In this document: piece by piece, positions 1 to 64,000 of the stretch
How positions within the stretch are numbered: position 1 is the first letter of the stretch
How the letters are laid out: the number at the start of each line of letters is the position of its first letter
Source of the DNA: Sphaerolaimus hirsutus
Lineage: Eukaryota > Nematoda > Chromadorea > Monhysterida > Sphaerolaimidae
Direction of reading: 5' to 3'
Assembly (NCBI GenBank): GCA_964036195.1
Contig: OZ038456.1
Coordinates: forward strand, 13,888,001-13,952,000
DNA: 64,000 nt
The notes under the pieces: generated by a model
Told to the model about the DNA's origin: nothing
Database searches by the model: none
Seen by the model: the letters and a program-made list of their open reading frames with translations, nothing else
Position numbers and translations under genes: made by a program

Positions 1-2520
1 TGACATTAAACTTGACATTTCGCTTGAATTTTATCACTTGACATTAAACTTGACATTTGACATGTCATTTATCACTTGACATTAAGCTTAACGTTTAACT
101 GGACATTTGACTTGACATTTCACTTGAAATTTATTACTTGACATTTCACTTGAAATTTATCACTTGACATTTGACTTGACATTTGACATGACATTTATCA
201 CTTGACATTAAACTTGACATTTCAGTTGAAATTTATAAGTTGACATTTGACTTGAAAGTTATCACTTGATATTTGACTTGATATTTTATCACTTGATGTT
301 TTATAACTTGACATCTATCACTTGACGTTTATCACTTGATATTTATCATTTGACATTTATCAATTGACATTTATCAATTGACATTTGTCTTGACATTCAT
401 CACTTGACATTAAACTTGACATTTCACTTGAAATTTATCACTTGACATTTATCACTTGACATCTATCACTTGACATTTTTACTTGACATTTCACTTGAAA
501 TCTACCACTTGACATTTATCACTTGATATTTGACTTGATATTTTATCACTTAATATTTTATCACTTGACATTTGGCCTGACATTTATTGCTTGACATTTA
601 TCATGTAACATTCGACTGGACTTGACTTTAGATGTGACATTTACAACATGACATTTGACTTGACACTTATAAGTTGACATTTGACTTGATATTTAATCAC
701 TTGACATTTAGCTTGACATTTGACTTGACATTGACCACTTGAAATTTGACTTGACATATGACTTGTTATTTGACTTGACTTGAAATTTGTCACTTGACAT
801 TTGACATGACATTTATCAGTTGACATTAAACTTGACATTTGACTTGACATTTGACATGACATTTATCACCTGACATTAAACTTGACATTTCACTTGAAAT
901 TTATCACTTGACATTAAACTTGACATTTGACATGTCATTTATCACTTGACATTAAGCTTAACATTTAACTGGACATTTGACTTGACATTTCACTTAAAAT
1001 TTATTACTTGACATTAAACTTGACATTTGACATGTCATTTATCACTTGACATTAAGCTTAACATTTAACTGGACATTTGACTTGACATTTCACTTAAAAT
1101 TTATTACTTGACATTTCACTTGAAATTTATCACTTGACATTTGACTTCACATTTGACATGACATTTATCACTTGACATTAAACTTGCCATTTCAGTTGAA
1201 ATTTATCAGTTGACATTTGACTTGAAAGTTATCTCTTGATATTTGACTTCACATTTGACATGACATTTATCACTTGACATTAAACTTGCCATTTCAGTTG
1301 AAATTTATCAGTTGACATTTGACTTGAAAGTTATCTCTTGATATTTGACTTGATATTTTATCACTTGATGGTTTATAACTTGACATCTATCACTTGACAT
1401 TCATCACTTGATATTTATCACTTGACATTTATCAATTGACATTTATCAATTGACATTTGTCTTGACATTCATCACTTGACATTAAACTTGACATTTCACT
1501 TGAAATTCATCACTTGACATTTATCACTTACATTTATCACTTGACATTTCACTTGAAATCTACCACTTGACATTTATCACTTGACATTTATCACTTACAT
1601 TTATCACTTGACATTTCACTTGAAATCTACCACTTGACATTTATCACTTGATATTTGACTTGATATTTTATCACTTGATGTTTTATAACTTGACATCTAT
1701 CACTTGACATTCATCACTTGATATTTATCACTTGACATTTATCAATTGACATTTATCAATTGACATTTGTCTTGACATTCATCACTTGACATTAAACTTG
1801 ACATTTCACTTGAAATTTATCACTTGACATTTATCACTTGACATCTATCACTTGACATTTCACTTGAAATCTACCACTTGACATTCATCACTTGATATTT
1901 GACTTGATATTTTATCACTTAATATTTTATCACTTGACATCTATCACTTGACATTTATCACTTGACATTTGGCCTGACATTTATTGCTTGACATTTATCA
2001 CTTAACATTTGACTGGACTTGACTTTAGACATGACATTTACAACTTGACATTTGACTTGACACTTATAAGTTGACATTTGACTTGATATTTGATCACTTG
2101 ACATTTAGCTTGACATTTGACTTGACATTTACCACTTGAAATTTGATTTGACATATGACTTGTTATTTGACTTGACTTGAAATTTGTCACTTGACATTTG
2201 ACATGACATTTATCAGTTGACATTAAACTTGACATTTGACTTGACATTTGACATGACATTTATACTTGACATGAAACTTGACATTTCACTTGAAATTTAT
2301 CACTTGACATTAAACTTGACATTTGACATGTCATTTATCACTTGACATTAAGCTTAACATTTAACTGGACATTTGACTTGACATTTCACTTGAAATTTAT
2401 TACTTGACATTTCACTTGAAATTTATCACTTGACATTTGACTTGACATTTGACATGACATTTATCACTTAACATTAAACTTGCCATTTCAGTTGAAATTT
2501 ATCAGTTGACATTTGACTTC
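1..2520. repeat. TTGACATT satellite array with ~1.4 kb higher-order unit
   Basis: The stretch is built from a degenerate 14-20 bp motif (CACTTGACATTTATC and variants such as AACTTGACATTTGACATG). A longer block repeats: the segment at 641-862 recurs almost unchanged at 2,038-2,259, an offset of 1,397 bp, and the flanking text follows the same offset. The right edge at about 2,520 passes into sequence resembling a MITE end (GGCAGTCCCAGATTCTG). The array begins before the window. Open frames here are by-products of the repeat. Confidence 0.95.
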
Positions 2521-2738
2521 ACACAGTGGGCGGAGCCTGCAAGCAAGCTGCTTTCAGGGGGCAGTCCCAGATTCTGTTAACTGCAAAGTAAGATGTCAAA
2601 TGTCATGCAGTGTCAATTATCATGACAAATGCAACATAAAGTGTCAATTGTCACGCAAATTACAGTAATAAAATATTCTTTTATTGATTGACATGACATT
2701 TGACATTTGAGATTTGACATTTTACTTTACACTGTACA
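2521..2738. mobile_element. MITE-end-like sequence bordering the satellite
   Basis: GGGGGCAGTCCCAGATTCTG is followed by TGTCAAATGTCATG-type motifs. It resembles the ends seen at 54,210-54,260, 59,440-59,660 and 63,372 (family consensus near CCAGGTGGCAATCCCAAGCC). The second end is not defined. Confidence 0.45.
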
Positions 2739-2876
2739 TGGTCTGGAATTGGCACCAGCTGGCTCTGTTTGGACATGTTTGCTGTGGTCTGGAATTGGCA
2801 CCAGCTGGCTCTGTTTGGACATGTTTGCTGTTGTCTGGAATTAGCACCAGCTGGCTCTGTTTGGACATGTTTGCTG
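2739..2876. repeat. 46-bp tandem repeat, three copies
   Basis: Three head-to-tail units start at 2,739, 2,785 and 2,831, each containing GGAATTGGCACCAGCTGGCT and ending in GGACATGTTTGCTG. Copies 1 and 2 are identical; copy 3 has two substitutions. An open frame runs through it because 46 is not a multiple of 3, but nothing suggests it is coding. Confidence 0.9.
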
Positions 2877-3202
2877 ATTTATTTGTTCAGACAGGCAGGG
2901 CTTTGTGTGAAATTGTAGGAATACCCTCCCTAAGTCAGCTTGTGTGTGCTGGATTTTTTGGCAGTGGCCCAAGCCTTATGCCCCTATAAGTATTAGGATA
3001 ACTAAAACACATTTTTACGTTTTTCTGGCTGAATTTCAAATTTCATTTCATCAAATTTCGTTTCGAAATGTGTGCATGCATCGAACGCTTTTCCGCATTC
3101 ACTTCAACGAGAGAAAATAAAGGGAGAAAGCTTAAAAAACTTGATGAGTCACACATTATAAACATAAAATGTGCACCAGCCAATGTGTTAGACTGGACTC
3201 AA

Positions 3203-4683
3203 TGTTGCACAGCACACTCAAATTTTCAGTTGCAGTTCGAACACTTTTTCAAGGGCGGAATTCAAAAGGGCGGAATTAAAATCAGGGGTGGAATTCAAAA
3301 ACGTCTGAACTGCCCTCAATTTCAATTCCGCACATGAAACGTTCGAACACTTTTTCGACGGCGGAATTGCCTCGAATTGTGCACGGGCAGAATTAATTTG
3401 GATAAGGCGGAAAGCGCAATGCGTTTGAACAACGTCCGCACTTTTTTTACTCATGGCGGAATTGTGCATGGGCCGAATTAATTCGGAAAAGGCGGAAAGC
3501 GCAAAGCGTTTGAACAACGTCCGCACTCTTTTGAGTGTGCGGTGTGCCATCTAGGCAAGAAAACATTGGGACACTTTCTAGAGGGTGGAATTCAGTTTCG
3601 GTTTACACAAATATGCCACACGGTGAACTTCAATATCTTTTTAACAAGTTGATATTACTAAAAAATTTATCTATTCATTTTTGAAGACAAAGCCTAGATC
3701 TACCTATAAAAATTTTTTCACAAATATATTTGGCAAGATAAGTGAGATGTGTTTCTCACAACAACCTTCTCTAATGGGTGGAATTGAAAGTCAAGGGCGG
3801 AATTGAAAGTGTCCCAATCATTTTGAAACTTGCTGTGTGGAAATGTTATGACACGCAAATCAGCGAAAAGTGTACGAATTTGTCTGGACTCTGTTCGAAT
3901 GTCCAAAAAATGCCCTAAAAATCCTTTAAAAAATCGTTCGAACTGCACTTGGAGTTCCGCCAAGGCAGAACTCCAAGGGTGGTTCGAACATTTTTATTTA
4001 GGAAAAATGTGGCATTTTTAGGACATTCGGATGAAATTCACACGAATCCGGATGAATTCGCACAGTTTTTGTCCATTTGCATATCATAACAAAACGTTTC
4101 AAAAACATTGGGACACTTTCAATTCCGCCCTTGACTTAAGAGATACGCCCTTTAGAGAAGGTTGTTATGAGAAACACATCTTATTTATCTTACCAAACAT
4201 ATTTGTGAAAAAAATTTTATAGGTAGATCTAGGCTTCGTCTTCAAAAATGAATAGAGAAAATTTTTAGTAATATCCACTTGTTAAAAAGATATTGAAGTT
4301 CACCGTGTGGCATATTTTTGTAAACCGTAACTGAATTCCACCCTCTAGAAAGTGTCCGAATGTTTTCTTGCCTAGATAGTGCACTGCACACTCAAAATTG
4401 TCAAGGGCGGTTCGGACGTTTTTGAGTTCCACCAAGGCGAAATTCCAAGGGTGGTTCAGACATTTTGCACTTTCCTACCTGTCTGAAATAATTCCACCCA
4501 TGCACAATCCAGGGCAATTCCGCCATCGTGCAAAGTGTTCGAACGTTTCATGTGCGGAATTGAAATCGAGGGCAGTTCAAACGTTTTTGGATTCCGCCCC
4601 CTTTTTTTAATTCCGCCCTTTTGAATTCCGCCCTTGAAAAAGTGTTCGAACTGCAACTGAAAATTTGAGTGTGCCGTGCAACA
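3203..4683. mobile_element. 1.5 kb foldback element
   Basis: TTGCACAGCACACTCAAATT near 3,205 reads back as the inverted copy ending near 4,681. Inner arms also pair: 3,613-3,773 is the near-perfect reverse complement of about 4,142-4,311. The centre of symmetry is about 3,950. The arms are filled with a short GGCGGAATT / TTCGAACAC motif in both orientations. No transposase frame is present. The rest of 2,877-3,202 shows nothing recognisable. Confidence 0.85.
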
Positions 4684-5047
4684 ATTTGTAATCAATACAT
4701 AGTATTTGTAATACATCCATTGGTATACAACATATTTTTGTAATGTGTGCATGTGCATTGAAAAGTCATCTCATCCGTAAACAATTTCAAAGCCATGTAT
4801 GTACATTGGGCATAAAAACGAGGACACTAGAATACATACACAGATAGGTAAATTAATTATAAATTTACTTAATATATTTAAATCTATACACATTTCTATG
4901 CCTCAACATTTGCACTGATTAGTTGAAATTCTTAGTTAGCTGCATAAATACCAAACATGTATTTACATGATACAGTGCATCAGCAATGTGCACATATGCT
5001 GTGGTACACACTGCATGTAGGTATTTAGGAACACACACACATGTAGT
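4684..5047. other. AT-rich intergenic stretch, nothing recognised
   Basis: No gene, RNA or clear repeat is seen. Confidence 0.5.
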
Positions 5048-5357
5048 CAGTGATGGCAAAAACACACATTTTGAAACTCAAAGACTCATTGAGTTCCTGT
5101 GTTTTTGTTAAACATAAAAAGACAATTGGTAAGTCATAAATTTTGGAAAAATCGAAACTGGCTTTTTTATGTGAAAACATTAGTTTTCACAAAAACACAT
5201 ATAGGTGTCTACAAAACAATGTACCACTCAAAAAATTTATACAGGAAAATGACAGTTTCATTTCAAAAGCCAAAGTGTTCAAAATCAAAATCAATATCAT
5301 TCCTGATATAGTCAAAACACACAAAGTGTTTTCTATGACAAAACTTTCTCATCATTG
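5048..5357. mobile_element. hAT-like MITE, AACACAGAAA family
   Basis: It starts CAGTGATGG and ends CATCATTG. The flanking 8-mers are CATGTAGT (5,040-5,047) and CATGGAGT (5,358-5,365), 7 of 8 identical, as for an old 8-bp TSD. The interior has ACTCATTGAGTTCCTGTG-type repeats shared with the element at 48,948-49,902. Confidence 0.65.
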
Positions 5358-5365
5358 CATGGAGT

Positions 5366-6656
5366 ACATAAATACACCAGTGGCTTGTAATGGAGCTGGC
5401 ATGCAGTTGGCTTCATGCCCTTCCCAAACCCAAGCAAACACTCAGCTCTGGGTGTGTCAGCCACTGCTAAAAATGCTCTACTGTGCAGTGTTCACTCTTC
5501 TAAAGCTACCAGCTGCAGCATGCAAATTGTAAGACATGCACTAGTCTGGACTCTGCTTGGGCACTTGCACTTGGCTTTCACAAAATTTCAAAGCTATAAT
5601 AGCTAAAATTAAAGTAACCTTCTTTTGAATAACTCCATAGTGAGGGATGGAGGGAGGGAAAGGGAAATGCCAAGGGAGGGAAATTCCCTACAGTACCAAA
5701 TGAAATATTTAAATGCCATTTTTTTATTTTTGGAAAACTAAAATATTGCAAGCAGTACAAATTATGGTAGCTAGGCTCAGGCTTGAATGATCAATTGAAA
5801 TTCCATATAAATAATATGAGGGTGTATTTAGAAACATGCACACCAGTAAAACATAGCATTATGTCTTTAGGTACTCTAAAATGTGTTTTTGTTTTTCACA
5901 AAAATTGATTGTGTTGTGCATCTTGGTTACTGTTTCTGATAGAAAGTATCACTTGGATAATACAAACCAGATGAGAATAACTCTCCATTATTTAAGGTAT
6001 CTGAAAAATAAAAATTTAAGATATCTAATATGAAAAATAGAATAGAATAACTTCTCTTGAAATTACCCATAGGTACAGACATAGACAAATGTGATGACTC
6101 ATTCTCTGACGTCTGGACTAAACACTTGTTCACATGAGCACATGAGAAAATATTTATCAGAATTTCATGTTCAGAAGAAGCTAGCTGACATATGTTTATG
6201 TTCATTTTCAAATGACAGCTCATTCAAACAAATGTTATGAACATGCTAACAGTGGGGCCAGGTATGTAGGTACATATTGTATCACATGGCACATGCTACA
6301 TTTAGTCATTGTACATACTGAACACATAAAAACATTGACATTGTCATGGCCAATATTGGCATTAATAAATATTTCTATGCATATAAATAATTACACAGGG
6401 GCCGCTTCTGAGCTCTCTCAGACATAAGAATGGGAAATTCTATAGAAATTAAGTGTCAGAAACAAGAATTTAACATAAAAATAACAATAATGACTTAAAG
6501 TAATTTCTGAAGCTTGTATCCAAAACAGCAAAAAAATAACCTGAACATCAAGGCACAATTTCAGTGTGGTCACCAATACAGAATTGACCCGAAGCTATCG
6601 TTTCCGGAAACTGTCCTGTGTTAATTGACATTAAAAAAACGGAATTTTTACCGAAA
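5366..6656. other. Intergenic region, nothing recognised
   Basis: No exon with splice signals and no obvious inverted repeat was found here. It should include the promoter of the downstream reductase gene, but I cannot place a core promoter. Confidence 0.5.
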
Positions 6657-9600
6657 ATGTCACTTCCATATGGCACCTGGTTGACCGATTTGATGGCAAT
6701 TGCTATGATTTTGTGCGGCGCCGTTGTTTCAGGTTTTTTTCTGATTTTAGAAGTTAAATTGACGAAAAAAGTTGGTTACCGCAACATTTTTTGGTGTTGC
6801 GCGGACGTTTAAAAATCCCACGTATCTCTAAGAACTATCCCACGCGCACGTATCCCTAAGAACAATCCACGATTATATGTTAAAGTGTTTGAAGACATTT
6901 TAATCACTCGGGTTTTGTCTAAGTGTGATTTTGTAAGAAAAGCTGGCAAAGTTCCAAAATTGGGTAATGATTTTTCTGGAAGTAAATATGCGTTTGTGGT
7001 ACATTTCAAAGCGTGTGATTGAACAAAAACGTTGTTCCGGTTTGGGGGATTAGCATTCCAAAAATGTAAATCTTATATTTTATTTTGTCATATATCAGAT
7101 TATATTTCTAAAAATCGCTGAAAACCTCTCAAATATCTCATTATTAATCTAGATTAAACCTCTGTGAAAAATATATCACATTTTGCCAAAATTTCTCAAA
7201 TTTCTTAAATATTGATAACTTAAATTCAAATTTCAAGTTTACTCAATCTCGAGCGCAGGCCTTTTGCACTGGTTTGACTTCGCCGCTGAATATGGCAGAT
7301 ATCAGCAGAAGTTATTTCCATCTTTGGGCCATCTTTCCCTGCCTGTCAAGGTGGCCTGGGTTGTCCAAGAATTACCCAGGTGTCAATTTTGCAAGTGGAC
7401 AAGTGACAAGAAAAGTGCCAAGTGCTTACTAAAGCCACAAGTGCAATTAAAAATTGTAAATGAGTGTCACAAGTTGTAAGTTACAAGTCATTGCAAGCTG
7501 AATATATTTTTAAAATAAAATTATTAGCATCGTTAGTAAAATGCTAATAATCTATTAGTAGAATCATTAGTATAAGCTATTAGCATTGTTGTAAAAGTTC
7601 ACTGGAATGGTGTCAAATTAACGATGCTTTGATTGTCTATGCTTCATTTATAGTAAAACCTATACCTATGTAAAGTTACTTATTACCCGCATGTCTTGCC
7701 ACTACACTGAATGCATTCAATTTCCTTTACCACACAAAGTTCACTTGTCACATTTGACTTGTCACTGACGTCAACACGTACAAGTTAAACTTGTCACTTG
7801 ACTACCACTCACAACTTTTCCTGTCACTTGTCCACTTGCAAACTTGTCCCCAGTTTCGCGATTCCAGTGTGGTTCATTGTGAGTGGAAATTGCGACAGAA
7901 TGTGGCACGTTGGCAATGCGCTCGTTTTGTGGCTCTTTGTGATGCATTATGCCCAACGGTGAGTTCGCGAGAATAGATTTTAGGTAATTTTTTAAGTACG
8001 CGGGAGTTCGCGTGAATTTTTTGAGTACGCTAACTGCGTTTTGTGAAAATGCTACTGCTCACAATGTTGAGAGCAGAGACGGCAAATTTTTACACTTTTG
8101 TTTCGACATTTGTGACTTAACGATAAACAGTGAGCAAACCCGCTGGACATGCATCGCTGCCAGAGAAGTGTCAGTTGAATCTTAAAATGTTCTCGAAATC
8201 AACTTTTTGCAGTTATCGACGTTTAGAAGTACCGACGTGTGGAAACCTCACTTGATATTTTAAAAATCGTTCAATTTATAAAAAATGATCCAAACTTTCC
8301 GCAGCACGTTTATCTACTCGATGCTGATCAGAGGGGGCAAAAGTACACCGGCGCATGTGTTTCTGCTTGCATTCATTTTCACATGTTTCAACGGATACAT
8401 GCAGGTGCCACTTCTGCAAGTGGGCAAGTGACAAGAAAGTGTTAAGTGGTGTAGTTCATGGTAAACAGATTGCGCGCTTTACACTCAAATATATTTAACG
8501 GACCACAATAACGACAATAGAAACAACTTCTCTTTAAAATAATCCATTTCACTACGATATAATCCAGCACGGAAAGTCACATGACTTTATTCGTCTAAGT
8601 AAATATGTCTGCAGAGTGTGCCATTCGCTCAGTAAGTATACTGATAATCAAAGCAGTATTTAAGTCAAGTGACAGTTATTTCCATTTACCAATTTACTTG
8701 CCTGCCACTTTTTCACCTTAAGTCTAATTTGCCACTTGCCACTTTTCTTATCACTTATTCACTCGCAAAACTTGCCCCAGAGCGCCCATCATTGCAATTC
8801 GCACGTGGCTTATTCAGATATTTTTTTCTGGGATGGCTGGAAGATTTTCGGATGTGCCATGTTTTTCGGCGGCATGGCGATCAATTTGCACGCAGATCAT
8901 GTGCTCAGAAATTTGAGAAAAGAGGGGGAAAGTGGTTATAGGATACCCTATGGTTTGTTTTATGTTTCATGTTTGATTGCAGATTTCGAAGGTTAGGTGT
9001 GAGTTTTGGTATTAATGCGTAACGCTAAAAAAATTTATACCGTATTTCTTTGAATAGTTTTACACCCACGAAAAGAATAGAACGGCAGCCTCCAATAGTA
9101 CGGCAGGTAAAAATTACGTAGTAAGAGTGCCAATACACAAAAATATTTGCAAAATTGGTGGTGAGAACCTCCAGGGTGTTCAGACTATGATTCAGGGGTT
9201 CAATTTATGCTCTGATATTAATATGTTGCTCATGTCTCACTAAAATTACTATGTTCAAATGAAAAATGTGTGAAAAAGTAACGTGGAAAAATAGAACGGC
9301 AGCCTCCAATAGAACGGCACCTCCAGTAGAACGGCACCTCTAATAGAACGGCAGGTAAAAAGTTGACGAAAAAAAGGGAACGGCGCCGTTCTATTACATG
9401 AAATACGGTATATGTATTTTGAGGGGCATTGCGGTTTATTCCCCGATATACGGTAAAAAAAATTTGTAGAGCAAGTTCAACTACTTCTCATCTCATCTTA
9501 AGCCCTTTTTTCTTTGTCAGGTGGTCTATTTAACTACATTTCCTGCGCGAATTATTTCGGGGAAATTGTGGAATGGGCCGGATGGGCGCTAGTAGCTGGC

Positions 9601-10043
9601 ACTTTGCCAGCATTCGCTTTTGCGTTTTTTACGGCTGCCAATTTGGGGCCCAGAGCTATGCAACACCACAGGTCAGTTGTATGCGAAAAACGCTCATTTC
9701 AGGGGTGTTTTAGATTTTGACCCTCGGGGGTTGTTCGGATAGATTGTGAGTCGCTTCCACGAAGGGATAGATAGCTGCAAAATATCAAATATCGGATATC
9801 ATTTTTGACTACCTTTTCATATCGAATATTGAGTGTCCGAAAAATATATAACTATCGAAAAGTCCATCGCAACCCTTATTTCCCCCAAAAGTCCCAGCCC
9901 TAATTTTGAATGTGAAAATATAGTGGGTGGGTTTTTAATGTTGAAATGTTTTCAGTTTGAATACAATTACACGCAGATGGTACAGGAACAAGTTGGATGA
10001 TTATCCAAAGGAAAGATGCGCATTGATCCCCTTTATATTATGA
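6657..10043 (+). CDS. SRD5A: Steroid 5-alpha-reductase (3-oxo-5-alpha-steroid 4-dehydrogenase), SRD5A1/2 type; complete
   Basis: Seven exons: 6657-6732, 7259-7379, 7854-7958, 8305-8404, 8781-8952, 9521-9671, 9977-10043. All phases agree, giving 263 aa against about 254-259 in mammals. The family reduces the 4,5 double bond of 3-oxo-4-ene steroids with NADPH in the ER membrane. Family hallmarks in order: YGRY (37-40), WVVQELPS with Glu63, MHYAQR with Tyr98, IRGGK, NGYMQ, the NLHADHVLRNLRK segment, YRIPYGGLFNYISCANYFGE, EW-G-A, and HHRWYRNKLDDYPK before the C-terminal ALIPFIL. Glu63, Tyr98 and His241 match the steroid/NADPH-contact residues I know from human SRD5A2. The ATG at 6657 is the first in frame. 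Exon 6 is 151 nt, the size I recall for human exon 4. Introns 2 and 4 carry terminal inverted repeats (listed separately). The gene converges on the oxidase gene 966 bp away. Confidence 0.95.
7380..7853. mobile_element. Introner-like element forming reductase intron 2
   Basis: The 474-bp intron has a 29-bp inverted repeat, TTTGCAAGTGGACAAGTGAC and onward, at 7,388-7,416 and inverted at 7,814-7,842, differing at about one base. The left copy starts 8 nt inside the GT; the right copy ends 11 nt before the exon. CCCAG precedes both the donor and the acceptor junction, as a short TSD would. The outer bases extend the symmetry loosely. Confidence 0.75.
8405..8780. mobile_element. Introner-like element forming reductase intron 4
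   Basis: The 376-bp intron begins GTGCCACTTCTGCAAGTGGG and ends with the inverted, more diverged copy (about 8,740-8,770) before CTTGCCCCAG. The repeat is the same family as intron 2. CAG precedes both junctions. Confidence 0.7.
9040..9408. mobile_element. Mariner-like MITE, AACGGCACC family
   Basis: Ends are CCGTATTTC / GAAATACGG, flanked by TA on both sides (9,038-9,039 and 9,409-9,410). The interior repeats AATAGAACGGCA in tandem. It lies in reductase intron 5. Another copy ends near 46,704. Confidence 0.8.
9700..9890. repeat. GATAGATAG-type repeat fragment
   Basis: TTTTGACCCTCGGGGGTTG followed by GGATAGATAGCTG matches parts of the larger copies at 11,540-12,060 and 60,835-61,345. Confidence 0.5.
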
Positions 10044-10117
10044 TGAAAATCGCAATTTCCGGGTAAGGTTATGTAACCATTTATGTTCTGTAGGTTGGAC
10101 TTCTTCTTGAGTCACCG

Positions 10118-10716
10118 TATTTGCTTGAATAATTCCCCCTTCAATAATTCCCCCTTCAATAATTCCCGCTTGAATAATTCCCCCTTGAATAATTCCACCT
10201 TGAATAATTCCACCTGGAATAATTCCCTCCTGGAATAGTTCCCTCCTGGAATAGTTCCCTCCTGGAATAGTTCCCTCCTGTAAGGCGACTGGGGAAAAAT
10301 GATTCCTCCCCTTTGAATAATTCCCCCCTCAAGGTATATAGGGCCCCCACGCGCTAGTTGACATCGACACCAAATGTCAACTGGTGCCGATCCCGATTCA
10401 AAGCTTGCTGACTAGTGGACGAACGACGTTTAAATGCAATCTTTGAATTGGGAATGAAACCAGTTGACATTTGGTGTCGATGTCAACTAGCGTGTGTGGG
10501 GCCATAATCAATTTGTTGTGTTCAATTTGAACAAAAACGGCATTTTATTGTGTAAATCAAGCATATTTTGTGAAACGATTTGATAGACACATGCTTGAAA
10601 TTGTGATGAAGTAATAATCCATCCCCTTGAATAATTCCCCCTCTAATAGTTCCCCCTCAAAAAGTCCGATGAAAAAATAATTCCCGAAATACGGTGTATT
10701 CAAGCAAATACGGTAT
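10118..10716. mobile_element. CCGTATTT MITE with nested foldback
   Basis: Left end ACCGTATTTGCTTGAATAAT; right end TTCAAGCAAATACGGTAT. The interior is a run of GAATAATTCCCCC units. A second element, 10,341-10,502, is nested inside: GGGCCCCCACGCGCTAGTTG inverted against the AGCGTGTGTGGGGCC end, with ATA on both flanks. Together they fill the space between the two convergent genes. Confidence 0.75.
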
Positions 10717-11008
10717 ATTCATAATGATGTTATCATGGGGTCGTATTTATGTTGGGCTGTTAGTTATTGTTACTGGAATATTTTTATAGATGATGTTGAA
10801 ACACCATTGAATATCAACGCCGAAATATCGAGCATTTTTATACGATATTATAACAAATGAATTGATATTGAAAAGTAACATGCACTGCATGAAATCTTGA
10901 GCAACGGTAATATCCTATCAATAATCATTCAAATAGCACTTGGATATCCAGTCAAGATATTAAATGTCCTATATATTTTGATAAATCTCACAACAATTAA
11001 ATTTTTCT

Positions 11009-14000
11009 CTATGGATTCTTGTACAAAATGCATGCACCTAGAAGTGCCCCAGCAACGAGCCAACCGATGTCCCAAAAGTATCCTGTACACTTTGTTGCTT
11101 TGTAGCTCAAGTCAACTGGTGATGACTTCATATAGTCATTTGTCAACTGACTTCCCTGTGGGTTTTTGTCAACTTTAATAGGCATGATAAAACATGAAAA
11201 GCTTTTGGAAATCCCATTAAATAGTCTTTACCTCCAAATACTGCTCATTGAGGGATTCTGGCTGTAAGTCATGAAGTACTTCATGTGCCACTCTGAGTCC
11301 AGCCTGCACTGCCCCACTCATGTAGCCAGGCCATTCTGTAGCTGTTTCAGTACCACCAAAGTGCACCCTGTTTTGTAGTGTTGGATTTTAATACATTGAG
11401 AATTTTCATAAACCCTGACCTGACCCTGTAAAATGTCATGTGTCATGTAAACCACCCTGTTAAGTGTCAGGTGTCATCTTATTCTATAGGATCCAAATCT
11501 AATCTTTTTTGTATCCAAATATTATGTCTTCGTATCCCAATCTTATGCCCAAACAGGGGTTTTGTAGATTTGGACCCCCGCGGGGGTTCATATAGATAGC
11601 AAATCGCTCCTCCGGAGGGATAGATAGCTGAAAAATTATTTTTTTTGAGGGGGGTTCAATATCGAGTTGCAATTCGCGCGGGTTCAATATATAGGGTTTT
11701 CTGAGAAGGAAGAAAAGTGGCAAAAATCGCTAAAGGTAGGTGAAAAATGGCTAAAAATAAGTATATAAGCACATATATAGCCAAAATACGTGATAATGAA
11801 CATGAACTAGCGATTTTGAAGGCGAAAAACTATAAAAAGATACGAAAATAAGCGATTTTGAGCTAAAATTGGCCAAAAAAATTCAAAAATCGCTCAAGAT
11901 AGATAGATAGCTGGACGATTTAGTGGGGGGGGGTTAGGGGATAGTAGCCAAAAAATTTGCCTCCGGTATAGATAGATAAATAGCTGAGCGGGTCTCCGGG
12001 ATAGATAGATAGCTAGCGGATTTGGGGGGGGGGGCAAACAATGATTTTTCTACATAAACATAAGATTTGGATACCATAGAATAAGGTTTGGATACACATG
12101 AACTTTACGGTATCTTTTACATGACACTTTACAGGATCTTTTACACGACACATGACATCTGAAGGGTGCTAATTACCTTCCAAAAACCATATCTCTAATT
12201 GTCAAGAAAGACTCTCCAGCGCCAGTTGAAAGGATGCCCACTGGGCATCCACCCACATACGGCTCAGTGTGCCATGATTTGTCAGCATAGTCAATGTAGC
12301 TGTAGACATTTGGCCCGAAAAATCTCTCTAGGTCCTGCAGGTTTTGAAAAAAATTGAAGAAAATTTCTGGATTTTTTTGTGGTGTATTGATTTACATACT
12401 TGGATGACCAAATCTCTCCTTATGTCACTTTCCATATCACTGAATTCATTGTGTATGAATCCAACCAGTGCACTGGCATTTGGGCTGCATGCATCAAATG
12501 TCACCAATACTGGCTTTCTCTGAATAAAGATAATGCAATTATGACTGACTAAATACATTTATTAAATTATTCAATAAAAGAATATGTACATGTATAATAA
12601 ATTTGAGTTGAAATGATATCTAACCTCAAGTGAACTCTCAGTCAATCCTGTGCTAATTATTTCACCACTGTACCCTTTATCTCTCCAAAATGCTCTTTCA
12701 TAAGTAATGATGAATTTTATCAAATTGCCCATAGCCATTGTGTTGAACAGCTCCAACTTTTTGCTTGTCAATTGTGGTTCAAAGGTTATCTTTGCACATT
12801 GGCTTGGTGCCAAGGCTAGGACAGCATGTTTGCAGGTGAAGTTGGTCAGGGTCTGCCCGTGGTAATTATGTAGCATTAGTGCCTACACTAGTTGACAACT
12901 GAAATTTCCAAAACTGAAAAAAAATGTTTGAGCACATTTAAGTTTTCCATTATGAATCATTGCTTATCTCCATCAACAGTAAATATCTAACTGACTTCAC
13001 ATTCCGGTAAACGTGTTTAGAAAAGTTTGATCAGTTTCGGACATTTCGGTTGTCAACTAGTGTGCATAGGGTGTATGGGCCATTAGTGCGAACAAGTATT
13101 TACTTTGTGCGTTTCAGAATCACTGGGGTCTGAACACTGTTCAGTGCATGTGGTCACCGTGTGGGCGGTACTTTTGAATGGTAGAATTGTAGAATAAATT
13201 TTAGTTTTTCAAAATTCACCTATAATGCATATCTTCTGCAACTAGCTAAATTTGCCCCCCCCTGACCTCTGTGCAATGCACAATGTAATTAATTGACCAC
13301 AGAAGTTTCGAAATCTGATAAGTCACCATCGAATGCATTTTGAGTTTATCGGAATAAGGAGTCTGTCAACTGCTGTTGATGGGGTTCAAAAACTACTCGT
13401 ACTTTTTTGCTCTATGTTCACAACAAATTTCTTAGCTTTGGAAAGCTTTCGGTTGTCATTTCAGCTAATGCTACCGTTTGTTCTGAAACTCACCAAGTGT
13501 GTAACTGTAAATAACAAGCAGAAAATGTTTACCTGTTCCGCGGGGCCATCGATTTTGTTCATTACTGTAATTTTGCAAAGTTTCTTTTCCTCCAAATGCT
13601 CAACTTTAACAACTGGGCTATTTAAGTGCATTTCCACATTTCCTGCCGCTTTTAATCGGTCTGCCAAAATCGAACAAACTTGGAATGCACCACCCTGCAA
13701 TGCAACATATTTTTGCTGGTACTCGATAAATATTTTCATATACTCGGTACTGCGTTTGCGTTTCCTCCCGAACAAAATACCGGTACTCACTTACTCGCGT
13801 ACTTTTATGAGAGTACGCGAGTACAGAAAACGTAATAAAGAAAAACATTTGAGGGTGCATAAAAAGCAACATGGTACATGTTTTTTCCTTGTATAACATT
13901 TTACAGAGTGCGAGGCTGGTGCCACACGAACTACAGAATGATAAAATTTACCTTGACTTTCATAGCTTGAGCACCTGAGTTTTCATCAGCTGAAAGCAAG

Positions 14001-16741
14001 TTCATAATGCTGCCAGCCATTCTGCCATAGAGCGTCAGGTACAAATGCGATAATCTGTGCGCAAGATATCCTGTGTAGGTATTTTGATAGCCGTATGGAC
14101 ATTCCCTTTATTTTTGAGTACCCCCCTCTTGAATAGGCAACTCCCTTTCAAAAAGTTGTGACAATAAATTCACGTGAGGAGTATCCATGTATTTAGATTC
14201 CATGTGACAAACCTGTGACTGTCACATCCTAGTGACACTCTCGTTGCGATGTCCAACGCATCTGCAGCTGCTCTGCTGTATGTCATTTTGTTCACCACAG
14301 CCGCGACTGAGTGCGTGTCTGCGTCCTTGGCACCGTTCCAACATGAAAATGGGTCGGTTGGTGTCTTTACCTGGAGTTTAGTAAAACGGCGTTCACACTG
14401 TTTTGGTGTGATAGCAGAAAATTGAACTACATTTTTGTGATGAAAATGTAGGATTTTGACTCTGACTGCGACAAAATCGGCCTGGCGTAATGCGCCAAAC
14501 TGTTTGACTATGAAAAACTGCGGTTTTTAATCTTTTGATTTGTCATTGTCGGTTGCAAAACTGTCTCAAATCTTCTATTTTCATAAAATTTTCACAATGT
14601 CAAATTTTCCATCTTCATTAAAAAAGTATTCATTTTCGGTACTTTATTTTGAATAAAAAAGCGCCTGAATCGCACCTTTGCCGCGCAACTTTCCATAAAG
14701 CACAGTGTGCGGGCCATATCAAAGCCCTCAAGCAAAGAGTAATGTTGCATTTGTCCCACTGGTAGTCCCTCGCTGTACCTGGGACATTTCGGGTTTAGTA
14801 CAGATTCATGATGTGGAGGGATTAAAGTGGGTGCTAAAGTAGCAGGTGCAAAGGTTTACTTACCGTATATCCTTGAATAAGACCCCAGGGGCGTTATTAT
14901 TTCGTCAGAGGTTTTGGAGGGGGGAGTTATTCAAGGGGGGTACTATTCAAGGGGGGGGGGAGTTATTTTTTCCTCAGAACTTCCAGGAAAACTTTCACTT
15001 TGTTCATTGTTTGTATGCATTCCGACAACACATCTAATGCAGAAAATGACCAGTTCAACACGAACAAAACATCGTATCCATCCTAAAATTCGTGTTCAAT
15101 CATCTAAACCTAAAAATATCATAGGCTAACATTCTTTTGTATTTTTCGTTTCGCACACCAAACCCCATTCGATTGCATTCGATGAATCAGCCCAGACATA
15201 GCTTTATTTTTCTGTTTGTCTCGTTTTCATTTTCGTGTGTTGCTCATCGATCGTTTTACCCAGAGGGGGGACTTATTCAAGAGGGGGGAGTTATTCAAGG
15301 GGGGCGTTATTTTTTCCTCACCTGGCCAACAGGGGGGTGTTATTCAAGGGGGGGTATTATTCAAGGGGGGGGGGGGTCTTATTCAAGGATATACGGTATA
15401 TAAACTTCAGGAGTTATTTTTTCGTCAGAATATTAAGTAAAATGCATGATCAATATATATTGTATGAATAGAAAACAATTAGAAAGGAAACATACGTAAA
15501 AACATATTTTATGTATGGACGTCTTTGTTGCCATTTAACTAGGGGGAGTTTTTCGAGAGGGGGGGGGTATTTTTTCCCAGTAAGCTACAATGGGGAGTTT
15601 TTCTAAGGGGCGGGGGTATTTTTTCCCCCCGCTACAATAGGGAGGTTTTCGAGGGGGCGGGTATTTCTACCCAGTTAGCTACAAGGGGGAGTTATTACAG
15701 GGTGCGTAATCGAGGATTTACGGTATCGCATATTCTAACGGTCGTATATCCTTGCAGCCGAATTGTCCCAATTTACATCCAGTGACATATTGATCGTATG
15801 TTTCCAGTTGAAGTGATTGCAGCAAGTCCAGCATGTATTTTTGAGTTCTTCCCACCCACTGACCGCCGATGTCAAACGTCTGGGTGCCTGTGAATTCATT
15901 TTATACTTGTGTCTGTGGACCTTTTTATAGAGCCCCTTTTCTCTGGACTCTGGGGATTATTTGAAGGAAGAAATTTTTTGGTCGTAGCCCCAACCCCCAG
16001 CCTCCCGTTTCTCTACGAGTGAAAAGTGATACTATTGATAAAAATATTGATACTTGTCACCGTGTAAACTTGTGCACTGACTTCTAGCCATGTATTTCAG
16101 TGAAGGTTTTTTTTGACAAGGTAACTTACCGTATTACCTCGAATTATCCCCCCTTGAATTGACCTCCTCCCCCCTCGAATTAACCCCCCCTCAAAATGGG
16201 CTGGGGAAATAATAAACCCCCCCTCGAAATACCCCCCCCTTCGGAATGATGTACTTCACGTACAGTATAAATACGTCATGTATGCAATGTACATGATGTA
16301 TATTACTGTTAATTTACATTGCAGCTACACGTTAATTTACATTGCATTCCAAATATATCGTGTTTGGACACATTTACCTAATACCTGTTTTGGGTATGAA
16401 AATGCCCACTATTTACTACGGTCCTTACGAAAATTTCTGAGGAAATTATTTAAAAAACCTCGAATAAACCCCCCTCCCCCCCTCAAATTTTGCTGGCGAA
16501 ATAATAAACCCCCATGGGGGTATTTCGAGGTAATACGGTATTATCACTTACCATTTTCCACTTTTATTGCCACTTGTTCAAGCCTCCCTCCAATTCTATT
16601 ATTAGCCTCCAAAAGAAGAATTTTAGCCTCATTGTTGCTGGAAGATTCTTTGAATTTGTCAGAAAGTTCTTTTGCGGTAGTTAAGCCGGATAAACCCGCT
16701 CCGATAATAATAACGTCGTAATGTTTGGCCGTTTCGGCCAT
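11009..16741 (-). CDS. MAO: Monoamine oxidase (flavin-containing, MAO/amx family); complete
   Basis: Eleven exons on the minus strand: 16741-16552, 15887-15740, 14778-14676, 14370-14213, 14054-13952, 13694-13533, 12852-12625, 12519-12400, 12334-12177, 11367-11232, 11155-11009. All phases agree, giving 550 aa (mammalian MAOs 520-527). The family deaminates biogenic amines oxidatively at the outer mitochondrial membrane. Visible features: dinucleotide-binding motif IIIGAGLSG near residues 11-19; IGGR and IGGQWVG; the flavin-attachment motif YVGGC with Cys434, equivalent to the cysteine that holds FAD in [24 protein letters not shown]; and a terminal hydrophobic helix, about 526-546, followed by YKNP, matching the MAO tail anchor. 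Introns hold several MITEs; intron 9 is almost entirely repeat. Substrate preference cannot be read from the sequence. Confidence 0.95.
11420..12170. repeat. Repeat-filled MAO intron 9 with inverted ends
   Basis: CCCTGTAAAATGTCATGTG near 11,430 is inverted against the segment ending near 12,165 (TTTACATGACACTTTACAGG and ACACGACACATGACATCTG). Between them lies a GATAGATAG / AAAATCGCT repeat (11,540-12,060), itself flanked by inverted ATCCAAATCT copies. The right arm stops about 15 nt from the splice donor. Confidence 0.65.
12879..13081. mobile_element. TTGAC foldback MITE (PIF/Harbinger-like ends)
   Basis: GTGCCTACACTAGTTGACAA at the left is inverted against TTGTCAACTAGTGTGC...GGGCC at the right. 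ATTA stands on both sides (12,875-12,878 and 13,082-13,085). It lies in MAO intron 6. Members also lie at 10,341, 17,632, 39,196, 58,683 and perhaps 30,199. Confidence 0.75.
14863..15396. mobile_element. Mariner-like MITE, TTATTCAAGGGGG family
   Basis: Ends CCGTATATCCTTGAATAAG / CTTATTCAAGGATATACGG, with TA on each flank (14,861-14,862; 15,397-15,398). The interior has GGGGGGAGTTATTCAAG runs. It lies in MAO intron 2. Related G-rich fragments continue to about 15,723. Confidence 0.85.
16129..16538. mobile_element. Mariner-like MITE, CCCCTCGAATTA family
   Basis: Ends CCGTATTACC / GGTAATACGG, TA on each flank. The interior has CCCCCCTCGAAATACCCCCC runs. It lies in MAO intron 1, 13 bp from the exon 1 donor. 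Confidence 0.85.
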
Positions 16742-17074
16742 ATTTCATTTTAAGTGAATTTGGTGCTGCATTTTAAAATACCTGCGTGAAGATAACATCT
16801 GATTAAGCCAAAGTAGATTAGTACGATAAATGTTTACATAACGCATTACTTGAAAAAAATACCCTTGAATACCCCTCAAAAACACCGCAAAATTTCATTT
16901 TCAAAATTTCAAGAAAAATGTCTCAGATTTTCACGTTCATACTTTTTTGCCTAATATTCGAGGAGGTGGAATTTTTCATAGATAAATTTACACGTTCAAA
17001 CTGTTCAAATATTTAATCGCTTAGTTCCAGTTCTATGCACGTGACAATTTGTTTGCATAATATCTTTGCATATA

Positions 17075-17519
17075 CCGTATTTCCTTGAAATACCCCCCCC
17101 CCCGGGGGGGGTGATTGTTTCATAGTGGTCCGGAGAGGGGGGGGGGGGTTAAACGAGGGGGGTATTTCGAGGGGGCGGGTTATTATTTCGCCAGAAATTT
17201 TTTCAAATCCTAGTACAAAATCGTCGTTTGTGGTGTACACCGGAGTAGAAAAATGCATCAATAACTGATATGTATAGACTCCTGTAGACTAATAGTAGTA
17301 CGTAGATGGTATAAACACTGTTCTAACGTGATTACGACATTGTTTTAACGTGTGTTCTGCACTACGCAGAACACAAACTGCAGTATTTGTCATGTATTTA
17401 CGTTCTCTTTACACTCAATCTGGGGGGGGGTATTTCGAGGGGGGGGGGGTGATTGTTTCATAGTGGTCTCGAGTGGGGGGGGGGTCAAACGAGGGGGGGG
17501 GTATTTCGAGGAAATACGG
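17075..17519. mobile_element. Mariner-like MITE, TTTCGAGGGGG family
   Basis: Ends CCGTATTTCCTTGAAATA / GAGGAAATACGG with TA on each side. Long G and C runs face each other in inverted arms. Confidence 0.85.
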
Positions 17520-17631
17520 TATGCGTGTGACAAATGCACATACGCACATAAGAAATACATAATTAGGTGAAAACAAATCTTCGCTGAGAAACGTGCAAAC
17601 TTAAAGGCACAACTTGCGATCATGTTACATT

Positions 17632-17842
17632 GGCCCGACGCACACTAGTTTGAACTGAATAGAATAAGCTGAAATTTCGGAAACTGAAAAGTCAACTCTG
17701 GATACATCAGTGTGTGTATGCGTTCGTTAACTACTGTCGACGGAGATCGCAAATGAATTTTTTCTGGTAAGCTCAATTGTGTTTTAAACAGACTTTTAAA
17801 TTTTCGAAATTTCGGAAGTAAACTGGTTAAGTGTGTAGAGCC
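17632..17842. mobile_element. TTGAC/TTGAAC foldback MITE
   Basis: GGCCCGACGCACACTAGTTT at the left, inverted against AAGTGTGTAGAGCC at the right; diverged member of the 12,879 family. Confidence 0.55.
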
Positions 17843-18078
17843 TGTGATATGAAAAGCGCCAGAACTTTGGCGCCAAGCGCCAAAAGCGCGATGGCGCTTT
17901 TCCGACTCCCAGTGCCAAAAGCCAATCACGCCAGAGCAAAATGACGCCAAGCTCCAGAAGCGCCATGACGCTTTTTACTTTGACGCTAGCGCCAAGCACC
18001 AGCGCCAGGCATTTTGTTCATGGCACTGGTCAAAAATAGCACCAAGCGTCAAAACCACCATGGAGCTTTCACATCACT
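17843..18078. mobile_element. GCGCCATGGCGC hAT-like MITE, degenerate
   Basis: TGATATGAAAAGCGCC at the left, TTTCACATCACTA at the right, interior of AGCGCCAAAAGCGC units. The same family has an exact 8-bp TSD at 43,783-43,893. Confidence 0.65.
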
Positions 18079-18110
18079 AGTATCAGCCACATTTGGGTTT
18101 GTGTTAAATA

Positions 18111-20015
18111 AATAAACACCTTCCCACCCAAGTCCGGCCCCCTATTTTTGACTTCACTTCGGATGCCTTATCTCCAGCTGTGGGCAGGGTGGAAAGCTAG
18201 AAGTCGGGTGGTATATAGGCGCAAGCCCCTCTGCATTCATGAATGGAAGGGGCCATCGCGACTCACTATAGGGTGGGTTGCCCTATAAGTCAAAAAAATT
18301 TGTGGCGTTTTTGCTGTCCCACCCAGTTCCAGCCCCCACTTGATTTGTTATACTGTGGTCTGGAAAAGAGGTGCCAGGTGCCTATCGTGCCACAGGAAAA
18401 GGGCACCATGGTGTGGCACCCTTTGGCACCCCCAAATGGCACCAGCACCATTCCATCGCTAATCTTGTAAACCTCCCAGTAGAATTTGCTTATTTTAAAA
18501 TTCACTTTTTGCATTTATTTTTTACACACTTGACACGCTGGTTTAGGATGTTTTATAGAGGAGGGTTTAATTAAGGTTCAAAGTTGTGTAAAAAACATTA
18601 CCTCTAAAATGCCTCCATTAGAAAATTTACTGGGGGTGAATTTAAACATGTAAATTTTGACAATTTATGTTCCTGTGTCAACATCATTATGATGTCATAA
18701 AATTCACTCCAAGTAAATTTTCTAATGGATGCATTTTAGAGGTAATGTTTTTTACACAACTTTGAACCTTAAACCCTCCTCTATAAAACATCCTAAACCA
18801 GCATGTCAAGTGTGTAAAAAAATAAATGCAAAAAGTGAATTTTAAAATTAGCAAATTTAAAAAAAATTTATCTGCTGCTTACTGGGAGGCTTACAAGATT
18901 AGCGATGGAATGGTGCTGGTGCCGTTTTAGGGGGTGCCAAAGGGTGCTACACCATGGTGCCCTTTTCATGTGGCACAATAGGCACCTGTCACCCCTTTTC
19001 CAGACCACAGTATAACAAATCAACTGGGGGTCGGAACTGGGTGGGACATCAAAAACGCCACAAATTTTTTTGACATATAGGGCAACTAGGGTGTCAAAAA
19101 AATTTTTTTACGGAAAACGGAAAGGTAAAAAAAAATTTCTGCCGGAAAATGGAGAAAACGGAAAGGTAAAAAAATTTCACTCAGCGGAAAATGGAAAACG
19201 GAAAGGTAAAAAAAAATTGTCGGCCGGAAAACGGAAAAATGAAATGCCGGAAAACGGAAAGCGAAATTTTCACGGAAATGGAAAAAATAAAGTGAACTTT
19301 GCATGGTTATAGACAAATTTGCAGAAGGAAAACCTGCATGCAGGTTTGCCTGTTTGGCTTTGATTGTGGTAGCTGTACATTCTGTATGGATCATGCCAGT
19401 AACTTCACTTGTAGTTCAAGCTTAACTGAAACAACAAAAAATCATCAAAAGGTAGCAAAAATACACCCGGTAGATAGCAAAAGCAAAAAGAACCTGGTAG
19501 TTAAAAACACCATAGTGGAAAAAGATAAATACAGATAGGATAAATAAAATGCCAGAAAACTGAAAATCGAGCCAGAAAATATAAAAATGGCCTGGAAAAA
19601 TGGAAACGGAAAAAAAATTTTCATCCGTAAAACAGAATAATGGGCCGGAAAAACGGAAACGGAAAGGTAAACAATTTTCAGCTGCCGGAAAACGGAAAAC
19701 GGAAAGGTAAAAAATTTCCGGCTGCCGGAAAATGGAAAACGGAAATGTAAAATTTTTTCGGCTGCCAGAAAACGGAAAACAGAAAGGTAAAAAATTTTCC
19801 TGCGGAAAGGCGGAAACGGAAACAGAAATTTGACACCCTAAGGGCAACCCACCCTGTAGTGAGTCGCTATGGCCCCTTACATTCATGAATGGTAGAGAGG
19901 GCTTGCGCCTATATACCACCCAACTTTTAGCCTTACACCCTGCCCACAGCAGGAGATAGGGCATCCGAAGTGAAGTCAAAAATAGGGGGCCGGACTTGGG
20001 TGGGAAGGTGTTTAT
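18111..20015. mobile_element. Nested foldback, 1.9 kb
   Basis: AATAAACACCTTCCCACCCA at 18,111 is the inverted copy of the end near 20,015. Inside, about 18,290-18,375 pairs with 18,990-19,080, and 18,545-18,655 pairs with 18,675-18,790. A separate hAT-like element (19,087-19,840) sits in the right part. No coding capacity is seen. Confidence 0.85.
19087..19840. mobile_element. hAT-like MITE, CGGAAAACGGAAA family
   Basis: Starts TAGGGTGTCAAA, ends TTTGACACCCTA, with the exact 8-bp TSD AGGGCAAC at 19,079-19,086 and 19,841-19,848. The interior is CGGAAAACGGAAAGG in many copies. The long minus-strand open frame over it is a product of that repeat. A second copy lies at 55,118. Confidence 0.92.
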
Positions 20016-21174
20016 TATGAATAGGGTAGGTAAATTTACAAAAGTCACTAAAATCTTGAAATGCTCAACCTTACAACATCTTATCTCGCTATTGGTGCCT
20101 GGAGGCCAGTACAATAAAGGTAAACTGAAGATGAACATCAATATGAGTATAACTACACAAAATACTTAAATACTCTGGGAAAATGTACTCAAGTTTTCAC
20201 TAAAATACTCGCAAAAGTCAGCCCACTTTTCAAAGTTAGCGTATTTGTTTGAATGATCACCGCTGAATATTTACCCCCTCTTGAATAATACTCCCTGTAA
20301 GACGAGTGAGTAAAAAATACACCCAGCTTGAATAATTCTCCCTGTAAGGCATATGATCCATTTGTTATGTCCAATTTGAACAGAAATGGCACGTTATTGT
20401 GTTTATGAAGCATTATTCTTTGAAATTAGTTGATAGAAACATGCAATAAAATTTGATGAAATGATATTTCCTCCCCTCGAAAAGCCCCCCTCCCCCCCAA
20501 AAAATCAAGTCTGGTAAAAAAACTAATTCCGCATGGGAATTATTCGAGAAAATACGGCTATTACTAAAATTTGGCATGCTAAAACATGATACTATCATGT
20601 TTACATTTTTCTCACAGATAGATAAATGCCACTTGATGTGCGTGCTGTGGCTACATTTCAGCGTCAAGTGATAAAAAGTAATTGCGAACTAATGGAAATG
20701 TAAGCACATTTCTAAAAGTCGATAACTACAAAATTTTGATAATTGAGTGAGCATGAAATGCCATCTAGTATAGGTCACGCACATTTTCACCATTTCCGAT
20801 GTTTTTAAACGTCACTTGTCTCTTTTAAAGTGACACATTTTGACACTTAAATGACAATTGGAACAGTTGTCAAAAAATGCCCAACAAGAAGTCCCCCAAC
20901 ACCAAACCAATGTTAAAAAAAAGTTTGCGGCTGGCAATTAAAATAATTGTGGCCGGCACCAAATCCACTCAAATCCCAAGATGCCGGTGCAATAATACTT
21001 TAATTGCCCTGGTTTGCCAAGCGCATTTTGACACTTAAATGCGAAGTGCGAGCGAAATAATATCATAATTGCCCACCTCGAGCTTTTGCCAGCCACAAAC
21101 TGACCACGCGCGTCAACTTGAATGCGCGTGGCGCACCGCGGCGTTAGCCTTTGAAGCCGGAACCGAGCACATAC
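20016..21174. other. Intergenic region with a partial CCGTATTT-type MITE
   Basis: About 20,238-20,560 has GCGTATTTGTTTGAATGATC at the left and ATTATTCGAGAAAATACGGC at the right, around TTGAATAATTCTCCC units: a diverged MITE of the family at 10,118. The remainder shows nothing I can name. Confidence 0.5.
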
Positions 21175-21642
21175 ATTGCACTGCGCAACTACACATTTCA
21201 TGCCATAAAAGTGGCCCGTAGTCAGCCACTCGATATCATTCTGACTTTTTTCACTTTCATTTCTCCCCTATCCCCCCACGGTTTTTACATCGGCTTTTGG
21301 TTGGGGGGCCTAATTGCACAATTTTTGTCTTGGTGCCATATGTAAATATCTGCACTGCAGTTACACGCGTGAATGCACCCAACATGCACTCAAAAATTGG
21401 CAATGTGACAAAAAGTAACATACATTTAGTGGCCATTTTCCATGTGTAAAACTTACAGGTACAGCTATGAGCGGGGGATATGTGTAGTTACGGGTATTCA
21501 ACGATCGGCTGTCCGTGCAGAATTGGGAATCGATTATTGATACTGATAATTGATGGGATAATTGAAAGGTATATTGAACATAGCTCATTTTCCATGTTTT
21601 TGTCTGCGCATTGTCCAGCCAGCCAGCACTTTTCATTATGAT

Positions 21643-23437
21643 TAGCATTCGAAAAATAACCCGTGATTTATATTTTCGAAAATCACAATAAATATAAATA
21701 ACCCGTGATTTATATATATTTATATTTTTTTTCCAAATTCTGAGTGATATATTTATATATATTTTTTTAAATTTGAAAAAAAATCACTGAGAAAATAACT
21801 CATACTTGATACATTGTGGTGCAATGATTGCGCTTTATGACTAAAACATGCAATCTGTGCAAGATAAATGTGCAGGGATTTTCTCCAGAAAATCTCTCTG
21901 TTCATGTAGAGCATTATTGGGTTAAAATTGTATTTGAAGCAGGTAAATATTGTTAGCCTACACACACTAGTTTTCACCCCAACTTTTTTGAAAACTGAAA
22001 TGGCCAAAAATGGTGACATGTTTCCATCAAGTTTTCCACTACTGAATGCTATATACCATATTTCCTAGAAAATACCCGCCCCCCCCCCCTCGAAATACCC
22101 CCTGTTGAGAAATACCCCCTCAAAATGGGTACTATGAACTTATAACCCCCCTCGAAATATCCCACCCCAATCTACTGAATCAAGAACATAATGTGGTTTG
22201 TGATCCGGAAAACGCAGAAAACATGTTAAAAACAATGACTGTGTGATGTTAGAACTGGTTATATACTGTCTACATACATATAGAGTGTTATAAATGGCAG
22301 TTTTTGTTGCATTTTTCGACGTTTGTGTACATTTCAAACAACCATTTAGTAATGGGATTTGAAAAATTTCTGGCAAAATGATAACCCCCCCCCCTCGAAA
22401 TACCCCCCCTTGTTTGACCCCCCTCAAAATTTCCACTCTGAAAAAATAACCCCCCAGGGGGTAATTCGAGGAAATACAGTATGTTCATTTTTCACAAATG
22501 GCATGAATTTTGGTGGGGTGGTGTTGGCAAATCACTAGTTTGATCACAACTCAAACTCAAATGATGGCAAATGGTGACATCACTATCAATTAGTTTTCAT
22601 TTTGTATGTGACAAAAATGTAAACTCTCTTTGTAACTTTTTTATGTCATCCTGCTATGAATTCTATGGTTATGTTTTAGGTATTAAGCATCTCTCTATCT
22701 TTTAACATACTTTTCAGAAATAAAACATGACTTTAAATCAAAAAATACCAATTTGATGTGATCAAAATTTTTCTACAGTTGCAAATTGCAAGCTCAGTTT
22801 ATCATTTTTGAAAACTGACAATGCTTGGTGACATGCAACAATGTCGGCTGTTGTCAAATATTGGGAACAACTGTGGAAAACTGTCACCATGGTGTCACCA
22901 AGGCCACTAGTGTCATCACAATGTTGCCAAAACATAGCCATGTGCCCAAAAATGAGTTTTCACAGCACATCACCAATGAAAAAGTGCTGAGCATGAGCAC
23001 CTATTTAGTCAAACGTCCATTGCTACAACCAGGCGCTATAGGTTGAGAGCTAAATATTTGCAGTGCAAAATATTTTTGAAGTTTTCATTGAGGTTGAACT
23101 GAAGGTTGAATTTTTCTGTGATATTTGCTTGATGTTTTCACTTGTAAAATACAGTATAAATGAATACTGCTTGTGGAATGATAATAAATGTACTGTGGTA
23201 TCTTAGAGTACATTTTTTGTGCTTGCAAATGGTAAATAAAGCCCAGAATATTGCTTGAAATTGAAATAAAGTGCAGGTGATTTTTTGAGATTTTTTTTGA
23301 GCTTAGAGTTATTTTTTCAGTAATTTAATTATATTTTCTGGAGACCTAGAGTGATTTATATATATTTATATTTTCCAATATTGGAGTGATATATTTATAT
23401 ATATTTTCCAAAAAATCGGTGATTTTTTTGAATGCTA
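21643..23437. mobile_element. hAT-like element, 1.8 kb, TAGCATTC ends
   Basis: Starts TAGCATTCGAAAAAT, ends TTTTTTTGAATGCTA, with the exact 8-bp TSD ATTATGAT at 21,635-21,642 and 23,438-23,445. Both subterminal regions carry TTTATATATATTTATAT. A CCATATTTCC MITE (22,056-22,479, TA flanks) is nested within. No transposase frame is visible. Confidence 0.85.
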
Positions 23438-23454
23438 ATTATGATGCAGGGGGG

Positions 23455-24850
23455 GGGGGGTAATGTTGTGGGTATCCGGTCAGCCTCACATGCGCATACG
23501 CTTGGTACGCACAGAGCATCAGCCATGTGCGTACCGGGCAGATGTGCATACCGGGCACAACTTTGTGCATAACGGGCAAATGTGCTTAACGGGCAGATCT
23601 GCATATGAGGCCCTCGTCCTCGAAAGAGGATACCCCCCAAATTGGGTGTAAAGAGCATGGTTGGTTTTAGTAAAATTCTTTTTACTAAAATTGTATTTTA
23701 TTTTTATCAAAATTGTATTTTAATTTTATTCATGTTTCATTTTATTTTATTTTATTCTGAAATGTCATTAATAAAATTTAATGAAACCATTTTACAAAAA
23801 TTTTACAAATATTTTACAAAAATTTTACAAAAAATCAGAATCTTGGATGCAAAGCCATAAAACATAGTGCACGCTAGAAGCATGCAGATGAATACAAAAA
23901 AAATTTAAGGTACCGTATTATACTCGGCGTACGTGATACTCTGCCCTCGCACTGATTTATGTCTCGTGTTGGAAGCGTGCCAATGATTATTAAACATGCG
24001 ATTTCCGTAAAAATATGAAAAAAATTCATCGATGTGAATATGTTAATGTATAACATTATAACAACAATCAATTTTGTCATCTCTTTATGAAACTCAGACG
24101 CGTTAACCATCGTTGGCACACTTCCAGCGGGAACCACGCGTGCAGGGTGTAAAGTAACCGGAGTATACCTCGAATTATCTCCCCTTGAATTAACCCCCCC
24201 TCGAATTAACCCCCCCTTAAAATGGGCTGGGGAAATAATAACCCCCCCCCCTCGAAATACCCCCCCCTTCCGAATGATGTACGTCATGTACATAATAAAT
24301 ACGTCATGTATGCAATGTACATGGTGTATATTACTGTTAATTTGCATTGCAGCTACACATAGACTAGTTTGTGTAGCTATCTACGTTTTTATGTCCAAAT
24401 ATATCCTGTTTGGACATATTTATTACCTGTTTTGGGTATGAAAATGCCTACTATTTACTACGATCCTTACGAAAATTTCTGACGAAATAATAACCCCCCC
24501 CCCCTCGAATTAACCCCCCCTCAAATTTTGCTGGCGAAATAATAAACCCCCATGGGGGTATTTCGAGGTAATACGGTATACTTGGCAAATTGGCAGCTAG
24601 AAACATAAGCAACAGGATAGAAAACTTTGTACAGAATTTTACAGACACTCGAGTTTTTGTAAAATTTTACTAAAATTGTACAAAAATACGAATTTTTGTA
24701 CAATTTTACTAAAATTTTACAAAAATTTGAATTTTAGTAAAATTTTATTTTTATTTTATTAATTTTCAATTTTATTTTATTTTATTCTTCAATTTTCAAT
24801 TTTTTTTTTCTGAGATTTTGCCAACCCTGGTAAAGAGGTGTAGACGCAGT
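23455..24850. repeat. Mixed repeats private to copy 1
   Basis: About 23,480-23,610 has an ACCGGGCA / ACGGGCA motif in four near-tandem copies. 23,660-23,860 and 24,610-24,800 are TTTTACAAAAATTTTAC arrays. 24,166-24,578 is a CCCCTCGAATTA MITE with a clipped left end. No gene is seen. Confidence 0.6.
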
Positions 24851-25420
24851 TTAGCGTAATACAGAGCACACATTTAAAAAATAATTAAGACCACTTGTTT
24901 ACTGGGGATTCTTTGTTCCTGTCCTAATGCATTTTATGGATCGGCCCCTCTCCTATATATTTACCTAAGTTGAAAGCAGCGGTTGAAAATTTTACACTTT
25001 TCAATAACATTTTGAACTTTACAATCATCAGTGAGCAATCCCACTGGAGATGCATCACTGGCAGAGAATTGCATTGCAATGAAACTTGGAATTAGGGTTC
25101 TTCGTGCTGTCAGAAAACAGAAACAGAAACTTGGAACTTTCTGTTTCTGTTTTCTGAAAGCAACTTCTACTGGTTCATTTTCTGTTTTCCAGCAAATTTT
25201 CTGGGGTGTTTTTCCACCTCATTTTCATTTTTTGGCAAATTTTCTGTAATTTTTGGCATGAGGGGCAGTCTCAAAGCCGGCTGGGGGTGGGCACAGGCCA
25301 CAGCTCACGCAAGACCTTAGGGTGTACTAATTGGCTTATTGTAGTAGGCTAATTGTATACTGGGGGAAATCGATTTAATTATGACTGCTAGGGCGGGCCA
25401 CAGCCCCGCTTTTCTATATA

Positions 25421-25735
25421 CCGTATTACCGCGAATTAACTCCCCCTTGAATAAACCCCCCTCGAAATACCCCCCAAAAATTGAGTGTAAAGAGAATGTA
25501 CATGACAAATACCGCAGTTTGTCATCTGTACAATGCAGAACACACGTTAAAACCGATTATTGAGTGACGGTAGGGAACGGTTTATTTGTATGTACAGTTA
25601 TATATGCCTATAAAGACATATACATCTATGTAATTGTTTGATTTTTCTACGTCTGAGTATGGGGAATTTCGAAAACTTTCTGGCGAAATAATAGACCCCC
25701 CTCGTCACTTAAGTGCCGTTGAATTGTAGGCTGCC
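25421..25735. mobile_element. CCGTATTACC MITE, truncated
   Basis: Left end CCGTATTACCGCGAATTAAC, shared with copy 2 at about 42,583. The right part is lost at ACCCCCCTCG near 25,700, where copy 2 continues. Confidence 0.6.
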
Positions 25736-26255
25736 ATGCCATTTTTTCACTCATTTTTCACAGATTTCTTATTTCAACAGAGCCTTACTTTTAATGAAGC
25801 TTGGGCAATATTTGAATATGAGAGCATCAATTTCAGATTTAACTGCTTTTTGAATGCTTTCAATGTTCTCACCAACCATTTTTTTATTTTTGTTTTTTGG
25901 CACACTCCCAACATAATTTCTACCTGCCGTTCTATTGGAGTTGCTTTTCAATTGGAGGCTGCTGTTCTATTGTTTTTGTGGGTGCAAACTATGCAATAAC
26001 AACCCGTTCCATTGAAGGTGCCGTTCTATTGGAGGTATGCCGTTCTATTAGAAGAAATACGATAATTCTGTTCAACTGAATACAAGTGGCCACTAATTAT
26101 AGCCTAACATTTAGGAAGCTACAATTTGTAAATATAGGTATTAATAGTTTGTGTATCATTCAGTGTCTAGGCTACTTATATTCAGCACGAGAGCAATGTT
26201 ACATTAATCTACACTTGTGTTGCATCTTGCAAGTAAAAAGCTTTTTAGCTACAAA

Positions 26256-29200
26256 ATGGAAGAATACAATAATCTGACTATCACAACTATGGAAACCTAT
26301 GTGGCCAAGTATCGCATCTGCTATCATCCAGTAAGATTATCTTTTCTCAATAAAAGTATTTCTTAATTCTGAAAGTGAAACAAACATTTTTGACATGCCT
26401 TTGCAGTCCCCCTGTGCCGAGTACCTGGAAGTAATGTTACAGCCATTAGTCTTGTTACAATTTGCATATGATGGGATAAGTGTGATTTTGTATATTATGA
26501 CTATAATTTTGATTGTGGGAAAAAGGCACCAAGAGCCATACAATAGTGAATATTTCACACTGTATATAAGCTTATTCTTTGCTGACCTCATGACTGGGGT
26601 TGCTGAAAGAGTTTTTACACTCACTGATTTGACACACAGGTTAGCAAAATTCTCATTGAGAGTGGAAAATAGTTATTAGGTGTGAGCCATGTTTCATTTC
26701 GAAAATAAACACACACAGCTGGGTTCTTTAAAATAGCTGGGTTTGGGCACAAATAAGTGCACTAAATAATGATTGAAAATGGTACTTTGCATTTGGATAC
26801 TTTGGAAAAAAATGCATTTGAGGGCGCCAATGGAACCAGACATTTAAGCATTGGCGTTTGTCACGTTTTATCCTGGCACTGTGCCCCGCTAAGGAAAAAG
26901 CGCCAAAGCCCTGACGCTTTCTACCAGAGTTGCGAAAACGTATTTACGTTTACCCGAAATACCCGGTTATTCGGGTATTTATACTTACGTTTACGTTTAC
27001 GCTTTCCAAAAATACCGTTACGTTTTGTTACGTTTTCCTGGCACAATTACCTGGGTACCAGAGAAAACGTAAAAATATGCTACACAGAACCATATTGTTT
27101 GACGAATGTAGTGTATTATGATGAGTTCAACATGTTCTAATGTTGAAGAGTTTGAATTCCGCAATTGGAGAACTCAAACACCAATTTGCAAGTAAAAAGT
27201 AAAAAAGTTGAAGGAAAGTATTTTTGTGAGGGAGAACTGCAATGCGAATAAAAAGTCGAAACATTTTTAGTGTTTTCTGATGAATGACCATTTGTCTTTT
27301 AACTCCCCATCCAACTTAAAAATTTACTTTTCTTTAAATTTTTACTTGCCATTCAACTTGCCATTACTTCTCACTCATAATTTTTTTTAGTTCTCCTGTT
27401 ACGGAATTGGCACCTTATGGCCCTACACCCAGTAGTTGACAATGACGCAAAATGTAAACTCCAATCCCAATTCAATATCCCGATCCCATCATTCTAAATA
27501 TATATAAAATACAGGTATTTAAGCAGAAAATGTTGATGGATATCATATGAACATCCATAATGTTGTAAAAAACATTGTGTTTTTGTATTCTCTGATAACG
27601 TAAGCACTTAATGTAATTTTTACGTTTACGTTTTATTTTACGTTTTCCCCGGTATTTTAAAAATACCTTACGTTTTAGTATTTATACTTTTGATTTGGAA
27701 AAGGTATTTACGTTTACGTTTACGTTTTCCAAAAATACCAGTATTTGTACAACTCTGCTTTCTACATCACTAGACATGGACTAAAAATAGATTTGTTTTT
27801 TTTTCTGTGTAAAAATCCATTTTTATATCTACGTGTTTAGATATTTTACCAAAATTAAGCTTTATTTATTCTCCCACAGGCTTCTATGGCTTAAATTGGT
27901 TTACGTCACACTGGGCCGAAGTGTGCTACCCACAAATTATTTGCATCCATTATTTACCAAAGTTGAAAAAGAATATTGTCTTGCTTTGGTAGACTTTGTA
28001 GGAATAGATTGACTTAGTCGCTGCTTAGTCAGGACTATTTGATTTGAATTAATCTAATTATGATCTAGGTATTAAACAATTTCAAAATGTTTGCATACCT
28101 AGGTAAATTGATAATTTGTGAGATGCACATTCATTGAGGATTTGTCAGAATGATTTATTGCATGAAACATTTTGGCTTCATCAGCCAGGTAAAAACATCT
28201 GGGCATAATATCAGTTTTGTTGGCAATGCTTGTACCGAAAGAAAATTTGAACTTTATTTGAAAACATTAAAATTTCACTAATCAAATTTGAAACGTGCAG
28301 TTGTCCCATCTAGTTCTCCTGGCAGTAACAAGAGCAACGGCAATACTTCTTCCCTTCAAGCATGCAAAGGTACTTTTTTGTAAATTCATCTCACTTTGCC
28401 AAACTTCTTTGGCCCGTCCGTACCGCAGTCGTGTGAAACACAGTGGAAAAATACTTAGCTGACCGAATGCTGTACATTTTCCTGAATGAAACACCCCGTC
28501 ATGAAGTCATCGTAAATAGGTATAACCAGCAATGTTCCAAAAAAAAACATTTCATAATTTGTGACTTCGCCTTTTTCTGGAAATTTTTTTTTGGGTAAAA
28601 GGTGCAAAAGTTTGGCGCGGTTTGCACATCAATCAGACATACCTAGTGATGGAACGGCGCCATGGCGCTGGCGTTATTTGAGGGCGCCTGGCGCCCACAT
28701 ACTTAAAGGCGCCATGGCGCCCTGTTTCCGTGGCGCCCTACCCTAAAAGGGCGCCAAAATGGCGCCAGCAGGGTTTCAAGGTGAAAGCTGCGTACCTAAA
28801 TGAAAAAAATAAAGAGTGTGTAGATACGTTAATGAGCGAAATTCGCTGGAAAAAATCGACGAATCGATGAAGTGCATGAAAATCTCTCGTCCAACGGTTC
28901 ATCATCTGACGGATCAGAAGCTGAGATTGATGGACCGTTGCACATGCAAACACATAAATCAACGGGTTCTAATCATTGCAAGTCCGTTTGCATTCACTTC
29001 AAGAAAACTGCGAACAGAACACAAGAGGACATATAATTTGCCGTGAATGCATTTTTGTCAAATGACAATTTTCATTGTGGATAAATATGAATTTGTGCCA
29101 AAAATTTGTTGTTACCGTAAATCCTCGAATAAGTCCCCGGGGAGTTATTTTTTCGTCAGAATATTTTGAGGGGGGAGTTAATCGAGGGGGAGTTATTCGA

Positions 29201-32200
29201 GGGGGGGGAGTTGTTTTTTCGTCAGAATATTCAGTGCATAAGTACGAACATCGCCGCTTTAGGTAAAACGTTATTTTGCGTTTACGTTGCATACGCTGCA
29301 CTGCCTTTGCAGTCAATGAACCAGACCATGGCTTTTTTGTTCTGTCTGGCTTCATCGAAATGTTTTTTTAATGTGACACCACTTATTTGCATCGATCATA
29401 GGGGGGGGTATTCGAGGGGGACGGGTTATTTTTTCCTCATGCTCGCAAGAGGGGGGAGTTATTCGAGGGGGGAGTTACTCGAGGGGGAGGACTTATTCGA
29501 GTATTTACGGTAGTTCATTTTTTTCACTGATTACATCCCGCAGAACATCAATAAGAAGTGAATGTGTGCACTACACTGATTGAGATATATTTTTAGCAAG
29601 TAAGGGTATTGTACGCACTTATTCAGCCTGGCGCCCTTGGCGCTCGGCACCCTTATTTTTCAAATGGCGCCATGACGCCCTTGGCGCTTGACGCCCTCTT
29701 TCCCTGGCACCCTTGGCGCCTGGCGCTCACTTTCAGAATGGCGCCATAGCGCCATTGGTGCCTGGCGCCCTTTTATTCTGGCGCTTTTCCATCAGGTATG
29801 TATTTACCTAGGTATTTATGTAAACTGTGCTGTCTCCAGAGTATGAAGGCATACGATACGAAGTACATTTTTACAAATTAGGTCGATGTAAATATTTACA
29901 TTCTAAAATGAATGTTACACATTTCTTTCTCTTTCCGATTTATTGTTTCCATGAGATTTTACCACATGTAAAAAAAATTATATTGAAAATGTATTTATAA
30001 TAAATTTGCAGATTTGGACCAAAAATAAAATGCGTGCTTTGATAGCATCATGTTGGTTGCTGGCTGCGCTTTCCATAAAAGAACTAGCTCTGGATTATGA
30101 GTATCGGATTGGCGAAATTGATGGCATGTTTTACTAAAAATACGTATTGCGGACCACACGCTTTTTTAAAATCATTCTGAATTACCTCAATGCGTCATTG
30201 GCGCTCCACACGGTAGTTGACGCTACTTTTTAGAAGTCGATTGAGTCAACTCAGAGTCAACTGTTTTTTTTCAGTTGACCCCAGAACCTATTTAGTTGAA
30301 AACGTGCACACTTTGTTTGTGTCAACTGAAAAATTTGGACAGTTGACAATTTTGAGAAAGTGACAAGTCAATTCAAACGACACGCGTGCGCTAAAAAGTG
30401 TACATTTTTCATTCAGTTGACATTTCTTGATGATAACCTTTGTCAATTGGGTGATTTTATTAGGCAAAAATCAACTTTAGTTGACATTTTTGCTGCACTC
30501 AAATAACAGATTTTTATAGTGAAAATGTCAACTAGTGAAAAATGTGTATGTACTGCATGCAAGTGTACGTTTTTAGTTGACATTTTCATTTTACAGAAAT
30601 TCAATTGACACAAGTAGTCACTCTTCATTGTCAACTGCCCAAAATAGTGCAAAAAAGTATGAAAAAGTATGTTTTTTCGCTAGTTGACACAGCACTCGCC
30701 GACTTTCTAAAAGTACCTTTATTAATTCATTTTTAATTATAAATGTATGAAATTTGAGACTCTGATAGAGAAAAATGTACTCCATCTTTCATAGAAGAAC
30801 TTTTCGCATGAAAAATTATAATAAAGTTTTGAAAAACATTTTTGTCCAAATTTTTTGCTTGAGTTGACTTCAGGTTTTTGTACTGATCGTACGCGCATGC
30901 TCACTTGACAACCATGAATTTTTCACTTTGTCAACTTCAAAAAAAGTTTTATCACAAAACTTACTAAAAATGTAATTTGATGCTGGAGTAGTGAGGGAAA
31001 AGGTGAAAAAGTGAATAAAGACTGGTGAATGCAGACTGTCATGGATAAAATGGCCAAATTGCTCAATTGACATATCATTGTGATTGTATTTGTCAAATTT
31101 ATGAATTCATGCTCAACTCAGCAATTTTTCACTCATTTTCAAAAATCATTTTTGAAAGTCAAATATGTCTCCATTCTTAACAATTAAAAAATATATGTTT
31201 GAATATTTTTCCTCTATCAAATGACATGTATTACACAATTTAAATTGCAGTAAAACATAACTTTGAAATATTTATACATTTAATTTTCTAAAAATTATAT
31301 ATTTTGTTTCCTGTATGCATTTCGTTTTGTTCAGTGATCACTATGTTCCAAATTTTTTTATCTTCCTGCTGGTACTGTTTGCAATATGATATACATTTGT
31401 TGTGTTCAATGAAAAATAAATTTTGGTTTGATGCAAAATAATTTTTTCATCTATCATTAAGGCATCATTTAAACATGTTGATATATCAAAAAATTGGCCT
31501 TTATTAATACTACATGAATCACCAAAACAATTTTCACACAATTACACATGTCACAAATTAAAATTTTTTCAATGTGAAACAAGAAAATAAATTTTTAAAT
31601 TATCATACTTTACTTTAACATGAATAATTGAGTGTCACAATATCAAATGGATTTTGCTTAACAACATAGGAACATTTAAATCACGCAAATAGCATCAAAG
31701 AAGGCTGGGTCAACTCATTTCTGAAAATGTATTATTCGCAGTTGACAATATCGTTTAACAATCAGACCTAACTACCCAAAAAACAGGTTAACACATACGC
31801 AGTTGCGTAAATGTCTACTAAGAAATAGGTTGTGTCAACTAAATGGAGTTGACTCTGAGTTGACGCTGGAATCTATGTCAACTAGCGTGTGCAGCGCCAA
31901 TGTGATGTCATCTTTTATAAAACACAAATTGTTCTAAAAAAGTTTCACGCACAAGTAAAGTATTTTCTGGTTTAATATTAGGTATTTCTTTTGTGAAAGT
32001 GGGTTCTCAAACGTTTTTTCGGAATAATTTTTATTTTATTAATGATGACGTCATGGTGGCGCGTTTTTTCTTCTTCAAAAAATGCATAGCATGCACTCCG
32101 CGGGGCAGTTTATACCACATGCATTGTCACTTGTGCACTTGCGGAATTCTCACCTTTGTTGTACACAGGGAGAGCTAATATGCAGTTTGGTGGGGGCCAA

Positions 32201-32311
32201 TATGCAGTTCGATATCTAAGCTACCTTATTCCAGTTGGATTTTGCACTTCTGTCACTCTAGTCGTGTTATATACATCGATATTTGCAGTTACCTTTATCA
32301 AACAACAAAAA
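26256..32311 (+). CDS. Serpentine chemoreceptor (Srg-type 7TM), copy 1; lacks TM6 and TM7 exons
   Basis: Exons match copy 2: 26256-26330, 26407-26639, 27880-27988, 28301-28369, 30012-about 30134, and about 32169-32311. They cover the N-terminus through TM5. Coding differences from copy 2 that I can see in exons 1, 2 and the start of the TM4 exon are synonymous (for example GCC/GCA Ala, AAT/AAC Asn, TCA/TCG Ser). One Arg/Cys difference falls at the uncertain end of the TM4 exon. Homology ends at 33,122, just inside the sequence before the TM6 exon. The copy is therefore truncated here, by a real rearrangement or by assembly. Confidence 0.7.
26925..27757. mobile_element. hAT-like MITE, GTTTACG family
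   Basis: Starts CAGAGTTGCG, ends TACAACTCTG, with the exact TSD CTTTCTAC at 26,917-26,924 and 27,758-27,765. Copy 2 has the unoccupied site (CTTTCTATATTACTAG near 47,566). The ends are rich in TTTACGTTTACGTTT. It lies in intron 2 of receptor copy 1. Confidence 0.95.
28644..29794. mobile_element. GGCGCCATGGCGCC element with unique core, copy 1
   Basis: Left end TAGTGATGGAACGGCGCC, right end GCGCTTTTCCATCA. Both ends are packed with GGCGCC units around a roughly 270-bp core (28,790-29,100) that also occurs at 48,590-48,930 and, diverged, at 45,415-45,700. A mariner-like MITE (29,115-29,510) is inserted in the core. Confidence 0.75.
29115..29510. mobile_element. Mariner-like MITE with proven TA insertion site
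   Basis: CCGTAAATCCTCGAATAAG ... CGAGTATTTACGG, flanked by TA. Copy 2 reads straight through (TTGTTGTTAGTTCATTT near 48,910), so the insertion site and the TA duplication are directly visible. Confidence 0.95.
30199..31900. mobile_element. 1.7 kb foldback, TTGAC type
   Basis: TTGGCGCTCCACACGGTAGT at the left; the right end is inverted, AACTAGCGTGTGCAGCGCCA. Copy 2 lacks it (GCGTCATTGTGATGTC near 50,550). The TSD is unclear because the right flank differs by one base from the empty site. The interior carries many GTTGACA motifs but no frame of note. Confidence 0.85.
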
Positions 32312-32456
32312 GTTAGAGATGCTTCACTTTCACACTTATTTCACATATATGTAGCTGCAGTTTAGCAATGGAAAAGTGTGAAGGTGCTATATCATCATTC
32401 AAAATAATCAGACCAGTCACATTTTGTTAAGGCACCTGAGATTATTACCTCACTAA

Positions 32457-32932
32457 TGCTGCGATTACAGCTCGGGCGTAAAATTCCAGCGTAAAATTCC
32501 ATCGCAAAATTGATTACATGAAAGTGGATGATGATAAATACAACCCTGCAATTTTTCATGGATAATATGTTTATCAATACCTTCATTGTGACCAAGGGTC
32601 ATCGTCCACGGTCACTTCTATTGGATTCTGAAAATTCAAAAATTTCGATTTTACGCTGCAATTTTGAACAAAAATCAATTCTACGCTATGTCATTGCATG
32701 CAATCACCTGGCGTAGAATTGACTTTTCTTCAGCTGGCGTAAAATCTAAATTTTTGAATTTTCAGAATCCAATAGAAGTGACCGTGGACGATGACCCTTG
32801 GTCACAATGAAGGTATTGATAAACATATTGTCCATGAAAAATTGCAGGGCTGTATCATCATCCACTTTCATGTAATCAATTTTGCGATGGAACTTTACGC
32901 TGGTATTTTACGTATAGCTGTAATCGTAACGT
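32457..32932. mobile_element. Foldback element private to copy 1
   Basis: GCTGCGATTACAGCT at the left pairs with AGCTGTAATCGTAACG at the right. The two arms are near-perfect reverse complements around about 32,695. Copy 2 at about 53,290 lacks it. Confidence 0.85.
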
Positions 32933-33312
32933 AAATAACAAATGTGGGCCCACACATTTCTGAATGAGATATGTAATTTTGAAAGGGCTCCACGTAAGAA
33001 ATCGAAAAGTACACTACCAAAATAATTATCATGCCAAATAAAAAATAGACAAAACAAGGATGCTTTGCACCTAAATGGTGCCAGCACCATGATACCATTC
33101 ACAGCTTCTGCAGTTATGTACACCACTGATCACTAACATCCAACCACGAGCGATTTTTTTTTAAAAAGTTCGCCACCCCCGATCTAGGACTTATCGGTTG
33201 GATGTGTTCCGTGAAAAATGAGTTTAAACACTTGTCTAAAAAAGTATATGGGCACCCCCCGCTGAAACCCCCCGTGGGCCGTGTAAACGGCCCACACTTT
33301 TTTTATACAATT

Positions 33313-33512
33313 NNNNNNNNNNNNNNNNNNNNNNNNNNNNNNNNNNNNNNNNNNNNNNNNNNNNNNNNNNNNNNNNNNNNNNNNNNNNNNNNNNNNNNNN
33401 NNNNNNNNNNNNNNNNNNNNNNNNNNNNNNNNNNNNNNNNNNNNNNNNNNNNNNNNNNNNNNNNNNNNNNNNNNNNNNNNNNNNNNNNNNNNNNNNNNNN
33501 NNNNNNNNNNNN
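33313..33512. other. Assembly gap, exactly 200 N
   Basis: A run of 200 Ns, a size often used for gaps of unknown length. It lies between the broken receptor copy 1 and the dynein exons. Confidence 1.
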
Positions 33513-33659
33513 ATTTTACCCCAATTTTTACTCAAAATCGTTTAACTTTGCTCCATTTTCTCAATTTTCTAGGTCGGAATGTGATTTTCAGTTATCAGTG
33601 ATTTTCATCTAAAAAAACCTGGCGTGTCAACTTTTCGCGATGACAACAAGAAATTTCAC

Positions 33660-39083
<5,424 letters not shown>

Positions 39084-39195
39084 CTGCGGGGGGGGGGGGG
39101 GTGATGGGGGGTTTGATCGACTCTGCCTAGTGCCTACACACACCCCCCCAGGGGGTTTATTTTTCCCAGAGAGCAAATTTTGTGGGGTTTAATTA

Positions 39196-39413
39196 GGGCC
39201 CACACGCTAGTTGACATCGCAAATTTGTGTCAACTCAATGTCAACTAAATAACACAAAAATAATTTTAAAAGCAGCACACTTAACAGAATCAATGGTAAT
39301 TAAGTGTCATTATGTAAAATTAACTATTCTCTATCAGATAGGAACGTTGAAATTACATAATTGACATAAATTCAGTTGACACGAGGTCAGTTGACATCCA
39401 GCGTGTGTCGCAC
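39196..39413. mobile_element. TTGAC foldback MITE
   Basis: GGGCCCACACGCTAGTTGAC at the left; AGCGTGTGTCGCACC inverted at the right. Confidence 0.65.
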
Positions 39414-39591
39414 CAATGGAGGGATGCTAATGTTTTTCAGAATGATCATTTTGAGGGTGGGGGTATTTCAGGGTGGGGGTATTTTAAACAAATACGTAAT
39501 CTCTTTTGAACACATTTGAGTTTACCCGAATTAATCATTTTGTAAATATCTCCATCAACAGCAGTTGACGCACCTCCCCGGCATAGGGGAT

Positions 39592-40946
39592 TTTCTGGGT
39601 AGCATTTGGGGGGGGGGGGGGGTCCGCCAAAGTTCGCATGGCTATAACTTTGCAACCACTTGGCGAAATTTCACGAAAATTTAACATAATGAGGTTTCAG
39701 GTCGGGGCGGTATTGAAAATCGAAATCGACTTTATACGACCCCCCTGACCCGAGATAGGGGGGGTCTATAAAAAGACCCATTTTTCGATTTTTTTCGCTG
39801 TCGCCCGGAACACGCGAACTTTGAATGTCAATAACTCCGTCATTTCACGGCCGATTTTGTTCATTTAACGTCTAAAATGAAGAAAAATTTTTGGAGATTC
39901 CATTTTTGGGGTCATTTTGGTGATGTACAGTTGCGGTCATATCGATTTGACCCAATTTCTGAATGCCAGATTTTGAGCAAAATTTTTTTTTAGACATGCT
40001 ATCATATACTCTTGGTCGAGAGAAACAACATAAAAAAAAATTAACTCGATATCTCTTTCCGATCAAAAGTTATGGCGCTTCAAACTTTTCCCTCCCATCC
40101 ACATGATAACCACATGCATGCAACTTCAAAACTCCATATCTTGGCCATTTCTCAGCCGATTTTCACTGATGAACACTTAAAATGATCAGAATAACATGTA
40201 GATATAATTTTTATCTACAGTTTATTTGTATGCATTTTCATTATGGCAATTTAATTCAAGAGTTCGCATTATTTTCTTGTATCGGAAATCTGCTGAAATA
40301 TACGGATAATCTGGTCCTAAAAATGATATCTACATGTTATTCTGATCATTTTAAGTGTTCATCAGTGAAAATCGGCTGAGAAATGGCCAAGATATGGAGT
40401 TTTGAATTTGCATGCATGTGGTTATTATTTGGGTGGGAGGGAAAAGTTTGAAGCGCCATAACTTTTGATCGGAAAGAGATATCGATCTCATTTTTGTTTC
40501 ATTGAGTTTCTCTCGATCAGGAGTATATGATAGCATGTTCAAAAAAAATTTTTGCTCAAAATTTGGCATTCGGCAATTGGGTCAAATCGATATGATTGCA
40601 ACTGAACATCACCAAAATGACCTCAAAAATGGAATCTCCAAAGATTTTTCTTCATTTTAGAAGTTAAATGAACAAAATCGGCCGTGAAATCATGGAGTTA
40701 TTGACATTCAAAGTTTGCGTGTTCAAGGCGACACCTGAAAAAATCGAAAAATGTGCCTTTTTATAGACCCCCCCTATCTCGGGTCAGGGGGGTCGTATAA
40801 AGTCGATTTCGATTTTCAATACCGCCCCGACCTGAAACCTCATTATGTTAAATTTTCGTGAAATTTCGCGAAGTGGTTGCAAAGTTATAGCCATGCGAAC
40901 TTTGGCGGACCCCCCCCCCAAAATGCTACCCAGAGAATCCCCTATG
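39592..40946. mobile_element. 1.35 kb near-perfect foldback
   Basis: CATAGGGGATTTTCTGGGTA at the left is inverted at the right end (TACCCAGAGAATCCCCTATG). The arms stay complementary almost to the centre at about 40,270. The arms include GGCGGACC, GGTCGTATAAAGTCGAT and similar unique sequence, so this is one long palindrome rather than a simple repeat. Copy 1 has no such element at the matching site (21,174). Confidence 0.9.
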
Positions 40947-41006
40947 ATTGCACTGCGCAACTACACATTTCATGCCATATAAAAGTGGCCCGTAGTCAGC
41001 CACTCG

Positions 41007-41599
41007 GGAGTGCTCTCGAGTTGCCCATTACAGTCTCATATAGTAGAGTTTCATACAGTGTCATTTCATCTTGGGAACGTGTGGGAACAGTGAAAAATGA
41101 AATGAAATATTGGGTGGCGTATAATTACCAGTGTTAGGGATCAGTTTGGGTGATAGGGATAGCGACAGTTTTGTTAGGTTGGTTGCACATTTGACTGCTG
41201 AGACAACCAGATTTCTTTATAATTGTTTATAATAATCTTGACAGTTGAAAAAATTTCACATTTGGTATTTGTAATTTTTATAATATTTTGATCTTGACTT
41301 TTTGACAGTTGACAATTTTTACCTTGCTATCATGACAAATATTCATATTTATGTCATAAAAAGATTAATTCAAAAAATTGCTATGATGGACAGTTCAATC
41401 CAGTGACCACACCAACATTACAAATCTCACCAACATTGTATCCCTGGATGAAAATAGTTAAGAATGCACTGCGGCAAAATGCACCGCAGCCGAACATGCA
41501 TAAATACGTAAATATACCAAGATGAGTTGACACTAAGATGCATGAGCACTGGCCTATACTCTACTGGCAAAACAGACATGGGCAACTCGAGAGTAAATC
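41007..41599. mobile_element. hAT-like element with CTCTCGAGTTGCCCAT ends
   Basis: The 8-bp TSD GCCACTCG stands at 40,999-41,006 and 41,600-41,607; copy 1 has a single GCCACTCG at about 21,220. The inverted ends share CTCTCGAGTTGCCCAT six bases in. Confidence 0.9.
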
Positions 41600-41750
41600 G
41601 CCACTCGATATCATTCTGACTTTTTTCACAGGTGTAATACAGAGCACACATTTAAAAAATAATTAAGACTACTTGTTTACTGGGGATTCTTTGTTCCTGT
41701 CCTAATGCATTTTATGGATCGGCCCCTCTCACTCCTATATATTTACCTAA

Positions 41751-42149
41751 AGCGGCGTTTACACTGCATTTTGTGCCGACAAAAAAGAAGACAAAAGTTT
41801 CATAAATCCAAAACAAAGTTCCATATCTGCAAGACAAAGCAATGAAGTATACTCACTAGTTGAGTGTACACACCTGCCAATTTGCAGATAATTCGGGCAT
41901 GTCGTTCACGAGTTAAAAACAGATTACAGTTGTCGGTTCGGTTTTCGTTTTGAAACCGAACCGACAAGTGTAATTTGCTTTCAAGTCTTGAAAGACAGGC
42001 GCAAATTATCTGCAAATTGGCATGTGTGTACACTTAACTAGTGAGTATACTTCAGTGCCTTTCCTTGCAGATATGTAAGATTATTCCGGAATTATGGAAC
42101 TTTTTCACTAGTTTTTTTTGTCGGCACACGAAACCGTGTAAACGCCGCT
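41751..42149. mobile_element. Palindromic MITE, AGCGGCGTTTACAC ends
   Basis: AGCGGCGTTTACAC at the left and GTGTAAACGCCGCT at the right, flanked TAA / TTA. Copy 1 reads ACCTAAGTTGAAAG with no insert at about 24,966. Inner arms pair around about 41,945. Confidence 0.9.
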
Positions 42150-42582
42150 TTAGTTGAAAGCAGCGGTTGAAAATTTTACACTTCCTAATAACATTTTGAA
42201 CTTTACAATCATCAGTGAGCAATCCCACTGGACATGCATCACTGGCAGAGAATTGCATTGCAATGAAACTTGGAATTAGGGTTTCAACTTTCTGTTTTCA
42301 TTTTTTCCTGTTTCTGTTGTCTGAAAGCAACTTTTACTGGTTCATTTGCTGTTTTCACGCAAATTTTCTGGGGTGTTTTTCCACCTCATTTTCATTTTCT
42401 GGCAAATTTTCTGTAATTTTTGGCATGAGGGGCAGTCTCAAAGCCGGCTGGGGGTGGGCACAGCTCACGCAAGACATTAGGGTGCACTAATTGGCTTATT
42501 GTAGTAGGCTAATTGTATACTGGGGGAAATCGATTTAATTATGACTGTTAGGGCGGGCCACAACCCCGCTTTTCTATATACC

Positions 42583-43728
42583 GTATTACCGCGAATCAAC
42601 CCCCCCCCCTTGAATTAACCCCCCTAAAATTCGGCAGCGGAAATAATAACCCCCCCCCCCCTCGAAATACCCCCCTAAAATTGAGTGTAAAGAGAATGTA
42701 CATGACAAATACCGCAGTTTGTCATCTGTACAATGCAGAACACACGTTAAAACCGATGATTGAGTGACGTTAGGGAAGGGTTTATGTGTATATACAGTTA
42801 TATATGCCTATAAAGACATACACCGTATTTCCTCGATATACCCCACCTCGAAATACCCCCCCTCGAAATACCCCCCCTCAAAATGGACACTATGAACTTA
42901 TAAACCCCCCGTCGAAATACCCCCCCCCCCCCAAATGTGGTGTATAGAGAACGTAAATGACAAAGGCTGCGATTTGTCATCCCGGCAATGCAGAACACTC
43001 GTTAAAAACGATGACTCTGTTATGTGAGAACAGTGTTTGTACGACTACACACTTATAAATGTCTTTAGAGTCTTATAAATGGCGATTTTTGTTGCATTTT
43101 TCGACGTCTGCGTACGTTTCAGACGACATTTTAGTACTGGGATTTCAAAAAATTTCTGGCGAAATAATAACCCCCCTCGAAATACCCCCCCCCCTCGTTT
43201 AACCCCCCCTCAAAATTCTCACTCTGAAAAAATAAATTCCCCGGGGGTATTTCGAGGAAATACGGTACATCTATGTAATTGTTTGATTTTTCTACGTCTG
43301 AGTATGGGGAATTTCGAAAAATTTCTGGCGAAATAATAGACCCCCTCGAAATACCCCCCTCAAATTTGGCTGAGGAAATAATACCCCAATCCCCCCTCGA
43401 AATACCCCCCTAAAATTGAGCGTCAAGAGAACGTACATGATAAATACCGCAGTTTGTGATATGTACAATGCAGGACACACGATAAAAACGATGATTGAGT
43501 AACTTTAGGGCAGGGTTTATGTGTATATGTAGTTATGTATGCCTATAAACACATATACATGTAACACTATGTAATTGTTTGATTTTTCTACGTCTGAGTA
43601 TGGGTAATTTCCGAAAATTTCTTGCAAAATAATAGACCCCCCCTCGAATAAACCCCCCTCGAATTATCCGCCCTCAAATTTTGCTGGCGAAATAATAAAC
43701 CCCATGGGGGTTTTTCGAGGTAATACGG
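42583..43728. mobile_element. Nested CCGTATT-family MITEs
   Basis: The outer element runs from CCGTATTACCGCGAATCAAC to GAGGTAATACGG. Inside it lies another copy at about 42,826-43,264 (CCGTATTTCCTCG ... GAGGAAATACGG); copy 1 reads through that point (AAGACATATACATCTATG). C runs of 7-13 are frequent. Confidence 0.75.
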
Positions 43729-43782
43729 TACCTAATTGATGAAGTGATGTGGAGTTGTTAGTTATGTGCGAAGTGCCAAGAC

Positions 43783-43893
43783 TAGTGATGTGAAAAGCGC
43801 CAGACTTTTAGCGCCAAGCGCCAAAAGCGCCATGGCGCTTTTTGCTTTGGCGCTAGCGCCAGGCGCCAGCGCCATGGCGCTTTTACATCACTA
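43783..43893. mobile_element. Short GCGCCATGGCGC hAT-like MITE (111 bp)
   Basis: TAGTGATGTGAAAAGCGCC ... GCGCTTTTACATCACTA, with the exact TSD GCCAAGAC at 43,775-43,782 and 43,894-43,901. This is the simplest member of the family and defines its ends. Confidence 0.95.
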
Positions 43894-43901
43894 GCCAAGA
43901 C

Positions 43902-45177
43902 ACTGCGGTACGGCAGCAGGTATCGTGCTTGTACACGTTGGTTTAAACACATCCGCATTTGCACCTAAAGGTGGCAAACAAAAATTCGAAAATTCAAAGA
44001 CGTTTTACCTAGATTCTTCGATTTTTTTGGAGTTTTTGCATTTTTATTTCACTGCCAGAAAAACAGGTAAAATCGATTTTTTTCAAGAAAAATTTAAAAA
44101 TTCGATAACTTTTCACATTTTTTCGCTATTTTTTGGCGGAAAATGCGTATAAAATGCAAAAATACAATTCATAACATCAATTTTACACAGATTTTTTTGT
44201 AGCGGCAGAACAAAAAAATGTGCAGATGTGTCTGCGGTAACAGTTCAGAATGCTGTCAAAAATGAAAGTGTATTCGACACTCACCAGCAATTTGATACAA
44301 AAAAATCAAAAAGTCCTAAAACATTCGAAACTTCAAGAATTAATTAAAAAGATTTTTTTAAATTTGAAAATTCAAACACTGTCTCCAGAAAAAAATCCTA
44401 ATTCAAAAAGTCGGTTTAGAAAAAAAACATTTAAAATTCATATTACCTCGAATTATCCCCCCTTTAATGATCCCCCTCCCTCGGAATACACCCAGGTCTG
44501 AGCGAGCTGAGGAAAATTCATACCCCCCTTGAAATACCCCTGTCTGAAATATTGTACATCATGTATGCAATGTACATTATGTACTATAATTGCAGCAAAT
44601 TAGCATCGCAGCTACACATAGACTACTTGTTGTTGAGTTGGGTTATGTAGATGCCGATTTTACTGCCCTCGGTGGGCGTTGTTTGGTTGAGGCGCCTTGG
44701 CACAGTGCCAACAGATGAAAATGAACAAGAAAATACAATCTTACAAAACGCGTTAGATGTTGCGTCGAATCGCGCACCTGTTCAGCACGTTGATATTGGC
44801 ACACTGCCAATTCATCTCCCACTCTCGCTCGCGCTCCGGCCCTCTCACATTTGTGTGAATGTCAATGCCAGTCCCTCTATTGCATGCAGTGTCTTAATGT
44901 CGCCAGCACTATGAAACCATTCCATTCTTTTAGGGTGCCAATTTTATCCAACTTGTCAGACTCAGATGCATTGTTTTTGCTGTTTTGGGCCATTTTGTGA
45001 AAAGCCCTGAAAACCAAATTTAAAGGCCAAACTCCCAATCCCAATCCCAAAATCTCAAAAAAAACAATTCCAATCGTGATCGCTGACCGCAATCCCGAAT
45101 TCTCAAAAGATCAATCGCTATCCCGAGCCCGACCCAGAAAGTCGATCCCGTTTGAACCCTAATTGGAGACTAGTGAT
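43902..45177. other. Repeat remnants, no gene
   Basis: About 44,440-44,545 is a broken CCCCTCGAATTA MITE. About 44,940-45,163 is a CCCAATCCCAAAATC segment ending CCGTTTGAACCCTA, a diverged right part of the 38,152 family. I see no supportable gene. Confidence 0.5.
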
Positions 45178-46087
45178 TAGTGATGGAATGGCGCCATGGC
45201 GCTGGCGCCATTTGAGGGCGCCAAAGGGCGCCGCGCCATGGCGCCATTGGCGCTTGGCGCCCTTTTTCTGTGGCGCCCTTGGCGCCTGGCGCCCACATTC
45301 TGAAAGGCGCCATGGCGCCCTTGGCGCTTGGCGCCCTTTTTCCGTGGCGCCCTTGGCGCCTGGCGCCCTGCTTTAGAAGGGCGCCAAAAAGACGCCAGCA
45401 GGGTTTCACGGTGAGTGCTGTGTAAACGAAAAAAAAATGAAAAACGCATCCGTGGATGATCTAAATGCGCCAGAAAAATGGACGGAGTGGTGTGAGTGGG
45501 TGGAAATCTTTCGTTTCAACGGTTCACCAGATCTGTCTGACGGATCAAAAGACAAGAATGATGGACCGTCTAACTTGCAAAATCAGAAATAAACGGATTT
45601 AAATCGTTGCAATTAGGAAAGATTGTTTGGAAAGGTCTATTTGTAATGAATGGATTGTTGTCAAATGACAATTTCCATTGCGTTTGAATTCGTCGTCATG
45701 TGGATTTTATTCAAAAATTTTTTGTTGCTAGCTTTGTTTTTGTTCATTACATCCTGGAGAACGCGAATAAAGAAGTGAATGCGCGTACAATGGTGCCGTA
45801 GAAACATTTTTAGCACACGCATGGTGTTGTAGCCACGTTTTTATCCTGGCGCCCTTGGCGCCTGGCGCCCGATTTTCCAAATGGCGCCATGGCGCCCTTG
45901 GCGCTTGGCGCCCTCTTTCCGTGGCGCCCCTGGCGCCTGGCGCCCACTTTCTGAATGGCGCCATGGCGCCCTTGGCGCCTGGCGCCCTTTTTCTGTGGCG
46001 CCCTTGGCGCTTGGCGCCCACTTTCCGAATGGCGCCATGGCGCCCTTGGCGCCTGGCGCCATTTTTTCTGGCGCTTTTCCATCACTA
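45178..46087. mobile_element. GGCGCCATGGCGCC hAT-like element with core, 910 bp
   Basis: TAGTGATGGAATGGCGCC ... GCGCTTTTCCATCACTA, with the exact TSD CTAGTGAT at 45,170-45,177 and 46,088-46,095. GGCGCC-rich arms flank a core (about 45,410-45,840) related to that at 28,790 and 48,590. The TSD itself equals the terminal sequence of this transposon family. Confidence 0.93.
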
Positions 46088-46705
46088 CTAGTGATGTAAA
46101 GGCACCGGGGCACCGGTGCCCCGGTGCTGGGCACCGAAGGGCACTAGCACCGGTGCCGGTGCGGTGCGGTGCCATGTTTTGGCCGGTGCCCCAGGGTGCC
46201 AGGTGCCCTTTTCATGTGATGGCAGAGGTGCCGGTGCGGTGCGGTGCCATTTTCCCCGTATTTCTTCTAAGCCGTATTACCTACCGTATTTCTTCTAAGA
46301 AAAGAGCACCGTTCTATTTTTTTCACCAACTCTTTTACCTGCTGTTCTATTAGAGGTGCCGTTATATTGTAGGCTGCCATTCTATTTTTTCACTAATTTT
46401 TCACAGATTTCTTATTTCAACATAGCCTTATTTTTAATGAAGCTTTGGCAATATTTGAATATCAGAGCATCAATTTCAGATTTAACTCCTTTTTGAATGC
46501 TTTCAATGTTCTCACCAACCATTTTTTTATTTTTGTTTTTTGGCACACTCCCAGCATAATTTCTACCTGCCGTTCCATTGGAGGTGCTTTTCAATTGGAG
46601 GCTGCTGTTCTATTGTTTTTGTGGGTGCAAAATATGCAAAAACAACCCGTTCCATTGGAGGTGCCGTTCTGTTGGAGGTATGCCGTTCTATTAGAAGAAA
46701 TACGG
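46088..46705. mobile_element. GGCACCGG-repeat remnant and CCGTATTTCTTC MITE
   Basis: 46,090-46,258 starts CTAGTGATGTAAAGGCACCG and is built of GGTGCCGGTGC units. From about 46,283 to 46,704 a second element runs CCGTATTTCTTCTAAG ... TTAGAAGAAATACGG with GCCGTTCTATT units, as at 9,040. Confidence 0.65.
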
Positions 46706-46899
46706 TAATTCTGTTCAACTGAATACAAGTGGCCACTAATTATAGCCTAACTTTTAGAAAGCTACAATTTGTAAATATAGGTATTAACAGTTTGTGTATC
46801 ATTCAGTGTTTAGGCTACTTATATTCAGCACGAGAGCAATGTTTCATTAATCTACACTTGTGTTGCATCTTGCAAGTAAAAAGCTTTTTTAGCTACAAA

Positions 46900-49800
46900 A
46901 TGGAAGAATACAATAATCTGACTATCACAACTATGGAAACATATGTGGCAAAGTATCGCATCTGCTATCATCCAGTAAGATTATCTTTTCGCAATAAAAT
47001 TATTTCTAAATTCTGAAAGTGAAACAAACATTTTTGACATGCCTTTGCAGTCCCCCTGTGCCGAGTACCTGGAAGTAATGTTACAGCCATTGGTCTTGTT
47101 ACAATTTGCATATGATGGGATAAGTGTGATTTTGTATATTATGACTATAATCTTGATTGTGGGAAAAAGGCACCAAGAGCCATACAACAGTGAATATTTC
47201 ACACTGTATATAAGCTTATTCTTTGCTGACCTCATGACTGGGGTTGCTGAAAGAGTTTTTACACTCACTGATTTGACACACAGGTTAGCAAAATTCTCAC
47301 TGAGAGTGGAAAATAGTTATTGGGTGTGAGCCAAGTTTCATTTCGAAAAGAAACACACACAGCTGGGTTCTTTAAAATAGCTGGGTTTGCTGGGCACAAA
47401 TAAGTGCACTAAATAATGATTGAAAATGGTACTTTGTATTTGGATACTTCGGAAAAAAATGCATTTGAGGGCGCCAAGGGAACCAGACATTTAACCATTG
47501 GCGTTTGTCACGTTTTATCCTGGCACTGTGCCCCGCTAAGGAAAAAGCGCCAAAGCTCTGACGCTTTCTATATTACTAGACATGGACTAAAAATAGATTT
47601 GTTTTTTTTCTGTGTAAAAATCCATTTTATATCTACGTGTTTAGATATTTTACCAAAATTAAGCTTTATTTATTCTTCCACAGGCTTCTATGGCTTAAAT
47701 TGGTTTACGTCACACTGGGCCGAAGTGTGCTACCCACAAATTATTTGCATCCATTATTTACCAAAGTTGAAAAAGAATATTGTCTTGCTTTGGTAGACTT
47801 TGTAGGAATAGATTGACTTAGTCGCTGCTTAGTCAGGAGAATAGATTGATTTGAATTCATCTATGATCTAGGTATTAAACAATTTCAAAATGTTTGCATA
47901 CCTAGTTAGTTTGATAATTTGTGAGATGCACATTCATTGAGGATTTGTCAGGATGATTTATTGCATGAAACATTTTGGCTTCATCAGCCAGGTAAAAACA
48001 TCTGGACATAATATCAGTTTTGTTGGCAATGCTTGTACCGAAAGAAAATTTGAACTTTATTTGAAAACATTAAAATTTCACTAATCAAATTTGAAACGTG
48101 CAGTTGTCCCATCTAGTTCTCCTGGCAGTAACAAGAGCAACGGCAATACTTCTTCCCTTCAAGCATGCAAAGGTACTTTTTTGTAAATTCATCTCACTTT
48201 GCCAAACTTCTTTGGCCCGTCCGTACCGCAGTCGTGTGAAACACAGTGGAAAAATACTTAGCTGACCGAATGCTGTACATTTTCCTGAATGAAACACCCC
48301 GTCATGAAGTCATCGTAAATAGGTATAACCAGCAATGTTCCAAAAAAAACATTTCATAATTTGTGACTTCGCCTTTTTCTGGAAATTTTTTTTTGGGTAA
48401 AAGGTGCAAAAGTTTGGCGCGGTTTGCACATCAATCAGACATACCTAGTGATGGAACGGCGCCATGGCGCTGGCGTTATTTGAGGGCGCCTGGCGCCCAC
48501 ATACTTAAAGGCGCCATGGCGCCCTGTTTCCGTGGCGCCCTACCCTAAAAGGGCGCCAAAATGGCGCCAACAGGGTTTCAAGGTGAAAGCTGCATAAATG
48601 AAAAAAAATAAAGAGCGTGTACATACGTTGATGAGCGAAATTCGCTGGAAAAAGCGACGAATCGATGAAGTGCATGAAAATCTCTCGTCCAACGGTTCAT
48701 CATCTGACGGATCAGAAGCTGAGATTGATGGACCGTTGCACATGCAAACACATAAATCAACGGGTTCTAATCATTGCAAGTTTGTTTTCATTCACTTCAA
48801 GAAAACATTTGCGAACAGAACACAAGAGGACATATAATTTGCCGTGTATGCATTTTTGTCAAATGACAATTTTCATTGTGGATAAATATGAATTTGTGCC
48901 AAAAATTTGTTGTTAGTTCATTTTTTTCACTGATTACATCCCGCAGACAACGATGGAAAAAACACAGAAATTGAACACAGAAACTCATTGAGTTTCTGTG
49001 TTTTTGTTTTACACAGAAACACGGAAACTCATAAATTTTGAAAAACTCAAAACACAAATGAGTTTTTTTTTGGAGAACACAGAAACACGGAAACACAGAA
49101 AAGTTTTTTTGAGTTTTTGTGTTTTTTTCAGAGAAGCGGTTGAATGCACATAAATTCAGTTAAACTAAACAAGATAAGATAAGCATGTATAGTATGTAAA
49201 TATGTACATAATGTATTCATATTTTAAAATGGTACAAAAAAGAAATTCAAGATGGCATGCACATCTCATGGTGGATTTGACAATTTAAATTTCAAGATTT
49301 AAGTATACCTTATTACCTCGAATTAACCCCCCTCAAAATGGACTGGCGAAATAATAAGCCCCCCCTCGAAATAGCCCCCTCTGGGATGATGTACATCATG
49401 TATCCAATGTACATGATGTATTTATTACTGCTAATTTGCATCGCAGCTACACATAGACTGTACTAAGTTGTGTAGCTATCTACATGTTTATTTCAAATAT
49501 ATCCTGTTTGTACGTAAATTGCCGTTTCTGGGCATCTTGTTGCTGGTGTTGTGATGTTGATGTCCTCATTGTGGACATTTTATGGACTTTTTTGACACTT
49601 GAATGAATACAAATGTTATGTGGGGTTAAAACATGTGAAAAACCAATATTTTATAAGAAAACCGCTGTTTCCAGATCGAAATGCTGTAAATCGAAATTTT
49701 TGGGGGTAAACTCGAATTTTTTGGAAAAAACTCAAGTTTTTTAGAAAAAAACTCAAAATACTTGAGTTTTTACAGAAAACACAGAAATAAAAACAGAGTT

Positions 49801-52800
49801 ACTCAAGTTTTTTTCGAGAAAAAAACTCAAAACACAGGTATTCATTTTTGAAAAACTCAAAACACAGAAAGTGTTTTTTTTTGGAGAACTTACCCATCGT
49901 TGCCCGCAGAACATCAATAAGAAGTGAATGTGTGCACTACAGTGATTGAGATATATTTTTAGCAAGTAATAGTATTGTACGCACTTATTCAGCCTGGTGC
50001 CCTTGGCGCCCGGCACCCTATTTTTCAAATGGCGCCATGACACCCTTGGCGCTTGACGCCCTCTTTCCCTGGCGGTGGCGCCCTTGGCGCCTGGCGCTCA
50101 CTTTCAGAATGGCGCCATAGCGCCATTGGTGCCTGGCGCCCTTTTATTCTGGCACTTTTCCATCAGGTATTTATTTAGGTATGTAAACTGTGCTGGCTCC
50201 AGAGTATGAAGGCATACGAAGTACATTTTTACAAATTAAGTCGATGTAAATATTTACATTCTAAAATGAATGTTATACATTTCTTTCTCTTTCCGATTTA
50301 TTGTCTCCATGAGATTTTACCACATGTAAAAAATGATATTGAAAATGTATTTACAATAAATTTGCAGATTTGGACCAAAAATAAAATGCGTGCTTTGATA
50401 GCATCGTGTTGGTTGCTGGCTGCGCTTTCCATAAAAGAACTAGCTCTGGATTATGAGTATTGCATTGGCGAAATTGATGGCATGTTTTACTAAAAATACG
50501 TATTGCGGACCACATGCTATATTTAAATATTTCTGAATTACCTCAACGCGTCATTGTGATGTCATCTTTTATAAAACACAAATTGTTCTAAAAACGTTTC
50601 ACACACAAGTAAAGTATTTTCTTGTTTAATATTACCGTATTTCCTCGAAATACCCCCCCCCCTCGAAATACCTCCCCCCCCCCCCTCGTTTGACCCCCCC
50701 CCCCTCTCGAGACCACTATGAAACAATCACCCCCCCCCCTCGAAATACCCCCCCCCACCCAAATTGAGTGTAAAGGGAACGTACATGACAAATACTGCAG
50801 TTTGTGTTCTGTGTACTGCAGAACACACGTTAAAACAATGTTGGTGTCACGTTAGAACAGTGTACATACCATCTACATACTAATATTAGTCTACAGAACC
50901 TTATAAATGGCGGTTTTTGTTGCATTTTTCGACGTCTGCGTACGTTTCAGACGACTATTTCGTACTTGGTTTTCAAAAATTTTCTTGTGAAATATTAACC
51001 CCCCCCTCGAAATACCCCCCTCCTCGTTTAACCCCTCCCCCCCCCTCTCGGGACCACTATGAAACAATCACCCCCCGGGGGGTATTTCGAGGAAATACGG
51101 TATTTCTTTTGTGAAAGTGGGTTCTGAAACGTTTTTTCGGAATAATTTTTATTTTATTAATGATGAACTCATGGTGGAGTGTTTTTTCTTCTTCAAAAAA
51201 TGCATACCGTATTACCTCGAATTAACCCCCCCCCTTGAATTAACCCCCCCTCGAAATACCCCCCCTAAATTTCGGCTGAGGAAATAATAAACCCCCCCTC
51301 GAAATACCCCCCCTAAAATTGAGTGTAACGTGAACGTACATGACAAATACGGCAGTTTGTGATCTGTACAATGCAGAACACACGTGACAACTGATGATTA
51401 AGTGACGTTAGGGAAGGTTTTTTGTGTATATACAGTTATATATGCCTATAAACACATATACATCTATGTAATTGTTCGATTTTTCTACGTCTGCGTATGG
51501 GGAATTTCCGAAAATTTCTGGCGAAATAATAGACCCCCCCCCTCGAATAAACCCCCCCCTCGAATTATCCCCCCCTCAAATTTTGCTGGCGAAATAATAA
51601 ACCCCCTGGGGGTATTTCGAGGTAATACGGTAGCATGCACTCCGCGGGGCAGTTTAAAGCATACGCATTGTCACTTGTGCAATTTTCACCGTTCTTGTAC
51701 ACAGGGAGAGCTAATATGCAGTTTGGTGGGGGCCAATATGCAGTTCGATATCTAAGCTACCTTATTCCAGTTGGATTTTGCACTTCTGTCACTCTAGTCG
51801 TGTTATATACATCGATATTTGCAGTTACCTTTATCAAACAACAAAAAGTTAGAGATGTTTCACTTTCACACTCATATCACCCATAAATATGTAAACTGCC
51901 GGACGAAAATATTGAGAAATCGTTTTTTAAATTTTTGAGGGTTTTTTCTGAGCCCCACAATAACTTTGTAGCGGCGCCACCCGCATCATAACGTAGCCCG
52001 CACATTTCTCTACAGGAACCCCCGGGGGGACCCCTGTAGCTGCTTTGACACGGCCACAGGGACGCCTCCCGTAAATTTTTTTCATTTTTGGGTTGGTCAA
52101 AAAAAACGAGAAATCCAAACCCATTTTTTTGCGCTCTTTACACGCGTTGTGTAAAGAGCGCAAGAAGATGTCCTTTGGATATTCCAGTACAGAAATGCAC
52201 CGGCTTTCGTTTGAGACGGCTGGCGACGCTTGTATTTTAATCTTTTGGGGGTAAATTTGACTTCGAAAATTATCGTCATTTTCGGTCAGTTTTTGGCGAT
52301 TTCGACGCCATTTTGTCGAGTGCCAGCCTGAATCTGCATGGAGGGGAGCGAAAATTAAACGAAAGATGCACATAAACATGGCACATCTTTCTACACGCTC
52401 CAAATTCTCCAAAAACACCCTCAAAAAAAGTTTTATATGAACACAAACTTAACTTTGTGTTGTCAAAAAAGACGTTCACGTTCATTCGACCTTCGCGGTG
52501 CTCCTGTAGCAGCAGATGGGTCTACGCCACACGCTCACGGTGCTGGCGATTCTTAAGAACGACTCTGGGTTGGCCACTAGGGTAGGAGGCCCCTTGTGGC
52601 CATGTAGCGCTGCATGGACTTAAGACAGACGCGGCGCCGAAAAAGTTAGTGTGAGTGTTCATATACAACTTTTTTTGAGGGTGGTTTTGGGGAATTTGGA
52701 GCGTGTAGAAAGATGCGCCATGTTTTTGTGCATCTTTCATTTAATTTTCGCCCCCCTCCATGCAGATTCAGGCTGGCACTCAACAAAATATCGTCAAAAT

Positions 52801-53908
52801 CGCTAAAAACCGACTAAAAATATGTCAATCTTCGCAGTCAAATTTTGGTCGAAAATTTTAGGATATGCGCGGCGCTGGCAGTCTATAAAGAAAGCGCGCG
52901 CATTTCTGTACAAGAATGTCCTAATCACGACCTCTTGCGCTCTTTACACAATCCGTGTAAAGAGCGCAAAAAAAATGACTTACGAATTATCATTTTTTTT
53001 GACCGACCCAAAAATGTAAATTTTTTTGGGAGGCGCCCCTGTGGCCGCGTCTAAGCAGCTACAGGGGTCCCCCCGGGGGTTCCTGTAGAGAATTGATACA
53101 GCTTTCTTTTGATGCGGGTGGCCCGTCCCAAATTTACTCTGGGGCGGAATGAAATTTGATTTAAATTTTTTTAAATGATTTCTCATTATTTTCGTCCGGC
53201 AGTTTAACTGCAGTTTAGCGATGGAAAACTGCTATCGTCATTAAAAAAATCAGACCAGTCACAAATTGTTGAGGCACCAAAGATTATACCTCACTAAATC
53301 ACAAATGTGGGCCCACACATTTTTAAATGAGGTATGTAATTTTGAAATGGCTCTACGCAAGAAATTGAAAAGTACACTAATTACCAAAATATCATGCCAA
53401 ATAAAAAATAGACAAAATAAGGATGCTTTGCACCTAAATGGTGCCAGCACCATGATACCATTCCACAGCTTCTGCAGTTATGTACAATAACAATTTGAAA
53501 GCACTTCAGCAGAATGGAACTACAAGTGCTGAAAGAAAAATCAATAAGATGACAATATCATGTGCATTTGTCAGTTTGGCTCTGTGCTTTCAACTGTTGG
53601 TGATGGTGTTAGGCAAACAATTACTCTGGAGCTTTTATAAGGTTTGTTCACACAACATATTTACACCAAAAAAGTTTTGGTATTCATAGCCTTGGTGCCA
53701 ACTGGGTGATATTTTTCACAAAATATTATTCAGATCTCTAAAAAGTTTTGGACTGAAGTTGTATTTAAATAATGCTAACTAAAATCTAGACAATAATTGC
53801 AGTTAGGTAAATATTCATGTGGTTTTTTTTCAGATTGACTTCAATCCACTGTTGTACCGATTGGTCACTGGAATTTTTCTGTCAGTAACTTTTATCTGGT
53901 CTACATAA
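46900..53908 (+). CDS. Serpentine chemoreceptor (nematode Srg-type 7TM), copy 2
   Basis: Exons: 46900-46974, 47051-47283, 47684-47792, 48104-48172, 50368-about 50489, about 51705-51847, 53510-53641, 53834-53908. TM1 and TM2 lie in exon 2 (GISVILYIMTIILIVG; NSEYFTLYISLFFADLMTG). Exon 4 is LSHLVLLAVTRATAILLPFK, the end of TM3 with the nematode R-TAI-P motif, joined in phase to IWTKNKMRALIASCWLLAAL (TM4). TM5 is LSYLIPVGFCTSVTLVVLYT; TM6 is MTISCAFVSLALCFQLLVMV; the last exon is a short TM7 candidate ending in TAA. The TM4-TM5 join has no ordinary in-frame GT donor: a GC donor at 50,480 or an early GT at about 50,456 would work. Such receptors sense chemicals in sensory neurons; the ligand is unknown. 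Confidence 0.78.
48446..50164. mobile_element. GGCGCCATGGCGCC element, copy 2, with nested hAT-like insert
   Basis: Same element as 28,644-29,794. Its core around 48,598-48,837 stays open in one frame and differs from copy 1 by small changes. It is interrupted by the element at 48,948-49,902. Confidence 0.75.
48948..49902. mobile_element. hAT-like element, AACACAGAAA family
   Basis: CAACGATGG ... CCATCGTTG, with the exact 8-bp TSD CCCGCAGA at 48,940-48,947 and 49,903-49,910. Copy 1 has one CCCGCAGA at about 29,537. Ends are full of AAAACTCAAAACACAGAAA. A fragment of a CCCCTCGAATTA MITE lies at about 49,309-49,385. Confidence 0.95.
50635..51100. mobile_element. Mariner-like MITE; empty site in copy 1 shows a footprint
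   Basis: CCGTATTTCCTCGAAATACC ... GAGGAAATACGG, TA flanks at 50,633-50,634 and 51,101-51,102. Copy 1 reads TAGGTA at 31,979-31,984. Confidence 0.93.
51207..51630. mobile_element. Mariner-like MITE with proven TA insertion site
   Basis: CCGTATTACCTCGAATTAAC ... GAGGTAATACGG with TA at 51,205-51,206 and 51,631-51,632; copy 1 has the clean site TGCATAGCATGC at about 32,084. Confidence 0.95.
51894..53204. mobile_element. 1.3 kb foldback with TA target duplication
   Basis: AACTGCCGGACGAAAATA at the left, inverted at the right (TATTTTCGTCCGGCAGTT family end). TA stands at 51,892-51,893 and 53,205-53,206. Copy 1 has a single TA (ATATGTAGCTGC near 32,350). The long arms contain the paired TGTAAAGAGCGCAA and CCCCCGGGGG segments. 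The 165-codon minus frame inside has no family resemblance. Confidence 0.93.
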
Positions 53909-54292
53909 CATGTCCCTGAGATTTCTGAAGCCTTTCAAGCCACGCATAAAATGCTAAATTTATGTAATCCTGAGGTTATTTGAAATAACGTGTCCAATGT
54001 CAATTCCATCTACGTAATTTATAAAAAAACACTTCACTGTTTTGTTTAAGTAACTGTTGGTGAGCAAAAATGAAAGTTTTGAACCAACAGATGAAAAATA
54101 CAGAAAGATAAAAAATTTATAACTAAAGAGTACCAAGAAGCTGAAAAGCTAGACAAAGCTAGCTTGCATTCCCATGTTTTCAAATTGAAAACGAACTTGG
54201 TGGCTGGTGGCAGTCCCAAGCACTGTAAAGTGTAAAGTCAAGTGTCAAATGTCATGAAAAAATTACACTTAACAAGGCTCGGGACTAGTGAT
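53909..54292. other. Receptor 3' region; MITE-end fragment
   Basis: After the receptor stop the frame stays open for 24 more codons. At 54,210-54,265 GGTGGCAGTCCCAAGCACTG begins a fragment of the GGCAATCCCAAGCC family. Nothing else is seen. Confidence 0.4.
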
Positions 54293-54437
54293 GTAAAAGG
54301 CGCCATGGCGCTATTCTGACCCAGTGCCAAGCACCAATGGTGCCAGAGGAAAATGGCGCCAAGCACGAGAAGTGCCAGGGCACTTTTTGCTTCGGCACTA
54401 GCACCAGGCGCCAGCACCATGGTGCTTTTACATCACT
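54293..54437. mobile_element. Short GCGCCATGG hAT-like MITE
   Basis: TAGTGATGTAAAAGGCGCC ... CTTTTACATCACTA, flanked by CTCGGGAC and CGCGGGAC (7 of 8 match). Confidence 0.8.
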
Positions 54438-55117
54438 ACGCGGGACTGTCCATACAGTACTCAATATAGGTCGATATTTAAAAGTGGACATGTTTGGTCA
54501 AACCCATACCTACTACTCATTCTGGCACCCACAATAAGGCGGCATTTCTGCGAAAAGTTTCTACCAAAATGCATAATTGGAAAAATGCCAAACTGGATTG
54601 GAGCGACATCATTGAAAACTCGATCCAGAGCCACAGTGGCAAAAAGAAATACCAATACAAGGGAAGCATGGAATGAACACAAGTTCTGAAATAAGTTTCT
54701 ACATTTGTGATGATATGATCTGTCTTTCTTTGAGTTGATTTTTTGAACAAAACTAGTCTTTTTTGTAAGTTTCTTTTCTTTATCATGAATATGATATATC
54801 AAATAAATGATGTGATCAAATACATCATACGTTGTGTCTCCTGTATAAAATTATTGGACAACCATTTTGATATAGGTAAACTGAAAATTTTTGGTTCCGC
54901 ATCCGAATATTTTCCAAGTGCAGAAACGGTGTTTTTGAAAATTGACATTTTGGTAAAACGACACATGGTTTGAAGGAGTTCTTCTTGCTTTATCTGTGTG
55001 AGTCTAATTTTTATTCCGTTGAATTAAGTTTCTGATTAGTTGATACCTCATATCCGCGGTTGCAATTCCGCGTCCAAAAACTGTTCGGAGGAGGAACCAA
55101 AATTTCCAGTACGTGAC

Positions 55118-55419
55118 TAGGGTGTCAACAAAATTTTTTTACGGAAAACGGAAACGGAAACGGAAATTTTTTTGCACTTGCCCCAAAACGGAAACGGAAA
55201 AATATTTGCACTTGCCGGAAAACGGAACGGAAAACGGAAAAGAATTTGCCTGCGGAAAGCGGAAAACGGAAAGAATTTTGCCTGCGGAAAAGCGGAAATG
55301 GAAATTTTGCACTTGCTGGAAAATGGAGACGGAAATTTTTTTGCACTTGCCGGAAAACAGAAAAAAATTGCCTGCGGAAAGCGGAAACGGAAAACGGAAA
55401 ACGGAAATTTGACACCCTA
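55118..55419. mobile_element. hAT-like MITE, CGGAAAACGG family, 70 bp upstream of mL49
   Basis: TAGGGTGTCAACAAA ... GAAATTTGACACCCTA, with the exact TSD TACGTGAC at 55,110-55,117 and 55,420-55,427. Same family as 19,087. Confidence 0.95.
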
Positions 55420-55489
55420 TACGTGACCCGATCCACCGTTACTGCCATTTTTGAACGAGTGTGTACATCAAAATAAAGAAAAAAGGGCA

Positions 55490-58464
55490 ATGTCCGCGAA
55501 TTGGTGCTTGTTACGTTTGTGCCGCCGCCATTTACGTGGAAATGCTCTCAGACGTTTGAGCGACGATGGAAATGTTAGACCGAAAATGGGCGCTTACAGA
55601 CACGACGTTTTCGCTGGACTGCCGCCTGCATACACGGGTGAATATCATTTTGACAATTTTGGCGCGGTGCCAAGAATGTTTTCTTTGCCGTGAGCTGTTT
55701 GATTTGAAGCGAATACTGGGTGTTTTCTGAATATCGATGGCTATTGATGCACCAACTGGTATTGCGTCGTCTCGGAATTCATAAACTGTCCATTTTATAC
55801 TGCAATTATTGACCTGGCATTTATTCTGTAAGTTGTCAAGTGACAAAATTTTTTAAGTGAATGATCAAGCTACAAATAATTTTTAAACTGGAACGTTTAT
55901 TTGTAACAAATCTACTTGAATTATTTACTGAATCAAATCAAGTTCACAAGTGACAAAAAGTAGTGGGTTTACATTCCACAATTTCACAAGTGTAGTCTTA
56001 TTAGAACAGTGGTAAGTAATACTGTATTTCGCCCATCACAGTAACGTGAACCGTTGCACTCACTACCATTCTCAGGCGGCGAGCCGACAACTTCCGACAT
56101 GATGTTCATCAAACCGCCCATATCCGGCGCCAACGACAACGAGCTGCTCGCGCCCCCCGCTGGATCAAAAGAAACGCCGCAGTTGTGGGACGACCCATTT
56201 CGATTCGCTATTGAGGGAGATTTTGAGGAGAAACGTTTTACTGAGGTTGGGTGGATTGTGTTCTTAACTTCTGATCGGGGTTAGGGATGGGTAACACCTT
56301 TTAAGGGGCGTAAAAGAACGTTGTTAAGATTTTTTACGTTGGTTTTTAGACAGGTCGATGACCGCTTTTGCGAGACTATTTTGATACTGAAAATTTTCCA
56401 TAAAGTTCAAATATCAATGTCGAGGCACCACCACGAGACATCATTGCTACCTCAACCAAAATCTGTACAAAACAAATTTTCAGTTGACAAACAGTCAACT
56501 AAGTGTGCATAGCCGCGAACTGATAAAACAACAATGTAAATGAAACCCATTTTCGCAGGTAACAGCCTCGCGAGCCGAATGGAAATGGGTGCAGAGAATC
56601 CTCCCAAAACAACTGATCCCTGAAGTGCCCGCACACGAGTCCTATCCCACTCCCAGCGGATGGATCCCTCCAAAGTGTATGCTTGTTTTGTTGTTGTTTT
56701 AGGGTGGTGGGTGGGTTAGATAGGCTTGTCTTGTCTCGAAAAATGTTATTACTGGTGTAGATCGAAAAAGTAGTCCTCTTAGTTTCTTAAAGTTTCTTTT
56801 AAAGGGCAAACGATTTCTCAGTGTTCGTTTACTAATTGGCTTGGGTCCAAGTGACACTGGTACCTCCTTCCAGAGAATGAGTGCATCACCAAAACACGCA
56901 GACCTAAGCCTAAGCCTAAGCAGAGCTTAAAATATTGTGAAAATATTACAAATTTGTATGTAAAGCATATCCAAACCAAATAAATGCGAAGTGCAAACCG
57001 TATCCAAATCAATAATCCCAATCAAATTTTTGGCACATTATCAAAAAAGTCGCATAAAGAATGCCGATGAATTGAATCACCTTTTAAAGTTTCTATAAAA
57101 GTATCTTAGTTTCCTTTCAGGGTACTGTTGGAATTGTGGTTTTCGTAAAAATTAAAATTTTCAATTTTTGTAAAATTTGAATTTGCACGTAGAAAATTAA
57201 AGTTTAATTTTTAGTGAAGATTTGAATTTGTGCATGCAAAATCAATTTTTTTTGCGAGAAATGTGGATTTGCATGTGAAAGTTGAAGTTTCGATGTTTCA
57301 TGCAAAAATGAAATAAAACAACAAACATTTTTTTCGATTTTTCGCATGCGCAGATTCAAATTTTCATGAAAACCAAAATTTCAAGTTTTCACAAATAAAA
57401 TACAGTAATGTTTCAAAAATTTTATTTTTCACATGGCTATGTTTAAAAAAATTCAAATGCGAAATCATTTTTGATTATTTTAGAATCATTCCGTACAAAT
57501 TTATCAATAACTAATCAATTGGTGTTTGCTTCAGTGGACTGAAATTTCAACTGCAGTCTCGAAAAAAATAACATGGAGTGGACACCGGAAATTCGAAATT
57601 CAATTCTCCAGAAGTTATGCGCAAATGTCCCCCTAATTTCGCAGCACCCCCGCCCGCGCTGCCCTACCATATCGCGCGAAATAGATACCACTTATTTCCA
57701 CTCTTCTTGGAGTGCAGAAGGGACCAGTTGGACATGGAAACATTGGAGTATGATTATGTGGAGTTGGTGGTCATGATGCAAATCACGGGGGATATTTTTG
57801 TGAGCTGGGGGGGATCAAATTTTGGATTTAGGTATCACATGAATGAATGGCTATTTATTTTCCTTCGAGAAAGTCTCTCAGTTTAATTTTATAAAGCTTG
57901 TCACCGAATTTTTTGGAACTGTGCCAGCCAATTCGGTAAGTGGACAACCGCTAATAATTGTTAAGACATAAATTTCTACGTGAAAATATCTGTCACTTGA
58001 AACCTGTATGCCGTGCATATGTGTTATTTGCTCGGCGGGCATCACACTTAGTATGGAAACCTACCATAACTCATCTGAATAATGAACCAAAAATTTCCAC
58101 AGTTTTTCATCATAATATTTAGTTTTTACTATGGAATAATTGATTACGAAATTTATCACCGGATTTTATTCATTAAATTATGGTAGGATTCTGCACATGT
58201 TTTGCGGTCTGCCGAGTATAAGTGAACTATATTGACGTGACTTTTTATACTTTTAGCTATTCACATCACTCATAAACTTTTTCTCCACTTTTCTTCACAT
58301 TATTTTTTTTCTCCCAGGCCTGTGAAACTGATCTGCGACAATATCTCGAGTCCAAATTAGACAGGAAAATTGGGACTCACGTAAACGAAATGCAGGGCAA
58401 AATCAGAGTGAAAGGTGCTGATAGAAGTGATGTGGAAAAGTTTCTGATTGAAAAAGGATTTTGA
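55490..58464 (+). CDS. MRPL49: Mitochondrial large-subunit ribosomal protein mL49 (IMG2 family); complete
   Basis: Exons 55490-55637, 56076-56245, 56559-56676, 57645-57799, 58318-58464; all phases agree; 245 aa (human 166). The first exon is an Arg-rich, acid-poor leader (CLLRLCRRHLRGNALRRL), as for mitochondrial import. The conserved core is unmistakable: EWKWVQRILP, YPTPSGWIPPKSPPPALPYH, ARNRYHLFPLFLE, ITGDIF, HVNEMQGKIRVKGADR and the C-terminal FLIEKGF. Exon 2 (about residues 50-106) is a longer N-terminal part than in vertebrates, ending FEEKRFTEV. The protein is a structural part of the mitochondrial 39S/54S subunit. An AATAAA lies at 58,607. A hAT-like MITE sits just upstream. Confidence 0.96.
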
Positions 58465-58606
58465 ATGTTTTTTAGATAGTTAATTATATTTTTAGGGCGT
58501 CAACTTGAACGTCCTTTCGGAAAATGCAAGGATTTACTGAGAAAATTAGGAAATTCAGAAATGGTAAAATCCGGTTGACGCACTAAATACCGTTACAACA
58601 GCAAAC

Positions 58607-58612
58607 AATAAA
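58607..58612 (+). promoter_or_regulatory. Candidate polyadenylation signal of mL49
   Basis: AATAAA 143 nt after the mL49 stop codon, at the edge of the foldback starting at 58,683. Confidence 0.5.
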
Positions 58613-58682
58613 CCTATGAAAAAAAACTTGTAATCTCAATTCTGCTTAATAAATATAATTTCCCACCGTCGAAACTCACATC

Positions 58683-58942
58683 GGCTCTACACAGAATAGT
58701 TGAAACGGCACCAAATATCAACTGGTTCCGAGCCCAAAAAAGCCTGATTAGTAACCCGCGCATATACTTCATGCCGGCATTGTATTTACATTGCACATGC
58801 CGCAAATGTTTCGAACACTACAATTTCATTTGCAACTTGATTCAACACTTGCATTTGAACGTAGTTCGTCGTCAGAAAACCCTCCATTGGTATCGGAACC
58901 AGTTGACATTTGGTATCCTTGTCAACTAGTTTGTGTAGGGCC
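58683..58942. mobile_element. TTGAC foldback MITE between mL49 and the next gene
   Basis: GGCTCTACACAGAATAGTTG at the left; the right end is inverted, GTCAACTAGTTTGTGTAGGG then CC. Confidence 0.6.
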
Positions 58943-59031
58943 ATTCTCCCCGGTGTTACATCAAACCAAACTCACGTGAACATTTTCGCATTTTGAAAAT
59001 TTGAATCTAATCTCAAAGTAGTGCCACAAAA

Positions 59032-62000
59032 ATGCGCCGGGCACCCGACATCTTGCGGCGGTGTGTTTTGGCTCGGTGCCAAGTTGTATCTGTTAGCTCC
59101 GCCCGTGTCAGACGAATGGCTTTTGTTAGTTACGATCTGGCGCGGGAATGTCTACATGCGCCCAGTACAAGTACAGGTCTGTGGGATTTATTTATTGTTA
59201 TGTGTTTTCGGGTGATTGTAGTATGTCAATTAGATAAAGCCTGTGCCTCTGCATGTTTACCGAAAAACTTGAATGAAAAATCGCTAAAAGTAGGTGAAAA
59301 ATTACTAAAAATAGGTATGTAAACACTTACTACAAAAAATAGCTGCAAATGGACAATAAAACACATGAACTAGTGATTTTGAAGGTGAAAAAGTATGAAA
59401 AGTAGCGATTTTGAGTGAAAATTAAGGTCTACATGCACACCGGGGGGCAATCCCAAGCCCTGTAAAGTAAAGTATCAAATGTAAAGTCAAATGCAAAGTA
59501 AAGTGTCAATCAAAACAAAAAAGAAAAGATTTTATTACTGAACTTTGCATGACAATTGGCACTTTACTTTACATTTGACTTTACATTTGACACTTTACTT
59601 TGCATTTGACTTTACATTTGACACTTTACTTTACACTTTACAGGGCTTGGGATTGCCACCTGGTTTACATGCACAGAAGGCTTCAATCAATTAGATGTCA
59701 TATCATCCAAACTATTTCCATGGTGTTACATCGCACATTGTCAACAATGTTAATGGTGGTAAAACGTAGAAATAGAAGTGAAAGTGAAGATTTGTTACAA
59801 TAATTATCTAATTTCACTTCATTTATCGTTTGGTGCAAATTTAAAAAAATAGGCTGATAGTGTTACACGACCCTTCTGATTAAAATGCAATCTGAAGCGA
59901 CTGTTTGACGTGTTATTAACGCATTCAACACATTTTAAGTAAATATTAATTACTTCCGATCAACAGCGGTACGCTATCTATCGAGCTTCCTCTGTACAGG
60001 GTGGCCCATTGTGAATAGCCGATTCTACAATAATTCTCCTGCTGCAAATGTCACTGAAAATCAATTTCGCGAATCCCTAGATTATATCGCGTTTAAATTG
60101 ACACAGGGCCATTGGTTTTGGAGTCTATCTGAAGCGGAGAAATGTGTTAATGGGATTTGCGCATCGAAAAATGGTTGGATTTTTGATGGTTTTTTTAAGT
60201 AGAATATTGGGACGAAGCGAGGGCTCTGCTCATGATTTTGCATATTGTGTCAGTTTTAAAAACACCTATATGCAACCTGGGGTCACTTTCGCACATTGTG
60301 GACTGTGTAGATAGTGGTATTATAACACGAGATAAGTAAAGTGGAGATTTTAGTTTAAATATGACTTGCAACGGAACTTATGACAACTCCACTTATCATT
60401 TGTTACAACTTGTCAGTTGCGGAATTGACTATTTAAAATTGGCACTCTTCCAACTGCATTTTCTCTACCACATCAATATTTGACCAACTTGCAGGCGAAT
60501 TTCTCTTCACCGACGTAATAAACGTGCTGCGAATGCTGAGCGGAAAAGTGCGCGGCGTGTCTTCGAACAGACACGCTCAAATGATCGACACGTTTTGGAG
60601 ACACGTTTTGAATCACCCTGGTGCGAAATTTTATCATCCACAAGCGTATTTATTGTCTAGTCGCTTGATTTGTTACGTCTGAAATTTTCAGCTTAAACTG
60701 TTTTTGTATGGGTTTAGCCGACCATCACAGACCGATTTTGCATGTTGTTGAGTGTGTAGTTATAAGCGACGCAAGTAAAGTTGCATAAAAAAGTTGGGTG
60801 CGAAGTCTCAAGTAGAGCTTAAGAAGTGACGCGTACAGGGGTATCTTGAATTTTGACCCTCCGAGTGGTTGGATAGATAGCAAATCGCTCCTCCGGAGGG
60901 ATAGATAGCTGAAAAATTTTCTGGGGGGGGTTTGGGGGGGGGGTTGTGGTGGTTCGATATATAGGCTTTTTCGGGGCATAGAGCGAAGAAAAGGGAGAAA
61001 AATCGCTAAAAGTAGGTGTAAAATAGCTCAAAATGGGTATACAAGAGCATATAGTACTTAAAATAGCTGAAAATAGGCAGTTAGACGCATGAACCAGTGA
61101 TTTTGGAGGTGAAAATCTATATATAGGTATGTAACATAGCGATTTTGAGCGAAAATTGGGGTATAGTTTCTGAAAAATCGCTCCAGATAGGTAGATAGCT
61201 GAGCGATTTGGGGGGGGGGTTGGGGGTAGTAGCCCAAAATTTTGCCTCCGGGATAGAAAGATAGCTGAGCGGCCTCCGGGATAGATAGATAGCTGGGCGG
61301 TTTGGGGGGGGGGGGGTAACCCCCCCCCCCCCAACCGCCCCCATTCGAGACCCCTGGACGCGTATTATTATATTTATGTTCATCTTATCATATTCGTATT
61401 ATTATATTTATGTTTACGCGTGTCACTCCCCACTAGTGATGCAAAAAGCGCCAGACTTTTGGCGCCAAGCGCCAAAAGCGCCATGGCGCTTTTGGGATGC
61501 GAGCGCCCTGCGCCAATGGCGCCACAGCAAAATAGCGCCAAGCGCCAAAAGCGCCATGTCGCTTTTCTGGACCACGGCGCCAAGCGCCAGTGGCGCCAGA
61601 GGACGTTGGCGCCAAGCGCCAATAGCGCCAGCGCCAAAAAAATTTGCTGCTCATAAAGTGCACTAGTTAACAACGACAGCCAATTTCAACTAGTTCCCAT
61701 CCCAATCCAATGGTTGCTAATGAGTAACTCTACCTAGTGTTGTATACACATATATTTACTTCATTCCGGCCTAGTATTTACATTGCACATACCAACAATA
61801 CAACATAAGTTTCAGCATAATGCAACAGTATGTATTTGAACATTGCTCATGAGCTAGCTTTGAATTGGGATGGGAACCATTAGGCCCATTATTTGGGAAT
61901 TTTTTTTGAATATCCTTGCAATTGCATGGACATAGTTTACAAAATTAGTAAATAGAGGGTTTCTTCTTCCTGGAATACACTTACAGTAACACATTACACA

Positions 62001-63699
62001 GTCTTCTTACATAAAATAATGATAATTTTTTTGAACTTCTTGGCGCTTTTTAAAACGCTAGCGCCAAGCGCCAATGGCGCCACGGCATCATAGCGCCAAG
62101 CGCCAAAAGCGCCATGGCGCTTTTCCGTAGCACAGCGCCAAGCGCCAATGGCGCCACAGCAAAAAGGCGCCAAGCGCCAAAAGCGCCATGGCGCTTTTTG
62201 CTTTGGCGCTAGCGCCATGGCGCTTTTACATCACTACTCCCCACCTACCCTAACTCTCTCATTACATTGGAAGGAATTGGCACCTGGGTCGTATTGAGAA
62301 CAATTTCAGACACAATAAATCGTGTTGCCAGAAAAATGCGACTAAATTGTCGGACTGGACTAATTAAATTTCACCCCAGGTGTTCTACTCGAAACAGCAC
62401 ACTTCAATCAGTATTTTATGTCATTAATGCAGTGTGGCTCAATATCAGAGCAACGAATTAAAAATTCAATATGTGAGATGGAATTAAGAAATTGCAAACC
62501 TGATAATTTGACAGTGACACTTTTGATTGGTGCACACTGCAGACTTGGCAAGCTGCCAGACGCTTTGTGAGTTGTTATTTAGAATAAAGTTATTTACTTG
62601 ATACTGTGCTCTCACAGGTACCACAAAACCTCAAATATCCCCCCTTCCTTGAATACCCCTTCGAAAATCTCCCCAGTTAAAACTTGGACGAAAAGTAACT
62701 TCCCTGGGGATAATTCAAGGATTAACGGTCTTTACGCCTATATACATCAATCACAAATAGATCAAAAATAAAAATAAAACGTTTGATTTAGTGCCATAAT
62801 ACAACGTAAATATTTTTTGAAAAAATCCTCGAGTATCCCCACAGTCAAAAACCCACGTTGACTTATTCAAGGATTTGCGGTACTTACGTTGGCAGTGTGC
62901 CAATGATAAGTTATGAGATTTTTGTAAAATGTTAAGAAATCCATTGCTGTTTAAATTTTAATGTAAAATGTCACATTAGTCAGTGACAAAAGTGGTGACT
63001 CAATTCGTAATTTGTAAGTTTGTAATAAATGCCACTTATGATTTATATCTACTTTAAATCCTAATCGCAAAAATAAAAAATAAAAACTGACAATGTTTTT
63101 ACTCCGATTCTAGAGAATTCTTTGACAATTCTAGTGCTGCAAAAAGTTTTAGTGTCGTAAGACCATCTAAATGTATCCTAATATTCATCGGAGGGGGTAT
63201 CCAAAAATATAGTGTTTTCTTTTCGTGAACAGGCGCCTCTACGAGGAGCACCCTGAGTTACAATCCGACGTGAATGTGCTCAATGAATTTCTTTTTGGCG
63301 CCATTTTGGCTCGTGATGATGTCCTGCTTGAGAAATTCACCAATGTCAGTTTGGGCAAGGGGCGTATCCAGGTAGCAGTCTCGCACCTTGTAAAGTGTCG
63401 TGTAAAGTGGCAAATGTGATGTAAAGTGTCAATCAGAATAAAAAAGCTTTTAACTGAAATTTTTGCATGACATTTGACAAATTTGTGTGACTTTTGACAG
63501 TTGACTTCACAGTGTGCGTTGAACATTGATGCTGTTTTTAAAAGTCTGCATTATACTTGGCGTTAAAGATACAAGACTTTCGTTCGAATCACAGAAAATC
63601 GCCTCGCTGGAAACAAGTGAGGCAATAACCAAACCTTTGTCCTCACTGCGAGCAATCGCTATGGCACAAGCTACAGCTGGCACAATTGAATTAGCTGCG
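59032..63699 (+). CDS. Unrecognised, probably mitochondrial protein; 3' end beyond the window
   Basis: Six exons with agreeing phases: 59032-59176, 60000-60173, 60495-60620, 62310-62379, 63233-63371, 63595-63699, giving 253 aa and still open at the last donor (GCTGCG|GTAAAT). The short 70-nt exon is required to reconcile phases 1 and 2 on either side, which supports the model. The N-terminus (MRRAPDILRRCVLARCQ) is Arg-rich and lacks acids, like an import leader. The rest looks helical: FRESLDYIAFKLTQGHWFWS, FLFTDVINVLRMLSGKVRG, NVLNEFLFGAILARDD, and an Ala-rich stretch. I do not recognise the family; mitochondrial helical-repeat families (FASTK- or PPR-like) are possible but unsupported. It lies head to tail 567 bp after mL49. 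Confidence 0.75.
59440..59662. mobile_element. CCCAAGCCCTGTAAAG foldback MITE
   Basis: GGCAATCCCAAGCCCTGTAA at the left; ACAGGGCTTGGGATTGCCAC at the right. The arms are TTTACATTTGACACTTTACT repeats. It lies in intron 1 of the unrecognised gene. Its subterminal motif resembles the satellite at 1-2,520. Confidence 0.9.
60835..61345. repeat. GATAGATAG / AAAATCGCT repeat
   Basis: Same composite as 11,540-12,060: TTTTGACCCTCCGAG, GGATAGATAGCAAATCGC, AAAATCGCTAAAAGTAGG and several GGGATAGATAGATAGCTG units. It lies in intron 3 of the unrecognised gene. Confidence 0.7.
61434..62236. mobile_element. GCGCCATGGCGC hAT-like element, 803 bp, with nested foldback
   Basis: TAGTGATGCAAAAAGCGCC ... GCGCTTTTACATCACTA, with the exact TSD CTCCCCAC at 61,426-61,433 and 62,237-62,244. 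A TTAAC/TTGAAATT foldback (about 61,663-61,890) splits the interior. It lies in intron 3. Confidence 0.93.
62620..62885. mobile_element. Diverged CCGTTAATCC-type MITE fragments
   Basis: AACCTCAAATATCCCCCC to AATTCAAGGATTAACGG, then AATCCTCGAGTATCCCC to TTCAAGGATTTGCGG. Both resemble the TTATTCAAGG family but lack clean ends. Confidence 0.45.
63372..63500. mobile_element. MITE end coinciding with a splice donor
   Basis: Intron 5 of the unrecognised gene starts GTAGCAGTCTCGCACCTTGT directly after CCAG. This matches CCAGGTGGCAATCCCAAGCC, the end of the element at 59,440-59,662. The opposite end is not recognisable. Confidence 0.5.
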
Positions 63700-64000
63700 G
63701 TAAATTCGTTTTAACTTTTTCGTGATTTTTATGTGGTACAATGTGCAAATATATAGGAGACACCCAAATAGGGAAATTGAAATTTTCTTTGTTAAATACT
63801 ACGTAAAATTCTGAATTTTTAGTAAAATTATTACTTAACATTGATTTAAATGACTGACAAACTCATTTTGAAACGGTGTGGTCCGTTTATGCTGATAATT
63901 GTTTCTACACAGTTAAAATTATGTTTTTTTTTCTTGCCCCATTACAAATTGTAGAACCCTGTCTTTATCCATTCCTAGGTAATTTTTAAGTGGAAAATTT

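Follow-up and report, generated by a model that had tools for sequence, protein, structure and literature searches.

Introns 2 and 4 of an SRD5A-like steroid reductase gene in Sphaerolaimus hirsutus are very probably introners, each formed by a NuwaI-like, PIF/Harbinger-related MITE that inserted into an exon. The preliminary description of this DNA had proposed that both introns are introners, and this reading is supported by a genome-wide family of related elements, by a splice bias among them and by their exact placement in other genes. Introners as a kind are already known, and the family reported here is a transposon family of which part became introns.

The gene lies on the + strand of the window, which is the whole 64,000-nucleotide stretch analysed (contig C9 of the 348 Mb genome) and to which positions refer unless stated otherwise. 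Two of the five exon-bearing frames that were scanned match the Pfam family Steroid_dh (E = 5.1e-10 and 1.5e-20). The spliced exons align with human SRD5A2 over 205 of 205 query residues (E = 2.1e-45) and span both intron junctions, with no gap at the intron 2 site and a one-residue gap that lies two residues beyond the junction at the intron 4 site. Because the alignment runs through both junctions, removal of 7380-7853 and 8405-8780 as GT...AG introns restores a conserved protein. This alignment, with splice sites placed by eye, also defines exon 3 between introns 2 and 3 (7854-7958), exon 4 ending at the intron 4 donor (8305-8404) and exon 5 (8781-8952), all on the + strand; the reading frame of exon 5 gives the Steroid_dh match with E = 5.1e-10. 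Human SRD5A2 has introns at the sites of introns 3, 5 and 6 and is not known to have any at the sites of 2 and 4, in agreement with what the preliminary description gave for vertebrate SRD5A genes.

Both introns begin with GT, end with AG and share the boundary pattern CAG/GTG[TC]CA...CCC/CAG, where slashes mark element boundaries. Their coordinates and the common inverted repeat that bounds them are as first described. The repeat had been placed 8-11 nt inside the splice sites, but the sharp start of information in 91 aligned copies indicates instead that it reaches them. The bases before donor and acceptor, originally likened to a target site duplication, correspond to a 3-base CAG on either side of each element.

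Intron 2 (7380-7853, + strand) consists of a 471-nt element (7380-7850) and one copy of the duplication. The upstream CAG (7377-7379, +) is kept in exon 2, and the downstream CAG (7851-7853, +) provides with its AG the splice acceptor; both copies were delimited by alignment of genomic copies and a search for partner ends. The left terminal inverted repeat (7380-7417, +) has as its first bases the GTG of the splice donor, and the right one (7813-7850, -) forms, on the + strand, the pyrimidine-rich stretch before the acceptor. These assignments rest on arm pairing and matrix scores, and on a pyrimidine count for the right repeat. Intron 4 (8405-8780, +) is made up of another family member (8405-8777, 373 nt) and a CAG, with its left repeat and donor GTG at 8405-8442 (+) and its right repeat at 8740-8777 (-), both located by matrix score. 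The search for partner ends places its duplication at 8402-8404 and 8778-8780 (both +), and the latter copy is the acceptor. In both cases the protein aligns across the junction.

The position-weight scores of these repeat ends are 50.4 and 46.0 for intron 2 and 40.7 and 33.9 for intron 4; three shuffled versions of the 64 kb window gave a best score of 14.5. The intron 2 scores are partly circular, because the ends of this intron are among the 91 genomic copies used to build the weight matrix; those of intron 4 are not. A further terminal repeat of the family occurs at 32116-32153 (-; score 34.9), with no coding context apparent by eye in the surrounding listed frames. The two arms of the intron 2 element are 38 nt long and 89% complementary, and RNA folding predicts a panhandle joining its ends (z = -5.5). 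In intron 4 the ends pair no better than in shuffled sequence (12 of 100 shuffles fold as well), and a panhandle is consequently not claimed as part of the mechanism.

The two introns could in principle be older and unrelated, with ordinary transposon copies inserted later near their splice sites. Insertion into introns must occur in this family, many copies of which lie outside demonstrable exons. However, if the element had arrived later, remnants of the older intron should lie outside it, and in both introns the element tips are the splice sites, the CAG pair flanks the element and nothing is left over. The tips coincide with splice sites in the genes for LST8 and carnitine palmitoyltransferase 2 as well (see below), and we regard later insertion as improbable.

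A second copy of the SRD5A-like gene lies 22 kb upstream (genome C9:13871970-13874989, matching window positions 5901-8898), with 94% identity over 3 kb and with introns 2 and 4 both present. A search of the whole genome, with 13 of 13 candidates scored and 12 matches, revealed no further copy, and neither of the two offers an empty paralogous site. Because each copy carries both introns, the two insertions most likely predate the tandem duplication of the gene. On visual comparison the two copies hardly differ in their exons or in introns 1 and 2, but intron 3 has diverged strongly and contains many indels, a pattern suggestive of patchy gene conversion. Several other repeats are found in this neighborhood. 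A 17-nt tandem unit of type CCTCCAATAGAACGGCA forms a short array in intron 5 (9089-9361), and a 15-16-nt unit, TTCCCCCTTGAATAA, forms another just downstream of the gene (10124-10283). A different inverted-repeat element at 10344-10500 has 65-nt arms that are 88% complementary, a spacing of 27 nt and the outer part GGGCCCCCACGCGCTAGTTGAC; it resembles the right border of an abundant Harbinger-type element found at another genomic locus (L157).

The element family is dispersed throughout the genome. A search with a 20-base core from the preliminary description finds 12 exact genomic matches and 1587 at up to three mismatches, compared with 29 for the reversed control. A 24-mer of the commoner terminus finds 5295 repeat ends at up to three mismatches and none for its reversed control. 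This number corresponds to some 2600 elements if each has both of its ends among the 5295, and to more if not. An unbiased set was picked by the core alone and comprises 91 of the 1587 hits, those with at most one mismatch. In this set the flanking positions are C in 47 of 90, A or T in 65 of 90 and G in 56 of 90, and they are followed by the first element bases G (62 of 90), G or T (72 of 90) and then GCCAAT. This onset stands directly before the core as first described, and its sharpness in the 91 copies places the start of the element at G[G/T]GCCAAT(T), with CWG as the flank.

Partner ends were sought within about 690 nt, a range that misses longer elements. An inverted partner above the 99% level of shuffled sequence is found for 49 of the 91 core hits and none above that level for the other 42, and the paired elements are about 100 to 620 nt long. 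Since the unbiased set itself served to build the matrix, only 3' partner ends are informative here, and some of these belong to hits in the set. The pairing score also credits a matching flank, so the duplication test was rerun without this credit and with near-identical copies removed. Identical 3-base flanks then occur in 6 of 13 strongly paired copies, compared with 2.5 by permutation (p = 0.0008), in 6 of 22 at the middle pairing cut (2.6 expected; p = 0.011) and in 7 of 40 at the loosest cut (3.1 expected; p = 0.015). Many copies of the family are old and no longer carry the signal.

When the flanks of 32 complete copies were joined and searched for as empty sites, three spanning matches were obtained in the sequences searched. 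Two of these, matches of locus L144 in L028 and L089, were rejected as empty sites because the shared flank runs into the start of another element, and the third, of L146 in the window, is weak (E = 0.001). The end of another repeat family is suggested by a frequent short sequence, TTTACACTTTACAGGG..GGGACTGCCCC. It occurs on the - strand of the window at 59445-59454, 54208-54217 and 2559-2568 and also, for example, at L028, L054, L063, L064, L071, L080, L089, L091, L097 and L144; elements of the intron family stand directly behind it at L028, L076, L089, L097 and L144.

The sequence of a complete copy in the CAG orientation is CAG/GTGCCAATT...AATTGGCCC/CAG. The donor position on the CAG strand is GT in 24, GG in 5 and another dinucleotide in 3 of the 32 complete copies with identical CWG flanks. 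Most of these copies were chosen by their GTG end, and the fairer figure is that of the unbiased part, in which GT occurs in 5 of 8 complete copies with such flanks. Pyrimidines make up on average 66% of the 37 bases that precede the final eight of the element. Motifs such as CTTGAC, CTTAAC or CTTACC, about 40 nt upstream of the acceptor, presumably fit the animal branch-site consensus and may serve as a branch site. At a CTG-flanked copy (L141, genome C1:26930151-26930850), both of the joined flanks remain open (49 and 25 codons) with no AG acceptor formed by the duplication; this could be a chance finding or reflect an intron whose acceptor is shifted.

The preliminary description had held that introners would be refuted if most copies lay between genes and had no splice bias. 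This applies in part: of 46 paired unbiased copies, taken after near-duplicates had been excluded with a manually compiled list, 39 lack GT-AG at their inferred ends whichever orientation is read and only 7 have it, yet a splice bias does exist in the genome-wide counts given below. SRD5A and a cadherin gene were recognized among these seven copies, and part of the remainder was searched.

Copies of the family occur at exactly spliceable places in three more genes. In the carnitine palmitoyltransferase 2 gene (L134), the protein is continuous across the removed element (E = 8.6e-13 against solved structures and 9.6e-14 against Pfam). The joined flanks in LST8 (L051) match across the junction, with E = 2.6e-6 overall and 2.2e-4 over the junction stretch alone, and have a Pfam WD40 match of E = 0.027 only. 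Those in a ligand-gated channel domain (L048) match Pfam at E = 1.7e-7 and have no match among solved structures at E = 0.001. The sequence that reaches both splice sites is common to these three introns and to SRD5A introns 2 and 4. Element boundaries are intron boundaries, and the reading frame is restored on removal.

At other places only one flank is recognized. These include genes for BBS7 (L132; E = 3.1e-12), the cadherin (L015; E = 8.3e-7) and a C2H2 finger protein (L053 and L123, which are one place; E = 6.4e-5), and more weakly a RING domain (L121; E = 0.008, below the Pfam cut-off). Several further joined frames are open and unrecognized. In Pfam scans, four of the first ten joined flanks gave nothing at E = 0.1 and L018 only a match judged to be chance; five of the second ten gave nothing, and the only matches of L135 and L118 were likewise judged to be chance. 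A CPG4 match across the junction at L049 (E = 2.3e-4) is below the cut-off and is left out of the count.

If elements insert at CWG sites and are retained in exons only when they can be spliced, then CAG is expected to accompany the GTG end and CTG the GGG end. Exact matches to terminus and target, counted genome-wide with duplicated copies included, number 234 for CAG/GTG, 142 for CTG/GTG, 102 for CAG/GGG and 147 for CTG/GGG. CAG and GTG are thus linked on one strand, with an odds ratio of 2.37 (Fisher p = 2.2e-7; p = 4.5e-8 after six of the seven members of one local cluster are dropped). An insertion preference could in part contribute to this linkage, and by itself it would not open reading frames.

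Upstream reading frames were compared between CAG/GTG and CTG/GTG loci. After near neighbors and places already sampled were dropped, 84 of 100 and 86 of 100 of the places listed were kept; 40 of each were drawn at random, and the alphabetically first 20 of each were used. In the 147 bases upstream, the frame is open for at least 48 codons at 14 of 20 CAG/GTG loci and at 5 of 20 CTG/GTG loci (Fisher p = 0.010; rank test p = 0.0019). The antisense frames of the same flanks are open at 8 and 9 of 20 loci, respectively, and open frames alone are therefore weak evidence. A Pfam family (E ≤ 0.01) is found in the upstream flank at 3 of 20 CAG/GTG loci (BBS7, carnitine acyltransferase and a C2H2 finger) and at 0 of 20 CTG/GTG loci, in a scan that required a peptide of at least 25 residues, for which 19 and 8 of the 20 loci qualified. 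The splice bias that the preliminary description proposed to look for appears both in the strand linkage of terminus and target and in the upstream frames; both bear indirectly on whether the family is enriched in genes beyond random placement.

These counts also bear on whether the family might be an ordinary MITE with accidentally splice-like ends, whose exonic cases are rare survivors and which has no tendency to form introns above chance. In its favor, the family has thousands of ends, coding introns are demonstrated at few loci, and GT-AG ends occur in 7 of the 46 paired unbiased copies and a GT donor in 5 of the 8 complete ones mentioned above. The four-way count nevertheless has the linkage that splicing would produce, and open frames upstream are commoner at CAG than at CTG copies. 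We consider this explanation unlikely too, and its difference from the introner reading is mostly one of emphasis, since the survivors of exon insertion are introners. A third possibility, that the introns were copied from other introns through reverse splicing of RNA, as has been proposed for fungal introner-like elements, would also be expected to give exact placement between splice sites, but it is very improbable given the inverted repeats, the 3-base CWG duplication, the CTG-flanked and non-GT copies and the many copies lacking GT-AG, all of which point to DNA transposition.

The introner interpretation suggests a simple route from element to intron. A non-autonomous inverted-repeat element, presumably mobilized by a NuwaI-type transposase, would insert into an exon at CWG and duplicate these three bases. 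If the target reads CAG on the gene strand and the GTG end lies upstream, the product would be exon-CAG/GTGCCA...CCC-CAG/exon. The donor would then come from the tip of the element and the acceptor from the duplicated target CAG, and the right repeat read backwards would supply the pyrimidine tract and possibly a branch site. Splicing in the cell would remove the element and one CAG and restore the frame with no base lost or added; because one CAG stays in the exon, the length of the message would be unchanged.

It is tempting, although speculative, to suppose that the CWG target rule of NuwaI elements pre-adapts them to become introns, and that animals could generally gain introns in this overlooked way at CAG/ proto-splice sites. 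A CAG target would bring both the AG of the acceptor and an exon ending in CAG, the reversed repeat would bring the pyrimidines, and a single G-to-T change at the second base of the element would bring the donor.

The origin of new introns is an old question, and animal introners are hardly known. Each ingredient of the introns described here can be traced to a known property of a transposon, with target specificity leading to the acceptor and one terminal base to the donor, which leads to a clear prediction wherever an animal genome contains NuwaI-type elements. Two introns in tandem gene copies, together with thousands of related ends, also provide a test set for splicing strength, age and selection.

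The duplication sets the present family apart from classical PIF/Harbinger elements, which duplicate TWA rather than CWG. NuwaI is a group of the PHIS superfamily, which also includes PIF/Harbinger, and according to the accessible part of its description it has CWG duplications, terminal repeats of 12-61 nt that usually start with GGG, and a distribution confined to animals (Han et al. 2015, PMC4482050). Its reported hosts are fish, a beetle, a crustacean, a mollusc and an anthozoan. The present elements resemble it in their CWG duplication, in the G[G/T]G start of the repeat and in a modelled repeat of about 38 nt that falls within the NuwaI range (PMC4482050). They are unlike it in being non-autonomous and in frequently having GTG rather than GGG at one end, a difference that generates a splice donor; the part of that description available does not list intron formation as a NuwaI feature (PMC4482050). 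Judged from these termini, the family appears to be NuwaI-like and PIF/Harbinger-related. A search for an autonomous partner, which would combine these ends with a DDE transposase and a Myb/SANT protein, found none among the transposase matches described next, and NuwaI-like character is accordingly claimed rather than NuwaI membership.

At least 163 matches to the DDE_Tnp_4 transposase domain occur in the genome (150 of 306 candidates scored). Among the matches listed, 2 of 326 terminus places lie within 8 kb of one, compared with 2.6 expected by chance; the 326 places are those used out of about 400 listed, and near-duplicates and most small contigs were left out on both sides. The commonest DDE_Tnp_4 family was rejected as an autonomous partner because the two copies read have other ends; the right border of the alignment of these copies, GGGGCCAAT, corresponds to nine letters of the terminus in the wrong orientation. 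More than 100 Harbinger-type transposase domain matches genome-wide (for example, at L157 and L158) have nearly equal scores, and most contain four in-frame TGA codons within the match, as though it extended through an intron. These transposase copies are a recent expansion with ends unlike those of the intron family.

The preliminary description had also mentioned introners of tunicates. A tunicate host is not supported: in 600 bases of mitochondrial cox1, AGA stands at serine and not glycine positions and ATA at methionine positions, as judged by the usual cox1 sequence, so the code of most invertebrates fits and the tunicate code does not. MITE introners of Micromonas and Aureococcus are said to have been described by Huff and colleagues in 2016, and MITE-derived introns of the tunicate Fritillaria reportedly by Henriet and colleagues in 2019. 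These systems share with the present family the conversion of small inverted-repeat elements into introns on a large scale, and they differ in their hosts and reportedly in their element ends and target duplications.

The available part of a fungal paper lists PIF/Harbinger among several classes of transposon in gained introns. Searches of the accessible literature turned up no introner of NuwaI type. In a survey published in 2022, 175 of 3,325 genomes contained introners, which among animals and land plants occurred in two groups only, both of them animal; copepods are named in its introduction (Gozashti et al. 2022, PMC9860276, as far as its accessible text goes). According to the same text, some introner families carry one splice site and obtain the other from the target duplication, including a class with its own 5' site and a co-opted 3' site (Fig. 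2C; PMC9860276). The introns described here resemble introners of that survey in that similar introns occur in many genes with likeness up to the splice sites, inverted repeats and duplications, and they resemble the Fig. 2C class in carrying the 5' site and co-opting the 3' site from the duplication (PMC9860276). Within what that text covers, they differ in their CWG duplication, in having a named transposon group with which they can be compared and in their animal host, although the supplement of the survey could include the present family (PMC9860276).
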